Origin: Moritella yayanosii
GTDB lineage: Bacteria > Pseudomonadota > Gammaproteobacteria > Enterobacterales > Moritellaceae
Length of the DNA: 64,000 nucleotides
NCBI RefSeq assembly: GCF_900465055.1
Contig: NZ_LS483250.1
Span: 682,001 to 746,000, forward strand
Direction of reading: 5' to 3'
Below, piece by piece: positions 1 to 64,000 of the stretch. The position numbers and the translations under genes are program-made. Below the pieces are notes generated by a model. That model ran no database searches, had not been told where the DNA came from, and saw only the letters and a list, made by a program, of their open reading frames with translations. Numbering within the stretch: position 1 is the first letter of the stretch; each line of letters opens with the position of its first letter.

Positions 1-1
1 T

Positions 2-406
2 ACTGCACGTATTAACACCAAAATGTATTCAAGTTCATGTTATTTACCGATCCCACAACGCAGCAAAGCGATTTCGCACAGTATTGCTAAATGCTTGTGT
101 GATGTGGTGGATTTTCCGCGTTTAGTGAATACCTTACATGATAAAGGCGCGCGGGTATTTATTGAAATGGGTCCGGGACGTTCGTTATGCAGCTGGGTAG
201 ATAAGATCCTACTGTCTGACAAGAATAAACATGATGAGCAACAAGATAGCCGCCATGTATCCGTGCCGGTGAATGCCAAAGGCACCAGTGACGAACTTAC
301 TTATATTCGCGCGATTGCTAAATTAGTTAGCCATGGCGTGAATTTGAATTTAGATAGCTTGTTTAACGGGTCAATCCTGGTTAAAGCGGGCCGCCTTAAT
401 TGTTAA
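2..406 (+). CDS. pfaB: PfaB, C-terminal part (PUFA synthase acyltransferase subunit), cut by the window edge
   Basis: The reading frame is open from base 2, so the first in-frame ATG at 23 is internal and the gene begins outside the window. The visible 134 codons are the tail of an acyltransferase domain: FIEMGPGRSL matches the conserved E-x-GPG element near the end of malonyl/acyl-transferase domains. PfaB is the stand-alone acyltransferase-bearing subunit of the omega-3 PUFA synthase, and in the Moritella DHA cluster it lies directly before pfaC, as here. The 114-base gap before pfaC has no clear terminator, so co-transcription with pfaC is likely. The identification rests mainly on this context, because only the tail can be seen. 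Confidence 0.88.
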   Translation, partial: TARINTKMYSSSCYLPIPQRSKAISHSIAKCLCDVVDFPRLVNTLHDKGARVFIEMGPGRSLCSWVDKILLSDKNKHDEQQDSRHVSVPVNAKGTSDELTYIRAIAKLVSHGVNLNLDSLFNGSILVKAGRLNC

Positions 407-520
407 TACATGACGCTTCGCTAGAGCAGGCCGATAATTAAATAAGATCAACAAAACAAGATAAACAGTCCAGACGGGGCGTTCTCCGTCAGTCGAAATA
501 TGGATTTAAAGAGAGTAATT

Positions 521-3500
521 ATGGAAAATATTGCAGTAGTAGGTATTGCTAATTTGTTTCCGGGCTCACAAGCTCCGGATCAGTTTTGGCAGCAATTGCT
601 TGAACAACAAGATTGCCGCAGTCAAGCGACAGCCGTTCAAATGGGCGTTGACCCTGCTAAATATACCGCTAATAAGGGTGATACGGATAAGTTTTACTGT
701 ATCCACGGTGGTTACATCAGTGATTTCAATTTTGATGCTTCTGGTTATCAAGTCGATAGTAGCTATTTAACGGGGTTAGACGATCTAAATCAGTGGGGGC
801 TTTATGTTACTAAACAAGCGCTTGCAGATGCAGGTTACTGGGGCAGTGATGCGCTGGCAAATTGCGGGGTTATTTTAGGCAATCTGTCATTCCCAACCAA
901 GTCATCAAATCAGCTGTTCATGCCGTTATATCATCAAGTTGTTGATAATGCGTTAAAGTCACTATTACATCCAGATTTTCAATTAACCCATTACACGGCT
1001 GCTAAAAAAACACATGCCGATAATGCCTTAGTCTCGGGTTATCCAGCGGCTTTGATCGCCAAAGCTGCGGGTCTAGGTGGGTCACACTTTGCGTTGGATG
1101 CGGCTTGTGCGTCATCTTGTTATAGCGTTAAATTAGCCTGTGATTATCTGCATACCGGCAAAGCTGACATGATGTTAGCCGGCGCGGTATCAGCAGCAGA
1201 TCCGATGTTTGTGAATATGGGCTTCTCGATTTTCCAAGCTTATCCAGGTAATAACGTGCATGCCCCGTTTGACAAAAATTCACAAGGTTTATTTGCCGGT
1301 GAAGGCGCGGGCATGATGGTATTAAAACGCCACAGTGATGCAGTCCGCGATGGTGACAATATTTACGCCATTATTAAAGGCGGCGCATTATCGAATGATG
1401 GTAAAGGTGAGTTTGTATTAAGCCCAAATACCAAGGGTCAGGTACTCGCTTATGAACGCGCTTATGCAGATGCTGGAGTGGATCCAAGAGACGTTGATTA
1501 TATCGAGTGCCACGCTACCGGTACCCCGAAAGGTGATAATGTTGAATTACGCTCGATGGAAACCTTCTTTAGTCGAGTCAACAACAAACCTTTGTTGGGC
1601 TCGGTTAAATCTAACCTTGGTCATTTGTTAACGGCTGCCGGTATGCCGGGCATGACCAAAGCTATATTAGCGCTAGGTAAAGGTCTTATTCCTGCCACGA
1701 TTAATTTGAAAGAACCATTGCAGTCTAAAAATGGTTACTTTACTGGCGAACAGATGCCGACGAGTACTGTGCCTTGGCCTGAAACGACTGGCCCACGTAC
1801 AGCTGGTGTCAGTGTCTTTGGTTTTGGTGGCAGTAATGCGCATTTGGTATTACAACAACCAACGCAAGTGCTTGAAACTAACTTTAGTGCTGCTAAACCG
1901 CGTGAGCCATTGGCTATTATTGGTATGGACAGCCATTTTGGTAGTGCGAGTAACTTAGCGCAGTTCAAAACCTTATTAGATAATAACCAAAACACCTTCC
2001 GTGAGTTACCAGAGCAACGCTGGAAAGGCATGGAAAGTAACGCTAACGTTATGCAGTCGTTGCAGTTAACAAAAGCGCCTAAAGGTGGCTATGTTGAACA
2101 GCTAGATATCGATTTCTTACGTTTCAAAGTGCCGCCAAATGAAAAAGACTGCTTGATCCCACAACAATTAATGATGATGCAAGTTGCCGACAATGCGGCG
2201 AAAGATGCAGGACTCGTTGAAGGCAGTAATGTTGCCGTGTTAGTTGCTATGGGCATGGAGCTGGAATTACACCAGTATCGTGGTCGCGTTAATTTAACCA
2301 CGCAGATCGAAGACAGTTTATTACAGCAAGGGATTAACTTAACGGTTGAGCAACGTGAAGAACTGACTAATATTGCCAAAGATGGTCTCGCCTCTGCCGC
2401 GCAGTTAAATCAGTACACCAGTTTCATTGGTAATATCATGGCGTCACGTATTTCGGCGTTATGGGATTTCTCTGGTCCTGCGATCACGGTGTCGGCTGAA
2501 GAAAACTCGGTTTATCGTTGCGTTGAATTAGCTGAAAACCTATTCCAAACCAGTGATGTTGACGCGGTTATTATTGCTGCGGTTGATTTGGCCGGGTCTA
2601 TTGAAAACATTACCTTACGTCAGCATTTTGGTCCGGTAAGTGAAAATGGACGTAATAGCAAAGACGTAACCAGCAACAACCTATTCGATGAACAGCAATG
2701 GCTGGTGGGTGAGGGTGCTGCTGCGATTGTAGTGAAACCTGTATCCCAAGTTGCATCTCAACAAGTTTACGCCAGCATTGATGCGGTTAGTTTTGCATCA
2801 GGCAGCGATGCCAAAGCTATTGCGAGTGCGGCGGATAAAGCCTTAACGTTAGCAGGTATCAGTGCTGCAGATGTGACGAGTGTAGAAGCGCACGCCAGTG
2901 GTTTTAGTGCCGAAAATAGTGCTGAAAAAATCGCATTTTCAACACTTTATCCAAACGTTAATATTAGCTCGGTAAAATCCAATATTGGTCATACGTTTAA
3001 TGCATCTGGTATTGCTAGTATTATTAAAACTGCCTTACTGTTAGATCAACCAAGTAGTCAAGATCAACAAAAAGCGGTACAACATATTGCGATTAACGGT
3101 CTTGGTCGTGATAACAGTTGTGCACATCTTATTTTGTCGACTTCGGAACAAGGTCATCAAGCTGCGCCAGCGCCAATCGGTAAACGCCGTCCGCAACTGG
3201 TTAAAACGATCAAGCTTGGTGGTCAGTTAATTGCTGAAGCCATTGTGAATAGTGCCAGTTCATCGTTGAATGTGATTAAAGCGCAGTTTGCGGGTAAAAC
3301 CTTAACTAAGGTTAACCAGCCGATAATTATGGATAATCTGATACCACAAGGTATTCGTCCTAATTCGAGCAATGAAGCTGAGATCTCAGGATCCTCAATC
3401 CTTTCCCAACATCAACATACAGCGCAGCCAGTAATGGCTCAGAGCGTTGTTGGAGTGACAGTGAAAAGTAAAGCCAGTACAGAAATTTATCAGCAAGCGT

Positions 3501-6421
3501 CTACGCATCAGGCATTCTTACAAAACCGCTTAGCTGCACAGAAAAACCTGTCACAACTTATCGAACTACAAGCGAAGCTATCAGCTAAAACGCCAGTATC
3601 GGATAGTTTGCCAGTGCAAGGTCGAGTTGAAGCTTCAGCCTCGGAAACTGTTACTCCACTGACAGTTGTGTCGAGAGTTGTTTCAGAGAAGCCAGTCGTT
3701 GCTGCTAACCTCACCAGTGTCGAAGCACAGGCTCAAGCTGTTGCGACTCAGGCCGGTTTCCAGATCAAAGGGCCAGTCGGTTACAACTATCCACCATTGC
3801 AGTTAACTGAGCGTTATAACAAACCAGCAAATGTCATTTATGATCAAGCCGATCTGGTCGAATTCGCGGAAGGTGATATTGGTAAAGTATTTGGTGCTGA
3901 GTACAACATTATTGATGGTTACTCACGTCGTGTGCGTTTACCAACCTCGGATTATTTGTTAGTCACGCGCGTTACCGAGCTTGATGCTAAGATTCACGAA
4001 TACAAAAAATCCTACATGTGTACGGAATATGATATCCCAGTCGATGCACCGTTCCTTATTGATGGTCAGATCCCTTGGTCAGTAGCCGTGGAATCAGGTC
4101 AGTGTGACTTGATGTTGATCTCATATATAGGTATCGATTTCCAAGCTAAAGGTGAGCGTGTATACCGCTTACTTGATTGTGAACTCACTTTCCTTGAAGA
4201 AATGGCTTTCGGTGGTGAAACACTGCGTTATGAGATCCATATCGATTCTTATGCACGTAATGGTGAACAGTTATTATTCTTCTTCCACTATGATTGTTAT
4301 GTGGGTGATAAGAAAGTACTTATCATGCGTAATGGTTGTGCTGGTTTCTTTACTGATGAAGAGCTTGTCGATGGTAAAGGCGTGATCCATAACGACAAAG
4401 ATAAAGCTGAATTTGCTGATGCCGTGAAATCATCATTTACCCCGCTATTGCAAAATAACCGCAGCCAATACGATCATAACGACATGATGAAGCTGGTTAA
4501 CGGTGACGTGGCAGGTTGTTTCGGTCCGCAATATGATCTCGGTGGCCGTAATCCGTCATTGAAATTCTCATCAGAAAAATTCTTGATGATTGAGCGTATT
4601 ACCAAAATAGATCCAACCGGTGGTCATTGGGGCTTAGGGCTGTTAGAAGGCGAAAAAGACTTAGATCCTGAGCATTGGTATTTTCCTTGTCACTTTAAAG
4701 GTGATGAAGTGATGGCAGGTTCTTTGATGTCGGAAGGCTGTGGCCAGATGGCAATGTTCTTTATGTTGTCATTGGGCATGCATACCAACGTTAATAATGC
4801 ACGATTCCAACCCCTGCCAGGCGAATCGCAAACTGTACGTTGTCGTGGTCAGGTATTACCGCAGCGCAACACGTTGACTTATCGTATGGAAGTGACTGCG
4901 ATGGGGATGGAACCGTACCCGTTCATGAAGGCGAATATTGATATCCTGCTTGACGGTAAAGTAGTGGTAGATTTTAAAAATCTTTGCGTGATGATCACCG
5001 AACAAGATGATAATTCACCTTATCCGGTAACATTACCTGAGACTGTGGTAGTTAAAGCGCTAGTGGCTCCTGCTTCAGCGCCTGTTGTAACAACGGCAGC
5101 GCCAGTGGCTATAAATGTTAACGCAGCGGATATAGACGAACGTGGTATTGAACCATTTAAGTTCCCAGAACGTCCGTTAATGCGCGTGCAATCAGATTTG
5201 TCGTCACCGAAAAGCAAAGGTGTAACACCTATCCAGCATTTCGAAGCGCCTATGGTTGCAGGGCAGAATAGGGTGCCGAATCAAGCACCGTTCACGCCTT
5301 GGCATATGTTTGAATTCGCAACGGGTAACATTTCTAATTGTTTTGGACCTGATTTTGATGTCTATGAAGGCCGCATTCCACCGCGTACCCCTTGTGGTGA
5401 TCTACAAGTGGTTACTCAGGTTGTTGAAGTGCAGGGCGAACGTCTTGATCTGAAGAATCCGTCAAGCTGTGTCGCTGAATACTATGTACCGGAAGACGCT
5501 TGGTATTTCACTAAAAATAGCCATGAAAACTGGATGCCATATTCACTGATCATGGAAATTGCACTGCAACCAAATGGCTTTATTTCTGGTTACATGGGCA
5601 CGACGCTTAAATACCCTGAAAAAGACCTGTTCTTCCGTAACCTTGATGGTAGCGGCACGTTATTGAAACAGATCGATTTACGCGGCAAGACGATTGTTAA
5701 TAAATCAGTGTTAGTGAGCACGGCTATTGCTGGTGGCGCGATCATTCAAAGTTTCACCTTTGATATGTCAGTGGATGGCGAGTTATTTTATACTGGTAAA
5801 GCGGTATTTGGTTACTTCAGTGGCGAGTCGCTGACTAACCAACTGGGTATTGATAATGGTAAAATTACCCATGCTTGGTTTGTTGATAACAATACCCCGA
5901 CAGATAAAATTGATGTGTTTGATTTAACTAATCAGTCATTGGCTCTGTTTAAAGCACCTGCGGATAAACCGCATTATAAATTGGCTGGCGGTCAGATGAA
6001 CTTCATCGATACCGTGTCAGTGGTTGAAGGCGGTGGTAAAGCTGGTGTTGCTTATGTTTATGGTGAACGTACTATTGATGCTGATGATTGGTTCTTCCGT
6101 TATCACTTCCACCAAGATCCGGTTATGCCTGGTTCATTAGGTGTTGAAGCTATCATCGAGTTAATGCAAACTTATGCGTTGAAAAATGATTTAGGCGCAC
6201 AGTTCAGTAATCCTCGTTTCATTGCACCAATGACGAAAGTTGATTGGAAATACCGTGGTCAAATTACGCCGCTGAATAAGACAATGTCTCTGGATGTACA
6301 TATTACCGAGATCATTACTGAAGCTGGTGAAATACGTATTGTCGGTGATGCTAACCTGTCTAAAGATGGTCTGCGCATTTATGAAGTGAAGAATATTGTA
6401 TTAAGTATTGTTGAGGCGTAG
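521..6421 (+). CDS. pfaC: PfaC, omega-3 polyunsaturated fatty acid synthase subunit (KS-CLF-DH-DH)
   Basis: A 1966-residue multidomain enzyme that condenses and dehydrates the growing acyl chain in anaerobic DHA/EPA synthesis. Domains in order: ketosynthase at about 1-440 with active Cys196 in DAACASSC, then HATGTPKGD and SNLGH; a ketosynthase-like chain-length factor at about 455-880 whose catalytic Cys is lost (VSAEENSVYR); an Ala/Gln/Ser-rich linker at about 880-1100; then two FabA-like dehydratase units, each a pseudo hot-dog (from about 1117 and 1600) followed by a catalytic one. The catalytic histidines are H1391 (CHFKGDEVMAGSL) and H1862 (YHFHQDPVMPGSL). An in-frame ATG lies 21 bases upstream at 500. 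I chose 521 because GAGAG sits about 7 bases before it and the protein then begins MENIAVVGIA, as I recall for Moritella PfaC. It lies between pfaB and pfaD. Confidence 0.97.
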   Translation: MENIAVVGIANLFPGSQAPDQFWQQLLEQQDCRSQATAVQMGVDPAKYTANKGDTDKFYCIHGGYISDFNFDASGYQVDSSYLTGLDDLNQWGLYVTKQALADAGYWGSDALANCGVILGNLSFPTKSSNQLFMPLYHQVVDNALKSLLHPDFQLTHYTAAKKTHADNALVSGYPAALIAKAAGLGGSHFALDAACASSCYSVKLACDYLHTGKADMMLAGAVSAADPMFVNMGFSIFQAYPGNNVHAPFDKNSQGLFAGEGAGMMVLKRHSDAVRDGDNIYAIIKGGALSNDGKGEFVLSPNTKGQVLAYERAYADAGVDPRDVDYIECHATGTPKGDNVELRSMETFFSRVNNKPLLGSVKSNLGHLLTAAGMPGMTKAILALGKGLIPATINLKEPLQSKNGYFTGEQMPTSTVPWPETTGPRTAGVSVFGFGGSNAHLVLQQPTQVLETNFSAAKPREPLAIIGMDSHFGSASNLAQFKTLLDNNQNTFRELPEQRWKGMESNANVMQSLQLTKAPKGGYVEQLDIDFLRFKVPPNEKDCLIPQQLMMMQVADNAAKDAGLVEGSNVAVLVAMGMELELHQYRGRVNLTTQIEDSLLQQGINLTVEQREELTNIAKDGLASAAQLNQYTSFIGNIMASRISALWDFSGPAITVSAEENSVYRCVELAENLFQTSDVDAVIIAAVDLAGSIENITLRQHFGPVSENGRNSKDVTSNNLFDEQQWLVGEGAAAIVVKPVSQVASQQVYASIDAVSFASGSDAKAIASAADKALTLAGISAADVTSVEAHASGFSAENSAEKIAFSTLYPNVNISSVKSNIGHTFNASGIASIIKTALLLDQPSSQDQQKAVQHIAINGLGRDNSCAHLILSTSEQGHQAAPAPIGKRRPQLVKTIKLGGQLIAEAIVNSASSSLNVIKAQFAGKTLTKVNQPIIMDNLIPQGIRPNSSNEAEISGSSILSQHQHTAQPVMAQSVVGVTVKSKASTEIYQQASTHQAFLQNRLAAQKNLSQLIELQAKLSAKTPVSDSLPVQGRVEASASETVTPLTVVSRVVSEKPVVAANLTSVEAQAQAVATQAGFQIKGPVGYNYPPLQLTERYNKPANVIYDQADLVEFAEGDIGKVFGAEYNIIDGYSRRVRLPTSDYLLVTRVTELDAKIHEYKKSYMCTEYDIPVDAPFLIDGQIPWSVAVESGQCDLMLISYIGIDFQAKGERVYRLLDCELTFLEEMAFGGETLRYEIHIDSYARNGEQLLFFFHYDCYVGDKKVLIMRNGCAGFFTDEELVDGKGVIHNDKDKAEFADAVKSSFTPLLQNNRSQYDHNDMMKLVNGDVAGCFGPQYDLGGRNPSLKFSSEKFLMIERITKIDPTGGHWGLGLLEGEKDLDPEHWYFPCHFKGDEVMAGSLMSEGCGQMAMFFMLSLGMHTNVNNARFQPLPGESQTVRCRGQVLPQRNTLTYRMEVTAMGMEPYPFMKANIDILLDGKVVVDFKNLCVMITEQDDNSPYPVTLPETVVVKALVAPASAPVVTTAAPVAINVNAADIDERGIEPFKFPERPLMRVQSDLSSPKSKGVTPIQHFEAPMVAGQNRVPNQAPFTPWHMFEFATGNISNCFGPDFDVYEGRIPPRTPCGDLQVVTQVVEVQGERLDLKNPSSCVAEYYVPEDAWYFTKNSHENWMPYSLIMEIALQPNGFISGYMGTTLKYPEKDLFFRNLDGSGTLLKQIDLRGKTIVNKSVLVSTAIAGGAIIQSFTFDMSVDGELFYTGKAVFGYFSGESLTNQLGIDNGKITHAWFVDNNTPTDKIDVFDLTNQSLALFKAPADKPHYKLAGGQMNFIDTVSVVEGGGKAGVAYVYGERTIDADDWFFRYHFHQDPVMPGSLGVEAIIELMQTYALKNDLGAQFSNPRFIAPMTKVDWKYRGQITPLNKTMSLDVHITEIITEAGEIRIVGDANLSKDGLRIYEVKNIVLSIVEA

Positions 6422-6534
6422 CAGGCATAAGTGCCGAATTGGTTAAAGACGCTTATAGATATTCTTTAATCAATACGGCCGATGTAGCACAGGCTAGGTT
6501 ACTTTTAAGATACAAGATAATAAACGGAATAGTT

Positions 6535-6576
6535 CAGTTGTTGAGTTCAGGCGTAAAGTTAAGAACTCAGCAGCTG
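6535..6576 (+). other. Hairpin in the pfaC-pfaD spacer
   Basis: A 14-bp stem (two G-U pairs) with a 14-base loop: left arm 6535-6548, right arm 6563-6576. It ends 8 bases before the pfaD ribosome binding site AGGA at 6584. No U-run follows, so it is not a normal Rho-independent terminator. A role in mRNA end protection, or in setting PfaD level relative to PfaC, is inference. Confidence 0.5.
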
Positions 6577-6594
6577 CAAAAATAGGAATTAAGT

Positions 6595-8211
6595 ATGTCG
6601 AGTTTAGGTTTTAACAATAACAACGCAATTAACTGGGCTTGGAAAGTTGATCCGGCGTCAGTGCATACGCAAGATGTCGAAATTAAAGCAACTTTAATGG
6701 ATTTGTCTAAGCCACTTTACGTTGCTAATCACTCGGGTGTTATGGGCATCACTAACCATACTTCAGTATCTGGTGCTATCAGCAACAATATTGATGTTGA
6801 TGTATTGGCATTTGCACAAAAACTAACACCAGAAGATCTGGGCGATGATGCTTATAAAAAACAACATGGGGTTAAATATGCCTACCATGGCGGCGCAATG
6901 GCGAACGGTATTGCGTCGGTTGAACTTGTTGTCGCGTTAGGTAAAGCGGGGCTGTTATGTTCTTTCGGCGCAGCAGGTTTAGTACCAGATGCGGTTGAAG
7001 ATGCAATTCGTCGTATTCAAGCAGAACTGCCAAATGGCCCTTATGCGGTTAACCTGATCCACGCACCAGCAGAAGAAGCACTAGAGCGTGGCGCGGTTGA
7101 ACGTTTTCTTAAACTGGGTGTTAAAACGGTAGAGGCCTCGGCTTACCTGGGTTTAACTGAGCATATTGTTTGGTATCGTGCGGCGGGTTTATCAAAAAAC
7201 AGCGATGGGTCAGTAAATATTGGTAACAAGGTTATTGCTAAAGTATCACGTACCGAAGTTGGTCGCCGCTTTATGGAGCCTGCACCGCAAAAGTTACTGG
7301 ATAAGTTATTAGCACAAGGCAAGATCACACCAGAACAAGCGGCATTAGCATTGTTAGTGCCAATGGCTGACGATATTACTGCGGAAGCGGATTCTGGTGG
7401 TCATACTGACAATCGACCATTTTTAACCTTATTACCGACTATTATTGGTTTGCGTGATGAAGTGCAAGCTAAGTATAACTTCTCTCCTGCATTACGCGTG
7501 GGTGCTGGTGGTGGTATCGGAACACCGGAAGCGGCGCTCGCCGCATTTAACATGGGCGCAGCTTACATCGTACTGGGCTCGGTTAATCAGGCTTGTGTCG
7601 AAGCTGGTGCATCTGAATATACGCGTAAACTGTTAGCTACCGTTGAAATGGCCGATGTAACGATGGCGCCAGCGGCAGATATGTTTGAAATGGGCGTTAA
7701 GCTACAGGTATTAAAACGTGGTTCTATGTTCGCTATGCGTGCGAAGAAACTCTATGACCTGTATGTGACTTATGACTCGATTGAAGACATTCCTGCAGCA
7801 GAACGTGAGAAGATTGAAAAGCAGATCTTCCGTGCCAACCTTGACGAGATCTGGGATGGTACGATCGCGTTCTTTGCTGAGCGTGATCCAGAAATGCTAG
7901 AACGTGCGAAAAGCAGTCCTAAGCGTAAAATGGCACTTATCTTTCGTTGGTATCTTGGTCTTTCTTCACGCTGGTCTAATACCGGTGAGAAGGGACGCGA
8001 AATGGATTATCAGATCTGGGCTGGCCCAAGTTTAGGTGCATTTAACAGCTGGGTGAAAGGTTCTTACCTTGAAGACTATACTCGCCGTGGCGCTGTAGAT
8101 GTTGCCTTGCACATGCTTAAAGGTGCTGCGTATTTACAACGTGTAAACCAGTTGAAATTGCAAGGCGTTAGCTTGAGTACAGAATTGGCAAGTTATCGCA
8201 CAAGTGATTAA
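6595..8211 (+). CDS. pfaD: PfaD, trans-acting enoyl reductase of the PUFA synthase
   Basis: 538 residues, the usual size for PfaD. The family is an FMN-dependent TIM-barrel flavoprotein (nitronate monooxygenase-like) that reduces the enoyl-acyl intermediate in trans with PfaA-C. The flavin/phosphate-binding stretch GAGGGIGTPEAALAAFNMGA followed by YIVLGSVNQ is plain at about residues 302-330, and AGLVPDAVEDAI fits the PfaD N-terminal region. The start is supported by AGGA 7 bases upstream. It follows pfaC after 173 bases, with a hairpin in between. About 485 bases of its 3' end are repeated, in decayed form, at about 9284-9735 beyond a fic insertion. The 3' part present here is intact and in frame. 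Confidence 0.97.
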   Translation: MSSLGFNNNNAINWAWKVDPASVHTQDVEIKATLMDLSKPLYVANHSGVMGITNHTSVSGAISNNIDVDVLAFAQKLTPEDLGDDAYKKQHGVKYAYHGGAMANGIASVELVVALGKAGLLCSFGAAGLVPDAVEDAIRRIQAELPNGPYAVNLIHAPAEEALERGAVERFLKLGVKTVEASAYLGLTEHIVWYRAAGLSKNSDGSVNIGNKVIAKVSRTEVGRRFMEPAPQKLLDKLLAQGKITPEQAALALLVPMADDITAEADSGGHTDNRPFLTLLPTIIGLRDEVQAKYNFSPALRVGAGGGIGTPEAALAAFNMGAAYIVLGSVNQACVEAGASEYTRKLLATVEMADVTMAPAADMFEMGVKLQVLKRGSMFAMRAKKLYDLYVTYDSIEDIPAAEREKIEKQIFRANLDEIWDGTIAFFAERDPEMLERAKSSPKRKMALIFRWYLGLSSRWSNTGEKGREMDYQIWAGPSLGAFNSWVKGSYLEDYTRRGAVDVALHMLKGAAYLQRVNQLKLQGVSLSTELASYRTSD

Positions 8212-8446
8212 TGTTGATTAGTTTCATTTATATATTAAAGCTTCTGCCGGAGGGGGAATCCCTTCCGCTATCACTGGATTCACTGCAACGCGTATTGGTG
8301 GATAAACATATTTCGCGCTTTACGTTAATCGTAAATTTATTTCTGTAGGCATTATGTGCTGAAATGGAATATACTTTAGATTGAAAAGTGATAATTTGTC
8401 ATGTAGCATCAACAGTAATAGTTAGTTTCTCTCAGGATCGCGAGTC
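8212..8446 (+). other. Spacer after pfaD with a possible promoter
   Basis: No gene seen. The first 90 bases or so align loosely with the sequence after the second pfaD end (9722-9812), including a GC-rich inverted repeat near 8248-8270, here without the U-run of the other copy. TTGAAA at 8381-8386, a 17-base spacer and TAGCAT at 8404-8409 form a plausible sigma-70 promoter (9 of 12 consensus bases) pointing at the small gene that starts at 8447. Confidence 0.35.
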
Positions 8447-8599
8447 ATGAAAAGTCAAAACAAAAAAGTAACTCAAAAAATGATATACAGGGCAGTTGCT
8501 AGCTCTACAGCTATTGAAACAAGAGCTTCTGTAAGTTCGATAGAAAAAAAGCTCAAAGCTAACAAGCATAAATACAGTTCACTATCACTAGCCTGCTAG
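8447..8599 (+). CDS. Small protein, candidate class I Fic antitoxin
   Basis: A 50-codon ORF with AGGA 9 bases before the ATG and a plausible promoter at 8381-8409. The peptide is basic (about 20% Lys/Arg). Residues 16-25 read AVASSTAIET, which fits the start of the Fic inhibitory-helix motif [S/T]-x-x-x-E-[G/N] (Ser20, Glu24), although the final residue is Thr rather than Gly or Asn. Short partners such as VbhA and YhfG carry this motif and block ATP binding in Fic enzymes. The ORF converges on the fic gene and overlaps its last 12 bases, whereas known pairs are co-directional with the antitoxin first. The antitoxin role is inference from the motif and the neighbour. It could also be a chance ORF. 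Confidence 0.45.
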   Translation: MKSQNKKVTQKMIYRAVASSTAIETRASVSSIEKKLKANKHKYSSLSLAC

Positions 8600-9205
8600 T
8601 ATATCTCTAACTAATCGCTCCATATGCTGGTAGTCGTGTGATACACCAGCTTGAATGGAGGCTATATAAAAATCTTTATTTTTATCCCAAAGGCTATAAT
8701 CTAACAAGCCAAATCCAGCTTTGTTGCAGATACTGTCCATCAGTAGTCGACTCATACGACCATTCCCTTCACGAAAAGGGTGTATTAAGATAAATTCAAT
8801 ATGGCTGCGAGCTAAGTATGATATTAACTCTTCCTGATTCATATTCGGTAAATGTTTAAATTGGGATAAGTATTCGGTTTCAAATAGATCTATACAACGA
8901 CCAATTTGAAGCGGTGAAGCGAACTGAAATCCGCCTTTCCCCATATCAACATTTCTAATTTTCCCAGCCCATTTATAGACATTACCAAGCCATTGTCGAT
9001 GCCAGGTTGAAATGTTTTCAAAAGAAAAATTGTCTGCTTCGGGAGTGTTAGTGGTAAAATATTTTTCGTATAGTTTTGTTAACAGTATCGCTTCAATATC
9101 ATTCATTTCTATTACGTCAATAATATCGAGAATGTTTGCCATTACGGTGTCGTTAGACCCTGGCTGATATTGAGTTTCAGAAGAGTCGATTTCATATTTA
9201 GTCAT
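8588..9205 (-). CDS. Fic-family AMP/NMP transferase (Fic/DOC protein)
   Basis: The full Fic core motif is present: HPFREGNGRMSR, with His142 catalytic in the numbering used here. Fic proteins move AMP or another phosphate-containing group from a nucleotide onto Ser, Thr or Tyr of target proteins, and many small ones are toxins. The upstream WKWAGKIRNVDMGKGG-like region also fits. The frame is open up to 9283, but those codons run into the duplicated pfaD sequence. I chose ATG at 9205 (MTKYEIDSS, about 205 aa) because similar small Fic proteins begin there. No clear ribosome site is seen. I see no inhibitory [S/T]xxxE[G/N] motif inside this protein, so a separate antitoxin is expected (see 8447-8599). 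The gene is AT-rich compared with pfaD. Confidence 0.85.
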   Translation of the reverse strand: MTKYEIDSSETQYQPGSNDTVMANILDIIDVIEMNDIEAILLTKLYEKYFTTNTPEADNFSFENISTWHRQWLGNVYKWAGKIRNVDMGKGGFQFASPLQIGRCIDLFETEYLSQFKHLPNMNQEELISYLARSHIEFILIHPFREGNGRMSRLLMDSICNKAGFGLLDYSLWDKNKDFYIASIQAGVSHDYQHMERLVRDILAG

Positions 9206-9283
9206 AAATGGGTGACATATTTGGGATTCGTAATATGAGTTTAAAGCACATACCAAACAATTCAACTTAATTTGGTTCACCAT

Positions 9284-9721
9284 ACGCGTGAAGAAACTTT
9301 ATGACCTGGACTCAATTAAAGACATTCCGGCAGCAGATCTTCCGTTCAAACCTTGACGAGATCTGGGATGGTACGATAGCGTTCTTTGCTGAGCGTGATC
9401 CAGAAATGCTAGCACGTGCGAAAAGTAGTCCTAAGCGTAAAATGGCACTGATCTTCCGTTGGTATCTTGGTCTTTCTTCATGTTGGTCAAATACCGGCGA
9501 GAAGGGACGTGAAATGGATTACCAGATTTGGGCAGGTCCAATTAGGTGCATTTAACAGCTGGGTGAAAGGTTCTTACCTTGAAGACTATACTCGCCGTGG
9601 CGCTGTTGATGTTGCCTTGCACATGCTTAAAGGTGCCGCGTATTTAGAACGTGTAAATCAGTTGAAATTGCAAGGTGTTAGCTTAAGTACTGAATTGGCG
9701 AGCTATCGTACAAGTGATTAA
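9284..9721 (+). pseudogene. Second, decayed copy of the pfaD 3' end
   Basis: This stretch aligns with pfaD bases about 7740-8211 and ends with the same stop codon and following TAATGTTGATTAG. It has no 5' half. Relative to pfaD it lacks 12 bases (after the GACCTG that matches 7764), about 23 bases between two short GCAGA repeats near 9333, and 2 bases near 9542, so the frame is broken and two overlapping 84-codon ORFs remain. Most substitutions against pfaD fall at third codon positions, so the copy diverged while still under selection as a functional pfaD and decayed later. The transcription terminator right after it (9772-9813) may be the original pfaD terminator. Confidence 0.88.
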
Positions 9722-9771
9722 TGTTGATTAGTGACAATGATTAATAAAAGCGCCTGAGGGTGCGAATATTA

Positions 9772-9813
9772 CCCCGTTATCACAGGCTTATTCCCTGTTA
9801 ACGGGGTTTTTTT
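9772..9813 (+). terminator. Rho-independent terminator behind the pfaD remnant
   Basis: CCCCGTTA (9772-9779) pairs with TAACGGGG (9799-9806). An inner ACAGG/CCTGT stem stacks on it after a 2-base bulge, and seven T follow. It lies about 50 bases after the stop of the decayed pfaD end, so it probably once terminated the pfa operon. Confidence 0.75.
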
Positions 9814-9906
9814 ATGTGTAATGAATAGCAGTAATGGCACTCACAAGTACTAATTATTAATTGCGTATATATTGGCTTTACTTAAAAACCCCATTTCCGA
9901 CACACC

Positions 9907-10089
9907 CTATTTTAACTTTCCCATACCTTTTCGCATCTTGTTTTCTCGATATGGAATGAAGTATTGCCGTGTTATTTGGTCTGCTCTAGCGTGGCCTAAG
10001 TCTGAATCAATCATAATTAAGTGTCGATGTTCTGCAGCACCAGTTTTAAGCTGTTGACCATGGTAGTGAACCACAACACTTGGCTTCAT
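9907..10089 (-). CDS. Hypothetical 60-residue ORF after the SIR2-like gene
   Basis: The start codon lies 11 bases past the stop of the SIR2-like frame on the same strand, with no clear ribosome binding site. The peptide is rich in Arg, Lys and His and ends in a basic run. I do not recognise it. It may be the tail of a broken gene, or not coding at all. The other-strand ORF over the same bases (9872-10057) looks no better. The rest of 9814-10100 shows nothing else. Confidence 0.25.
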   Translation of the reverse strand: MKPSVVVHYHGQQLKTGAAEHRHLIMIDSDLGHARADQITRQYFIPYRENKMRKGMGKLK

Positions 10090-10100
10090 TAAGAATTAAG

Positions 10101-11717
10101 TTATTGCTCGGAAGAAATTTTATTTTCAATTTCTTGACTCAAATTTTGCGTAGCAGGATTATCAGGAAATAACTTAGCTGCTTTTTTGGCAAACAACAAA
10201 GCTTCTTCAAAGCGACCTAAATCGCGTAAAACTTCAGCATAAGTTGTCACATGAAAGTGTCCAGGTTCGATAGAAAGCGATTTCTCACACCAGGTTATAG
10301 CTTCATCGGGGCGTTTCTGATTTAACAGGAAAACAGCGTAGTTACCCAGAATATCGGTGTTTTCCGGCTCAATGGCCAACGCTTTCTGGTAATGCTCTTC
10401 CGCCTCTAGATATCGCTCCATTTGACTCAACAGGTTTGCGTAGTTACCCCAAATACGTGCATGGTTGGGCTCAATGGCTAACGCTTTCAGGTAATGCTCT
10501 TTAGCCTCTGGGTATCGTTGTTCACTTCTTAATAGTTCAGCATAGTTATTTATCAATTGATAAGACTCAGGCAACTGCTTAAGTGCCGCCTGATATTGTT
10601 TTTCTTTTTCATTAATATCATCAAGTGTATTAATATAGAGAATCCAATCAACCCAGTCGCGTTGTTCAACAGAAACATGTGTAGTGAGCTGTTCTTTTAG
10701 CTCTGAAGAACCATGCTCACTCATATCAATAACTTGCTTATCAAGTGTATTTAGTAATTTTTTCGTACGAGCTTCGACTTTCTCTTTTTGCTTCTCTCGG
10801 TCATAACCTAAAACGTCACCAATTCTGAGCATCAACTCGTCAAATCCAGGCGTTGCCACTAATACTCCATTGTGCATCTCCATCAGCCCTTGAATATCTT
10901 GATTTGGTTCTTCACCTTTTTCGTAATAACACCAGAAAGGGCGTCCAGAGATGTCTCTCTTATCTAAACCTTTTAGAAAGTCCATCAAACTCCCATCATT
11001 ACCACCATAGCCAATGAAGATCGGAGTATAGAATTTAAAAATATTTTTCAAAGCTCCAGTCCACTGACTTGCTAACTTCGCTACACCATCTTCAGTATTT
11101 ATTGGAGAGGTAAATAAATCACGATGAATCTTAGCCACAATAGAACGGCGGGACATAGGCTTCAAGTAGGAGGCGAGCGATTCATGACCAATTACATGAG
11201 GGTAGTGTTCACCATAAATCGACAAAGCATCGGCAACAAGATTGTCGAAATTAGTCGTGATGACCATATTATGTTGGCCAGACGAAAGTATCCAGGCTAA
11301 AACCGCGTATCCTAAGCTTGGTTTGCTCTGTTCAATGGCTCTTTCCAGCTCTGCGTAGCCTGAATCGTGGTCACCATCAAAGCAATGCTCAAAAATAGTT
11401 GGATAATGCTTAGCTAAGTTTTTGGCGTCCCAATCATCTATTTCGAGAGGGTTTTTTTCCAACCATTGTTCAAATTTATCAGGTTTAACTCCAGAGCAAT
11501 CCCTTTCGTATAACTGCTCTTTTGCGAAGTTTACTTTCTTGCTATGTGCGGCCAAGCATAATCCCTTATGCGCTATGAAAAATGAACTTGTAATTAATTT
11601 TTCATCACATCTTCTGCCCAGTCCAAACCACACGCCCGATAAGTGCCAGTTCTTCACCGTCCAATTGCGATTTTGTGATCTCCCAAGGGTCATACATAGA
11701 ATTATCAGACTTAACAC
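10101..11717 (-). pseudogene. SIR2-like domain plus TPR protein, N-terminus missing
   Basis: The frame is open over 538 codons, but only from about residue 55 does it look like protein of this family. The SIR2_2 region has NMVITTNFDNLVADAL and, further on, FIGYGGNDGSLMDFL, which match the NAD-binding parts of SIR2-like proteins in phage defence and NAD depletion. The C-terminal third is made of tetratricopeptide repeats (for example AEEHYQKALAIEPENTDILG). The N-terminal glycine-rich GAG loop of SIR2 domains is absent. Codons upstream of about 11605 are the out-of-frame tail of the S24 repressor remnant, and no in-frame ATG lies between that junction and the NMVITTN stretch. I read it as a 5'-truncated, probably inactive gene. 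A non-ATG start near 11555-11600 could still give a product. Confidence 0.62.
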
Positions 11718-11877
11718 GAATAATGCCGCCTGGTAACATCTGCAATCGCTTCACCAATAAGTTATTGTCATGGCGCATGACATAAACCCCATCAGATAAA
11801 TTATCCACATCACAATTAACCATGATTATAGAGCCGTTCTTTAATGTAGGCAGTATGCTGTTACTGTCTAGCGTGCA
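11605..11877 (-). pseudogene. Remnant of an S24-family (CI/LexA-type) phage repressor
   Basis: The frame runs from a stop codon at 11878-11880 to its own stop at 11605. It encodes the C-terminal S24 peptidase domain: NSILPTLKNGSIIMVN, carrying the catalytic Ser, and LLVKRLQ, carrying the Lys. The homology begins before the first ATG (11823), so the DNA-binding half of the protein has been lost rather than being encoded from that ATG. CI-like repressors hold prophages silent and self-cleave during the SOS response. The remnant touches the headless SIR2-like frame, which suggests one deletion that removed the ends of both genes. Confidence 0.72.
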
Positions 11878-11901
11878 TTACAGCATCTTCGAATATATTT
11901 G

Positions 11902-11965
11902 TATCATTTTGATATAAATGCTTGACCGAAAAGAAGCCGTACACCATAATTATATCAAATTGATA
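11902..11965. promoter_or_regulatory. Two TATCA-N3-TGATA palindromes, candidate operators
   Basis: TATCATTTTGATA lies at 11902-11914 and TATCAAATTGATA at 11953-11965, with centres 51 bp apart (about five helical turns). The second is extended to a 17-bp palindrome (11951-11967). They sit between the headless S24 repressor on the - strand and the toxin-antitoxin pair on the + strand, upstream of a TATAAT box at 12001-12006. Binding by the HTH antitoxin or by the lost repressor is inference. Confidence 0.5.
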
Positions 11966-12074
11966 TAAACAATCAGCGCAATAAGTAATGATTATATTAT
12001 TATAATATCCATTGAGTGGTGTTAGGCGAGGGCACTACACTTATGGGCAATGATTGCATAGTAGAGAGAAAACT

Positions 12075-12416
12075 ATGAGTAAATCAGAACCTTTGAAAAT
12101 TGTAGAGTTTCCTTTAACTGCTCGGTCAGCAAAATTAATTCTTCGTGATTTAGCTGAGAATCACACAAATAGAATTAAATTTTCAAAACATGCTAGAGAT
12201 AGACTTTCTCAGCGAGATATTACTATCCAGCAAGTACTTTGTATTTTTAAAAGTAATTCTAATCGATTTCATGAACAACCACACCAAACTGCTGGCGGTG
12301 ATTGGCAAATGAACATTGAAGGCATTGCTTCGGGTGATTCAATTAGGATCCCGTTAGTATTAAGAAAGCATGAAGATGACCCTTCTGTATTAGTGATTAC
12401 TGTTATTAGTATTTAG
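12075..12416 (+). CDS. DUF4258-like protein, putative toxin of a type II pair
   Basis: 113 residues. FSKHARDRLSQRDITIQQV is the characteristic N-terminal part of DUF4258 proteins (KHA.ER..QR.I), small RelE/MqsR-like proteins commonly paired with an HTH antitoxin. The frame can be extended to a TTG at 12054, but ATG 12075 has GAGAG just upstream and is the better start. The partner begins 72 bases after the stop. Toxin activity (presumably mRNA cleavage or translation block) is inferred from family and pairing. The gene is AT-rich and sits among phage remnants, which suggests acquisition by transfer. Confidence 0.7.
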   Translation: MSKSEPLKIVEFPLTARSAKLILRDLAENHTNRIKFSKHARDRLSQRDITIQQVLCIFKSNSNRFHEQPHQTAGGDWQMNIEGIASGDSIRIPLVLRKHEDDPSVLVITVISI

Positions 12417-12488
12417 TTATTAACGTCAGGAATTATTGATCCTAGCTTTGATTACTTAGCAAAGTATTTATTTCAAATCGGAGTTAAC

Positions 12489-12938
12489 ATGAGTAAGTCA
12501 TACCACTATACAGAGTGTGGTCTACCAAATGTGCATCTAAAAAATGGCTACACTCTTGAAATTATTGATGGCGAAGAATACCTAAGTATCGACGATATGA
12601 ACGGTTTACATAATGCCATTGGTTCTCAAGTTGTGGATAAAAACCAGGGCTTAACTGGTGATGAATTTAAGTTCTTACGATTACAGTTTAACCATTCTCG
12701 CAGAGTACTTGGCGAGCTATTGGGTATAGACCAACAAACTGTAGGCCGTTGGGAAAAAGAAGAAACAGCAATTCCTAAAACAGTTGATGCCACTATGCGT
12801 CAGTTATTTTTAGAATTATTAAATGAAGATAGTAATTTAAGTTATCTACTTGAAAAGTTAGCAGACAGAGAAGCTAAAACACTAATGTCTGAAATCATTC
12901 TTGAAGAGAAAGATCATCAGTGGCTTAAAGCTGTGTAA
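12489..12938 (+). CDS. HTH antitoxin/regulator, MqsA-like
   Basis: 149 residues. The N-terminus YHYTECGLPNVHLKNGY and a later LTGDEFKFLR, followed by a helix-turn-helix (RRVLGELLGIDQQTVGRWEK, about 78-97), match the widespread family of MqsA/HigA-type antitoxins found next to DUF4258 genes. It should bind the promoter of the pair and neutralise the upstream protein. SD-like GGAG lies 6 bases before the ATG. Gene order is toxin first, antitoxin second, as in MqsRA and HigBA. The hairpin at 12972-12992 ends the unit. Confidence 0.78.
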   Translation: MSKSYHYTECGLPNVHLKNGYTLEIIDGEEYLSIDDMNGLHNAIGSQVVDKNQGLTGDEFKFLRLQFNHSRRVLGELLGIDQQTVGRWEKEETAIPKTVDATMRQLFLELLNEDSNLSYLLEKLADREAKTLMSEIILEEKDHQWLKAV

Positions 12939-12971
12939 GTAAAAATATATTTTGTGTTGCTAAGTATAACA

Positions 12972-12992
12972 AAACCCTCTTAACGAGGGTTT
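12972..12992 (+). terminator. Terminator-like hairpin after the toxin-antitoxin pair
   Basis: AAACCCTC (12972-12979) pairs with GAGGGTTT (12985-12992) around a 5-base loop, 33 bases past the antitoxin stop. Only three T follow, so it is a weak or bidirectional terminator. Confidence 0.55.
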
Positions 12993-13098
12993 CTACGTTG
13001 AGCATCTTTGAAGTGCTAGAGTCAATCAGACGGTTAAATCGGGCATTGCTTATGGCGTTATAGCTCAAATCATATATTGTTATCTACACGTTAATTGC

Positions 13099-13191
13099 GT
13101 ACGCTTAGATTATGAAATGTCGGATTTATCCGCAGATCAAAAGAAACAGTTAAAAGCTTTTATGGAGGTATTGCGCAATGAGCAATCGTGA
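13099..13191 (+). pseudogene. C-terminal remnant of a HigB/RelE-like toxin
   Basis: The last 30 codons of a toxin frame remain, reading VRLDYEMSDLSADQKKQLKA and then a short tail to the stop at 13189. The frame stays open upstream but stops resembling the family there, so the 5' part has been replaced. The 14-base overlap with the next start codon (13178) is the usual toxin-antitoxin arrangement. Assignment is from recall of similar pairs in marine Gammaproteobacteria. Confidence 0.5.
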
Positions 13192-13306
13192 TTTATTTTC
13201 AGAATTAAGTTCAGCTCTTGTTGAATCAAAAGAGCATTCCGAGGGTAAACTTACCCTTAAAACACATCAGAAACTAGATCGGGTATTTTATATTGTTAAT
13301 CCATGA
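13178..13306 (+). pseudogene. N-terminal remnant of a HigA-like antitoxin
   Basis: A 42-codon frame beginning MSNRDLFSELSSALVESKEH and then GKLTLKTH, which is how the N-terminus of many HigA-type antitoxins reads before their HTH domain. After about residue 32 the resemblance ends and the frame closes at 13304, so the DNA-binding half is gone. With the preceding toxin tail it shows that a second toxin-antitoxin pair once stood here and was cut from both sides. Confidence 0.5.
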
Positions 13307-13553
13307 CTGTTCTAGAATTACAAAAGAAAAAGCGAATATATCTCAAGAAGAAGATGGCCACTGGGTATTGCAGTTATATACTGAGGCAACTGAACATGAT
13401 TTAGAAGAAAACCATCACTTAGAAGAAGTTGGAGAAATGATCAATGAGGTTATTATTGAAATTGATCATTGTCCTTACTGTGGTGACAAGCTATTAGAAA
13501 GTAATAAGCCCGCTGAAATTGGTTTCATATTCAGCGACTATTCAACATGGTAA
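13293..13553 (+). CDS. Small zinc-ribbon-like protein, probably a 5'-truncated fragment
   Basis: 86 codons from a TTG. The C-terminal half has CPYCGDKL, a zinc-ribbon knuckle, after a very acidic stretch (EATEHDLEENHHLEEVGEM). No ribosome site precedes the TTG, which lies inside the end of the antitoxin remnant, so the true 5' end is probably lost. A phage or phage-like origin would fit the neighbours. The function is unknown. Confidence 0.4.
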   Translation: MLIHDCSRITKEKANISQEEDGHWVLQLYTEATEHDLEENHHLEEVGEMINEVIIEIDHCPYCGDKLLESNKPAEIGFIFSDYSTW

Positions 13554-13581
13554 AGTTTAGCCATAACAAGCTGCAATAAGC

Positions 13582-13767
13582 CGGCCTGCAATTGGTTGGG
13601 TATGCGCAATCGGTCTTGCCTTTCCTTTTATCCTGAATCCGTTAATAGAGTGGGCTGGTGGTACTGGTCCTCAAATTCCAATGGATCAACTTATGGCGTT
13701 AGTCGTGGCACTACTTGGGCTTGGAACACTCCGCACATTTGAAAAATTGGCGGGTAGAGCAAAATAA
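13582..13767 (+). pseudogene. C-terminal remnant of a phage holin (3-TM type)
   Basis: 61 codons to a stop at 13765, reading RPAIGWVCAIGLAFPFILNP, then LIEWAGG and a second hydrophobic segment MALVVALLGLGTL. RPAIGW followed by a membrane segment is typical of the C-terminal half of three-TM phage/GTA holins. There is no start codon or N-terminal part, and a stop lies a few codons upstream. It is the clearest sign that a prophage once occupied this region. The bases from here to the next gene (13912) show nothing else. Confidence 0.6.
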
Positions 13768-13911
13768 AATTTATCAATCACAATCACAATCACATGACCT
13801 ATGATCGGGATGACTAGTCAGAAAAAAACGATGGAAATGACTATTATCAATTTCATTGGGCAATATCAGTCGTAAGATAATAACCCTCATTACAAAATTA
13901 AAGTGGTTACC

Positions 13912-14490
13912 ATGAAAGTTGATCTAAATAGCCGTTACGGCTTAAATCCTGCACACAGTGAAGTAGTCGAGGCGTGCAAATTTATTGAGCCGTGCGATAC
14001 GTTAGATATGGGTTGTTCGAATGGGCGTAATGCGTTGTATCTCGGCCAGCTCGGATTTAACGTTACCGCCATAGATATTAATCCTGGTGCCATTGATATG
14101 CTGCAAAGCATTATTACTGAAGAGAAACTGGATAATATTAAGGCTCAAGTGCACGACATTAACAGTGCGAGTCTTGGTGAGGGCTATGATAAGGGCTATG
14201 GCTTTATCTCCTGTACCGTAACCTTAATGTTTATCAGCCCAGCTAATGTTGATGCTGTTCTTGCCGATATGCAAAAGCGTACTCAGCCTGGCGGTTATAA
14301 CCTAATTGTTTGCGCCATGAGCACTGAAGAACACCCGTGTCCGGTTCCGTTTCCTTTTACCTTAAAAGCAGGGCAGTTACGTGAGGCTTATACGGGCTGG
14401 GATCTAATTAAGTACAATGAAGATGTAGGTACTATGCACAATGGCGCGAAATTACAGTTTGCGACCATGTTGGCACGTAAACCTAGCTAA
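13912..14490 (+). CDS. tehB: TehB-like SAM-dependent methyltransferase
   Basis: 192 residues, the length of TehB. It opens with the family's N-terminal signature (SRYGLNPAHSEVVEA) and has the SAM-binding motif LDMGCSNGRNALYL at about residues 32-45, then the acidic strand-2 end AIDIN. TehB methylates tellurite or a related oxyanion and confers tolerance. The true substrate in marine bacteria is not settled. A GTG three codons upstream is possible, but ATG 13912 fits the family. The ribosome site is weak. It stands alone between the phage remnants and the next gene. Confidence 0.82.
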   Translation: MKVDLNSRYGLNPAHSEVVEACKFIEPCDTLDMGCSNGRNALYLGQLGFNVTAIDINPGAIDMLQSIITEEKLDNIKAQVHDINSASLGEGYDKGYGFISCTVTLMFISPANVDAVLADMQKRTQPGGYNLIVCAMSTEEHPCPVPFPFTLKAGQLREAYTGWDLIKYNEDVGTMHNGAKLQFATMLARKPS

Positions 14491-14567
14491 AACAAATAAG
14501 ACACCATTGTTACATCTATTTAATTCAATGCTACCTTTATGGTAAACAAACACATAAGGACATTAAA

Positions 14568-15188
14568 ATGGATTTTGATTGGATAGAGTGGTTCGGTTAT
14601 CTGGCATCGTTAGTCGTTCTTATTTCCCTGACAATGACGTCAATCATAAAGCTAAGGGTAATTAACTTCATTGGTTGTCTGTTGTTTGCTGCGTTTGCCT
14701 ATTTAATTGATTCTTTACCGACGATGTTAATGAATCTGGGTATAGCTGGAATCAATGTTTACTTTTTATGGAACATTCATTCGGCAAAGGAACAGTTCAA
14801 GCTAATTGTTGCATCGGCTAATTCTGAGTATTTTGAGCATTTTATTTCAACAAATCAGGGCGAAGTTGAACTGCAGACATCTGTAGACGAACTTAAAGAA
14901 GCCAATACGGTGTTTTATATGCTCAGGAATAACAGCATCGCGGGTGTATTAGTTGGCAATAATAGTGAACAAGGTGTGTTGTCTGTGCTATTGGACTATG
15001 TCACACCGGAATACCGTGATTTTAAGTTGGCGAAATATTACTATGAGTCGCACCCTGATGTACTCAAACACAGAGGGATCAATACACTCATGGCGACACC
15101 GACGACGCAGGAACACAGAGAGTATTTGCTCAAAGTGGGTTTTCAGCTTGTTGATGGAACAGAGGGTGTTTATCAGAAACAACTATAA
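14568..15188 (+). CDS. Inner-membrane protein with a C-terminal GNAT-like domain
   Basis: 206 residues. The first 70 or so hold three hydrophobic segments (FGYLASLVVLISLTM, IGCLLFAAFAYL, MLMNLGIAGINVYFLW), resembling YgjV-type small membrane proteins. The rest is soluble and ends YLLKVGFQLVDG, which looks like the final strand of an acetyltransferase (GNAT) fold; YVTPEYRDFKLAKYYYES also reads like the GNAT P-x-x-R-x-x-x-x-A-x segment. AAGGA lies 6 bases before the ATG. A membrane-tethered acetyltransferase-like protein is the best description. Substrate and role are unknown. Confidence 0.6.
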   Translation: MDFDWIEWFGYLASLVVLISLTMTSIIKLRVINFIGCLLFAAFAYLIDSLPTMLMNLGIAGINVYFLWNIHSAKEQFKLIVASANSEYFEHFISTNQGEVELQTSVDELKEANTVFYMLRNNSIAGVLVGNNSEQGVLSVLLDYVTPEYRDFKLAKYYYESHPDVLKHRGINTLMATPTTQEHREYLLKVGFQLVDGTEGVYQKQL

Positions 15189-15226
15189 GGGTGTTGTGTC
15201 TTAATGAACTAGATCACACGGTATTA

Positions 15227-15256
15227 AAGACCCCATCATTGAGGTCTTCCATTTTT
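15227..15256 (+). terminator. Terminator between convergent genes
   Basis: AAGACC (15227-15232) pairs with GGTCTT (15243-15248), with ATTTTT after it. It lies between the + strand gene ending at 15188 and the - strand kinase gene ending at 15262. Confidence 0.55.
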
Positions 15257-15261
15257 CAGAA

Positions 15262-17196
15262 TTAAACAGACATTTCTTGCCCTTTATCTGCTTTGGTAAA
15301 CAAACTCTCCGCTTTTTTAATCACTCTTGAGTCTGATTTTATTTTACCTGTCACGATCAGTTTTAAGTAACGATTGGCTAAGTCTCGACGCAGTTTAATT
15401 AACGGTTTAAAGTTTACCGGTAGATATTGGTTATATTTATTCTGTTGTGTATAAATACGATCCAGTGATTTTTGGTTTTTAGCGTTTTTGATTGCCGCTA
15501 TCCAATAATCAAACTGATCTTGGTAAAAGGTTTCAGCCGCATTGAATGGAAATTCTCCGCTTTGTTCTGATGCTTGATAGTCAGTGAGCGTGTTAATGGC
15601 AGATATTAACTCGGGCTGTGTTAACAAGGTTTGAAGCTCAGGTACCGAATCTTTAAACAGTAACTCTCCAGGGGCAAGCAGGGTGTTAATTTGACGATAA
15701 TTATAATCTATTAAAGCTGTTTTCAGCTGTTTAGCATATAAGCTGATAGCTTGCTCGGACGGGATGATTTTGTAATCGGCATCAACTTGTTTTATATCCT
15801 GCTCTAGGGTAAATAGATCCATGCCCTCGCTGTCAAGTTTATAATTGGCCCGTAATAACCGCTGCTCAATATTAGCGACCAGGATTGATCGAGCTGATAC
15901 TCTTTGACCTTCCACATACTGTTCTATATCGGTGAGCTTCACTGAGTCAGGGTATAGAGCCATTGTTTCTGCGATTAACGCTGACATTTGGTAGAAGTCC
16001 GGATAACGTGAGTTTGGATCCTGCATAATGCGGTTTACTTTTGCAATATGATAATCGATCACCTCATCACGTTTTTGGCGCAAAACACCGGCTTTAATGG
16101 TCAAGGTTTCAGTATTTAAATCCGCTAATGAATTCATAAATACTTCAACACTTGAATTAACTAAACCATCCACACTCGATATATGCGCTTGCTGCGTGAT
16201 CTGCTGTTTAGTAATTACATTGTCCATATAATAAAAATAACCCACTGAACCTAGTACGGTAAGTAACGGCAAGACAGTTGAAAACACCGGAAACGGCTTG
16301 CGGGCTAGTTTAGCTTGCCACTGTTGGATGCTGACTGGACGTTCTGCATTTTTTAGTGCCAGTGCTGAACGCAACATGGCCCAATTCTTACTACTGAGTT
16401 TAGTTAACTTTTTAGCGGTGATCTTATCAGTAATGGCCTGATCTGCTGGCTTACGTAAATACGGATGTTTACTCGACAGTAATTCATAAAATATACAGCC
16501 GAGTGAAAACAAATCATCACTTTCTGATGGTTGCTGACCCTGCAGTAACTCGGCACTGGCATAAGCAGGTGTATAACCGCTTAATACGTTATTATGTTCA
16601 ACATTATCACTGGCAAATTCATCGGCATGATCCTGAAGTACGCGTGCGACACCAAAATCAAAAACCTTGATATCACCATTACGGGTATGCATGATATTGG
16701 CCGGTTTTAAATCTGTGTGCACGATGCCATTTTTGTGCGCAAACTTAAGTGCATTAGCGACTTGCGAAATGATTTTTTCAGCACCTTTATACGTCAGACC
16801 TTTGGGTTTTGACCGTGATATAACTTGATCAAGGGTTTCACCATCCAGCCACTCCATAATGATAAAACACAGTTTATCTTCTTTATCGACATCATAAACA
16901 CGAATGATATTAGGGTGGGAGAGCGCCATTGTTTTGTGTGCTTCTCTAAACAGTAACTGCTGTGCTTCTTTGTTTTTAGTATATTGTGGTTGCAGGACTT
17001 TTATCGCTACGTAAGGATCATCAACGCCCGCTTTACTTAATAGTAAGTCTTTGGCTTTATATATATCACTCATACCACCAGAGCCGATATGTGTTTCTAA
17101 CTCATAACGGTCTTTTAATATTCGTCCTGTAAGCGTAGCTGTATCAACTTCGTCTTTTGAACTAGTGCTATCTAATAGCGTTTTATCTTGTACCAC
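15262..17196 (-). CDS. ppkA: PpkA-type T6SS Ser/Thr protein kinase
   Basis: 644 residues. The cytoplasmic N-terminal Hanks-type kinase shows the Gly loop GSGGMSDIYKA (38 onward), VAIKVL, the catalytic loop HTDLKPANIM (Asp162) and DFGVAR. A single membrane segment follows near 302-325 (STVLPLLTVLGSVGYFYY), then about 320 residues predicted outside the membrane. In T6SS clusters such a kinase phosphorylates the FHA protein to switch assembly on and is opposed by PppA; both partners are encoded here. The frame opens at 17259, but a GTG at 17196 has AGGAG 7 bases upstream and is the likely start. It is transcribed divergently from tagH. Confidence 0.88.
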   Translation of the reverse strand: MVQDKTLLDSTSSKDEVDTATLTGRILKDRYELETHIGSGGMSDIYKAKDLLLSKAGVDDPYVAIKVLQPQYTKNKEAQQLLFREAHKTMALSHPNIIRVYDVDKEDKLCFIIMEWLDGETLDQVISRSKPKGLTYKGAEKIISQVANALKFAHKNGIVHTDLKPANIMHTRNGDIKVFDFGVARVLQDHADEFASDNVEHNNVLSGYTPAYASAELLQGQQPSESDDLFSLGCIFYELLSSKHPYLRKPADQAITDKITAKKLTKLSSKNWAMLRSALALKNAERPVSIQQWQAKLARKPFPVFSTVLPLLTVLGSVGYFYYMDNVITKQQITQQAHISSVDGLVNSSVEVFMNSLADLNTETLTIKAGVLRQKRDEVIDYHIAKVNRIMQDPNSRYPDFYQMSALIAETMALYPDSVKLTDIEQYVEGQRVSARSILVANIEQRLLRANYKLDSEGMDLFTLEQDIKQVDADYKIIPSEQAISLYAKQLKTALIDYNYRQINTLLAPGELLFKDSVPELQTLLTQPELISAINTLTDYQASEQSGEFPFNAAETFYQDQFDYWIAAIKNAKNQKSLDRIYTQQNKYNQYLPVNFKPLIKLRRDLANRYLKLIVTGKIKSDSRVIKKAESLFTKADKGQEMSV

Positions 17197-17841
17197 AACT
17201 ACACTCCTTGTTCTGTTTGAATAACGTAATTTATATAAAGTACTAGTTCCGTCTAGCACTTTAGTATTGAATTTTGTTTTTTATTGAATTTAATACTTTA
17301 GTTAACTTTCATATTAATAGTTAAAGTTTATTGTTTATCATCGTTGTTTACTATGCTACTTATCAATAGTGACGCAACGGTTATGCTGTTGTTACATTAA
17401 TATTTTTTAAATTTCAACAACAACATATTACGCGTTTAAGTCATTGTTATTTATCTGTTATGTTAGCCGTTCATATAGGTATTGGCACCACTGAAGAGAT
17501 TTTATATAAATAACATTTCGCGACTTATATAAACACTTTGTTGTTATTGGATATTAATTAGTTTAATTTTGGTAACGTCAATCAGCATACACATTTATTT
17601 GTCGTAAATAGTATTAAATGTAGTATTAGATATCTGTTTATTTTGTAAATGTAGCGGATTCACTTGTTTGACTTGATTGCGCATATTTGGTTTTATAGTT
17701 GTAACAGTATGTATTTGGATATTAATATGTATTTAAATTTGGATGTAAATAGTATTGCTATGAAGTTGTAATATTATTTCATAAATAGGTTCAGCGGGAT
17801 ATTTATTTAGTGTTAACAATAGATAAGTCAAGGAATGACAA
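17197..17841. promoter_or_regulatory. AT-rich divergent control region between ppkA and tagH
   Basis: 645 bases without a credible gene, very AT-rich, and the only place from which the long tagH-tssG run and ppkA could both be started. I see several A/T tracts that could bind H-NS. TTGGCACC near 17482 recalls a sigma-54 -24 element, but no matching -12 GC follows. No Fur or CRP site was recognised. Confidence 0.5.
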
Positions 17842-19173
17842 ATGGGACTGTTTTTATCTGTAATTAGCTATCAACAATTATCACCAAATTTACAAGCTAA
17901 CTTTACCCTTGAAGGTGCTTCAGCCGTGATCGGCCGTTCGGATGCCAGTGATTGGGTGCTACCAGATGGCGATAAAATATTATCTAGCCGCCACGCTGAA
18001 CTCACGTTAGTGATGGATAAATATTATATTACCGATGTATCGACCAATGGTGTGTTCATCAACCAGTCTACAAAACCGCTTGGTAAAGGCAATCGACACG
18101 CGTTGACCACAGGTGAGCAGATTATATTGGGTGAGTACGTTATTGAAGTGGTTATCGAATCTGCATTATCTGACGATAACCAAACTTCCGCTCATTTAGA
18201 ACCTAACCAACAAGTGTCTAGCTTTTCTTCTTTTACTTCGTCGTCGATGGCTCAGACTGATCGTGAGATAAATATGCCATCAGTGCCTAATCACAGTCTC
18301 AGTGACCCATATCTAGAGGGCAGTGAGATGGACGATAGTTTAGTGCTAGAGAGTAATTTTATCCCTGATGATTGGAATTGGGATCAAGAAGGTCAGACCC
18401 CTGACGTTCAAAAAACGCCAAATAATCCGCAAATAGACGCAGAGAAAATAGTATCGACAAAAGCAGTCTCGGCAAAAATAACACCGAAACAAACAGTTGC
18501 TGTTGACGCCAATAATAGTAGCAACCGCCGCCGCAATACAGACAAGGTGATTGAATCACCTCAGGTGGCCGCTAAATCGAACAAACCAACAGTTGCAAAT
18601 ACTGACAACATGATGGCATTGCTGAAAGGTCTAGGTATCGAAAAGTCACCAGTTGATGGCGATGAAGAATGGTGGTTTGACCTAGGTGCATCAATGCGAA
18701 CCATTAATGAAGAACTGATGTCATCACTGCGCGAGCGCGCTGCATTCAAGAATAAATTTCGTGTAAATCACACCATGTTTCAAATTAAAGAAAATAACCC
18801 GTTTAAATTTTCTGCTTCTGTGGATGATTTATTCCGTAATTTATACTTACGTAGTAACGGCAGTTTCATGTCGACGAACAAAGCCATTACCGAAGCCTTT
18901 GGGGATTTACGCCAGCATGAACAAAGCATGCGCGCGGGTCTAGAAGGTGCAGTGGTTGGTATCTTAGATCAATTAGCGCCAGAAAATATGCAGGAAGAGC
19001 AGGGTGAACAAGGTTTTTTTGCAAAATTCAACCGCAGCAACAAAGAGCAGAAATTGTGGCGTCACTTTATTGAAATGCATGAAGATATTCGTAACGAGAT
19101 CACTGTTAACCGCGAAAGTATTCTTTCTGATGCGTTTGTTCGGGCGTATGAAAATAAGCAGAAACAGGGATAA
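17842..19173 (+). CDS. tagH: TagH, FHA-domain T6SS regulator
   Basis: 443 residues. The N-terminal FHA domain (about 20-95) has the phosphothreonine-binding features IGRSDASDW, SSRHAEL and STNGVFIN. A Ser/Gln-rich linker follows (about 110-240), then the conserved TagH C-terminal region (about 255-430). In the threonine-phosphorylation pathway the kinase phosphorylates the FHA protein, which promotes recruitment of ClpV and assembly. AAGGA lies 7 bases before the ATG. First gene of the T6SS run, facing ppkA across the control region. Confidence 0.88.
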   Translation: MGLFLSVISYQQLSPNLQANFTLEGASAVIGRSDASDWVLPDGDKILSSRHAELTLVMDKYYITDVSTNGVFINQSTKPLGKGNRHALTTGEQIILGEYVIEVVIESALSDDNQTSAHLEPNQQVSSFSSFTSSSMAQTDREINMPSVPNHSLSDPYLEGSEMDDSLVLESNFIPDDWNWDQEGQTPDVQKTPNNPQIDAEKIVSTKAVSAKITPKQTVAVDANNSSNRRRNTDKVIESPQVAAKSNKPTVANTDNMMALLKGLGIEKSPVDGDEEWWFDLGASMRTINEELMSSLRERAAFKNKFRVNHTMFQIKENNPFKFSASVDDLFRNLYLRSNGSFMSTNKAITEAFGDLRQHEQSMRAGLEGAVVGILDQLAPENMQEEQGEQGFFAKFNRSNKEQKLWRHFIEMHEDIRNEITVNRESILSDAFVRAYENKQKQG

Positions 19174-19232
19174 CAGATGCTGAGTAATCAACCTTCGTTA
19201 TTTAAAATCCAACTATTAATACAGGTAAATAC

Positions 19233-19748
19233 ATGAAACTATTTTATCGAAACCGGAATCGTAATTTCAACCTTAACTTCAATCGTTTTAACCGCATTAT
19301 ACTTATGTGTTTGGCATTGTTAACCCTGAGCAGTATCTCTGGCTGTTCGATGATGAACTTTTTTGTTACGCCATCTACAACATTGAATTTTGTGGCGTCT
19401 GAAAATTTAAACCCGGACATGGAAACACGTCCGTCACCTGTAGTCGTGAGAGTGTTTGAGCTGGCAAGTCGTGGGCCAATAGAAACGGCTGATTTTTTTA
19501 GTTTGTATTCTGATTATGAACAGATCTTAGGACCTGAGTTACTGAACAAAGAAGAGTTGGTATTTAATCCTGGTCAACGCTTGAGTTACACACGTGAGCT
19601 TAACAAAAATACCCGCTTTATTGCGGTATTAGTTGCTTATCAAGATATTGAAAACTCACGCTGGCGTGATGTCATTGCGGTAGACCCTAAATCTTATGAC
19701 GACTTTAGCGTATACCTAGAAAAACTAAGCGTATTTATTCGTGATTAA
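19233..19748 (+). CDS. tssJ: TssJ, T6SS outer-membrane lipoprotein
   Basis: 171 residues with a lipoprotein signal ending LSSISGC (lipidated Cys38), giving the family's mature size of about 135. TssJ sits under the outer membrane and binds the periplasmic end of TssM in the membrane complex. The basic n-region is unusual: before the hydrophobic segment there are over 20 residues made almost only of Asn, Arg, Phe and Leu (NRNRNFNLNFNRFNR), encoded by near-repeats. An internal start closer to the hydrophobic stretch is not available as ATG except at Met25, which would be too short, so I keep the long form. Confidence 0.85.
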   Translation: MKLFYRNRNRNFNLNFNRFNRIILMCLALLTLSSISGCSMMNFFVTPSTTLNFVASENLNPDMETRPSPVVVRVFELASRGPIETADFFSLYSDYEQILGPELLNKEELVFNPGQRLSYTRELNKNTRFIAVLVAYQDIENSRWRDVIAVDPKSYDDFSVYLEKLSVFIRD

Positions 19749-19801
19749 TCATCCTTTTGTTTTAGTTGCGAAGATCCGCCCGTTGATGAGTGATAACCGT
19801 T

Positions 19802-21139
19802 ATGAGTGATTACAGCAAAGTTGCATGGAGTGAAGGCATGTTCCTTCGTCCACAGCATTTTCAACAGCAAGACCGTTATCATAGTTATGTGCAACGACGT
19901 TTGTTACAAGCATCGGGTTCGCACCAATGGGGCGTAGTAGACCTTTGTATTGATGATGATTTATTAGGGCTAGGGCGATTCGCACTGACTGACTTTGAAG
20001 GCATCTTTAATGATGGTACCCACATTAAAATGCCATCACAGGCCACATTGCCATCGCCGTTATTGATCCCGCCGGGCACGATAGATTGTAATATTGTGTT
20101 AGCGCTGGCCATTGATAAAAGCACTGGACTTAACATCATCAACAGTGACGACGACGGTGTGATTGCCCGCTATTTAAACGTCTATAAGGATGTTATTGAT
20201 ACATCACTAGAGAGCCTGCCAGTTGAATCCATTGCCATGGCTAAGTTAAGTGCAGAATTGAAACTGGCTAATCAAGATTTAACCGGTTATGTCACGGTAC
20301 CAATCGCACGGGTGATTAATGTCAGCGATGCTGGTGATATCAAACTGGATAAAAAGTTTATTGCCCCTTGCTTGAGTATTGGGTCGGCGAGTCACCTAGT
20401 TGATTACTTAAATGAAGTGACGGGTATGGTCGGGCAACGCGCTGAAGCCATTGCCGCACGTTTAACCAAAGGACCAGGGCAGGGGCAGGCATCGACAGTT
20501 GCAGATTACATGATGCTGCAATTGTTAAATCGCATAGAGCCGTTGTTGATGCATCACATACAACAACGCACTCTGCATCCCGAACGCCTTTTTGAGTTGT
20601 TTATCTCGATTTCAGGTGAACTGTCAACCTTCTACGGCGAAACCAAAAGGGCTGCCAAAATGCCTGTGTATCAACACGAGCACTTGGCTGCAACGTTTGG
20701 TAGTAGCATGTCGCTGTTGACGCAAACACTGAGTGTGGTGGTCGATCATACAGCCGTTGCCTTAGTATTAACGCAGAAGAAATTTGGCATTTATGTGGCA
20801 CAACTTGCCGACAAATCAGTATTAGAAAACAGTATTTTAGTATTGGCCGTAAAAGCCAATATGGCGGTACAGGATATAACTAAAAACTTACCAGGACAGA
20901 TAAAAATTGGACCGGTTGAAATGATCCGAGATCTGGTCAATGTTCAGCTTCCAGGGATCAGCGTAACCGCGTTACCTGTTGCCCCAAGGCAGATCCCTTA
21001 TCACGCTGGTAGTTTTTATTTTCAACTCGATAGTAGCAGTGAATATTGGCATAAATTAAAAAATAGTGGTGGTATCGCTATTCATTTATCCGGCCAATTT
21101 CCAGGACTCGCAATGGAATTGTGGTCGATAAAACAATAA
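19802..21139 (+). CDS. tssK: TssK, T6SS baseplate connector
   Basis: 445 residues. The start KVAWSEGMFLRPQHFQQQDR is the family signature. TssK trimers join the baseplate (TssEFG-VgrG) to the TssJLM membrane complex. A GTG four codons earlier (19790) is in frame, but TssK proteins begin MS(D)Y..V.W.EGMFL, so ATG 19802 is preferred. The C-terminal domain, which contacts TssL/TssM, is complete. It follows tssJ after 53 bases and belongs to the same operon. Confidence 0.95.
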   Translation: MSDYSKVAWSEGMFLRPQHFQQQDRYHSYVQRRLLQASGSHQWGVVDLCIDDDLLGLGRFALTDFEGIFNDGTHIKMPSQATLPSPLLIPPGTIDCNIVLALAIDKSTGLNIINSDDDGVIARYLNVYKDVIDTSLESLPVESIAMAKLSAELKLANQDLTGYVTVPIARVINVSDAGDIKLDKKFIAPCLSIGSASHLVDYLNEVTGMVGQRAEAIAARLTKGPGQGQASTVADYMMLQLLNRIEPLLMHHIQQRTLHPERLFELFISISGELSTFYGETKRAAKMPVYQHEHLAATFGSSMSLLTQTLSVVVDHTAVALVLTQKKFGIYVAQLADKSVLENSILVLAVKANMAVQDITKNLPGQIKIGPVEMIRDLVNVQLPGISVTALPVAPRQIPYHAGSFYFQLDSSSEYWHKLKNSGGIAIHLSGQFPGLAMELWSIKQ

Positions 21140-21256
21140 CGATTAAAATTTATTAATAACCATAAGAATTTATTGATAAATAGAATATTTATTAGGAATT
21201 ATTTTGACAGTGATGATTAACATGGACCGTTTAGTAGTAAGCAGGGATAGATTAGT

Positions 21257-22621
21257 ATGAGCGAAAAAACAATATTTAAACCCAGACCTGGAGGACGCAG
21301 TCAACCTGCGCCTAATTCTACGGCGAACAGTAATGCGGCGAATGGCAATGCAGTGCCTAAACCTGGCATTGCCGCGGCAGAGGAAAATACTTTATTTGTG
21401 CAGCCACAAAATAAAGCGCTTAATCAGACGATCCTAACCATAGGTGCTAATCCACTGATTGAGCATGCCGGTTTGATATTATCCTTGATCAATCAGATTA
21501 AAGTGAATATTGAGTATGAAAAAGTGGATGTGTTACACGGACAATGTGTGAGCATGGTGGATAAATATGAACGGCAACTACACGCACTAAAATACGACAA
21601 TAAACTGAGTGGTAAAACAGAAACGACGGACAACAAACTGATTGATGCGGCTAAGTTTTGTATTTGCGCATTTATTGATGAAACCGTGATGACAATGCCT
21701 TGGGGACGCAATAGTGCATGGGCACAAAACTCACTGCAAAGTCATTTTTATCACCAAACATTTGGTGGTGAACATTTCTATACGCTGTTGGATGAGTCTG
21801 TTGCCAACATGGTCGAAATGGCTGATATTGTTGAGTTACAATATCTCTGTTTATCATTAGGTTATCAAGGTAAGTATCGGGTAACGAAACATGCCGAGCA
21901 GTTAATCGAATCATTACGGGACAAGCTCGGACTAGCATTGAAAAATCATCACGGACGTAAAGAAAAACGTTTATCTGATAATTTACAAGTGATCGAAGTG
22001 GGTGGTGAAAAAGCTAAATTGGAACTGCCGATTTGGGTGACAGCTGCTATCGCGGGTGCATTACTGGTGGCCAGTTTTATTGGTTTACGTTTAGAAGTAA
22101 ATGAACAAGCAGATCTAGTCTATCAGCAAGTACTGGATCTTGTTGATCGTCAGCCAGAAGTGTCTGCAGCCGTGAGTGCTAGTTCATTAACGTTAAAATT
22201 AGAACAGCTATTACAAACTGAAATTATGCGTAATATTGTCGTTGTTCGAGAATTGTCAGATCGGATCCGGATCCGGATAACCAGCTCAGACCTATTTGCC
22301 AGTGGCAGCGACCAAATTAATCCGGCATATCAACCTATCATACGTAAAATAGCGCGCACGCTAGAATCCACCCAAGGGCAGATCTTAATTACTGGCCATA
22401 CCGACAAACAACAAATTATATCGAGTCGCTATCCTTCTAATTGGCACTTATCACTGGCTCGTGCCACAAGTATTGCTGATGTGTTAGCCAAAGATACCCG
22501 TTTAGGTGGCAGGTTATTACCGGAAGGTCGAGGTTCATCCGAACCATTAGCTGTAGATCCCACGTTTAGTCAAGATCAGCATGCGTTAAATCGCCGTGTT
22601 GAAATCGATATTTTGAGGTAG
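21257..22621 (+). CDS. tssL: TssL with OmpA-like peptidoglycan-binding domain
   Basis: 454 residues. A Pro/Asn/Ala-rich tail of about 70 residues precedes the DotU/IcmH cytoplasmic domain (CAFIDETVMTMPWG near 135, FGGEHFY near 170). One membrane segment follows at about 257-278 (WVTAAIAGALLVASFIGL), then a C-terminal OmpA-like domain (about 345-454, TGHTDKQQ and NRRVEI). The extended form anchors the membrane complex to peptidoglycan by itself, so no separate TagL is needed, and none is seen. The tssM start follows 5 bases after the stop, so the two are translationally coupled. Confidence 0.94.
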   Translation: MSEKTIFKPRPGGRSQPAPNSTANSNAANGNAVPKPGIAAAEENTLFVQPQNKALNQTILTIGANPLIEHAGLILSLINQIKVNIEYEKVDVLHGQCVSMVDKYERQLHALKYDNKLSGKTETTDNKLIDAAKFCICAFIDETVMTMPWGRNSAWAQNSLQSHFYHQTFGGEHFYTLLDESVANMVEMADIVELQYLCLSLGYQGKYRVTKHAEQLIESLRDKLGLALKNHHGRKEKRLSDNLQVIEVGGEKAKLELPIWVTAAIAGALLVASFIGLRLEVNEQADLVYQQVLDLVDRQPEVSAAVSASSLTLKLEQLLQTEIMRNIVVVRELSDRIRIRITSSDLFASGSDQINPAYQPIIRKIARTLESTQGQILITGHTDKQQIISSRYPSNWHLSLARATSIADVLAKDTRLGGRLLPEGRGSSEPLAVDPTFSQDQHALNRRVEIDILR

Positions 22622-22626
22622 TAAAG

Positions 22627-25600
22627 ATGTCTTTTAAACAAAGTATGTCCAAGTTATTAGCGTTCTTTACGTTAAAAACACTGTTTATTATTATTGGTAT
22701 TGTTGCCATTGTCGTTTGCGTTTGGTTAGCGGGTCCGTTAATTGCGATTGACGGTGTCACACCACTCGCCAGTGCCCCAAATAGGTTCGCTTTTTTAGCG
22801 ATATTATTACTGTTCTGGATCATGAGCTTAGTGGTGAAAAAGATCATCGTTAAACGTCAAAATGACACGTTAGCGCGCGAGATGATCAAAGGTCAAGGCA
22901 ATGAGAATGATGACATAGCGGCAGACCAAGACATTTCAGCTATTGAAGACAAGCTTAAACAAGCAATTAGCATCTTGCGTACCGCAAAATTGAGCAAGGG
23001 CAAAAGTATCTATCAGTTGCCTTGGTACGTGCTTATTGGGCCGCCTGGTTCAGGTAAAACCACCGCACTGCAACAGTCGGGTTTACAGTTTCCGCTGCAG
23101 AAAGAAATGGGGGTTAATGCGTTAGCTGGTATTGCGGGTACACGCCATTGTGATTGGTGGTTTACTGACAAAGCTGTGCTGATTGATACTGCTGGGCGTT
23201 ATACTACGCAAGACAGCAGAAGTACGACGGATTCAAGGGCGTGGTTTGGATTTTTAGGATTATTAAGACGTTACCGCGCCAAGCAACCGATTAACGGTGT
23301 GTTAATTTCAATGAGCTTAGCAGATTTATTAACCTGCACACAAACAGAGCGTAACTTACATGCGCGGGCCATTAAACAACGTATCCAAGAATTACAGAAT
23401 CAACTTAACATGACATTTCCAATTTATGTCATCTTTACCAAAGCCGATCTTGTGGCTGGGTTTAATGAATATTTTGCTGAATTGACTGAAGAAGAGCGCG
23501 AACAGGCTTGGGGTTTTACCCTGCCGATGGAAAATAGCGAAGATACCCAAGGGGTGGTGTCTCTGTTTAACAAAGAGTTTTATCAGCTTATTGTCAAGAT
23601 CAACGAAGGCATGTTGCAGCGTTTAAATGGGGAGCGAGATCCGAAAGTACGTGCGCTTATTTATGAATTCCCGAAACAGTTACGTTTGTTGCAAAGCGCA
23701 GCCGATGATTTCTTAAAAGAGATATTTGCGCCCAATGCATTTGAAAAACTCCCCCTGCTGCGTGGTGTGTTTATCGCCAGTGGTCATCAAGCTGGTAATC
23801 CTATTGATCGCGTCAGCAGTCAGATGGCGAGTGGCTTTGGGTTAAAACCAAGTACCCCTCTAACCACAAATAGTAATGAACCAAAAGGCTTTTTCCTTAA
23901 ATCAGTATTAAACGATATTATTTTTGCAGAGCAGAACATTGCCAGTATTAATACCGAACACGCCCGTCAACATCGTTGGTTACGCCGTACTGCAATTACC
24001 TCTATTTGTGTTTTTTCTGTGGTGCTCGGTGCTAGCTGGTGGGCGAGTGCAAACTGGAACCAAACGCTTTCGGCACAGATCAGTGAGGATGTGGAAGCAT
24101 TCAAACAGAATGCCAATGGTGGATTAACAATAACCAGTGATTTAATTACCCTTGGCAATGGCTTAACTATCTTGCGTAATTTACCTACTGGTTATGTCGG
24201 TAATTTACCCGAAGGTTGGCCGAATCATCTTGGTTTATACCAAGGTGATCGATTGGCGCAGGCGACGAACGAAGTATATCAGCGTGCTTTACAGCGTTAC
24301 TTATTGTCGTATGTATCTCGGTCACTGGTAAGTGATATGGCCAACAATAAAACCCATATTGATTATCTATATGAAACTTTGAAGACATACTTAATGTTAT
24401 TTGAGCGTGATTATTATAATGCTGAGCAGATCAAATCCTGGTTTTCATTCCACCTAGAAAATAATATTCCTGGTGAGGTGAATAAAGATATGCGCTTAGC
24501 GCTTAATGAACATTTAGCCGTATTGTTAAACAACAACTCTATACAAGCTGAGTACAACGCACTAGCCGTTAATGATGCCCGAGACATTCTCCTCGCCGTG
24601 CCTTTAGCTGACCGCGCGTTCGCCCGTATTGAGAAAAAAGCCAAACAAAATCAATTAGCTGATTTTAAATTGACGAATATTTTACCAAATGAAAGTATTG
24701 GTTTATTTTATCGCCACAGTGGTGAGCCGATGAATAAACCAATTCCAGCGTTATTCACCTATGAAGGCTTTTATAAGGTGTTCTTAACTGAGCATAAACA
24801 GATCATCCAAGTTTTAACTAAAGATAGCTGGGTCTATGGTGATGAAGTTAAAGGCATGGGTGATGATGTTGAAGATCAGGTGATTAAGCAGGTTAAAGAA
24901 CGCTACTTTAAAGAGTACAGTTATTACTGGCGTGATTTGATTGATGATATCGCCCTGAAAACATTTGCTACCGCATCGCAGGGGGCATATATAACTAAGG
25001 TATTGACCAGTCCTGAACAGCCAATACAAAAATTGTTAACGGCGATCCAAGACAATATCGAGTTAACTAAGTTACCGGCTTCTGAAGTTGCTGGTAAAGT
25101 CGGCAAGTTAGCAGGCGCAATTGCGGCACAAAAAATGCCAAGTGCGACTAACCGTTTTAAACAATATATGCCAAGAAATGTCAGTATAAATGTGGCATTA
25201 CCTGGCGAATCGGTTGAAAACGTATTCCCGGAAATTTTGGCACTTGAAGATACTGATGTATTACAAATTCAGACGCAAATGAAAAAGGTTCATGCATTAT
25301 TGGCGCAGCTTAATCGCGGCCAAACCAGCGGTGACAAGATCGTTAACCAGCATGTTAATTTAACACAAGCAGGTGAGCCAATTGCCGAGCTGGATAAATT
25401 AGTTGAGGATTTACCAAGTCCCTTTGCCGCTATGATCCAAGGTGTCATTGACAGCACCACGAAAATCTCATTGCAAAGTGCACGTTATCATCTCAATGAT
25501 GTGTGGCAGGGCACTGTATATAACGAATACAAAAAACGTATACGTGGTCGTTACCCGTTTAAACGTAGTGCGAAAAATGAAGTCAGGATCCGAGATTTCT

Positions 25601-26178
25601 CCCGTTTCTTTAGCCCACAAGGCACGATGTCTAAGTACTTTGAAACCTATATTAAACCGCATGTACGTATGGGAGCCAATCGCTGGACCTTTAAAAACAA
25701 CATAGGGTTAAGTAATGAGTCGTTAAAAGTGTTCCGTAGTTGGCAGAAGATCAAGAATGACTTTTTTGAATCCGGTAGTAGTACACCTGAAGTCGAGTTT
25801 GCGTTGAAAGCCAATTATCTAGACCGTGATATGCAGCAAATTAAAGTGCAAATTGATGATCAAAATTTTGTCTATCGTCATGATCCAATTCGAGTGACTG
25901 AGTATCGCTGGCCAGGTTCGGCAAATTTTTCCCAAATGCGGGTGATATTTACACCGGCCAATTACATGCGCACGGTAGAGAAGTCATATGAAGGTGATTG
26001 GGCGTGGTTCCGCTTCCTCGATGACATTGTTGCTGCGCGACCAAAAACATTAACAGATAATATGCTTGAAATTAAAGTTCAGGGTCATACTGCTAGGATC
26101 CAATTGATCGCTGGCAGTGCTTCGAGCCCATTTAAAACGCGTGAATTGGAGGCGTTCTCATGTCCAGCCAAGCTGTAA
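22627..26178 (+). CDS. tssM: TssM (IcmF), T6SS inner-membrane channel component
   Basis: 1183 residues, the normal size. Two membrane segments near the N-terminus (about 15-35 and 55-75) and a third near 451-472 flank a cytoplasmic NTPase-like domain with Walker A GPPGSGKTTAL at about 138 and the switch-like DTAGRY. The long periplasmic part reaches the outer membrane and binds TssJ. An intact Walker A suggests nucleotide use. The last 19 bases overlap tagF in another frame. Confidence 0.95.
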   Translation: MSFKQSMSKLLAFFTLKTLFIIIGIVAIVVCVWLAGPLIAIDGVTPLASAPNRFAFLAILLLFWIMSLVVKKIIVKRQNDTLAREMIKGQGNENDDIAADQDISAIEDKLKQAISILRTAKLSKGKSIYQLPWYVLIGPPGSGKTTALQQSGLQFPLQKEMGVNALAGIAGTRHCDWWFTDKAVLIDTAGRYTTQDSRSTTDSRAWFGFLGLLRRYRAKQPINGVLISMSLADLLTCTQTERNLHARAIKQRIQELQNQLNMTFPIYVIFTKADLVAGFNEYFAELTEEEREQAWGFTLPMENSEDTQGVVSLFNKEFYQLIVKINEGMLQRLNGERDPKVRALIYEFPKQLRLLQSAADDFLKEIFAPNAFEKLPLLRGVFIASGHQAGNPIDRVSSQMASGFGLKPSTPLTTNSNEPKGFFLKSVLNDIIFAEQNIASINTEHARQHRWLRRTAITSICVFSVVLGASWWASANWNQTLSAQISEDVEAFKQNANGGLTITSDLITLGNGLTILRNLPTGYVGNLPEGWPNHLGLYQGDRLAQATNEVYQRALQRYLLSYVSRSLVSDMANNKTHIDYLYETLKTYLMLFERDYYNAEQIKSWFSFHLENNIPGEVNKDMRLALNEHLAVLLNNNSIQAEYNALAVNDARDILLAVPLADRAFARIEKKAKQNQLADFKLTNILPNESIGLFYRHSGEPMNKPIPALFTYEGFYKVFLTEHKQIIQVLTKDSWVYGDEVKGMGDDVEDQVIKQVKERYFKEYSYYWRDLIDDIALKTFATASQGAYITKVLTSPEQPIQKLLTAIQDNIELTKLPASEVAGKVGKLAGAIAAQKMPSATNRFKQYMPRNVSINVALPGESVENVFPEILALEDTDVLQIQTQMKKVHALLAQLNRGQTSGDKIVNQHVNLTQAGEPIAELDKLVEDLPSPFAAMIQGVIDSTTKISLQSARYHLNDVWQGTVYNEYKKRIRGRYPFKRSAKNEVRIRDFSRFFSPQGTMSKYFETYIKPHVRMGANRWTFKNNIGLSNESLKVFRSWQKIKNDFFESGSSTPEVEFALKANYLDRDMQQIKVQIDDQNFVYRHDPIRVTEYRWPGSANFSQMRVIFTPANYMRTVEKSYEGDWAWFRFLDDIVAARPKTLTDNMLEIKVQGHTARIQLIAGSASSPFKTRELEAFSCPAKL

Positions 26179-26915
26179 TAGACGAACAATCAATGAATAG
26201 TGCCAATATGAACACTAAAACTATCGATATCATCACGGGTTACTGTGGCAAAATTCCCAGCTTGGGGGACTTTGTCAGTCTAGGCTTGGATCCCAATTTA
26301 GAACAATCGTGGAATGAATGGGTGCAGGCTGCGCTGGCGGTAAGTCGTGAAAAGCTACAAGGAGAATGGTTGGATAATTATCTAACCTCGCCAATATGGC
26401 ACTTTGCAGTGAGTGGAGGGGTGTGTTCAGACCGTAGTTTTGCAGGCACCTTGATCCCGAGTGTGGATAATGTCGGACGTTATTATCCATTTACCTTGTT
26501 CTACCAAGCTGATATTGACCCGCTACAATTTTGGCAGGAACAAGCGTTTTTTCAGCAAAATGAGCAACCGTTATTGTCAATATTAGACGATGAGTGTGTG
26601 TTGTTAAATTGGTATAAAAAATTGACGCCGTTGAGTTTAGATGTCACGCCGATCACCCCCTACAAACAAACATTATTATCGCCAAATAGCCACCAGCCAA
26701 ACTGGTTGCTGTCAGCCGCTGGCGAGCAAATTGGTGGGTTCGGCAGTGATCAATTAGGGTTGTTACAGCAAACCTTAAATCAGCAATTTAACCGTTATAG
26801 TATTTGGTGGACAGCGGGCTCTGACAAGATCGACCCTTGTACATTGATCTTTTCTGGTATGCCAAGTGCGGCGACGTATGCTGGCATGCTTGATGGCAAT
26901 TGGACTCGGTCTTAA
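26160..26915 (+). CDS. tagF: TagF (ImpM-like) T6SS regulator
   Basis: 251 residues. After a short leader, the region from about residue 20 (GYCGKIPSLGDFVSLGLD) is the TagF/ImpM signature. TagF represses T6SS firing after translation, partly by acting on the FHA protein. GGAGG lies 7 bases before the ATG, inside the end of tssM. It is followed at once by the phosphatase pppA, so the negative arm of the control circuit is encoded together. Confidence 0.9.
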   Translation: MSSQAVIDEQSMNSANMNTKTIDIITGYCGKIPSLGDFVSLGLDPNLEQSWNEWVQAALAVSREKLQGEWLDNYLTSPIWHFAVSGGVCSDRSFAGTLIPSVDNVGRYYPFTLFYQADIDPLQFWQEQAFFQQNEQPLLSILDDECVLLNWYKKLTPLSLDVTPITPYKQTLLSPNSHQPNWLLSAAGEQIGGFGSDQLGLLQQTLNQQFNRYSIWWTAGSDKIDPCTLIFSGMPSAATYAGMLDGNWTRS

Positions 26916-26929
26916 CTGGAGGTAATAAG

Positions 26930-27715
26930 ATGTTAACTGATATAGCGTTAAAATCTTTTGGTCAGAGTCATGTTGGCGCAGTACGGAAAATAAACGAAGA
27001 CAGTTTATTGGAGTACCCAGAGCAAAATATCTGGGTTGTCGCTGATGGTATGGGTGGGCATGAAGCGGGCGATGTGGCCAGTCAAATGCTGATTGACACT
27101 ATTAATACCTATATTAATGAGCATGCTTATCACGGCATTACGATTAACGTGTTGAAGCAAGCGATACTGACTGCAAACGAAAAAATAATTGCTTATAGTC
27201 ATAGCCAACTGGCAGGGAAAACCGCCGGTTCAACGATAGTATTGTTATGGATTGATGGATACACGGCACATTGGTTATGGGCTGGTGATAGCCGTGGTTA
27301 TCGTTTTTACCATCAGGATTTAAAACAAGTTACGCGTGATCATTCCCATGTCAATGAACTGGTTGACCAGGGTGTGCTGAGTGCTGAAGAAGCCGAAAAG
27401 CACCCTATGGGCAATGTGATAACACGTGCGATAGGGGTGGTTGAAGATATCGATGTCGACCATATTTCCCATCCTATTGTCGAAGGCGAAATGCTATTGC
27501 TGTGCAGCGATGGCTTAACGGGTGAACTATCGGATGCCAGTATCGCGGAGCAGTTACAGCAGCAAAACGTTATAAATGCAGGTTCATCGCTAATGCACGC
27601 CGCGTTAGGCAAAGGTGCAAAGGATAATGTGACCTTAATATTAGTGTCGGTATCGAAGCAGAACCAGATCGAAAGCTTTAAAGATGATGATCTTACCGTA
27701 CCGTTATTTAGTTAA
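26930..27715 (+). CDS. pppA: PppA, PP2C-type T6SS phosphatase
   Basis: 261 residues. PP2C motifs in order: VRKINEDSL, VADGMGGHEAGDVAS (metal-binding Asp), GDSRGYRF, CSDGLTGELSD and KDNVTLILV, all intact. It should dephosphorylate the FHA protein and oppose PpkA. The frame extends upstream to a TTG at 26900 inside tagF, but ATG 26930 has GGAGG 8 bases before it. Gap to tagF: 14 bases. Confidence 0.93.
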   Translation: MLTDIALKSFGQSHVGAVRKINEDSLLEYPEQNIWVVADGMGGHEAGDVASQMLIDTINTYINEHAYHGITINVLKQAILTANEKIIAYSHSQLAGKTAGSTIVLLWIDGYTAHWLWAGDSRGYRFYHQDLKQVTRDHSHVNELVDQGVLSAEEAEKHPMGNVITRAIGVVEDIDVDHISHPIVEGEMLLLCSDGLTGELSDASIAEQLQQQNVINAGSSLMHAALGKGAKDNVTLILVSVSKQNQIESFKDDDLTVPLFS

Positions 27716-27764
27716 ACGTTTGTTTTTAACCTGTAGCTTTAACATGTGTATATGGATGTAGTAA

Positions 27765-28955
27765 ATGTCAGTATTAAACTCACAAATTATTGAAGATATA
27801 GCGCTGCCAATTAACGGTGAATTACCGTGTGGACTCGATCCGCGTTCAGACACCTCGCCGCTGTCGCAATATTATCGGTTGAAGGAAGTGCGAACCCGTA
27901 CCAGAGCGGATGAACGCAGTGCGTTAATTGGTATTGATAGCGACGAAACGATGAATAACTTTGTCCGTGAATGGAGTCCAATTAAAGACGAGATCCCGCA
28001 GATACTCGCACAGGAAACCAAAGATCTTGAGTATTGTGCCTGGCTCATTGAAGCGTTATGCCGTACCGATGGTTTTGCCGGATTAACCATTGGCTTTACA
28101 TTGGCGCATCAACTGATCAGTCAGTTTTGGGACGGTTTATATCCGAGCCCTGATGAAGATGGTTTAGAAACTCGCATTGCACCGTTACTTGGCCTTAATG
28201 GTTTTGAAGGGGAAGGGGTGTTGTTAATGCCTATTCTATCCATTCCTTTGGTTGAAACCGGATCTGGTGAACGGTTTGCAACCTGGCAGATTGAGCAAGC
28301 AAGTCAATTAAATAGTCTCAGTGCGGATAAACAAAAAGCCAAAATTGCCAACGGTGCTATCTCATTAAAACAGATTAAAGAAGCGTTAAACGAAGTCAGC
28401 GATGATGAGTTGGTTAGTTTAAAAAACGATATTGCTGAGGCAATTATGGCCTTCCGTCTGCTGGCCGACAAAATGGATGAAGTCATGTCGGGTGATGCGC
28501 AACCGACATCTAAAATAACGGAGAAGTTACAACATTGCGAAAGCATCTTTACCTTCATTACCTTAGAACGTTTTAACGTCATTAATGCAGAAGCCGCTGT
28601 AGAGGCGTCTGTTGTTGAACAAGTAGCTGAAGACGCCGTCGAACTAAACGGCGCAAGTCATAGTTCAAATCATAGTTCAGGCGCATCAGTACCGCTTAAA
28701 TCTGTTAATGGCTATGATTTCATGCAAATGGATCAATCGTTAAATAATCGCCACGAAGCCATTAAAGCATTACATAAAATTGAACAGTATTTTCGGACCA
28801 CTGAGCCGCACTCGCCAATTTCATATGCGATTGCGCAAGCGATACGCTGGAGTGAACTTAGCTTACCGGAGTTACTGGCAGAATTAGTGAGCGACCCTAG
28901 CGCGAGAACCGATTATTTCAAACTCACCGGCATAATCCAAGATGAAGAGACATAA
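27765..28955 (+). CDS. tssA: TssA, T6SS assembly cap protein
   Basis: 396 residues. The N-terminal ImpA domain is clear (ALPINGELPCGLDPR at about 13-27, then WSPIKDEIPQIL). The C-terminal part (FRTTEPHSPISYAIAQAIRW) is the form that ends after a VasJ/TssA-like helical domain. TssA primes tail polymerisation on the baseplate and caps the growing sheath. A 129-base gap with a Fur-like box separates it from tssB, so tssBC may have their own promoter. Confidence 0.9.
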   Translation: MSVLNSQIIEDIALPINGELPCGLDPRSDTSPLSQYYRLKEVRTRTRADERSALIGIDSDETMNNFVREWSPIKDEIPQILAQETKDLEYCAWLIEALCRTDGFAGLTIGFTLAHQLISQFWDGLYPSPDEDGLETRIAPLLGLNGFEGEGVLLMPILSIPLVETGSGERFATWQIEQASQLNSLSADKQKAKIANGAISLKQIKEALNEVSDDELVSLKNDIAEAIMAFRLLADKMDEVMSGDAQPTSKITEKLQHCESIFTFITLERFNVINAEAAVEASVVEQVAEDAVELNGASHSSNHSSGASVPLKSVNGYDFMQMDQSLNNRHEAIKALHKIEQYFRTTEPHSPISYAIAQAIRWSELSLPELLAELVSDPSARTDYFKLTGIIQDEET

Positions 28956-29045
28956 CACTAACGGGCTATTAGTCGTAAATAGAATAAATTAGCAATAAAT
29001 ACGGCCAATTAGAAGTAAACAACGAACAGTAAATACCAATAACCA

Positions 29046-29064
29046 AATAATGATTATCATTAGA
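29046..29064. promoter_or_regulatory. Fur-box-like palindrome upstream of tssB
   Basis: AATAATGATTATCATTAGA matches the 19-bp Fur consensus at 15 of 19 positions, with a perfect TAATGAT-T-ATCATTA core. It ends 20 bases before the tssB start. Iron control of T6SS genes by Fur is known in other Gammaproteobacteria. Binding here is inference. Confidence 0.65.
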
Positions 29065-29084
29065 GCTTAATTTAAGGAATAGCT

Positions 29085-29591
29085 ATGGAAAGCGTACAAT
29101 CAAAATTATCACGAGTACGTACCCCACGGGTACATATTACGTATGATGTTGAAACGGGTGGTGCAATTGCCAAAAAGGAATTACCTTTTGTTGTTGGTAT
29201 CATGGGTGACTTTGCCGGTGAAAATAAAACGTCATTGAAACCGTTGAAAGACCGTCGTTTTGTGCAAGTTGATCGAGACAACTTTGATGATGTATTAAAA
29301 CGTATGAATCCGAAGTTAGAATTTAAAGTTGATAACACGCTGACCGATGAAGAAGGCCTGGAAATGAGTATTAACCTTGAATTTAATTCGTTGGCTGACT
29401 TTGAACCTGCTGCTGTTGTTAACCAAGTTGAACCATTGCGTAAATTAATGGAAACACGTAACAAGTTAAGAGACTTAATGACCAAAGTAGATCGCTCTGA
29501 AGAACTTGAAGATATTCTCGAAAAAGTATTAAGCAACAGTGCTGATTTAGAGCAGTTAGCGAGTGAACTAGACCTTGGGGAGAAAGCATAA
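29085..29591 (+). CDS. tssB: TssB (VipA), small sheath subunit
   Basis: 168 residues. [20 protein letters not shown] near the start and [13 protein letters not shown] are the TssB signature. It polymerises with TssC into the contractile sheath. AAGGA lies 7 bases before the ATG. Its stop overlaps the tssC start by one base, giving tight coupling and equal synthesis. A Fur-like palindrome lies directly upstream. Confidence 0.97.
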
Positions 29592-31078
29592 TGTCTGATA
29601 TTGCAGCAGCACAAGAACTCGAGTCGACCGAAGGTCAAGTATCGATACTTGACCAAGTCATTGGCGCCACTAAGCAAACTGAAATATCGCGCTCACAAGA
29701 ACTGATTAAAACGTTAACCGAAGAAGCGTTAAATGGCACGGTTAGTTGGAATAAGAATCTAACCGTTACCTTCAATGAATCGATTGCAGCTCTTGATGCT
29801 AAAATTTCCAAGCAGTTAGCTAAAATCATGCATCATGACAAATTCCAAAAATTGGAAGGTTCGTGGCGTGGTGTGCATACCTTGGTGAGCAGTTCAGATA
29901 CGGGCGGTTCGTTAAAGTTACGCTTGATCTCGATAACTAAAAAAGAACTACATAAAGATTTAAGTAAAGCGGTTGAGTTTGATCAAAGCCAGATATTTAA
30001 AAAGGTTTATGAAGGTGAATTTGGTATTGCGGGTGGTGAACCGTTTGGTGCAATTGTTGGTGACTATGAGTTTAATAATCACCCCGAAGATATCGAAACG
30101 CTGTCATTGATGTCGAACGTATCAGCCTCTGGTTTCTGCCCGTTCTTATCCGCATCGGCACCTGAATTATTTGGTTTTGATTCTTGGAATGAAATGGATA
30201 AACCCCGTGATCTGAGTAAAGTATTTGAGTCACTGGAATACACTAAATGGAATTCATTCCGAGAAAGTGCGGATTCACGCTTCGTGACACTGACTATGCC
30301 ACGTGTTTTGGCGCGTTTACCTTATGGTGAAGCGACATCACCAGTTGAAGAGTTCCGTTACGAAGAGTTTGAATTAGCAGAAAACGGGCAATCGTCAACA
30401 GAAGCCGATCATGATGACTATTGCTGGTCAAATGCAGCGTATGCATTGGCATCTCGCCTTACTGAAGCATTTTCAAAATATGGGTTCTGTACTGCAATTC
30501 GTGGTGCTGAAGGTGGAGGTAAAGTAACCGGCCTGCCAACCCATACTTTCATTAGTAATGATGGCGATCCAACGCTCAAATGTCCAACCGAAATTGGCAT
30601 TACCGACCGTCGTGAAGCGGAGTTAAGCAAACTCGGTTTCTTGCCTATTTGTCATTATAAAGATAAAGATTACGCGGTATTCTTTGGCGCGCAATCTTGC
30701 CAGAAAGCGGGTCAATATAACGATCCAGATGCCCGAGCAAACGCCGCAATATCAACACGTTTACCTTATATTATGGCCACGTCACGCTTTGCGCATTACC
30801 TTAAGGTGATGGGCCGAGATAAAGTCGGTAGCTTTGCTGAAGCGAAAGACCTTGAAAATTGGTTAAACCGTTGGATCCTTGGTTTTGTTAATGCGTCTGA
30901 AGGTGGTGGTCAAGAAATTCGCGCGAAATATCCATTAGCCGATGCGAAAGTAACTGTTGCAGAAATTCCGGGTAAACCAGGTAGTTATAACGCTATCGCC
31001 TGGATGCGTCCGTGGTTACAAATGGAAGAATTAAGCACGTCGTTACGTCTTGTGGCTAAAATTCCAGAAGGTAATTAA
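29591..31078 (+). CDS. tssC: TssC (VipB), large sheath subunit
   Basis: 495 residues, the family length. The signature KLEGSWRGVHTLVSSSDTG and AVEFDQSQIFKKVYEGEFG is present, and the conserved end PGSYNAIAWMRPWLQMEELS is intact. It forms the outer sheath with TssB and is the ClpV substrate after contraction. The stop is followed by a 12-bp hairpin and then a second TssC-like gene. Confidence 0.97.
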   Translation: MSDIAAAQELESTEGQVSILDQVIGATKQTEISRSQELIKTLTEEALNGTVSWNKNLTVTFNESIAALDAKISKQLAKIMHHDKFQKLEGSWRGVHTLVSSSDTGGSLKLRLISITKKELHKDLSKAVEFDQSQIFKKVYEGEFGIAGGEPFGAIVGDYEFNNHPEDIETLSLMSNVSASGFCPFLSASAPELFGFDSWNEMDKPRDLSKVFESLEYTKWNSFRESADSRFVTLTMPRVLARLPYGEATSPVEEFRYEEFELAENGQSSTEADHDDYCWSNAAYALASRLTEAFSKYGFCTAIRGAEGGGKVTGLPTHTFISNDGDPTLKCPTEIGITDRREAELSKLGFLPICHYKDKDYAVFFGAQSCQKAGQYNDPDARANAAISTRLPYIMATSRFAHYLKVMGRDKVGSFAEAKDLENWLNRWILGFVNASEGGGQEIRAKYPLADAKVTVAEIPGKPGSYNAIAWMRPWLQMEELSTSLRLVAKIPEGN

Positions 31079-31099
31079 GATCTATTCTTAGTTTTTTAC

Positions 31100-31132
31100 T
31101 TAAAGTAGCAGGTGTTGAATCTGCTACTTTAA
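31100..31132 (+). other. Hairpin between tssC and the second tssC
   Basis: TTAAAGTAGCAG (31100-31111) pairs perfectly with CTGCTACTTTAA (31121-31132) around a 9-base loop. No T-run follows. It may protect the 3' end of the tssBC message or reduce read-through to the genes after it. Confidence 0.55.
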
Positions 31133-31159
31133 TTCAATGCATATTGTTAAGGGAGTAGC

Positions 31160-32854
31160 ATGATGCAGCAAACCATTATTAACCAGTCCGAAACAATAGA
31201 CGCTAAAGCCTCGATGTCTTCTGTGGACAATAATAGCGACAGCAATTCTGATAAAAGTAGCGATAGCAGTACTGATAATATTACCAAAAAGAGTACCGAC
31301 AGTAAGAATCAAACTAATAATGCTTTTGTATTGAATGCTGTGGATCTTTTACAGCAGGATTTCTTGCAACATATGGATGTTGAAGATGACCTCAGTATTG
31401 AAGAATTATTGGTTTGGCTCGTAGATAACGGCATGCAAACGCAGGGACATTTCAGGCAAGCACTGAATGCTACCTTGACTCGGTTGTTAACAGACCTAGA
31501 TAAAATATTGAATACCACGATGAACAACATTATTCATCATAATAAGTTTCAACGGCTTGAAGCAAGTTGGCGTGGTGTGCATTATCTGGTGCAGCAAGAG
31601 CAAGCCATTGATCGGGAAGAGTTGATTCAAGTTAGGATGCTAAGTATTTCGTGGCAAGAAATTTCGCGAGACTTTAGTCGCGCCATCGAATTTGATCAGA
31701 GTAATCTATACCGCCTTATTTACAGTAATGAATTCGGTCAAGCTGGTGGTCAGCCGTTTGGGTTATTACTCGGTGATTATCAGATCACTAATCGCATACA
31801 ACCGGGTAATTCATTGTCCGACATTGATATTCTACGTAATATGACGCAAGTCTCTGCAGCGGCTTTCGCGCCCTTTATCGTCTCTGCTAGTCCGCAGTTT
31901 TTCGGGGTTAACAGCTTTGCTGAATTAGGTTTAGGTGCGGATATTGATAAACATTTCGAACAGCTAGAATATATGCAATGGCGTCGTTTGCGTGAAACTG
32001 AAGATGCACGTTATCTTGGCCTTACCGTGCCGTATATGTTAATGCGCAGTCCTTATTTAGACGATGGCCGTTTTCATCATCAATTTCGTTTTCGTGAACG
32101 TATTGAAAATTCCGAACAAGATAACTTATGGGGCAATATTGGCTATTCGTTTGCAGTGATATTGATGCGATCTTTTGCTAGTTCAAAATGGTTTGCGCAG
32201 ATCCGCGGGGTTAATCAGGGTGAAATCAGTCGTGGGTTAGTTGACCAATTCCCGCATCACTATTTGGGGGCCGGATCGTCACTGAGTATGAATTGTGACG
32301 TGTATAAACGTCGCAACCAAATACCCTTAAATATGTATGTAAGTGAACGGTTAGAAAAACAGTTTTCGGAAGCGGGTTTTATCCCGTTATCGGTGTTACA
32401 ACACACCGACAAATTGGCCTTTTTTAGTAATTCTTCAGTGCAAAAAGCAGTGAATTATATACATAGTGGTGTGCAAGTGACAACGGATGCAAAAATCGCA
32501 CAGGTTAACGCACGACTCGCGACTATGCTGCAATACATTCTTTGTGTATCACGGTTTGCTCATGCGATTAAAGTTATCGGCCGCGAAAAAGTGGGTAGTT
32601 ATTTAACCGCGCAGCAGATCCAAGGTGATATTCAAAAATGGCTGCAGGGATATACGGCTGCCGCAGGCAGTGCTTCTGACGAAGTAAGGTCAAAGCGACC
32701 TCTGAGTGAAGCGCGAGTCGAAGTACACGAAGTGAAAGGAAAAATAGGTCATTTTTATTCAGTCATACACTTAAAACCCCATTTTCAATTAGATCAAATG
32801 GTGTCGTCGATCCGCTTAATTACGGAGTTGGCGAGCAGTGATGTTGCCGTGTAG
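31160..32854 (+). CDS. Second TssC-family sheath-like protein
   Basis: 564 residues. It carries the TssC core (KFQRLEASWRGVHYLV, AIEFDQSNLYRLIYSNEFGQ, and a C-terminal HFYSVIHLKPHFQLDQM) but has about 60 extra N-terminal residues very rich in Ser, Asp, Asn and Lys. Similar second TssC-like proteins occur beside tssBC in some T6SS clusters, and their exact role (minor sheath subunit, cap or baseplate-end element) is not clear. No second tssB accompanies it, so it would have to pair with the single TssB or act alone. GGAG lies 8 bases before the ATG; an ATG one codon later is also possible. Confidence 0.85.
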   Translation: MMQQTIINQSETIDAKASMSSVDNNSDSNSDKSSDSSTDNITKKSTDSKNQTNNAFVLNAVDLLQQDFLQHMDVEDDLSIEELLVWLVDNGMQTQGHFRQALNATLTRLLTDLDKILNTTMNNIIHHNKFQRLEASWRGVHYLVQQEQAIDREELIQVRMLSISWQEISRDFSRAIEFDQSNLYRLIYSNEFGQAGGQPFGLLLGDYQITNRIQPGNSLSDIDILRNMTQVSAAAFAPFIVSASPQFFGVNSFAELGLGADIDKHFEQLEYMQWRRLRETEDARYLGLTVPYMLMRSPYLDDGRFHHQFRFRERIENSEQDNLWGNIGYSFAVILMRSFASSKWFAQIRGVNQGEISRGLVDQFPHHYLGAGSSLSMNCDVYKRRNQIPLNMYVSERLEKQFSEAGFIPLSVLQHTDKLAFFSNSSVQKAVNYIHSGVQVTTDAKIAQVNARLATMLQYILCVSRFAHAIKVIGREKVGSYLTAQQIQGDIQKWLQGYTAAAGSASDEVRSKRPLSEARVEVHEVKGKIGHFYSVIHLKPHFQLDQMVSSIRLITELASSDVAV

Positions 32855-32974
32855 CAGGAAAGGCACTCTCTGCAGGGTTGGTTAGCAACCTATGCATTGG
32901 CCTATTCAACAAATATTAGAAGTTAGACTTTAAAGTTAAAAGCAAATTACATTCGCATGCATAAGGATATGAAG

Positions 32975-33796
32975 ATGCAAGAGATAAAACAATTAATTGA
33001 AGCTGGCAAGCTACAAGACGCAATTAGTTATTGTCAGGCAATATTAAAAAAACAACCGCTAGAAACCGATATCCGCAGTGCCTATATCGAGCTGTTATGT
33101 GTTAATGGCGAGTTAGATAAAGCCGATAAACAAATTAACTTGTTGCTGAGTCAAGCGCCTGATACGGCGATTGGTGGTAAAAATGTACAACAATTAATTC
33201 GTGCACAACAGTCCCGTGTTGATTTTTCACAAGGTGGTGCTACTGCCGAAGTGTTCAGTGACGTTGATGCCGAGCTTAAGGCGATTGTGGCATTGCAGGT
33301 TGCGATTAAAGACCAGAATAATGCCGATGTTGTCAGTCTGTGTGCCGCGTTAGAAAGTGCCCGTTATCAGTCGAGTCCGACCCAACCACGTGATCTTGAT
33401 GATAGCCTCGCTGGTTATCTGGAAGTGCTGGGCACCAATGGTAAATTTTACTTAGTTAAATTTTCACAAATCAGTGTATTAGAATGGCAAGCGCCAACGT
33501 CAATATTGGAACAAGTATGGCGTCGTGTGCATATTGACATTATCAACGGCCCCAGTGGCGATGCATTCATTCCGTTAACTTATCTTAATAGCCAATCTGA
33601 TGCCGAAAAACTAGGTCGCGAAACCGATTGGCAAGCAATGAGCCAAGCTGCAAATAACGAGCAGAGCATGTACCAAGGTGTGGGGCATAAAATGTTATTA
33701 ATCGGTGAGTCCGCGCAGCAACTTACTTATTTTACGCGTGATCTTGATGTTCAGGAAACGGAAGTTGATACATCGCCACAAGCAGCGTTAGTTTAA
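32975..33796 (+). CDS. tagJ: TagJ (ImpE-like) T6SS accessory protein
   Basis: 273 residues. The N-terminal TPR-like part (IEAGKLQDAISYCQAILKKQ) and the later LEWQAPTSILEQVWRRVHID stretch fit the ImpE/TagJ family. TagJ binds the N-terminal helix of TssB in systems where ClpV recycling differs and is usually encoded next to tssE, as here. Three in-frame ATGs (32957, 32969, 32975) are possible. The last has AAGGA 7 bases upstream and gives the family-like start MQEIKQLIEAG. Its stop overlaps the tssE ATG by one base. Confidence 0.85.
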   Translation: MQEIKQLIEAGKLQDAISYCQAILKKQPLETDIRSAYIELLCVNGELDKADKQINLLLSQAPDTAIGGKNVQQLIRAQQSRVDFSQGGATAEVFSDVDAELKAIVALQVAIKDQNNADVVSLCAALESARYQSSPTQPRDLDDSLAGYLEVLGTNGKFYLVKFSQISVLEWQAPTSILEQVWRRVHIDIINGPSGDAFIPLTYLNSQSDAEKLGRETDWQAMSQAANNEQSMYQGVGHKMLLIGESAQQLTYFTRDLDVQETEVDTSPQAALV

Positions 33797-34287
33797 TGGC
33801 AGTCAACAATAAACAGCTTATCGAAGCATCATTATTAGATAAGCTGATTGATTTAGAACCCAATATTAGTAATGCTCAGGAAAAGCGTACCGGTATAACG
33901 GTGCGGGCATTACGCCGAGCAATGAAACGAGACTTAGAAAACTTATTAAATTCAAAGATAAGGTGGATGAATTGGTCACATTATTATCGTGAGCTGGATA
34001 ATTCATTGTTTAACTATGGTTTACCTGATTTTTCGGGGGTTCCGGTAGGGACATTAGATGGCAGACTGGCATTATGCGCCAAAGTCAAAGACACCATTCT
34101 GCGTTTCGAACCGCGTATTATCGAGGTGAATGTCGAACCGATTGATGTAGATGATGATATTGACCGGTCTTTAAAGTTGCGCATTGAAGCGCTGATGCAC
34201 GCGGACCCACATCCTGAACTGATCAGTTTAGAATCTGAAATTGAACCAGTTTATCTGGGCATATCGGTCTCTGATAATTTGTATTAA
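33796..34287 (+). CDS. tssE: TssE, gp25-like baseplate protein
   Basis: 163 residues, with the gp25-like core (RRAMKRDLENLLNSKIRW near 36-53, SLFNYGLPD near 69, and RFEPRIIEV near 103). TssE starts sheath assembly at the baseplate with TssF, TssG and TssK. It begins on the last base of the tagJ stop (TAATG), so it is translationally coupled to it. Confidence 0.94.
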   Translation: MAVNNKQLIEASLLDKLIDLEPNISNAQEKRTGITVRALRRAMKRDLENLLNSKIRWMNWSHYYRELDNSLFNYGLPDFSGVPVGTLDGRLALCAKVKDTILRFEPRIIEVNVEPIDVDDDIDRSLKLRIEALMHADPHPELISLESEIEPVYLGISVSDNLY

Positions 34288-34362
34288 TTTTCCAATTTGT
34301 AATCGCAATGGCAGTATATACGTGTGTATTTATTGTGATTGCCATATCCATAGGCTGTATAT

Positions 34363-36198
34363 ATGAGTGATGATTTATTAAGTTATTATAATCGTGAGTT
34401 AAGTTACCTAAGACGTATGGGCGCTGACTATGCTAAAAAATATCCAAAAATAGCAGGTCGATTAAAGCTTGATGATGACTCAGTCGAAGATCCACATGTA
34501 TCACGGTTGCTCGAAGGGGTATCGTTATTAACCGCACAAATTAGACAAAAACTCGATGATAGTTTTCCGGAATTAACCGATGCCTTGTTAGGGCAGCTGG
34601 CGCCTGATTATCAAGTAACTATTCCGTCACTGGGTATTTGCCAACTTAATGTCAACGAGATTGTCAGCAATGGTAGCTTATTTGCAAAAGGCAGTCGTGT
34701 GGTTACTCATGTGGCGGGGTACAAGGCTTGTGAGTTTACCACCTGTTATGATACCGACGTTAAACCACTGACTATTGAAGATATACGCTTTAAAAATGCC
34801 CCTTTCAATGCGCCTGATTCGCCTTGGATCACTAAACCGCATTCGGTATTACAATTTAGCTTAAAGCATTTTGTGGCGGGTGATAATTTATCCATGGTTA
34901 ATCCAGATAAATTACGCTTTTACCTTGGCGGGCAGCTGCAGCACGCATTTTTACTCTATACCCATTTATTCCAACATCTTATTGGTATTAGCATCAGTGC
35001 CAAAGATGATTTTAGTCACAGTAAAACGCTCGAAACGAGGCACCTTTCGACTGTCGGTTTTGACCATGACGAGTCTGTATTACCTTATGGCAAAAAATCA
35101 TTTGATGGTTATCGCTTGTTAGTCGAGCAATTTGTGTTTCCGCAGAAGTTTTTGTTTGTGGAATTAGTCGATTTATTATCTAAATTGACCCCGGAATACC
35201 ATGATGAGGTGCAGTTTCATTTCTATTTTTCAGCGCCTTCATCAGAACTCGAATCAAACATTAATCACGACAGCCTGAAGTTAAACTGCACGCCGATAAT
35301 CAATTGTTTCGAGCAGCAGTTAGAGCCCGTTATACTGAGCCCAAGTGTCTATGAATACCGCATAGTGGCAGATAATCGTGACGAGTCATGTTCTGAAGTT
35401 GTCGCGATTACGGATGTCGCTTTGTATGACAGCGAGATGGATAAAACCATACTCGGGCCATTTTACAGCCAAAGTCATCCCAGCTATCAAGATGTGCAGC
35501 ATTTTTGGGTGGCAAGGCGTGAACATTCAGATTGGTCGGGCGGTGTTGCCCAAAAAGGTACGGAGTTATTCATCTCGGTTGTTGATCGCGAATTCAATAG
35601 TTTTACGGATGTAGCCGCAAATGGGAGCAGCCAACGGTTAAGTTTACATGGCCGTTGTTCTAATCGGAATTTACCGGTGCAGTTACCTTATGGCGGTGGT
35701 AACCCTGTTTTACATACCCCAACGGGTGGTCATATGGTACAAAGTGCGACCTGTATGACGCCATTTACCGCGGCAGTACGCCCTGAATTAGGTAAAGCCA
35801 CGCGTTGGCAGTTATTACGTTTGGTGAGTCTTGAGCATTTCTCCGGCAACGAGGGCCGCGATAAACTGTGTGATTTATTACACCTGTTTAACTTTGCTAA
35901 TAATGCTGCCAGTAATACCCAAATCCAACATATTGACGCGTTAACCATTACGCCTGCGACAGCTAAGTTACAAGTACAAGGTCGAATGGGGGTGTGTTAT
36001 GGCAGTGATATTAATTTAACCTTAAACCCTGCGGGTTTCCCGGACAATGACTTATTTTTCTTTGCCTCGGTGCTCGATCGTTTCTTTGCTTTGTTTGCTG
36101 CGATCAATAGTTTTACCCGTCTTAAGGTCACTTGCCATGGCAGTACGCAGCTATATCATCAATGGCCTGCGCGTATTGGCGAACGAGCTTTGCTGTAA
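34363..36198 (+). CDS. tssF: TssF baseplate protein
   Basis: 611 residues, normal length. LLSYYNRELSYLRRMGADYAK at the start, then AGRLKLDDDSVEDPHVSRLL, are the TssF signature (VasA/ImpG family). It forms the baseplate wedge with TssG and TssE. It is followed after 15 bases by tssG with a short ribosome site, and the pair is always found together. Confidence 0.96.
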   Translation: MSDDLLSYYNRELSYLRRMGADYAKKYPKIAGRLKLDDDSVEDPHVSRLLEGVSLLTAQIRQKLDDSFPELTDALLGQLAPDYQVTIPSLGICQLNVNEIVSNGSLFAKGSRVVTHVAGYKACEFTTCYDTDVKPLTIEDIRFKNAPFNAPDSPWITKPHSVLQFSLKHFVAGDNLSMVNPDKLRFYLGGQLQHAFLLYTHLFQHLIGISISAKDDFSHSKTLETRHLSTVGFDHDESVLPYGKKSFDGYRLLVEQFVFPQKFLFVELVDLLSKLTPEYHDEVQFHFYFSAPSSELESNINHDSLKLNCTPIINCFEQQLEPVILSPSVYEYRIVADNRDESCSEVVAITDVALYDSEMDKTILGPFYSQSHPSYQDVQHFWVARREHSDWSGGVAQKGTELFISVVDREFNSFTDVAANGSSQRLSLHGRCSNRNLPVQLPYGGGNPVLHTPTGGHMVQSATCMTPFTAAVRPELGKATRWQLLRLVSLEHFSGNEGRDKLCDLLHLFNFANNAASNTQIQHIDALTITPATAKLQVQGRMGVCYGSDINLTLNPAGFPDNDLFFFASVLDRFFALFAAINSFTRLKVTCHGSTQLYHQWPARIGERALL

Positions 36199-36213
36199 GA
36201 ATAGGGACGATGT

Positions 36214-37191
36214 ATGTTAGAAAAAGATTTAATGCAATTTCCGCATGATTATGATTTTTATCAAGCCGTTTATGCCGTGCAAAACCAAGCAAAACGGGCC
36301 GGACTTGAGAATGGTGCCATTGGTCGTGATAATTTCCCCAGCCTTGAAGCGGTACGTTTTTCAGTTGCGCAGCAAGTTGGTTATGCAGGTGCTCCAATTA
36401 GCCAAGTGACCAAGGTCGCAGATAGCCATCAGTTAGATTTGGCGGTGACATTTTTAGGCTTGACGGGTGTGAATGGGGCTCTGCCATTTCATTATACCGA
36501 AGCCATTCTGCAGCGAATGCGACATAAAGATCATGCATTACGTGATTTCTTCGATATGTTTAATAACCGCATCATTGCCTTGTATTATCGCAGTTGGGAA
36601 AAATATCGTTTTGCCATTGGTTATGAACAAAACGGCTGTAACCCCACCGATCCCATCAGCGTAGCGCTGAGTAATTTAACTGGCGCGGATGATGATTTAG
36701 AACTCTATTTTGCCAGTTATTTCAAACATGCCATTCGTAACGAAGCTAATTTACGCAATATGTTGCAAGAGATTGTGGCAGGCGACGTTGTCATTAAGAC
36801 ACTGCAAGGTCAGTGGATCAACATGGCGGATGATGAAGTCACCCGGTTATGTTCACGGCAACAACCTGAAGGTGCATTCGCCTGCTTAGGGGTTAATAGC
36901 ATGGTTGGTGGCAAGATGTGGGACCTGAGTAGCAAGATAGATATAGTGTTAAAGCCAAGTGATGCGTCGGACTTTGATCAGCTAAAACCTAATTCAGCCA
37001 AACGTAAGATAATTGAAAACCTAGTTGCCAGTTACCTTGGCCCAGCAGTCAAAAGTAGTTTAAAAGTAGAGGCTGATTATGCGGCGATTGTTAAACCACG
37101 CTTAGGCGCTGTCGAAATGAAACTGGGTTCTGGCGCTATGTTGTTACATGACGAATCACAGGGGGAACAGGCACGTAAGGTGTGTTTATGA
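36214..37191 (+). CDS. tssG: TssG baseplate protein
   Basis: 325 residues. The FYQAVYAVQ start, FLGLTGVNGALPFHYTEAIL and DFFDMFNNRIIALYYRSWEKY motifs identify the VasB/ImpH family. It binds TssF in the baseplate wedge. Last structural gene of the long run. The 142-base gap after it contains no strong terminator, so read-through to the nucleotidase gene is possible. Confidence 0.96.
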   Translation: MLEKDLMQFPHDYDFYQAVYAVQNQAKRAGLENGAIGRDNFPSLEAVRFSVAQQVGYAGAPISQVTKVADSHQLDLAVTFLGLTGVNGALPFHYTEAILQRMRHKDHALRDFFDMFNNRIIALYYRSWEKYRFAIGYEQNGCNPTDPISVALSNLTGADDDLELYFASYFKHAIRNEANLRNMLQEIVAGDVVIKTLQGQWINMADDEVTRLCSRQQPEGAFACLGVNSMVGGKMWDLSSKIDIVLKPSDASDFDQLKPNSAKRKIIENLVASYLGPAVKSSLKVEADYAAIVKPRLGAVEMKLGSGAMLLHDESQGEQARKVCL

Positions 37192-37333
37192 GCATCGACT
37201 TTCATGATCATTTAATAAAATAACGTACACTAATCAACGTTTTCATAAAACTACCACATTCATAACTTACTCTTTAATAAGGTGATCGATAGCAGATCGT
37301 AATGGAATGAAATAACGTCAAGGAGTTGATGTA

Positions 37334-39025
37334 ATGAATAATGTATTTTTGAAGACGATGATTGCAGCGAGTTTATCAGTCACATTAACAGCATGTGATG
37401 ATAATGAGTCCAATTACAGCACATGCGTAGACGCGGGAGATGAATGTCAGCAGTTTACCTTATTACACACCAATGATAATCATGGCCGCTTCTGGGAAAA
37501 TAGCTATGGTGAATATGGCATGGCAGCCCGTAAAACATTGATTGATACCATTACTGCAGAAGTCGAGTCTTCAGGCGGCGAAATATTATTGTTATCGGGT
37601 GGTGATATTAATACCGGCGTACCGGAATCTGATTTACAAGATGCGAGACCTGATTTTATCGGGATGAATCTGCTTGGTTATGATGCGATGGCTGTCGGTA
37701 ACCATGAGTTTGATAACCCATTATCGGTGTTAGAAATGCAGCGAGAATTAGCTGATTTTCCAATGTTAGCCGCCAACATATATGATAATGAAACGGGCGA
37801 ACGTTACTTTGACCCTTATAAAATATTTGAGATTAATGGCGTACGTATTGCAGTCATTGGCCTAACAACAGAAGACACGGTGAAAATTGGCAATCCCGAA
37901 TTTATCAGTGGACTTAGATTTACCGATCCGAAAATTGAAGTGCAACTGGTTATTGATGAAATTAACGCTGCAAATAGCGCGGACGTGATATTTGCCACAA
38001 CTCATATGGGGCATTATGCCGACGGCCAGCATGGCAGTAATGCACCGGGTGATGTGGCACTTGCTCGTGCGTTAAACGAAGGCGCGCTGGACGTTATTAT
38101 TGGCGGCCATTCGCAAAACCCTGTGTGTATGGAAGTAGATAGCAACAGCTATGCAGACTTTCAACCGACAGGTGAATGTATTCCTGATCAACAAAATGGC
38201 ACCTATATAATGCAAGCCTTTGAATGGGGGAAGTATGTAGGTCGAGCTGATTTTGAATTTTATAACCAACAACTACACTTGGTTAATTATCGATTAATCC
38301 CTGTTAACATTAAAGTTAAAAATGAAAATGGCGAGCGTGTGCTTGTTGCAGATCCGATTATCCCCGACGCAACGGTTAAAGAGATCTTATCCCAGTACCA
38401 AGCTAAGGGACAAGAAGAACTTAGCGAGGTTATTGCCACAACCGATGAACTATTAGATGGCGCACGGGCTAATGTTCGTTCTCAACAAACTAACTTGGGT
38501 CATCTCATTGCGACTGCGCATTCGCTCAAGGTTAACGCGGATATTGGTATTATGAATTCGGGCGGGGTGCGTGCATCAATCGAAGCCGGAGATATTACCT
38601 ATAAAGACGTATTAACCGTGCAACCTTTTGGTAATACATTAACTAAAAGCACGATGACGGGTGCCCAAATCAGCACTTATTTGAGTGACGTAGCCACTAA
38701 GCAAGTTGGTTCGGGTGCTTATGCGCAATTAATCGGTGTAACCATGTCGGTTGATTGCCAAAATCAAAGTGTGTCGATCAGCGATATAAACAATAAAGGC
38801 TTTAGTGATACGGCGAGTTATAGTTTTACTGTGCCAAGTTTTAATGCGGCGGGTGGTGATGGCTATCCAGTTATTGACCCGGTCATGACTGGTTATGTGG
38901 ATGCTGAAGTGTTGTATTCATTTTTCAAGGAAAAAGGCAATATTGTTGCGAGTGAATTTACACCCTCAAATCAGGTGGTTTATACCAATTCAGACAGTGT
39001 GAACGGTTGTTTGATTAACGAGTAA
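37334..39025 (+). CDS. Lipoprotein 5'-nucleotidase/metallophosphoesterase (UshA-like)
   Basis: 563 residues. A lipoprotein signal ends LTAC (Cys21). The calcineurin-like phosphoesterase domain has LLHTNDNHGRF, GDINTG, GNHEFD, TTHMGHYADG and IIGGHSQNP, so all metal and catalytic residues look intact. The 5'-nucleotidase C-terminal domain has MNSGGVRASIEAG and FNAAGGDGYPV. It should hydrolyse nucleotides, UDP-sugars or NAD in the periplasm or at the outer membrane. AAGGAG lies 8 bases before the ATG. Its place inside a T6SS cluster, between tssG and the effector block, is odd. It may be a passenger or may serve nutrient salvage after prey lysis (inference). Confidence 0.85.
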   Translation: MNNVFLKTMIAASLSVTLTACDDNESNYSTCVDAGDECQQFTLLHTNDNHGRFWENSYGEYGMAARKTLIDTITAEVESSGGEILLLSGGDINTGVPESDLQDARPDFIGMNLLGYDAMAVGNHEFDNPLSVLEMQRELADFPMLAANIYDNETGERYFDPYKIFEINGVRIAVIGLTTEDTVKIGNPEFISGLRFTDPKIEVQLVIDEINAANSADVIFATTHMGHYADGQHGSNAPGDVALARALNEGALDVIIGGHSQNPVCMEVDSNSYADFQPTGECIPDQQNGTYIMQAFEWGKYVGRADFEFYNQQLHLVNYRLIPVNIKVKNENGERVLVADPIIPDATVKEILSQYQAKGQEELSEVIATTDELLDGARANVRSQQTNLGHLIATAHSLKVNADIGIMNSGGVRASIEAGDITYKDVLTVQPFGNTLTKSTMTGAQISTYLSDVATKQVGSGAYAQLIGVTMSVDCQNQSVSISDINNKGFSDTASYSFTVPSFNAAGGDGYPVIDPVMTGYVDAEVLYSFFKEKGNIVASEFTPSNQVVYTNSDSVNGCLINE

Positions 39026-39031
39026 CACGAC

Positions 39032-39067
39032 TGTGTATCGTGGTGAATATTTTAACTGCGATACACA
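39032..39067 (+). terminator. Hairpin after the nucleotidase gene, weak terminator
   Basis: TGTGTATCG (39032-39040) pairs with CGATACACA (39059-39067) around an 18-base loop, six bases past the stop codon. A T-rich but not pure tract follows. With the 180-base gap it probably separates the nucleotidase from the effector block. Confidence 0.45.
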
Positions 39068-39204
39068 CTCTTCATTTTGTATGCTAATGAGCAACAAATT
39101 CATACTTTTTCCAACTTTAAGCTATGGATATTTCTGATAAGCTAATTTTATTACGGGATAGCGTTACGGCTGTTACCAATAAATTGCTGTATTAAGGATT
39201 GATA

Positions 39205-39258
39205 ATGGCAGAACCTCAATTTAACTTGTCGCTAAATGGATTTGGCAATGTCTTATAA
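39205..39258 (+). CDS. 17-residue initiation peptide overlapping the adaptor start
   Basis: ATG 39205 has AAGGA 7 bases upstream. This initiation region (TTAAGGATTGATAATG) is nearly identical to that of the effector gene (TTAAGGATTGATTATG). It opens a frame of only 17 codons (MAEPQFNLSLNGFGNVL) that ends at 39258, inside the next gene, whose own ATGs at 39236 and 39248 have no good ribosome site. It is either a leader peptide that couples translation or the original N-terminus of the adaptor, now out of frame. Confidence 0.4.
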   Translation: MAEPQFNLSLNGFGNVL

Positions 39259-39910
39259 ATTAATATTATTAAGTGATTTAAAACCCACAGATCTCAACAT
39301 GGTATTAAGGCCTCACGTCGCTGTTGATATTATCCGAGAGTTGCATCTTCACCATACGCAGATTTGGGATCTTGAATGGCATAACGATCATGCTGATTTC
39401 ATGTCCTCACCAACAGATAAATATGCACGCGTAATTGAGAAACTCTTATTAGGGCATATCGTCTTATTGCAGTGGCCACAAGCTCAGTTTGACGGTGTTA
39501 TTGACCGTAGCGGAAATGTATACCTGTCTATGACAATGGGTATTGGCAATGAATTACTTGCGAGTAAAGTTAAAACACTTCAAGAATCTATTGTCGCGGG
39601 TGAAAGTCATTCTCCTGCTGCTGAAAGTAAACCGCTATCAAAACCAATTATCGCACCAGTTAAAACGCCTGCCGTTGCATCTGTAAGGAAAATGCAAGAT
39701 GCGGCAGCTGAGCAGGCTGTATTGATAGAGTTTAAATTGCTCGATCATGATGACACTCCTATGGCAAATGAAGCGTATTTAGTCACGCTGGCTTCTGGCG
39801 ACGAAGTTAATGGGAAACTGGACGCAGATGGTTATGTGAAACTATGTGGTGCCGAATACAAAAATGCAAAAATTTGCTTTCCAGAATTTGATGGCGAAGA
39901 TTGGTCATAA
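39236..39910 (+). CDS. Putative T6SS effector adaptor/accessory protein
   Basis: 224 residues from ATG 39236 (220 from ATG 39248). The N-terminal domain of about 120 residues (MSYKLILLSDLKPTDLNMVL onward) is not one I can name. A Pro/Ala/Lys linker follows, then an 80-residue C-terminal domain (EFKLLDHDDTPMANEAYLVT, then ending CFPEFDGEDW) of the transthyretin/Ig-like kind often found on T6SS spike and adaptor proteins. It sits immediately before the LysM/MIX effector with a 21-base gap, so it probably helps load that effector onto VgrG or PAAR (inference). The start is uncertain; see the overlapping initiation peptide. Confidence 0.6.
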   Translation: MDLAMSYKLILLSDLKPTDLNMVLRPHVAVDIIRELHLHHTQIWDLEWHNDHADFMSSPTDKYARVIEKLLLGHIVLLQWPQAQFDGVIDRSGNVYLSMTMGIGNELLASKVKTLQESIVAGESHSPAAESKPLSKPIIAPVKTPAVASVRKMQDAAAEQAVLIEFKLLDHDDTPMANEAYLVTLASGDEVNGKLDADGYVKLCGAEYKNAKICFPEFDGEDWS

Positions 39911-39931
39911 TGACAACGTTAAGGATTGATT

Positions 39932-42900
39932 ATGTCAGATAAAGCGAGTGTATATACAGTTGCAAGTGGTGATAACTTTACATTAATTGCACGCCGATTT
40001 GGTTTCCGTAATTATCAAGCGATATATGACCATGAGCTTAACGCGGAGTTTAAAAAACTTCGTCCAGATCCTAGCTCAATCTATCCGGGTGATGAAATCG
40101 TTATACCCCATAAAGTCATGAAAACAATACCTGCGAAAGAAGGTGGAATACAGGTTTTTCGAGTGGTAAAAGAAAAAGAAATCACTCCTCTTAAACAAAT
40201 CGGTATTTTACCTGTTCGATATGCGTTTTCTGACAAGATCGCTGAATCTCTTGATGAAGAACGTCAGCAACTCGATAGCACCGGTACTAATTTAGAGTCA
40301 GGCTTGATGTCGAGTGGTATGCGCGACTATACCTTGCGTCAATTACGTGATGGTTGGCTATATGTGTATAACGACACCAAGAGTGAATTAGACGAATATG
40401 AAATATCAGGCTCAACGTATACCAAATATGACTGGGATACGATAGATCAACACGCCGACAGTCAGGCGGGTGATGCAAAAAGTATTTTGTTATACAACGA
40501 AGGTGACAAACTTGCGATTTCGTTCGCACCATTACGATGGACAGACCGAGTTTGTGAACACATGAGTAATGATGCTGCTAGCCGTGATGCATGGATGCGT
40601 CAGTTGGATATGAGCGACTACAAAAATGCACCGCATACTGCCAACATTATCAAACTAAGTGAATTAGTCGTAGATGTAGATGCTGAAGGGGATGCAACGT
40701 TTAATAATACCTGTACACCGCTATCAGATCCAAAATTGGCGGGTAATAAAGACGGACTGGTACTCCACAAGGCTGCGAGCGTCGAGACAGATCATACAGC
40801 TGATCTGCCAGAAGCAACCGAAGCGATTATTGTAGCGCTGGATGATTCACTCGCAGATGTGAAGGACCTGTATGTGGCATTAGCCCAACCGTATGCCAGA
40901 CACTCGCTAGTTATGGGGTTAACGGACAAAGAAGTAGCAGACAATACCCGTAAATGGGAGATGGCTCAGTTTACCAAGAGTTTAGCGAGAGTGCAGTTAA
41001 GTGGAGATGAATTACCATCGAAAATTAAAGATAATCCCTTACTAAAAAGTAAATTCAATATTGATTTTAATGAATACTTAAATCAGGTTGAAGCTAGAAA
41101 CGCTTACTCGCAAACATATGCTGCGACACAAGATATACTCGGAACTGTAGCCCAAAAATACGAAAATAAAATTACGGTATCTAAAAAGACATTATTAGAA
41201 AAGTACAATTTTGTACCTACGTACAAACAAGAACTTGATTTGATTGCACAACAAAAAAGTAAGTATCAAGATGAAGTGAGGTGGGATGAATTAGATGCAT
41301 TCTGTGATGATATTGAACCTAAGTTAAAAGCCAATTTACCGTTAATTAAACAGGCACATAAAGACTTATTAGCCAGTTTGAGAATTCTTGGTAATGAAGC
41401 CATGAAAGTAGGCCTTGATGTTGAAGATGTTGAGAGCGTGACCTATCTGTTGAATTTTTCCAATGCGCTAACGTCAATGCTTATGCTTACCACACTCGAT
41501 GAGGACGGTGGTGCGAGTCTCAAATCATTTTTAACTCAGCAATCCCCTGACAACCTGTTATCACTGACTACTTTCTGCTTTTCAACTGCGTATCAAAAAG
41601 AGTTTGAAGAACGAATGTTATTGTTCGCTGAGTTAAAAACCGAAACAGATAATGGTAATTATAGCTTTGCAGATAGTACAGCAAATGGTTCCTTGTGGGT
41701 GGGACGCTTCAGTGAAATGGATACCCTTATGGGTTTCAATGTGGCAGGCGCTCAGGGTTCAACATGGTATCCCCTAGTCCAATCCGCTATTCAGCGAACT
41801 TTCAATGCTTTTAAAGAAGCTGCAAAAGGAGCTGCAAGTTCGGCATGGGGAACGCTACAAACCTCATTATTCACTAATGCTCTGCCATCTATAGTATCAA
41901 ATAATGTGAATGATTCGATCATTCACCATCTACGATTGGGATTATTAAGTAATGCAATTGATGAGTATTCTATCATCATAAATAAACAGTTTGATAATAA
42001 GATGAAGCAATTTAATGCTGATCTCGATGCTATCGACAATCGTCTAAAACCACTTTTTAGAAGCAAGGCTAGTTTAAATTCAAATAAAAATACCAGTGGT
42101 AAAGGTAACTCGTTCTATGCGAAAAAATTCAAGAAAGAAGCAATAGATATAGAAATTGAAAAACTAGTTAATCAAAAACAACTTCATATTGAAAATAAAC
42201 CTGATTTATTCGTTTTTGAAAATGAAAAGCTTAAAGTAATAGATGCAATTTCTAATCAAAGTACTACAGAACTTGCTGGCGTTGCGGTAGCAAAACGTAC
42301 ACAAAAAGCGCAAGGAATATATGAAAAATATGGTGCTACTTCACCTGGGTTAGCTATGTTGAATTTTGTTAACCTGCTGTATAAAGCTGAAGATTATGCA
42401 AATAGCTATGATTATTTGGATGACAAACAGAAATCTAGAATGAATAAAGATCTTGCTTCCACTTTCTTTTGGACTGCATCCTCTATTAGTGATGTGTTTA
42501 GAGGTGTGCATTGGGCTCAGGTTCAGAATCAAGGTGACACACTATTGAGAACGTCTTTACGGGATGCAGCTGCTGATAAAAAAATAACTGTTTTAGTGAA
42601 AAGATTCAGTGTTAGCATGGGAACCATGGCTGGTTTTGGGCTAGTTGCAGCAGGTGTTGAAGCATGGATGACATGGGATGATATAGATGATTCAGGTAGT
42701 GAATTTGAAGATACATTAGTACAAATGAAATTTGCAGCCTTAACTGCGCAAACCTTTATCTTTGGTGCTCAATCAGTGCTTTGGTTATTCTCAAAGTTTG
42801 GAAACCTCGCGCTAGGGACTATATTTCTTCCGTGGATGACCGCTGTACTTGCTATATCGGGGGTTGTGTATCTTATCACTTCTGTAGTGCTTGGCATCAT

Positions 42901-43468
42901 ACAAAAAACACCTCTAGAAACTTGGGTGAATAAAAGTACGTGGGGAAAAAGGCAAAACAAAGATTGGACGGCTGAACAAGAACTTCTTGAATATGACAAA
43001 ATAGTACGTCAACCCATGATTGAAATTACAACCATAGTGGAAAATGAGACTGCAGCACAGAAAATGGGCTATGGACGTAAACCTACTAAGAAACGTTTGG
43101 TTATATCTGTACCTGGGATTAAACCTAATGATGAAGTTGATATTGGTATAACGAAACACAGCTATGTATCTACATCAACGCGTATTAGAGACGTAAGTGA
43201 TATATCTGCGGTAGCAGCACTTACATTGGATGATCTTAATCAAGGAATATGGGCTGAGCTAGAAGGCCTATGGCAGTACAGTGTAGACGTTATTGTTGAA
43301 ACAGAACGTGATAGCTTCAATGTCAATATTGTAGTCCCTGCGGGCGATTCAGACATAGAGTATAAAGCGACAGGTAGTGAAGGCTCTTTGACTGTACATG
43401 TACAAGATCAAGTAACTATTGAAAATAGTTCTAACTTATTTACGAGCAGAGTAGGACATCATGAATAA
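39932..43468 (+). CDS. T6SS effector: LysM, MIX motif, membrane-inserting C-terminus (VasX-like)
   Basis: 1178 residues. The N-terminus is a LysM module (YTVASGDNFTLIARRFGF at about 7-24, ending YPGDEIVIP). At about 135-145, LRDGWLYVY matches the MIX motif hRxGhhYhh, which marks many T6SS effectors. The middle is long and helical (about 250-880). Three hydrophobic stretches at about 892-913, 934-953 and 959-991 (TIFLPWMTAVLAISGVVYL) resemble the membrane-inserting part of VasX and colicin-like toxins. A charged C-terminal beta-rich region of about 150 residues ends the protein. Start ATG 39932 has AAGGA 6 bases upstream. It overlaps the membrane immunity gene by 8 bases. Pore formation in the target inner membrane is inferred. 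Confidence 0.8.
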   Translation: MSDKASVYTVASGDNFTLIARRFGFRNYQAIYDHELNAEFKKLRPDPSSIYPGDEIVIPHKVMKTIPAKEGGIQVFRVVKEKEITPLKQIGILPVRYAFSDKIAESLDEERQQLDSTGTNLESGLMSSGMRDYTLRQLRDGWLYVYNDTKSELDEYEISGSTYTKYDWDTIDQHADSQAGDAKSILLYNEGDKLAISFAPLRWTDRVCEHMSNDAASRDAWMRQLDMSDYKNAPHTANIIKLSELVVDVDAEGDATFNNTCTPLSDPKLAGNKDGLVLHKAASVETDHTADLPEATEAIIVALDDSLADVKDLYVALAQPYARHSLVMGLTDKEVADNTRKWEMAQFTKSLARVQLSGDELPSKIKDNPLLKSKFNIDFNEYLNQVEARNAYSQTYAATQDILGTVAQKYENKITVSKKTLLEKYNFVPTYKQELDLIAQQKSKYQDEVRWDELDAFCDDIEPKLKANLPLIKQAHKDLLASLRILGNEAMKVGLDVEDVESVTYLLNFSNALTSMLMLTTLDEDGGASLKSFLTQQSPDNLLSLTTFCFSTAYQKEFEERMLLFAELKTETDNGNYSFADSTANGSLWVGRFSEMDTLMGFNVAGAQGSTWYPLVQSAIQRTFNAFKEAAKGAASSAWGTLQTSLFTNALPSIVSNNVNDSIIHHLRLGLLSNAIDEYSIIINKQFDNKMKQFNADLDAIDNRLKPLFRSKASLNSNKNTSGKGNSFYAKKFKKEAIDIEIEKLVNQKQLHIENKPDLFVFENEKLKVIDAISNQSTTELAGVAVAKRTQKAQGIYEKYGATSPGLAMLNFVNLLYKAEDYANSYDYLDDKQKSRMNKDLASTFFWTASSISDVFRGVHWAQVQNQGDTLLRTSLRDAAADKKITVLVKRFSVSMGTMAGFGLVAAGVEAWMTWDDIDDSGSEFEDTLVQMKFAALTAQTFIFGAQSVLWLFSKFGNLALGTIFLPWMTAVLAISGVVYLITSVVLGIIQKTPLETWVNKSTWGKRQNKDWTAEQELLEYDKIVRQPMIEITTIVENETAAQKMGYGRKPTKKRLVISVPGIKPNDEVDIGITKHSYVSTSTRIRDVSDISAVAALTLDDLNQGIWAELEGLWQYSVDVIVETERDSFNVNIVVPAGDSDIEYKATGSEGSLTVHVQDQVTIENSSNLFTSRVGHHE

Positions 43469-44192
43469 AGAAAACGAAACAGATCAGCAAGAAATGAATG
43501 AAATTCGTTGGCAAGAAGAGCGTAAGTTACGTGATACCTTAGATGCTGAATTATTAAAAGCTCCTGTTAGTTACGAGTGGCGACTTATGGTTAAGTTTCC
43601 AATCGCACCTAAGCTTTGTTGTTATTTGATGGGGGTATTTATTGGTGGTTTATTTGTTTATAGAGGAATGAATGAAGGATCATTAGGTTCGATCATTTTT
43701 GGTTTTATCTTTGGTTTAATTCTTATAAGCATATCTCATTATTTATTTTTTCCAGATAAGGACACACACTACAAGCTCACTCCTTTAGGTATCATTTATA
43801 CTGAAAAAGATACCATCCCTGATGTTGCTTATACAATCATGCGTGGTTTTGCATGGTTCTCAGTGGTTGTCTGCTTGGCGACTGTTGTATATGTTGGACC
43901 ACTTGCTTTTGTTGGTGCCGGTGGAATGGCGTTATTAGCCGTTAAATTTACAGGGTTTAAAGCTGTAACTAAAGCGTTGACTGTTAACTTTGTTCAAGAT
44001 TATAAGGTGAAAATATGGAGTAAAGCTGGAATTATGTCATTGTGTAGTCAGCCCATAGACTTTTCATATAGTTGTAAAATTCATTATAAGCCGAGTCAAG
44101 AAGCTGAATTGTTAGAAGCGTTGTCACGACATATAAATATCGAGCAAGTAATAAAAGTTAAAGGGCACCGTGCACTAGGATATTATGATTAG
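43461..44192 (+). CDS. Putative membrane immunity protein for the MIX effector
   Basis: 243 residues with at least three or four hydrophobic segments (LCCYLMGVFIGGLFVY near 53-68, IIFGFIFGLILISISHYLFF near 78-97, and a long pair near 130-162), flanked by charged tails. Its ATG lies inside the stop region of the effector (8-base overlap), the classic effector-immunity arrangement. VasX of Vibrio cholerae has a comparable multi-pass partner, TsiV2. Function is inferred from position and topology, since no sequence family is recognised. Confidence 0.65.
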   Translation: MNKENETDQQEMNEIRWQEERKLRDTLDAELLKAPVSYEWRLMVKFPIAPKLCCYLMGVFIGGLFVYRGMNEGSLGSIIFGFIFGLILISISHYLFFPDKDTHYKLTPLGIIYTEKDTIPDVAYTIMRGFAWFSVVVCLATVVYVGPLAFVGAGGMALLAVKFTGFKAVTKALTVNFVQDYKVKIWSKAGIMSLCSQPIDFSYSCKIHYKPSQEAELLEALSRHINIEQVIKVKGHRALGYYD

Positions 44193-44356
44193 CTATTAAG
44201 AGTTAATCATGCTCGATTGTGAATGATCAGAATGGGCAGAATGGGCAGTACTACTTCAAACAAAACCAACCTTTTTTCATACCTATAACCGATTGTTGAT
44301 TAAGTCTAAAGTTCATACCATTGAAGTGTTAATGGGATGAATTAAAAGGATTTTAC

Positions 44357-46954
44357 ATGTCAACGATGTCGTTAAAACACCTAGTGGACAAACTGAACCA
44401 AAATGGTAAAAAGGCACTAGAGGGTGCTGCGGGGCTTTGTCACTCACGCAGTCAGTTTACGGTTGAAATAGAACACTGGTTATTACAGCTAGTAGAAAAC
44501 AAACAAGATGATATAGCGATAATCTGTCAGCTGCAGGGCATCGATGTACAAGTACTAATCAATGAACTTAATTTATCATTAGAGCGACAAAAAACCGGCA
44601 ATAGTGCAGCGCCGAGTCTGTCTCCGCATATCATCAACTTATTAAGACAAAGCTGGTTAAATACCACCATTGAGTTTGACGAACAACAGATCCGCTCCGG
44701 TATTATTCTTTATACACTCCTAAGTGATGACAGCATCAACGCGATGTTGTCTCGCCATATTCGCCAGTTTGAGCGACTATCAGCTAATTTAATTCGCGAT
44801 AACTGGTCTATTATTACCGAAAAATCGGCAGAACAAAACGGTATTGTTGCAGTGTCTAATGCTGGTGTCGCAACCAACAGTAAAACGCCATCGTTAGACC
44901 AATTCACTGTAGATTTAACCGAAAAAGCCCGCAGTGGTAAAATGGACCCGATTTTAGGCCGTGATCCAGAAATTAGACAAATGGTCGATATTCTCACTCG
45001 ACGTCGTCAAAACAACCCTATTTTAACCGGTGAAGCTGGTGTGGGTAAAACTGCCGTTGTCGAAGGACTTGCCCAACGTATCGTTGCCAAAGATGTACCA
45101 GAAAGTCTACAGCACGTGCAATTACGTGAACTTGATTTAGCGTTGCTGCAAGCTGGCGCGGGTATGAAAGGTGAATTTGAAAACCGCCTAAAAGCAGTAT
45201 TAAATGAAGTAAAACAATCAGCAACCCCTATTATTTTATTCATTGACGAAGCTCATACCATGATTGGTGCTGGTGGCGCGGCAGGGCAAAACGATGCAGC
45301 TAACATCCTCAAACCTGCGCTTGCTCGCGGAGAGTTACGTACTATTGCCGCAACAACATGGGCTGAATATAAAAAGTATTTTGAAAAAGATCCGGCATTA
45401 ACCCGCCGTTTCCAAGTGGTTAAAATTGAAGAACCTTCTGTGGCCACTGCGGTGATTATGTTGCGTGGTATTTTACCTGTGATGGAACAACACCACGATG
45501 TTGTGATTACCGCTGATGCCCTGCAAGCCGCCGTTGCCTTATCTAAACGTTATATAAACGGTCGTCAATTACCAGACAAAGCAGTGGCACTATTGGATAC
45601 CGCTTGCGCTCGTGTTGCTATCAGTCAAGCCGCAACACCGGGCTTAGTTGAAGATTTACAACGTAAAAAAACGCAGCTTGAAGCTGAGATCAAATTGCTT
45701 GAGCGTGAACAACTGTCTGGCGAAGATCATGGTGATGTCATTACCGCATTACAAAGCGATCTTGTTGGTGTTGAAGATAACTTGGTTGTTGAGCTGCAAG
45801 CGTGGAAAAAACAATTGGAATTAGTACAAGCTATTCAACAGCAAATTGCCGACATTCATGAGCATGGTGCAGAGCAAGATAAATATACTCGACTTACTGC
45901 GTTAAAAGCAGAATTACACGAAGCTAAAAATACCATGGTGTACTGGCAAGTTGATGAGCAAGTTATTTGTGAAGTGATCTCGGACTGGACGGGTATTCCC
46001 CTCGGTAAAATGGCGCAAGACGAACTCGAAACTGTGCTTAATTTAAGTGCTGAGATGAAGACTCGTGTTATCGGTCAAGACCATGCCATTGATTTGATCG
46101 CTCGGACGGTACAGATCTCTCGTGCCCAGTTAAGTGACGAAAGTAAACCCAATGGTATTTTCATGCTAACGGGTCCAAGTGGTGTCGGTAAAACTGAAAC
46201 GGCGTTAACACTTGCCGAGCAGGTTTATGGCAGTGAAGAAAATATCATCACCATTAATATGTCTGAATACAAAGAAGAGCATAAGGTTTCTCTGTTGCTC
46301 GGTTCTCCTCCTGGTTATGTTGGTTTTGGTGAAGGCGGCGTATTGACTGAAGCGGTTCGTCGTAACCCTTACAGTGTCGTATTACTCGATGAAATTGATA
46401 AAGCGGCACCTGGTGTGCAAGATATTTTTTATCAAATCTTTGATAAAGGCTGTGTTAAAGACGGCGAAGGGCGCGATATTGATTTCAAAAATACCATTAT
46501 CATCATGACATCTAACGTCGGTAGCGACACGATCACTGCATTATTTGCCGATCCCGATACTGCTCCAGCGTTAGACAGTTTGGCTGATTGTATTAAAGGC
46601 GATCTCATGGCGGCCTTTAAACCCGCATTTTTGGGTCGTGCCAACATAATTCCGTTTGTGCCGCTAACAGATGACATGTTAAGCACCATTGCCCAGTTAC
46701 AAATAAACCGTTTGGCTGCGCGTATTCGTCGTAATCACAATGCCGAGTTTATCGTTGATAATGAAGTGATTACTCAAATAGTCAGTCGATGTCATGACGT
46801 GGCATCAGGTGCGCGTACCATTCACAATTATTTGCAAAACACGCTATTACCGGAAATATCAGTGCAAGTGTTACAAGCGATGACGCAGCAGACTGAATTT
46901 AGTCAAATTAACGTTACTACGAATGAAGATAACTTCATTATTACGCTGAATTAG
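44357..46954 (+). CDS. tssH: TssH (ClpV), T6SS sheath-recycling AAA+ ATPase
   Basis: 865 residues. The N-domain ([20 protein letters not shown]) is the ClpV type that binds TssC rather than the ClpB type. Two AAA+ modules have Walker A GEAGVGKT (about 225) and GPSGVGKTE (about 606) with matching [10 protein letters not shown] and LLDEIDKA. It disassembles contracted sheaths. A 164-base gap separates it from the immunity gene; the only oddity there is a 9-base tandem repeat (44231-44248). Confidence 0.96.
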
Positions 46955-47123
46955 ACAGAAAAGTATGAGATAAAAACCATTCTAAATTCGCTGGTAATAC
47001 ATACTTCAAAAGCTTGTGTTAAAGGGAGATTATTAAGATAATTTAATCAGCTTCTACAGCGGGTATTTGTTTATTTATTAAGGTGTTAAATGAACAGGTT
47101 GGTAACCAAAAATAAATTTCACA

Positions 47124-47147
47124 GATGGTTTTATTGACAAAACCATC
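47124..47147. promoter_or_regulatory. Inverted repeat in the hcp upstream region
   Basis: GATGGTTTT (47124-47132) and AAAACCATC (47139-47147) form a perfect 9-bp inverted repeat with a 6-base spacer, 41 bases before the hcp ATG. The 234-base tssH-hcp gap most likely carries an hcp promoter. This repeat could be an operator or a 5'-UTR hairpin. Confidence 0.4.
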
Positions 47148-47188
47148 ACCATAGCAAGCTTATTTAAGCAATTTTAAAGGATTATAAA

Positions 47189-47668
47189 ATGCAAGCAAAT
47201 ACGTATTTAGATTATGAAGGTATTGTTGGTGAATCTACGGCTAAAGAATTCCCAGATCTAATCACAGTATTATCATTAGACTTTGGTACAAGCCGTGTAT
47301 TAAGTTCTTATACTGGTACAGCGCAAGACCGTGAAGCAAGCTCTGCAAAGCTTAATGATGTAACAATTACTAAGCTACAAGATAAAGCTTCACCTGATCT
47401 TTTCAAAGAATCTACGATCGGTAAAGGTAAAAGTGCTGTTTTCCACATCACTAAGCAAGGCGAAGGAATTGAAGAGATCATGAAAATTGAACTTACAAAT
47501 GCCATGATCAGCAGTTACCAAGTTTCAGTTCAAGGCGATCGCCCACTAGAAACTATCACCATTAGTTATACAGAAATGATGATGACAGTAACGCCTACTG
47601 ATGACTTAAACAATGTACAAGCTCCACTTGTCTATGGTTACAGCGGTGTGACTGGCCAACAAATGTAA
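47189..47668 (+). CDS. hcp: Hcp (TssD), T6SS inner tube protein
   Basis: 159 residues. It aligns by eye with the Hcp1/EvpC-type family of about 160 residues (YLDYEGIVGESTAKEF, then VTITKLQDKASPDLF and TISYTEMMM near the end). It forms the hexameric tube pushed out by the sheath and can carry small effectors. AAAGGA lies 8 bases before the ATG. A very strong terminator follows, so hcp can be made in excess of downstream vgrG from its own transcript. Codon use looks smoother than its neighbours, as expected for a highly expressed gene. Confidence 0.95.
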   Translation: MQANTYLDYEGIVGESTAKEFPDLITVLSLDFGTSRVLSSYTGTAQDREASSAKLNDVTITKLQDKASPDLFKESTIGKGKSAVFHITKQGEGIEEIMKIELTNAMISSYQVSVQGDRPLETITISYTEMMMTVTPTDDLNNVQAPLVYGYSGVTGQQM

Positions 47669-47681
47669 GTTTGCTGGTTTC

Positions 47682-47722
47682 ACAGTTGGGCAACTTAAAC
47701 AGTTGCCCAACTGTTTTTTTTT
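47682..47722 (+). terminator. Strong Rho-independent terminator after hcp
   Basis: A perfect 14-bp stem (47682-47695 with 47701-47714), a 5-base loop and nine T. It lies 13 bases after the hcp stop and 19 bases before vgrG, so vgrG depends on read-through or on a promoter overlapping the hairpin. Confidence 0.9.
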
Positions 47723-47740
47723 GTTCAGTTAGGAAATAAA

Positions 47741-49642
47741 ATGGCATCGGCTACTCAACAACATTCAATGATGAAAATCACCACACCATTGGGAGGTGAC
47801 GCCTTACATATTACGGCCGTATCAATGCAAGAAAGCATATCTTCTTTGTATGAAATTCACGCTTCTGTGTATACCACAAATAGTGAGCTGGATTATCAAC
47901 TGCTATTAGGTCAATCGACTACCATTGAACTTGCTGTTAAAGATTCTTCTGGTAATTACACGCGAAATTTTAATGGGCTTGTAACGAGTATTAGTTCGCA
48001 GGGCCAGGCTTATCACAAAACTGATAATGCCAATAAATACTACTGTTATACATTAATTATCTCACCGCAATTTTGGTTAGCGACGATGCGCAGTAACTGC
48101 CGTATCTTTCAAGACTTATCTGTTATTGATATTGCTTCTCAGATATTGCCTGAACATAATATTCAGTTTACTAACAAAGCTGGCACCGCGTTTAAGCCTT
48201 ATGAATATTGCGTTCAGTATCATGAAACTGACTATCAATTTTTGACTCGATTGTTTGCTCAGGAAGGTATTTATTTTTACTTTAAGCAAGACGCTGGAGC
48301 CAACTCCCTTATTTTAGCTAATTCAACCACGTCTCACATGAGTTGCGCTGAAAGCCCTTTATTGCAATCGGATGAGATTATTTCTCATGCTTATATTTCC
48401 GCGTGGTCTTCACTGGCCGCTGTAAAACCCGGCAAGGTGAGCTTAAGAGCAATTAATTTTGAACAGCCCTTAACGAACATTGATGGCAGTTCCAGTAATG
48501 CAGATTTTACAGGGCAAGATAAGTTAGAACATTTTGAGTATGTTTCGGGCAATAAAAATTTAGCGGCATCAAATGCATTTGCTACAACACAGTTAGAACA
48601 ATTACAGTCAAACAAAGCGATTTTTAAAGCCAGTTCGAATTACGTGACCATTGAAAGTGGCAAGATGATTGCTTTTTCTGAGCATGCGACACAAAGTCTA
48701 GTCGGACCTGAATTCCTTGTGACACGAAACCATTTTATGGCGAGTCAAGGCTCACAGCTTGATGTTAATTCGAAAAATGGTATGGAAATCCATTCTAATT
48801 TTTATTGTGTTGCGAATAGCCAAAACTATCAACCAATTGTCAATATCAAAAAGCCAATTATACGAGGCGTACAAACCGCAATTGTAACTGGTGGTGCGTC
48901 CGACGAGATATACGTAGATTCTTATGGTCGGATCAAAGTTAAATTCTATTGGGACAGACTCGGCACATCTGACGAGAAGAGTTCTTGTTGGATCCGGGTT
49001 TCACAAAATTGGGCTGGTAAAAACTGGGGCGCATTCTTTTATCCCCGCGTTGGCCAAGAGGTATTGGTTTCATTTTTAGACGGTGATGCGTCACAACCTA
49101 TCGTGATCGGTTCTATTTATAATGGCGAGCAGATGCCCGCTAATGCACTGCCAGCTAACAAAACGCAAAGTGGTATACGCACTCATTCTACCACAACAGA
49201 CGGCAATGCTAACTGTAATGAATTGATATTCGAAGATAAAGTCGGTAATGAATTGTTAGGATTACGCGCCGAGAAAGACCACCAATTAGTTGTAGTCAAT
49301 GATCAAGTCGATACTGTTGGTAATGATAGAACGACAACGGTCACCAACAATGACACGCTGACAGTGAGTAATGATCAAATCGAAACCATCAGTAATGATC
49401 GTAAGACCAATATTGGTAATGACGATACGTTAGATGTTGGCAATATTTTTAATCTAAAAGCGGCAACCGAAATAAATCTGACCGTTGGTTCGGCTAAATT
49501 GTCGATGAAAAGTGACGGTACGATTAAATTATCGGGCGTTAATATCGAAATATCAGGCACGAATGTCAAAGTAAAAGGAACCGCGACTAACATTGAAGGT
49601 TCTATGGTCGTCGTTAAAGGCTCTGTCGTTAAAATCAATTAA
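47741..49642 (+). CDS. vgrG: VgrG (TssI), T6SS spike protein
   Basis: 633 residues, a short VgrG without an obvious effector extension. The gp27-like N-terminal half (YCVQYHETDYQFLTRLFAQE) is followed by the gp5 OB-fold (SSCWIRVSQNWAGKNWGAFF and PRVGQEVLVSFLDGD) and a C-terminal beta-helix of short repeats (NDRTTTV, NDTLTV, NDRKTNI at about 525-570). The trimer forms the spike tip on the Hcp tube and holds the PAAR cone. It is followed after 39 bases by the PAAR gene. Confidence 0.96.
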   Translation: MASATQQHSMMKITTPLGGDALHITAVSMQESISSLYEIHASVYTTNSELDYQLLLGQSTTIELAVKDSSGNYTRNFNGLVTSISSQGQAYHKTDNANKYYCYTLIISPQFWLATMRSNCRIFQDLSVIDIASQILPEHNIQFTNKAGTAFKPYEYCVQYHETDYQFLTRLFAQEGIYFYFKQDAGANSLILANSTTSHMSCAESPLLQSDEIISHAYISAWSSLAAVKPGKVSLRAINFEQPLTNIDGSSSNADFTGQDKLEHFEYVSGNKNLAASNAFATTQLEQLQSNKAIFKASSNYVTIESGKMIAFSEHATQSLVGPEFLVTRNHFMASQGSQLDVNSKNGMEIHSNFYCVANSQNYQPIVNIKKPIIRGVQTAIVTGGASDEIYVDSYGRIKVKFYWDRLGTSDEKSSCWIRVSQNWAGKNWGAFFYPRVGQEVLVSFLDGDASQPIVIGSIYNGEQMPANALPANKTQSGIRTHSTTTDGNANCNELIFEDKVGNELLGLRAEKDHQLVVVNDQVDTVGNDRTTTVTNNDTLTVSNDQIETISNDRKTNIGNDDTLDVGNIFNLKAATEINLTVGSAKLSMKSDGTIKLSGVNIEISGTNVKVKGTATNIEGSMVVVKGSVVKIN

Positions 49643-49681
49643 ATATATTGCTCGTTAATTATTATCATAAGGATATCCAAT

Positions 49682-49969
49682 ATGGGAAAACCCGCTGCAA
49701 CACTGACTAGTTATCATTCTTGCCCTGCAAGTAGCGGCCCTGTTCCTCATGTTGGGGGGCCTGTGATAGTCGGCTCACCTACTGTGCTTATCGGTGGAAA
49801 ACCTGCGGCAAGGTTAGGGGATAAAATGATATGTTGTGGTCCACCAGATACTATTATTATGGGGTCTGCAACGGTATTTATAAACGGTAAACCGGCTGCT
49901 CGTATGGGCGATCCTTCTGCGCATGGTGGTAAAATTGTTGTCGGAATCCCTACAGTGCTCATTGGCTAA
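49682..49969 (+). CDS. PAAR-repeat spike tip protein
   Basis: 95 residues, a stand-alone PAAR domain without toxin extension. GKPAARLGD and GKPAARMGDPSAHGG, and the repeated VGSPTVLIGG/VGIPTVLIG, are the family features. The zinc-binding His and Cys positions (including CPASSG and ICCGP) are present. It caps the VgrG trimer. AAGGA lies 7 bases before the ATG. The next gene starts 4 bases after its stop. Confidence 0.94.
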   Translation: MGKPAATLTSYHSCPASSGPVPHVGGPVIVGSPTVLIGGKPAARLGDKMICCGPPDTIIMGSATVFINGKPAARMGDPSAHGGKIVVGIPTVLIG

Positions 49970-49973
49970 TATA

Positions 49974-51098
49974 ATGAATATGACTTCACAAACATTGATT
50001 GCACAAATTGAAGTTTATTTCGAACAACGTCACCGTTGCTTTGATAATTGTTGGTCCACTCAATTGCAACTTAGGCAGCTGGATCAGCAAGCTGCAAATT
50101 TGTTTTATTTGCTTACGCAGCAACGAACCACTTTAAAAGTCAAGCAAAATGACATCCCATTTTGGCTAAGTTTATTATTGTCAGAAACTGTGGCCGAAAT
50201 TATTCAGTTATTAGAAAACCAAAGTAAAACCACTCATTCAGACCTTATCTGTATACAGTGGTGGGCACAGCAGAATAACGGTGCAGCCCTGATCGCGGCG
50301 CTTATTAGTCTTGAAACAACACCGCCAGAACTGACAAAGCAGTTGTTATGTGTAATTGCCAGCGCTACGTCGACAATTAACGATCAATTCAATTTCCTTC
50401 ACGTTAGTGATATTAAACCTTGTATCAATTTTATTAATCAGCATTTAGGTAGAGCGTCTCAAATCTGGTTTAGCCATTTTATGAACGATGAAAACATCGA
50501 TGATGATAATAAAAAATTGCTCGAACTAACCTTATGTAGAGGTAATAGTGCGGCTAAACTGCCGGCACTAAACAGCACTCTGTTGGCAGACAAGTGCTTA
50601 CTTAAGCAGTACGTGGTTCAGGCCGATAGCAAATTAGTCAATACTCTGATAAATGAATTATCGAAACATAATGATAATGCCAAATTTGTATTATCGATGA
50701 TGGCGTTTAGTGGTTATAAGCAGTTTATTCCTTGGTTGATCCAAATGTTAACAGCCGGTTTTTTAAGTCATGCTGCTTTTGCAGCTCTGCATACCTTGTT
50801 AGGGACTGAATTTGAGCGGCAATTACCTGATGGATTAGTTGGCGAGTTCGAACCTGAATCTAAAGTGGAGTTGCTGGCGGCGTTAAAACAAACATTAACG
50901 GCTTGGTGGGAAGCGCATCGCGATGATTTTCCTGACCAGATATTAGCGGGTAAAGCGATTAATGAGTCGAATATTATATCGGTCTGGCAACAGGGCAATA
51001 TTTTTCAATGCGACGTTGCCGCTTATCGTTATTGGTGCTTGAAGGTTGAGCATCGTTTAACGGATGCTCTGGGGTTTAATACGCGAGGTTTGTTATGA
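49974..51098 (+). CDS. T6SS-associated TIGR02270-like (HEAT-repeat) protein
   Basis: 374 residues, mostly alpha-helical. The C-terminal part (AWWEAHRDDFPDQILAGK, a Q-G-N stretch, and ending LGFNTRG) resembles the end of TIGR02270 family proteins, which I recall as WW...F...L.G.P and FNTRAPG. Those are HEAT-like proteins encoded beside T6SS spike genes, of unknown role, perhaps chaperones. The start is ATG 49974, 4 bases after the PAAR stop (ATG 49980 is possible too). It overlaps the next gene by 4 bases. Family call is moderate. Confidence 0.6.
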   Translation: MNMTSQTLIAQIEVYFEQRHRCFDNCWSTQLQLRQLDQQAANLFYLLTQQRTTLKVKQNDIPFWLSLLLSETVAEIIQLLENQSKTTHSDLICIQWWAQQNNGAALIAALISLETTPPELTKQLLCVIASATSTINDQFNFLHVSDIKPCINFINQHLGRASQIWFSHFMNDENIDDDNKKLLELTLCRGNSAAKLPALNSTLLADKCLLKQYVVQADSKLVNTLINELSKHNDNAKFVLSMMAFSGYKQFIPWLIQMLTAGFLSHAAFAALHTLLGTEFERQLPDGLVGEFEPESKVELLAALKQTLTAWWEAHRDDFPDQILAGKAINESNIISVWQQGNIFQCDVAAYRYWCLKVEHRLTDALGFNTRGLL

Positions 51099-52048
51099 AA
51101 TTTACTGTAACCGCTTATGCTGGCGAATTCGGTTGTGCGCCGCAATCATTTGATGCTGTGTTGTCTGGCCAAGCGCCGCGTATCGATTTAACCGAACTTG
51201 CACCATACGCACAGTTTAAATCAGCCAAACAAGTGGCGTTTACCCAATCGGCATTAGCAGATAACCGGATTGACCGTTGGCAAATATTGATTAATACGGC
51301 GCTGGAAAATTCCAACCTAATTGAATCTAGTCAGCATGCGCCGTTATTAATGGTACTGCCTTTTGTTGACGCTAAGTTTAGCGAAATGCAGACGCAACTC
51401 ATTGACTCTGTAGTTGATATTTTGCCTGCGTGGACAACGCATCCCAATAATCAATATTACTTGCTGGGTAGCGCTGGTTTTTACCAAGCGCTACGCCAGG
51501 CTGATGTGTTACTCAGTGATGGCATGGAACAGGTGGTCATCGGCGCTGTAGACAGCTGGGCAACGGAGCAGGGCTTGTTGAAGTTTGTCAGCCAGTTCAG
51601 TGATTATTCCTCAGTTGTATTACCCGCTTCGGAAGGCGCTGTTTTTGTGATGCTATCACGACAGGCACAAGGCATTGAGGTATTGTCTTGTGGTATGGAT
51701 GCAGTGATAGACAGGCATAGTCCAAATGGTTTAATTACACTGATTGCGGATAGTGTTGCAAAGCAAGCTGCGCCGATGCCGTATTTATCTTTGTGCCATA
51801 GTGGCGATGAAGGTTTAGATCAGGTTAGCCACAATACCCTCGCTGCTATATCAGGACTTTTCGATGCTAATACCCAGTTTTTTACGCCACAAATAACCCA
51901 AGGTGATATTGGCGCTTGTTATAGCCTGTTACATTTTTTAGTGACTTATCATCATTATAAACAGCATATCTGGCAGGGTACTAGCCTGCAGATTGATACT
52001 GCGTCATTGCCGTATGTCGGTACCGCGACGTATCGCTGGTTTGATTAA
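51095..52048 (+). CDS. Ketosynthase/thiolase-fold protein without catalytic Cys, T6SS-associated
   Basis: 317 residues. The segment GSAGFYQALRQADVLLSDGM and VVIGAVDSWATEQGLLKF reads like the ketosynthase nucleophile region and the following L-G-G-V-D-S strand, but Ala-Gly stands where the active Cys should be, and EGAVFVMLSRQ matches the later GEGA..LVLE stretch. The protein is therefore a degenerate member of the condensing-enzyme fold. Similar ketosynthase-like proteins occur beside PAAR genes in T6SS clusters, with no known function. It starts 4 bases before the stop of the TIGR02270-like gene, so the two are made together. It is the last T6SS gene in the window. Confidence 0.65.
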   Translation: MKFTVTAYAGEFGCAPQSFDAVLSGQAPRIDLTELAPYAQFKSAKQVAFTQSALADNRIDRWQILINTALENSNLIESSQHAPLLMVLPFVDAKFSEMQTQLIDSVVDILPAWTTHPNNQYYLLGSAGFYQALRQADVLLSDGMEQVVIGAVDSWATEQGLLKFVSQFSDYSSVVLPASEGAVFVMLSRQAQGIEVLSCGMDAVIDRHSPNGLITLIADSVAKQAAPMPYLSLCHSGDEGLDQVSHNTLAAISGLFDANTQFFTPQITQGDIGACYSLLHFLVTYHHYKQHIWQGTSLQIDTASLPYVGTATYRWFD

Positions 52049-52192
52049 ATGGATTTATCTTTATGTTGCAAGTCGGAGTATGGCGAATGCGGCAGCGGCA
52101 TCTGCACCTGCACCTAGCAGTGCAGGGGGTAGCCCGTTGATTATGGCGTAGGCTGTAAGCAGGTGCATTTTATTTATCATAGGTGACATATT
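52049..52192. other. GC-rich spacer before the IS110 stub
   Basis: 144 bases with a local GC-rich tract (52084-52135) unlike its neighbours. TGCACCTGC (52103-52111) is repeated in inverted form as GCAGGTGCA (52159-52167), followed by TTTTATTTA. A short ORF here (Ala/Ser/Pro-rich, from ATG 52080) is not convincing. It may be the left noncoding end of the IS110 element. Confidence 0.3.
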
Positions 52193-52369
52193 ATGAAAAA
52201 TATAATTAGAGTTGGTGTGGATTTGGCAAAAAACGTGTTTCACATTCATGCTATTGATGAGAATGAAAAAACAGTTGTGTTACTTAACCCTTGGAACGTT
52301 ACGTCAAAAAAAACTCGGTCTATGCAGGGATTGAATGACATTACAGCAGGTGTAGCACGATTTAACTAA
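52193..52369 (+). mobile_element. IS110-family transposase, N-terminal stub
   Basis: 58 codons. The first 30 (RVGVDLAKNVFHIHAIDE) are the typical DEDD-domain start of IS110 transposases, including the first catalytic Asp. The frame then departs from the family and stops at 52367, whereas full-length proteins have over 300 residues. It is a dead remnant. The sequence between here and the helicase (52370-52432) shows no other IS part. Confidence 0.75.
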
Positions 52370-52432
52370 CTTAACAGGGCATAAATACGCTAAAATAGCC
52401 GGCTATTATCTTATTTTGAGCTCTATATATTA

Positions 52433-53707
52433 ATGACCACTGTAACAGCACCTGCAAACTTTACTGAACTTGGCCTTATTTCACCTTTATTAACTCGATT
52501 GACTGAGATGGAATATCTGCAGCCCACGCCAATTCAAGCACAAGCTATCCCAAGTGTATTAGCGGGACGAGACTTAATTGCAGGGGCTAATACCGGCTCG
52601 GGTAAAACAGCTGCATTTGCACTGCCACTATTGCAGCAACTACATACTGAAAAACAATTGAGTGATACCAGCAGTAAAGGTAACTATGTTACTGGACTAA
52701 TTTTGGTGCCTACCCGTGAACTCGCTATACAAGTTGCTGACAGCATTAAATCTTATGCAGCACATTTAAACGGTGCAGTTAAAACGGTTGCTGTTTTTGG
52801 TGGTGTATCTGCGAATACGCAAATGCTCGCATTACGCGGTGGCACAGATATTTTGGTGGCAACGCCTGGTCGATTACTCGATTTGATTTCAAGTAATGCT
52901 ATTAAGCTTGATAGAGTTAAAACCTTAGTGCTAGATGAAGCCGATCGCATGTTAAGCCTAGGCTTTACTGACGAGCTATCTGCGCTATTGGCATTAACGC
53001 CAAAGCAAAAACAAATTTTATTATTTTCAGCCACTTTTCCTGAGCAAGTTCAAACTTTAACTCAAGAATTGCTAAATGACCCTGTTGAAATTCAATTGCA
53101 AAGTGCGGATGCCAGTACCTTAGTACAGCGCGTATTTGTGGTTACTAAAGGCGAGAAAACAGCCTTGTTAGCGCATTTGATCAAACGACATGAATGGCGA
53201 CAAGTGCTTATTTTTGTTAATTCTAAACACAGCTGTAATCACTTAGCGGACAAACTTGCTAAACGTGGCATTACCTCGCAAGTGTTTCATGGCGATAAAG
53301 GGCAGAGCGCTCGTATTCGTACGCTTGACGGCTTTAAAGCTGGCCAGGTTCACGTACTAATCGCAACCGATATTGCTGCACGTGGTATCGATATTGAAAA
53401 ACTACCTGTCGTGATCAATTTTGACTTACCAAGAAGCCCATCAGACTACATGCACCGTATTGGTCGAAGTGGCCGTGCTGGTGAAGTTGGCTTGGCGTTA
53501 TCGCTTATCGATCATGAAGATTATCATCATTTCAGCACCATCGAAAAGAAAAACAAGATCCGACTTGAGCGTGAGCAAGAAGTAGGTTTTGAAGTTGATG
53601 AAGCTGTCGAAGCATATATACCGATGGCGCCACCTGAAGGCAGCGGTAAGAAAAAACGTAAAAATAAAGCGCCTGTGAATGCTGATATCTGGTTGAATAA
53701 ATCTTGA
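52433..53707 (+). CDS. rhlE: DEAD-box RNA helicase, RhlE-like
   Basis: 424 residues. Motifs in order: Q motif (LQPTPIQAQAIP), I (ANTGSGKTAA), Ia (PTRELAIQ), II (DEAD), III (SAT), V (ARGIDIE) and VI (HRIGRSGRAG). The short basic tail (KKKRKNKAP) suits RNA binding. It unwinds RNA in ribosome assembly or mRNA turnover, and such enzymes are often cold-induced. RhlE is the closest type by eye; SrmB-like proteins have similar cores. It is not part of the T6SS unit. Confidence 0.85.
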   Translation: MTTVTAPANFTELGLISPLLTRLTEMEYLQPTPIQAQAIPSVLAGRDLIAGANTGSGKTAAFALPLLQQLHTEKQLSDTSSKGNYVTGLILVPTRELAIQVADSIKSYAAHLNGAVKTVAVFGGVSANTQMLALRGGTDILVATPGRLLDLISSNAIKLDRVKTLVLDEADRMLSLGFTDELSALLALTPKQKQILLFSATFPEQVQTLTQELLNDPVEIQLQSADASTLVQRVFVVTKGEKTALLAHLIKRHEWRQVLIFVNSKHSCNHLADKLAKRGITSQVFHGDKGQSARIRTLDGFKAGQVHVLIATDIAARGIDIEKLPVVINFDLPRSPSDYMHRIGRSGRAGEVGLALSLIDHEDYHHFSTIEKKNKIRLEREQEVGFEVDEAVEAYIPMAPPEGSGKKKRKNKAPVNADIWLNKS

Positions 53708-53776
53708 TAGCAATCAGCATAAATAGATGATCACTCTTTCTGAATTAAAACCTCAATGAAAGACAAATCTATGCTT

Positions 53777-53816
53777 ATAAAAAGTGGGTGTTGAGAAGTT
53801 AGACCCCACTTTTTAT
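53777..53816. terminator. Bidirectional terminator between the helicase and glgA
   Basis: ATAAAAAGTGGG (53777-53788) pairs with CCCACTTTTTAT (53805-53816). The A/T ends give a U-tract in both directions, which suits the two convergent genes on either side. Confidence 0.85.
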
Positions 53817-53847
53817 ATAATCAGTTTAGTCGTGTTTATATCACTGT

Positions 53848-55416
53848 CTAAGCAGGTGTATATAACAACTCTAGGTACTGTTTGGTGCTTTCTTGCCAGC
53901 TAAAGCGGGCTGATTTTGCATTGTCGGCAATTTTGGCCCATGTTTTAGGCTTGTTCGCATGCAGTTTAATTGCATCGTTAAAGGCGGTAATCAAATTATC
54001 ACTTTGTTCCTGCAGTGATGAACCGTTAAAGCTAAAGCCATTCTCCAAATGCTGAACGGTGTCTTTTAAACCGCCGACCGCATGCACAAGACAGGGTTGC
54101 CCGTCACGCATTGCTAGCATTTGGCTAATACCGCAAGGTTCAAATGAACTTGGCATTAAGAACAGATCGCCATGACGATATATTTGATCAGATAACGCTT
54201 GGCTATAACCGTTCAAGAATAAGAAATTGTCATGACTTGCCATTAGCTGCATGAATTCAAATTCGATTTGCGTATCACCAGAACCAAGAATGATCAGTCG
54301 ACCATTCACTCGCGCAAGATCATTAAGTAATACCGACAGTACCGTTTTACCCTGATAAGGTTGACGTAACAGCAGGGCTTTTTGATCGGTTAAACGGCCA
54401 ATGCTAGTCACTAAGAAGTCAGTAAATGGTGCTTGGCTATTCCAGTTGTTGATCTGTTCATTAGCCAGGTAATGTACCGTTTTTAATTGCGCAGACTGTG
54501 CTGACCAACGTTTAACCTGTTGTTGTGCTGGGACTAAAAGAGTACTGAGTGCAGGTTTTTTAGTGCGTTTCTTACTTACTGAGTCTGCATATTCGCAGCC
54601 ATTTAAAATACCGACTAAGCGACCTTGCTGTTTTGCTGCTGCTAAGTCTTTTTCTAGACCTTCACCACCGAAGAAGCCATTGTTCGCATCACTGGCGTGT
54701 AATACTTCTTCTGCATATGTTGGTGATACCACATGGACTTTGTTACAAAGATTAATACCAGCACGCATCGGGTTATAACAATGGCTATAACGCGGGTCAG
54801 CAATAACACTCTGATCAAAGTTAAGGGTAGGGAACCAGTGGCGTAAACTTGACTCATCGTCTGCAATTGGGCGGATACCTTGCAGGGCAATGTTATGCAC
54901 AGTGTAGACTGAGTGAATGTTTGCAAGTTCTTTATATTGCGGTGCGTATTGGTTTAGTACCGCGATTGTGGCACTGTGCCAGTCGTGTAAATGTAATACA
55001 TCAGGTCGGGTTAATTCTGACTCGATTAGAAGTTGGCATACGGCAAGGCTGAATAAAGCGTATTTGGTTGCATCAGTGGCAAAAGGGCGATTACCTTCAT
55101 CATGACTATAAACACTGCCGCCTTGACCAAATAGTGGATGTTGCACTACAAATTGACGGACTTTATTTGGCGTTTGAGGAAAGAACAGTTCGAACAAGGT
55201 AACTGTTTCTGTTTGGCCGGCAAACTCAACATTGACACTGGCCAGTTGACGAGACTCAAATTTTGTCGCGTATTGACCATAATCAGGGATCACAACATCA
55301 ACACTTACATCATGGTGAGGTAAGGCTTTTGGTAAATCCCGAACGACGTCAGCAACGCCACCAACTTTAGCACCTGGTATCGCATCATTTTCGGCGGCTA
55401 TCATTAAAACGTGCAT
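53848..55416 (-). CDS. glgA: GlgA, glycogen synthase (ADP-glucose)
   Basis: 522 residues, GT5 family. The ADP-glucose-binding loop is KVGGVADVV (K-x-G-G) near the N-terminus, with HLHDWHSA further on and PSSFEPCGISQM, the C-terminal nucleotide-binding motif, near 405. It extends alpha-1,4-glucan from ADP-glucose. The frame extends upstream to 55500, but those codons are poor; ATG 55416 has AAGGA 10 bases upstream and gives the family start MHVLMIAAE. Last gene of the glycogen unit. Confidence 0.93.
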   Translation of the reverse strand: MHVLMIAAENDAIPGAKVGGVADVVRDLPKALPHHDVSVDVVIPDYGQYATKFESRQLASVNVEFAGQTETVTLFELFFPQTPNKVRQFVVQHPLFGQGGSVYSHDEGNRPFATDATKYALFSLAVCQLLIESELTRPDVLHLHDWHSATIAVLNQYAPQYKELANIHSVYTVHNIALQGIRPIADDESSLRHWFPTLNFDQSVIADPRYSHCYNPMRAGINLCNKVHVVSPTYAEEVLHASDANNGFFGGEGLEKDLAAAKQQGRLVGILNGCEYADSVSKKRTKKPALSTLLVPAQQQVKRWSAQSAQLKTVHYLANEQINNWNSQAPFTDFLVTSIGRLTDQKALLLRQPYQGKTVLSVLLNDLARVNGRLIILGSGDTQIEFEFMQLMASHDNFLFLNGYSQALSDQIYRHGDLFLMPSSFEPCGISQMLAMRDGQPCLVHAVGGLKDTVQHLENGFSFNGSSLQEQSDNLITAFNDAIKLHANKPKTWAKIADNAKSARFSWQESTKQYLELLYTPA

Positions 55417-55485
55417 GAATAAATTGTCCTTAAAGCAGAATATTAAAGTGGTGTTATTAGAAATCGTTGTGAAATTAAAGTTATA

Positions 55486-55528
55486 AAACAAAAACAGCAA
55501 TAAGTCACTTAGTTAAGCGACTTATTGC
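55486..55528 (-). terminator. Terminator/attenuator between glgC and glgA
   Basis: On the - strand, a 14-bp stem with one G-U pair (55515-55528 with 55497-55510) around a 4-base loop is followed by TGTTTTTGTTTT. It lies 41 bases after the glgC stop and 80 bases before the glgA start, so part of the transcripts should end here. Confidence 0.75.
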
Positions 55529-55569
55529 TTTAGACTATTATGGATAGATCACAGTTTATCAGTTATCGC

Positions 55570-56886
55570 TTAAACAAGTTCTGTAGTTTGTTTAGCCGTT
55601 TTTTCGAGTGCTGTTTTTGCGTCTTTTTCTACCATTCTCTTCAGCATATCCGATGTTACCAAGGTGATACCTTTTGGCGAAACTCGGAAACCATTGGTGA
55701 TATCTTGTTCTTTATCGTGACCGACGATTAAACCAGCTGGTATGACACATTTGCTGTCAACGATAGTACGACGTAATTGACAATGTTCACCGATATCGGC
55801 ACCCGGTAATATTACCGACTCTTCAATGGTTGAGTATGAATGAACATGTACGCTCGAAAATAGCAGCGATTTACGGATTGTAGCACCAGAAATAATACAA
55901 CCACCAGACACGGTCGAATCTACAGCCATGCCGCGACGTTCATCATTATCAAATACAAATTTAGCAGGTGGTAGTTGTTCTTGGTAAGTCCAAATAGGCC
56001 AGTTTGAATCATAAAGGTTAAGCTGTGGTTCTGGTGTCACTAATTCCATATTCGCTTCCCAGAATGAATCCAGCGTACCGACATCGCGCCAGTACGGTTG
56101 TTGATCACTATCAGGATCGCTGAATGGGAATGCAAATACTTGATGATCTTCAATGATTGCAGGAATGATGTCATTACCAAAATCACGGTCAGATGTTGAA
56201 CGCATCGCATCTTTTTCTAATTGGTCGAAAAGGAATTCGGTATTAAATACATAGTTGCCCATTGATGCTAAACACTGTCCTGGTTTACCAGGGATCTCAT
56301 TTGGTTGTGCCGGTTTTTCGTCGAAACGCTTAACGCGGTTATCTTGGTCTACGGTCATTACCCCAAACTGACCAGCCGCTTCTTCTGTCGGTACTTCGAT
56401 ACAGCATACCGTCATGTCAGCACCGTTTTCTACGTGTTTAGCAAGCAGATCACCGTAATCCATACGATATACGTGATCACCAGATAAGATCATCACGTAT
56501 TTAGTTTTTTCGTCGCGGATAATATCGATGTTTTGGAATACCGCATCTGCTGTACCGGAATACCAATCGTTACCGTAGCGCTGTGATGCCGGTAAGATCT
56601 CGACAGACTCAGACAGTTCTTTTTTGAAATGTCCCCAACCACGGTTTACGTGACGAATGAGTGAGTGTGATTTGTACTGTGTTGCAATACCAACACGACG
56701 GATCCCAGAGTTAATGCAATTAGATAATGGGAAATCGATAATGCGGAATTTACCACCGAAAAATACAGCTGGTTTTGCGCGCCAATCAGTTAACTCATGT
56801 AAACGACTACCTCTGCCGCCTGCAAGAATAAGGGCATAAGTATCTTTAGTTAAGTTACTAATATAACGATGTGTATTTTTTGACAT
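55570..56886 (-). CDS. glgC: GlgC, glucose-1-phosphate adenylyltransferase
   Basis: 438 residues. [13 protein letters not shown] holds the nucleotide loop, [14 protein letters not shown] follows, and the substrate site KPAVFFGGK is present. The C-terminal left-handed helix domain ends normally. It makes ADP-glucose, the committed and allosterically controlled step of glycogen synthesis. GGAG lies 8 bases before the ATG. It follows glgP and precedes glgA, with hairpins in both gaps. Confidence 0.96.
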
Positions 56887-57029
56887 ATTACTTCTCCATA
56901 AGCGTTTGTCGGAATTCGGTTAAATTATTTACCCTTGAAATAATTAATGCTTTATCAGCAAGTAAGCGCAATCAAGGGCCTAAATAAATGGGTAACATTG
57001 TTTTTATAAAACATCTGTCTTACAAATAC

Positions 57030-57047
57030 GCTGTTATAAATAACAGC
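57030..57047 (-). other. Hairpin directly after glgP
   Basis: GCTGTTAT and ATAACAGC (57030-57047) form a near-perfect palindrome with a 2-base centre, starting two bases after the glgP stop. No T-run follows, so it is likely an mRNA-stabilising hairpin rather than a terminator. Confidence 0.4.
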
Positions 57048-57048
57048 A

Positions 57049-59547
57049 TCAAGCATTAAGTGGCGTTAGCTTCCAAATATCTTGATTGTATTCATTAATT
57101 GTTCGGTCACTTGAGAACGAGCCACTTGCTGCGGTATTCAAAATACTTAATTGTGTCCACGTTTCTTTATCTTGATAGGCGAGGGCTGCGATTTGTTGTG
57201 CTTCGCAGTAGCTCGCGAAATCGTATGCAACTAACCATTGATCATCTGGATTCAAAATAGCGTCGATTAACGGTTGGAATAAACCACCCTCAAACAAATT
57301 GAAATGTCCGCTGCGAAGTAATGCCATTACGCTGTTTAGGTTGTTGTCATTAGCAATAATGTGTGCAGGATCATAGTGTGCACGGATATCAGCTACTTGC
57401 TCGCTACGAGCGCCAAATAAGAAGAAATTATCCGCACCTACGGCATCTCTGATCTCGACATTTGCACCGTCTAACGTCCCAATAGTGGCAGCGCCATTCA
57501 TCATGAATTTCATGTTGCCGGTACCCGATGCTTCTTTACCTGCCGTTGATATCTGTTCTGATAAATCCGTTGCTGCGCAGATTGTTTCCATTGCAGTGAC
57601 GTTGTAATTTGGCAAGAAGGCAACGCGTAACCAAGGCTGTGCTAGCGGATCTGCATTAATTGTTGCTGCAACGTTATTGATTAATTTAATGGTTAACTTA
57701 GCAATGAAGTAACCCGGCGCCGCTTTACCGCCAATTAATACACAGCGTGGTGTCATGCCTTCGGTATCACCGCGACGAATACGATCATAAAGATGGATAA
57801 CATGCAGAATATTAAGTAATTGACGTTTGTATTCGTGCATACGTTTAACTTGTACGTCAAACATCATATTAGTATCGAATTCAACACCACATGCTTGTTT
57901 TACTAAGTCGGCAAGTTGCTGTTTGTTGTGCTGCTTAACATGTTGCCATTTAACATGGAATTTGGTGTTGTCGTAATAGCGACGCAGCTTGCTTATTTCA
58001 CTTAGATCACGCGTCCAATTATGACCGATTTTATCGCTAATGAGTTCACTCAGTTTGGGATTACAATGTGCTAACCAACGACGAGGCGTTACACCATTGG
58101 TTTTGTTGTTAAATTTGTTTGGCGTCAACTGATAGAAGTCATTGAATAAACCAGCGCTTAATAACTGGGTATGCAATGCCGCCACACCATTAACCGAGAA
58201 GCTACCCACAATGGCGAGGTAAGCCATGCGTACTTGTGGGTCGTCGCCTTCTTCGATAATGGATAAAGCGCGTTGCTTATCCACATCACCTGGCCAATGA
58301 CATGCAACTTCCGTTAAGAATCGCGCGTTGATTTCATAAATGATCTCAAGTAGGCGAGGTAATAGATGTGCGAATAAACGTACCGACCATTTTTCTAATG
58401 CTTCTGGCAATAAGGTATGGTTGGTGTAAGCCATTGTAGATGTGGTGATCTGCCAGGCAAAGTCCCAATCCAGATCATGTTCATCGAGTAATAAACGCAT
58501 TAACTCAGCAATCGCCACACTTGGGTGGGTATCGTTAAGCTGGAATACATGGTACTTAGCAAAATCAGTAAAATCACTGCCGTGTATTTTTACCCATTCA
58601 GCAATAATGTCTTGTAAGCTTGCTGACGTCAGAAAGTATTGCTGACGTAAACGTAGCTCTTTACCATTTTCACTGGCGTCATTTGGGTAAAGCACCATGG
58701 TAATTTGTTCAGCTAAGTTTTTACGAGCAACGGCTTCGGTATAACTACCGGCGTTGAATTCTCCGAGATCAAATTCGTCTGTCGCCGTTGATTTCCACAG
58801 CCGCAAGGTATTAACGATATCGTTTTGATAACCTGGAATGGGCACATCATATGGCACCGCAAGTACATCTTCGGTACCTACCCATTGGTAATGGGTGCGA
58901 CCTTCTTTATCTTGATAAGTATCAACATGACCAAAAAATTTAACTCTGCGGTTATACTCAGGTGCAGCAACTTCCCACGGGTGACCATCACGTAACCAGT
59001 TATCGGGATGTTCTACTTGATGACCATTTTCAATGCTTTGATTAAACATACCGTATTCATAACGAATACCATAACCAGTGACGGGCAATGCTAAGCTAGC
59101 ACAACTATCAAGGAAGCAAGCCGCGAGTCGACCGAGACCACCATTACCTAAACCGGCATCGTGTTCTGACTCGGCGATTGATTCTAATTCACAGCTGTAA
59201 TGATTCAGGCCTTTACGAACACTGTCTTCTAAATCAAGGTTTAGTACTGCATTACCCAAAGCGCGGCCCATCAAGAATTCTAATGATAGATAAGCGGCAC
59301 GACGAGTCGGTTGCTTCTGTTGTTGTTTCTTCGTCGCACGTAATTTTTCCATCAAGCGGTCACGGATTGTTAATGCTAGTGCGTGATATAAATACTGTGG
59401 CGATTCACCGACTTCATCGCGGCCAAGGGTATAATGGAAATGACGCTGTAAATCATCAGGCAAGGTGCTGGCATTAACCACGGGCCCATTGTTTGTCGCT
59501 AATGTGCAAACTTTATTTGCTTTAGACTTTTGTTTCTTTAATGACAT
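57049..59547 (-). CDS. glgP: GlgP, glycogen/maltodextrin phosphorylase
   Basis: 832 residues, full length for GT35. The pyridoxal-phosphate site is clear (EASGTGNMKFMMNGA). GNGGLGRLAACFLDS and YEYGMF near the N-terminus, and VKRMHEYKRQLLN near the middle, are further family motifs. It releases glucose-1-phosphate from alpha-1,4-glucan. AAGGA lies 9 bases before the ATG. It sits between glgB and glgC, so degradation and synthesis genes are under one control. Confidence 0.96.
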   Translation of the reverse strand: MSLKKQKSKANKVCTLATNNGPVVNASTLPDDLQRHFHYTLGRDEVGESPQYLYHALALTIRDRLMEKLRATKKQQQKQPTRRAAYLSLEFLMGRALGNAVLNLDLEDSVRKGLNHYSCELESIAESEHDAGLGNGGLGRLAACFLDSCASLALPVTGYGIRYEYGMFNQSIENGHQVEHPDNWLRDGHPWEVAAPEYNRRVKFFGHVDTYQDKEGRTHYQWVGTEDVLAVPYDVPIPGYQNDIVNTLRLWKSTATDEFDLGEFNAGSYTEAVARKNLAEQITMVLYPNDASENGKELRLRQQYFLTSASLQDIIAEWVKIHGSDFTDFAKYHVFQLNDTHPSVAIAELMRLLLDEHDLDWDFAWQITTSTMAYTNHTLLPEALEKWSVRLFAHLLPRLLEIIYEINARFLTEVACHWPGDVDKQRALSIIEEGDDPQVRMAYLAIVGSFSVNGVAALHTQLLSAGLFNDFYQLTPNKFNNKTNGVTPRRWLAHCNPKLSELISDKIGHNWTRDLSEISKLRRYYDNTKFHVKWQHVKQHNKQQLADLVKQACGVEFDTNMMFDVQVKRMHEYKRQLLNILHVIHLYDRIRRGDTEGMTPRCVLIGGKAAPGYFIAKLTIKLINNVAATINADPLAQPWLRVAFLPNYNVTAMETICAATDLSEQISTAGKEASGTGNMKFMMNGAATIGTLDGANVEIRDAVGADNFFLFGARSEQVADIRAHYDPAHIIANDNNLNSVMALLRSGHFNLFEGGLFQPLIDAILNPDDQWLVAYDFASYCEAQQIAALAYQDKETWTQLSILNTAASGSFSSDRTINEYNQDIWKLTPLNA

Positions 59548-59630
59548 ATAACGTCCTTTATTATGACATTTTGGCTAACTATTTATTGAACAACAAGTAT
59601 TTATGAGCAACCAAGCCGCAACTAGGTTGC

Positions 59631-61880
59631 CTATTTATTACTATTTGTTTTGGGTACTAAGTACACAGTTGATAACGGCGCTAGGGCGATACAAATACTT
59701 TGGGTAAAACCTTGCCATTCAACATACTCTGCGATGTAACTTGTCTGGGTTGCAAAACCACTGCCACCAAATTGCGACTCATCGGTATTAACGAGCACGT
59801 CATAGTCACTCATACTCGGGACACCAATGCGGTAATGTGACTGGCATGCTGGCGTCATATTCGATACCACGACCACATGTTCATCTTTGGCTTGGTTATA
59901 ACGCAAGAAACTAAACACAGACTGTTCGGCGTTACTGGCGTCAATCCAATCGAAACCATGGTGATCAGTGTCTAACTCAAATAAGGCAGTTTGATGACAG
60001 TAGCTGTTATTTAATGCCTTGATGAGCGCTTGCACACCTTGATGCTCAGATTGCTCAAGTAAATGCCAGTCTAGCGATTGGTCATGATTCCACTCTGCAC
60101 GTTGAGCAAATTCACAACCCATAAATAACAGTTTTTTACCTGGGTGTGCCCACATGAAACCGTAATAAGCACGTAAATTAGCAAATTTTTGCCAGTCATC
60201 ACCGGGCATCTTCTCGAGCAGTGAACCTTTGCCGTGTACCACTTCGTCGTGACTTAGCGGTAAGATAAAGTTTTCACTAAATGCGTATGCTAATGAGAAA
60301 GTCATCTCGTGATGATGATGTTGGCGATAGAGTGGGTCACAACGCATGTATTTTAGGCTGTCGTTCATCCAGCCCATATTCCATTTGTAACCAAAACCCA
60401 GACCGCCTTGGTCAGTAAATTTGGTAACACCTGGCCAAGCGGTTGATTCTTCTGCAACCATCATGATGCCAGGGTGGTTTTTGTAGCAGCGTTGATTCAC
60501 TTGTTTGAGTAATTCAATCGCCCCTAGGTTTTCTCTGCCACCATATTTGTTCGGGATCCATTCACCTTCTTTGCGGCTGTAATCGAGATACAACATAGAC
60601 GCCACAGCATCAACACGCAGACCATCAATGGCAAAGTTATCAAACCAAGCCAGCGCATTTGAAATTAAAAAGCTTTGTACTTCAGCGCGATCATAATTAA
60701 AGATGTGGGTTTTCCAATCTGGGTGGAAACCTTGGCGCTTATCTGCGTGTTCAAACAGGTGTGAACCATCAAACTGCGCTAAACCATGGGCATCTGCAGG
60801 AAAGTGTCCAGGCACCCAATCAATTAATAAGCCGATGTTGGCTTCGTGGCAGGCGTCTACAAAGAATTGGAAATCAGCCAAGCTACCAAAACGACTGGTT
60901 GGTGCGAATAAACCAACGGGCTGATAACCCCACGAACCATCAAATGGAAATTCACTGATTGGCATTAACTGAATATGGGTAAAACCAAGTTCTTTGACAT
61001 AAGGCACCAGCTGTTCAGACATGGCTTTATAGCTTAAGAACTGGTTGTTCTCATCACGTTTCCACGAACCTGCATGCACTTCATAGATACTAATTGGTGC
61101 ATTAATCGCATTGCGTTCTGCACGCTGCGACCACGCTTGTGCAGGAGATTGTTGCCATACTGCAGATTGTGCTTTGGTTGGTACACATGACGCAGTCTGC
61201 GGTGGTAGCTGCATTGATGATGCGAACGGATCCGCTTTTTCTAAACGCTCACCATCTGCGGTAATAATGCTAAATTTATAATTGTTATCGTGTTCAGAGT
61301 CTGCGATATCAGCAATAAATATTTCCCAAATACCGGCAGCTGGGTGCTTACGCATCGGATGACGTGTTGTATTCCAATGGTTACAGTCACCAATTAAGCT
61401 TACTGACGTGGCGTTAGGAGCCCAAACTGTAAATCGTACGCCTTCAACATTGTCTGTGATTGTCCAATGTGCACCTAGATGACGTTGTGCTTGCTCTAAC
61501 GTACCTTCGCTAAATAAGTAAATGGCGTTGGCATCAAGTGTCGATGAGAATTTATAAGGGTCTTGCTCGACAACAGTTGCAAATGGATAGGCGATCGTTA
61601 ATTGATAATCTGCATTGTATTGCTTGGTTGTTAGGCTAAGGACAAACAGATCACTGGTACCGATACGTTGATAACGCAACTGCTGGTTTTTGTCTTGATA
61701 AAAAACTTGCTGTGCACCGGGGATGAATACTTTGAGTTGGTATTCATCTTCACTCACTTGGTGTGGACCTAAAAAAGCAAACGGGTCATAGAGTTTACCT
61801 TGGTTAAGGGCTTCTATTTCTTGGTTAAAGCGATCTTCAAAACGAGTCGCTATTGCTGGTGTAGTTGAAATGTCACTCAT
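59631..61880 (-). CDS. glgB: GlgB, 1,4-alpha-glucan branching enzyme
   Basis: 749 residues, the long GH13 form with an N1 domain, then a CBM48 domain (RFTVWAPNATSVSLIGDCNHW at about 148-168), then the catalytic barrel. The catalytic residues lie in DGLRVDAVASMLY (nucleophile Asp) and VAEESTAWPG (acid Glu), and LSHDEVVHGKGSLL contains the transition-state Asp. It adds alpha-1,6 branches. Gap to glgP 83 bases, with a small GCAACC/GGTTGC hairpin at 59607-59630. Confidence 0.96.
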   Translation of the reverse strand: MSDISTTPAIATRFEDRFNQEIEALNQGKLYDPFAFLGPHQVSEDEYQLKVFIPGAQQVFYQDKNQQLRYQRIGTSDLFVLSLTTKQYNADYQLTIAYPFATVVEQDPYKFSSTLDANAIYLFSEGTLEQAQRHLGAHWTITDNVEGVRFTVWAPNATSVSLIGDCNHWNTTRHPMRKHPAAGIWEIFIADIADSEHDNNYKFSIITADGERLEKADPFASSMQLPPQTASCVPTKAQSAVWQQSPAQAWSQRAERNAINAPISIYEVHAGSWKRDENNQFLSYKAMSEQLVPYVKELGFTHIQLMPISEFPFDGSWGYQPVGLFAPTSRFGSLADFQFFVDACHEANIGLLIDWVPGHFPADAHGLAQFDGSHLFEHADKRQGFHPDWKTHIFNYDRAEVQSFLISNALAWFDNFAIDGLRVDAVASMLYLDYSRKEGEWIPNKYGGRENLGAIELLKQVNQRCYKNHPGIMMVAEESTAWPGVTKFTDQGGLGFGYKWNMGWMNDSLKYMRCDPLYRQHHHHEMTFSLAYAFSENFILPLSHDEVVHGKGSLLEKMPGDDWQKFANLRAYYGFMWAHPGKKLLFMGCEFAQRAEWNHDQSLDWHLLEQSEHQGVQALIKALNNSYCHQTALFELDTDHHGFDWIDASNAEQSVFSFLRYNQAKDEHVVVVSNMTPACQSHYRIGVPSMSDYDVLVNTDESQFGGSGFATQTSYIAEYVEWQGFTQSICIALAPLSTVYLVPKTNSNK

Positions 61881-61913
61881 TATCCATCCTGGATTAAATG
61901 TATTGTTAGCTAT

Positions 61914-62234
61914 TTATGCAGTACGTAATGTAGATACAACGCTGTTATCAGTACCGAAAGAATTGGGTAAGTATAAGTCTGCTTTATGATCGTTATGCCA
62001 CTCGTTACTGTTAATTAAGTAGCGGAAATGAAATTGTTTATTTTCTGGTAAACGAACCTTAGTGCGAAAGACTTTATCTTTTTTGATGTATTTCATTGGT
62101 AAGGCCTGCCAATCATTAAAATCAGCAAACAACTCAACGGTATCGTCACTCATTAACGCGTTATTCGTGTCGCAGGCGAATTCAAACGTGATATCGGCTT
62201 CGGCTTTAGTTTTAAAAAAACGCTTTTTTAACAT
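61914..62234 (-). CDS. Small CBM48 (isoamylase N-terminal-like) glycogen-binding protein
   Basis: 106 residues, a single carbohydrate-binding module: VELFADFNDWQALPMKYIKK, then FHFRYLINSNEWHNDHKAD, which match the AMPK-beta/CBM48 fold with its conserved Trp and Asn. No enzyme domain is attached. It is the first gene of the glycogen unit, 33 bases before glgB. AAGGA lies 7 bases before the ATG. It may bind glycogen and recruit or regulate the enzymes (inference). Similar small CBM48 genes are known in other marine Gammaproteobacteria. Confidence 0.82.
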   Translation of the reverse strand: MLKKRFFKTKAEADITFEFACDTNNALMSDDTVELFADFNDWQALPMKYIKKDKVFRTKVRLPENKQFHFRYLINSNEWHNDHKADLYLPNSFGTDNSVVSTLRTA

Positions 62235-62685
62235 TGTATCATCCTTGTTATATGTCGTAGCTCTAATAACTTAAGCCAAGTTTCGTTTACGTACCAAAAT
62301 TTAGAATTGCTATCTAAATGGGTATTTACATGTAGGTATTGTCATCGGTATTTGAGCTGGTTTAAAGTTGTTAAAAGATGCTTTGCGATCGGCTTCACAC
62401 TTGGTATCTTTCATTCATAACGGATGTTCGTTTCTGATGTATGGGCAACCATTTTTATTTATACTAATTTAAAATTAACCAATTAGTAGTATTAATTATC
62501 TGGACAGATGAGTTGAGGGCCATTTACCTTAAAGTGTAACAAAATAACAAAACACATTAACCACCTTATTGAGGGTATATAATTGTGTATTTTGTTGTTT
62601 TAAAATTACATAAATGGCCATATTTAGCCAGTTACTTGCTTTTAAAGTCCACATGTCGTTATTAAATGACGTTCAGCTTCACACT

Positions 62686-62701
62686 TTTGATCTCCGTCAC
62701 A
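62686..62701. promoter_or_regulatory. Possible CRP site upstream of nirB
   Basis: TTTGA-TCTCCG-TCACA matches the CRP consensus TGTGA-N6-TCACA at 9 of 10 positions. It is centred 32 bp upstream of the FNR-like box, about three helical turns, which would suit joint action. Not proven. Confidence 0.35.
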
Positions 62702-62718
62702 TTACCTCGCCAACAACA

Positions 62719-62732
62719 TTGATCTACATCAT
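62719..62732 (+). promoter_or_regulatory. FNR-like box for nirB
   Basis: TTGATCTACATCAT matches the FNR consensus TTGAT-N4-ATCAA at 9 of 10 positions. If the promoter is class II, with the site centred at -41.5, transcription would start near 62767 with CAAAAT (62755-62760) as the -10 box, 23 bases before the nirB ATG. This fits the known oxygen control of nirBD. Confidence 0.65.
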
Positions 62733-62789
62733 CATTATCTCCTAAGTAATACCTCAAAATACCTACATAATAAATATATAGGAATAATT

Positions 62790-64000
62790 ATGAGCAAAGT
62801 CAGACTGGTTATTATTGGTAACGGTATGGTTGGCCACCGTTACATTGAAGACTTAGTAGAAAAATCTGCAATTGAAGATTTTGATGTAACCGTTTTTTGT
62901 GAAGAACCCCGTGTTGCCTACGATCGTGTCCACCTCTCTTCTTATTTCTCTCACCATACTGCTGATGAATTATCATTAGTAAAAGAAGGTTTCTACGAAA
63001 AGAACAATATTAATGTATTGATTGGTGAACGTGCTATTAATATTAACCGTTCACAAAAAATAATTTATTCAAACACTGGTCGTGAAATTAAATACGACAA
63101 GTTGATTATGGCGACAGGTTCAAAACCTTGGGTGCCATCAATTAAAGGTAACGAAAGTAAAGACTGTTTTGTTTACCGTACCATTGAAGATTTAAAAGCC
63201 ATTGAAGCAACAGCTAAACGCAGTAAAAGCGGCGTTGTTATCGGCGGCGGTTTATTAGGACTTGAAGCTGCTGGCGCATTAAAAGCGTTAGGTGTGCAAA
63301 CACATGTAATTGAGTTCTCGCCAGTGTTAATGGCAGAACAGCTAGACCGTGAAGGCGGCGAGCAACTACGTAAGAAAATCGAAAAGCTGGGTGTGCAAGT
63401 GCATACCAGTAAAAACACCTTAGAAATTGTAGCTGAAGGTAAAACTGCACGTAACACCATGAAGTTTGCCGATGGTACTGAACTTGAAGTTGATTTCATC
63501 GTTTTCTCAACGGGTATTCGCCCTCAAGACAAACTGGCACATCAATCGGGTCTAGCAACGGGTCGTCGTGGTGGTATCACCATTAATGACCATTGTATTA
63601 CCAGCGACAATGATATTTATGCAATCGGTGAGTGTGCGTCTTGGAATGAACAATTCTTTGGTCTCGTTGCACCAGGTTATAAAATGGCCCAAGTTGCGGT
63701 TGACCATTTGTTAGGTAACGACAACGCATTTGAAGGCGCAGACATGAGCGCTAAGCTGAAACTGCTTGGTGTAAAAGTCGGTAGTATCGGTGATGCTAAC
63801 GGCCGTACGCCGGGCTGTAAGAGCTATGTATACCTGAATGAAACAGAAGAAGTATACAAACGTATTATTGTTTCAGAAGACGGCAAGAAATTACTGGGTG
63901 CAGTATTAATCGGCGATACATCGGATTACGGTAGTCTATTACAATTTAAATTAAACAACATGGATTTACCTGAACATCCAGATAGCTTGATCTTACCTGC
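62790..64000 (+). CDS. nirB: NirB, NADH-dependent nitrite reductase large subunit, N-terminal part
   Basis: The frame is open from ATG 62790 to the right edge (403 codons of about 850). The N-terminal FAD-binding motif is VIIGNGMVGHRYIEDL, the NAD-binding motif is VVIGGGLLGLEAAGAL, and the FAD-contacting GECASW lies near 286. It reduces nitrite to ammonium in the cytoplasm with NirD. The siroheme/Fe-S part lies beyond the window. AGGAA lies 5 bases before the ATG, and an FNR-like box upstream fits anaerobic, nitrite-linked expression. Confidence 0.94.
   Translation, partial: MSKVRLVIIGNGMVGHRYIEDLVEKSAIEDFDVTVFCEEPRVAYDRVHLSSYFSHHTADELSLVKEGFYEKNNINVLIGERAININRSQKIIYSNTGREIKYDKLIMATGSKPWVPSIKGNESKDCFVYRTIEDLKAIEATAKRSKSGVVIGGGLLGLEAAGALKALGVQTHVIEFSPVLMAEQLDREGGEQLRKKIEKLGVQVHTSKNTLEIVAEGKTARNTMKFADGTELEVDFIVFSTGIRPQDKLAHQSGLATGRRGGITINDHCITSDNDIYAIGECASWNEQFFGLVAPGYKMAQVAVDHLLGNDNAFEGADMSAKLKLLGVKVGSIGDANGRTPGCKSYVYLNETEEVYKRIIVSEDGKKLLGAVLIGDTSDYGSLLQFKLNNMDLPEHPDSLILP

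Follow-up and report, generated by a model that had tools for sequence, protein, structure and literature searches.

At the locus described here, the intact pfaD gene of Moritella yayanosii is followed by approximately 1.1 kb carrying a small open reading frame (ORF) and the gene fic, and then by a second, broken pfaD 3' end (Table 1). The whole stretch of DNA that was analysed, 64 kb in length, is referred to as the window. In a plus-strand self-comparison of the window (E <= 1e-10), the two pfaD 3' ends are the sole long repeat, and the other match is one 80-nt TPR repeat. The PfaD protein encoded by the intact gene has the full 538 amino acids and is 98% identical to PfaD of Moritella sp. 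PE36. Among the 11 Moritella genomes searched, extra pfaD pieces were found in only one, the present genome.

Table 1. Features at the pfaD end of the window.
Feature	Position	Strand	Basis
Intact pfaD, 538 aa; copy 1 of the 3' end at 7728-8211	6595..8211	+	alignment, translation
Short relic, middle of P2-type integrase, in copy-1 flank	8277..8332	-	nucleotide match to intact integrases
Fic partner, 50 aa, antitoxin-like, ASSTAIET motif, convergent with fic	8447..8599	+	comparison with other loci
fic, 205 aa, HPFREGNGR motif	8588..9205	-	PF02661 5.6e-17, PDC-S04 8e-85
fic upstream region and presumed illegitimate junction with copy 2	9206..9275		end of alignable pfaD sequence
Decayed copy 2 of the pfaD 3' end	9275..9721	+	alignment to copy 1
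Phage integrase 3' end and terminator hairpin, after pfaD terminator stem	9736..9896		67-70% match
P2-type integrase relic, middle and N-terminal parts	9858..10089	-	Int_N profile, nucleotide matches
SIR2-TPR gene, candidate defence gene	10101..11600	-	SIR2_2 PF13289 1.9e-8, TPR
CI-type (S24) phage repressor relic	11605..11823	-	PF00717 4.6e-9, phrog_6201 5.7e-16

The pfaD end within the intact gene (copy 1) and the displaced end (copy 2) are 92.9% identical overall. Strong homology to copy 1 begins at position 9332, and the preceding part of copy 2 (9275-9331) is weaker and gapped. Both copies have the same stop codon, followed by 11 identical bases. Over 149 codons, 35 substitutions were counted, with 5, 2 and 28 at codon positions one, two and three, respectively (binomial P of at least 28/35 under 1/3 = 2e-8). 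Among the changed codons, 24 are synonymous and 8 are nonsynonymous. The first-pass annotation of this DNA had described an intact pfaD, fic with a small ORF and a frame-broken second pfaD end differing mostly at third codon positions, and the alignment and these counts confirm that description. Copy 2 is unable to encode PfaD because 12, 23 and 2 nt are missing relative to copy 1 and the 5' part of the gene is absent. It has no start and comprises less than one-third of the gene; therefore, its silent divergence must date from a full pfaD.

In PE36, an uninterrupted pfaD carries a copy-2-type flank, and an unbroken match of 740 bp (91%) to window 9332-10069 runs from inside its single pfaD outwards. 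In this sister strain, the pfaD-terminator junction is of the copy-2 type and without interruption. Of the 149 third positions, 28 differ between the two copies; against PE36, the counts for the copies are 19 and 23. The copy-2 state is found in other Moritella species at 23 of these 28 positions, the copy-1 state at 25 and both states at 20. Because the copies differ more from each other than from PE36, and because both states are present in other species at 20 of 28 positions, they resemble alleles of two different lineages. Copy 2 has 10 private states, 6 of which are in its first 25 nt, and decay adds to its divergence.

In the pfaD tree (447 columns), a sister grouping of the two copies was not rejected (p-AU 0.108). 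Such a tree is compatible with a tandem duplication of the full pfaD or its end in this lineage, followed by insertion of fic, deletion and decay, and possibly by replacement of copy 1 through later recombination. However, at third positions each copy is closer to PE36 than to the other copy, and the flanks keep different parts of an integrase, which makes this route improbable; the third-position pattern also makes a plain recent tandem duplication unlikely. Insertion with long target duplication, in which selfish-type genes lie between long direct host repeats (Nobusato et al. 2000, as described in PMC3031569), resembles the present locus in that a long direct repeat of host sequence flanks the cargo. 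The repeats described there are target duplications, whereas the copies here look like diverged alleles, with allele-like silent differences; they may still go back to an old duplication with later conversion.

The cargo between the two copies consists of fic and the small ORF. The fic frame was called from 9283, and its start is very likely at 9205, since in all 12 plasmid Fic homologues among the matches listed (1723 records matched) the alignment begins at residue 27. The HPFREGNGR motif fits the Class I Fic motif HPFx[D/E]GN[G/K]R, as given in PMC7479194. In the Class I Fic toxin-antitoxin systems VbhTA and EcFicTA, as described in PMC5033356, a separate small protein with [S/T]xxxE[G/N] is encoded by an antitoxin gene located upstream in the operon. 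The pair in the window likewise combines a Fic motif with a separate small [S/T]xxxE protein. Unlike in these systems, the partner gene runs towards fic instead of preceding it in an operon, and the STAIE sequence of its product is followed by T rather than G or N. The ASSTAIET motif is exact in 7 of 10 members of the partner family, and in one member (L146) A replaces E. The convergent orientation was seen in all 6 other genomes in which both genes were found, as well as in the window and on a Citrobacter plasmid. By these comparisons, Fic has a conserved, convergently encoded partner in the small ORF, and the two form a recurring pair. The partner has no match in Pfam, NCBIfam, PHROGs, PADLOC or PDB, and no report of a convergent Fic antitoxin was found in the literature searched, which was covered in part. 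Among the genome contigs, 40 stretches matched in the search for Fic relatives, none of them a relative by tblastn. Nor is a standing integrase-fic unit claimed: an integrase lies 4 bp upstream of fic on the Citrobacter plasmid, but no relative of it at 1e-4 is found beside fic or its partner in loci L129-L148.

P2-family phages integrate next to terminators, and the phage gene order is attP-int-CI. Relics of P2-type integrases are present in the flanks of both pfaD ends, with different parts of the integrase kept. An intact relative of this integrase (genome G005) is 49.7% identical to the Peduovirus P2 integrase over 322/322 aa. Behind copy 2, the sequence matches the integrase 3' end and the region behind it in three genomes with intact integrases (G002, G005 and G007), and the fold of 9722-9815 has a z of -4.38; by these matches, the copy-2 terminator is largely phage-derived. 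In the same three genomes, the native pfaD terminator is without phage sequence, and this native terminator, as a possible right prophage end, had 0 matches in the window with up to 3 mismatches. The relic in the copy-1 flank is short, resting on 34 nt at 88% to the intact integrases of G005 and G007 and 55 nt at 76% to that of G002, and 0/100 mononucleotide shuffles match at 1e-3. In this flank, the scan showed no terminator-like site, and the fold is not unusual (z 0.33). A longer duplicated block had earlier been read from the loose alignment between the flanks; this is unproven, because the copy-2 flank is largely an integrase 3' end with a hairpin and the copy-1 flank holds a middle piece of such a gene. 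When 80 pfaD loci were searched for P2-type integrases, matches were obtained in the PE36 and JT01 records (L048 and L049) and weak C-terminal matches in L053 and L055; the second piece of L125 was left out of the survey of integrases and pfaD loci, as it continues the same pfaD.

On the copy-2 side, the Int_N and S24 relics flank the SIR2-TPR gene in the order integrase relic, SIR2-TPR, CI relic. The SIR2-TPR gene matches SIR2-pAgo-type profiles (best 1.3e-25) and is a candidate defence gene. The CI relic is 97% identical at the amino acid level to the same relic behind pfaD in PE36, which carries other cargo at the place of the SIR2-TPR gene. P2-related phages such as K139 and PhiO18P are described as having a defence hotspot between the integrase and the CI repressor (PMC9122126), an order to which the copy-2 side corresponds, although here it is a decayed remnant at the pfaD end.

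Two further routes were considered. A site-specific insertion that brings its own version of the gene end, the situation of prophage e14 in the icd gene of E. coli, would have the same outward look: the gene would be made whole again by an alternative 3' end with mostly silent changes, and the former end would be displaced. For icd, 12 sites distinguish alleles with e14 from those without it, and 10 of these are silent (PMC4759930). However, e14 is described there as a prophage recombining at 11-bp repeats, and there is no integrase at the fic/copy-2 joint, since, besides fic and its partner, the stretch between the copies holds only two ORFs, both of 51 aa and antisense to fic. The 34-55 nt relic between the copies is on the pfaD side, the proper place of the integrase relics is the terminator, approximately 480 nt away, and there is no step in PE36 identity inside pfaD; an insertion of this kind is very improbable. 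Alternatively, an aberrantly excised prophage or circle with a pfaD 3' end and fic could have entered by one homologous crossover inside the pfaD end (Campbell-type), giving the same duplicated structure beside P2-type phage relics. The chance of this is small, as only the short integrase relic was recognised as phage between the copies, where only fic and its partner were scanned, and closeness to PE36 does not switch cleanly between the copies along 480 bp (a weak test).

The best explanation, with a probability of roughly 60%, is homology-facilitated illegitimate recombination, anchored in the pfa operon, that joined two pfaD-end haplotypes. Haplotype A would have consisted of the intact pfaD, P2-type integrase remains and the Fic/partner pair, and haplotype B of a pfaD 3' end, the phage-derived terminator, the integrase relic, the SIR2-TPR gene and the CI relic. 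The incoming DNA would have paired with the resident chromosome via the long conserved pfaABCD operon, and its other side would have been joined to pfaD of the resident without homology, at a point approximately 70 nt upstream of fic. As a result, pfaD would have been left whole, the cargo added and the other pfaD end stranded, to decay later. The pfaD terminator may earlier have been an attachment site of P2-family phages, and this former phage site would have produced a non-homologous, cargo-rich flank past pfaD in which one-sided events are favoured. The observed components are the two allele-like pfaD ends, the B-type junction uninterrupted in PE36, the integrase relics behind both ends (the one on side A being short) and the recurring Fic with its convergent partner. 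The conserved operon adjoins copy 1 (window 273-8241), and its role as the anchor is inferred. The 9206-9275 interval, in which the exact fic/copy-2 joint is uncertain by some tens of bases, has no clear shared sequence.

The direction of the event is unproven. Copy 1 and copy 2 are 95.4% and 94.4% identical to PE36, the operon adjoining copy 1 is 93.8% identical and the 12 kb past the variable region are 94% identical, and these values fix neither end as the newcomer. A left breakpoint is not indicated by any step in identity to PE36 in 400-bp bins (80.8-99.0%), and no A-type junction was found among the 10 other Moritella species. A mirror image of the event, with a resident pfaD-integrase relic-fic arrangement and an incoming pfaD 3' end, SIR2-TPR gene and CI relic joined illegitimately on the left and homologously on the right, yields the same final order, and copy 1 sits on a pfa operon of ordinary PE36 identity. 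It is nevertheless rather unlikely, as PE36 has the copy-2 junction and the conserved operon usable as an anchor adjoins copy 1. The first-pass annotation had proposed that a pfaD-fic segment was recombined in from a related strain and that the old end was pushed downstream with its terminator. The third-position bias, the divergence exceeding that from PE36, the states in other species and the PE36 junction favour this proposal in part, but the newcomer end is not fixed and sister ends are not rejected. The annotation had not noted the largely phage-derived nature of the terminator behind copy 2, the integrase relics of both flanks, the conservation of the Fic partner or the recurrence of the pattern in Shewanella.

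For the preferred recombination between two haplotypes, parallels exist in toxin loci. Stranded 3' ends in the T6SS immunity arrays of Vibrio cholerae and Rhs orphan ends have been attributed to homology-facilitated illegitimate recombination, a process described as infrequent compared with ordinary homologous exchange (PMC5361080). As in the arrays described there, a conserved upstream anchor, new cargo and an old 3' part kept downstream as a remnant are present at the pfaD end. In contrast to them, a biosynthetic operon takes the place of the anchor, the cargo consists of a Fic pair, and what lies displaced is the decayed end of a metabolic gene, under no evident selection.

Decayed pfaD ends after pfaD were also observed in 4 of 30 Shewanella loci (L099, L101, L114 and L115), and in L099 and L114 other genes lie between the intact pfaD and the displaced end. 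Script-produced self-matches of <=50 bp at +11 to +60, a 35-bp match in L120 (S. salipaludis) and matches of 26-49 nt in L104 and L107, located in the terminator flank, were left out of this count. No report of duplicated pfaD ends was found in the literature searched, with partial coverage. Tentatively, the end of the pfa operon could be a trap that has repeatedly caught accessory genes in two or more genera (Moritella and Shewanella). With the long, conserved pfaABCD as an anchor next to a variable flank scarred by phages, one-sided recombination would have stacked cargo there more than once, and every event would have left a fossil pfaD end behind; fic would then belong to an undescribed Fic toxin-antitoxin class with a convergent antitoxin. 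As a candidate antitoxin, the family of convergent Fic partners is open to testing. If this reading is right, stranded gene ends would be a readable fossil record of one-sided import beside any long conserved operon, beyond toxin loci, and would provide a simple signature for counting such events in genomes.

Two pfaD 3' ends surround fic, as the first-pass annotation had described, and this arrangement is real in the single-contig genome of 4.43 Mb, of which the window covers 682001-746000. The second, decayed end (copy 2; the end of the intact gene is copy 1) is followed by a terminator hairpin, the relic of an integrase gene, a SIR2-TPR gene and the relic of a CI repressor, in this order.

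Features of the pfaD-fic segment and the DNA past it (window coordinates)
Feature	Position	Strand
Intact pfaD	6595-8211	
Small ORF, 50 aa	8447-8599	+
fic	8588-9205	-
Second pfaD 3' end	9275-9721	
SIR2-TPR gene and CI relic	10101-11823	-
DUF4258-like gene, then HTH_3 gene	12054-12938	+

The longest SIR2-TPR frame (GTG at 11717) enters the overlapping CI relic. Most of the other Moritella genomes contain sequence that matches residues 2-41 of this frame, in some cases a few kb away from an intact P2-type integrase, so that the true start of the gene probably lies below about 11600. The DUF4258-like protein (match below cut-off) and the HTH_3 protein are possibly a toxin-antitoxin pair, and in the Moritella genome G002 a 90% relative of the HTH gene lies about 14 kb past pfaD.

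Over 149 aligned codons, copy 1 and copy 2 differ at 35 sites, 28 of which are third positions, in agreement with the bias reported earlier; the changed codons comprise 24 silent and 8 nonsilent ones. Deletions of 12, 23 and 2 nt have shortened copy 2, which also lacks the entire 5' part. Such a fragment is not selectable for PfaD, and the silent changes must therefore have accumulated when copy 2 still belonged to a complete gene. The copies differ from each other at 28 of 149 third positions; against Moritella sp. PE36, copy 1 differs at 19 and copy 2 at 23. At 20 of the 28 third-position sites, both states are present among the 10 other Moritella genomes. By this comparison, which is not a clean test, the copies look like two alleles. 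Copy 2 carries 10 private changes, of which 6 lie within its first 25 nt. In the proposed tree of pfaD ends (447 columns), sister copies are not rejected (p-AU 0.108) and the branching among PE36, genome G006 and the two copies is not fixed; an old duplication within the lineage is a possible alternative.

An uninterrupted junction of pfaD and terminator, which had been sought in relatives, is found in PE36, where pfaD runs straight into DNA of the type that flanks copy 2 (740 bp at 91%, coding end included). In each of the 10 other genomes of the genus, pfaD matches once, without extra pieces. fic is absent from these 10 genomes (E up to 0.001), and the copy-1 flank has nothing beyond short matches in them. 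A plain hairpin terminator is located 3' of pfaD in G002, G005 and G007. Identity to PE36 is 95.4% for copy 1, 94.4% for copy 2, 93.8% for the pfa operon and 94% for the 12 kb past the variable region, with no identity step along the operon; given these near-equal values and the missing step, neither the left breakpoint nor the direction is readable from identity.

Beyond the long, conserved pfa operon, the DNA varies from strain to strain. Incoming DNA would pair along the operon and not beyond it, so that one homologous exchange and one homology-free joint would leave pfaD whole, add the donor's post-pfaD DNA and strand the resident pfaD end. The segment probably arose by such one-sided recombination anchored in the pfa operon. 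The event type itself is already known. The same mechanism has been put forward to explain displaced 3' parts of Vibrio T6SS and Rhs loci (PMC5361080). The earlier proposal of a segment from a related strain that restored the gene end is favoured in its core, leaving aside its direction; the mirror image of the event is the strongest rival, and a circle integrated via the pfaD end is another possible origin.

Intact P2-type integrases at other places in Moritella genomes align with the copy-2 flank: first their 3' end and the hairpin behind it, then, after a deletion, their middle and N-terminal parts. The deduced fragment matches Int_N. Over its full length, the intact integrase of G005 shares 49.7% identity with the Peduovirus P2 integrase. 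The copy-1 flank holds a 34-55 nt piece matching the middle of a P2-type integrase gene (0 of 100 mononucleotide shuffles in the control). Integrase relics past pfaD are also present in PE36 and Moritella sp. JT01, and an integrase-end hairpin in M. dasanensis ArB 0140; in G009 a fragment of a repressor lies 1.2 kb beyond pfaD, and in G006 a C-terminal integrase fragment lies some 7 kb beyond. These integrase joints suggest that the pfaD terminator is a former phage attachment site. A second copy of the native pfaD terminator was not found in the window.

On the copy-2 side, integrase relic, SIR2-TPR gene and CI relic are arranged as in a defence hotspot of a P2-related phage similar to K139 and PhiO18P, which is located between the integrase and CI genes (PMC9122126). 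PE36 has other genes in this interval: one for an HD-CE/HATPase protein (928 aa), one for a protein of 312 aa with a HEPN match below threshold, and one for a protein of 162 aa with no match above cut-off. In M. dasanensis, a KAP-NTPase gene (L021:3514-5223; profile PDC-S20, 9.6e-87) lies on the far side of the integrase-end hairpin, about 0.9 kb from pfaD, and is another candidate defence gene at the pfaD end.

Fic carries the motif HPFREGNGR; its top PADLOC profile is the candidate PDC-S04, and among solved structures, 8wt0 and 5nv5 (both named Fic) are closest in sequence, with VbhT next. The small ORF has no match in Pfam, PADLOC, PHROGs or NCBIfam, and its family profile matched zero PDB chains. 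In separate searches of the class, Fic was found at 1e-40 in 11 of 369 genomes and the small ORF at 0.01 in 9 of 274, this genome included in both. Six others appear in both lists (G063, G082, G099, G120, G168 and G229), and in all six the two genes are adjacent and convergent; the same pair is present on a Citrobacter plasmid. G189 and G196 have the small ORF without Fic at 1e-40, and G195, G289, G337 and G357 have Fic without a listed small ORF, possibly being outside the 274-genome sample. Of 10 partner-family sequences, 7 have the block ASSTAIET unaltered and one has its glutamate changed to A. The block fits the [S/T]xxxE part of the motif known for Fic inhibition (PMC5033356). In the class I antitoxins of that work, the E is followed by G or N and the gene lies upstream of fic, whereas the partner here is convergent. 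The 50-aa partner, encoded tail-to-tail with fic, is a candidate convergent Fic antitoxin.

Further downstream pfaD ends were searched for in 80 pfaD loci from named genomes, including 30 Shewanella and 3 Moritella loci. Clear, decayed extra ends occur in 4 of the 80, all from Shewanella (L099, L101, L114 and L115): two each in S. schlegeliana and S. marinintestina, and one each in S. abyssi and Shewanella sp. 1CM18E; none of the 3 Moritella loci has one. The Shewanella extra ends have insertions in common that are missing from the 8 intact Shewanella pfaD genes aligned, so they were not recently copied from the genes next to them. A single ancestral event followed by local conversion is their probable origin. 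Intact pfaD and the displaced end of S. abyssi have a 267-aa gene between them. S. schlegeliana has one displaced end directly 3' of pfaD and the second beyond three genes, one of which (267 aa) resembles the S. abyssi gene by eye.

In a literature search of partial coverage, no paper was found on duplicated pfaD ends or a convergent Fic antitoxin. What appears to be new is that such an event took place where a biosynthetic operon ends and recurs in a second genus, and that Fic has a convergent partner.
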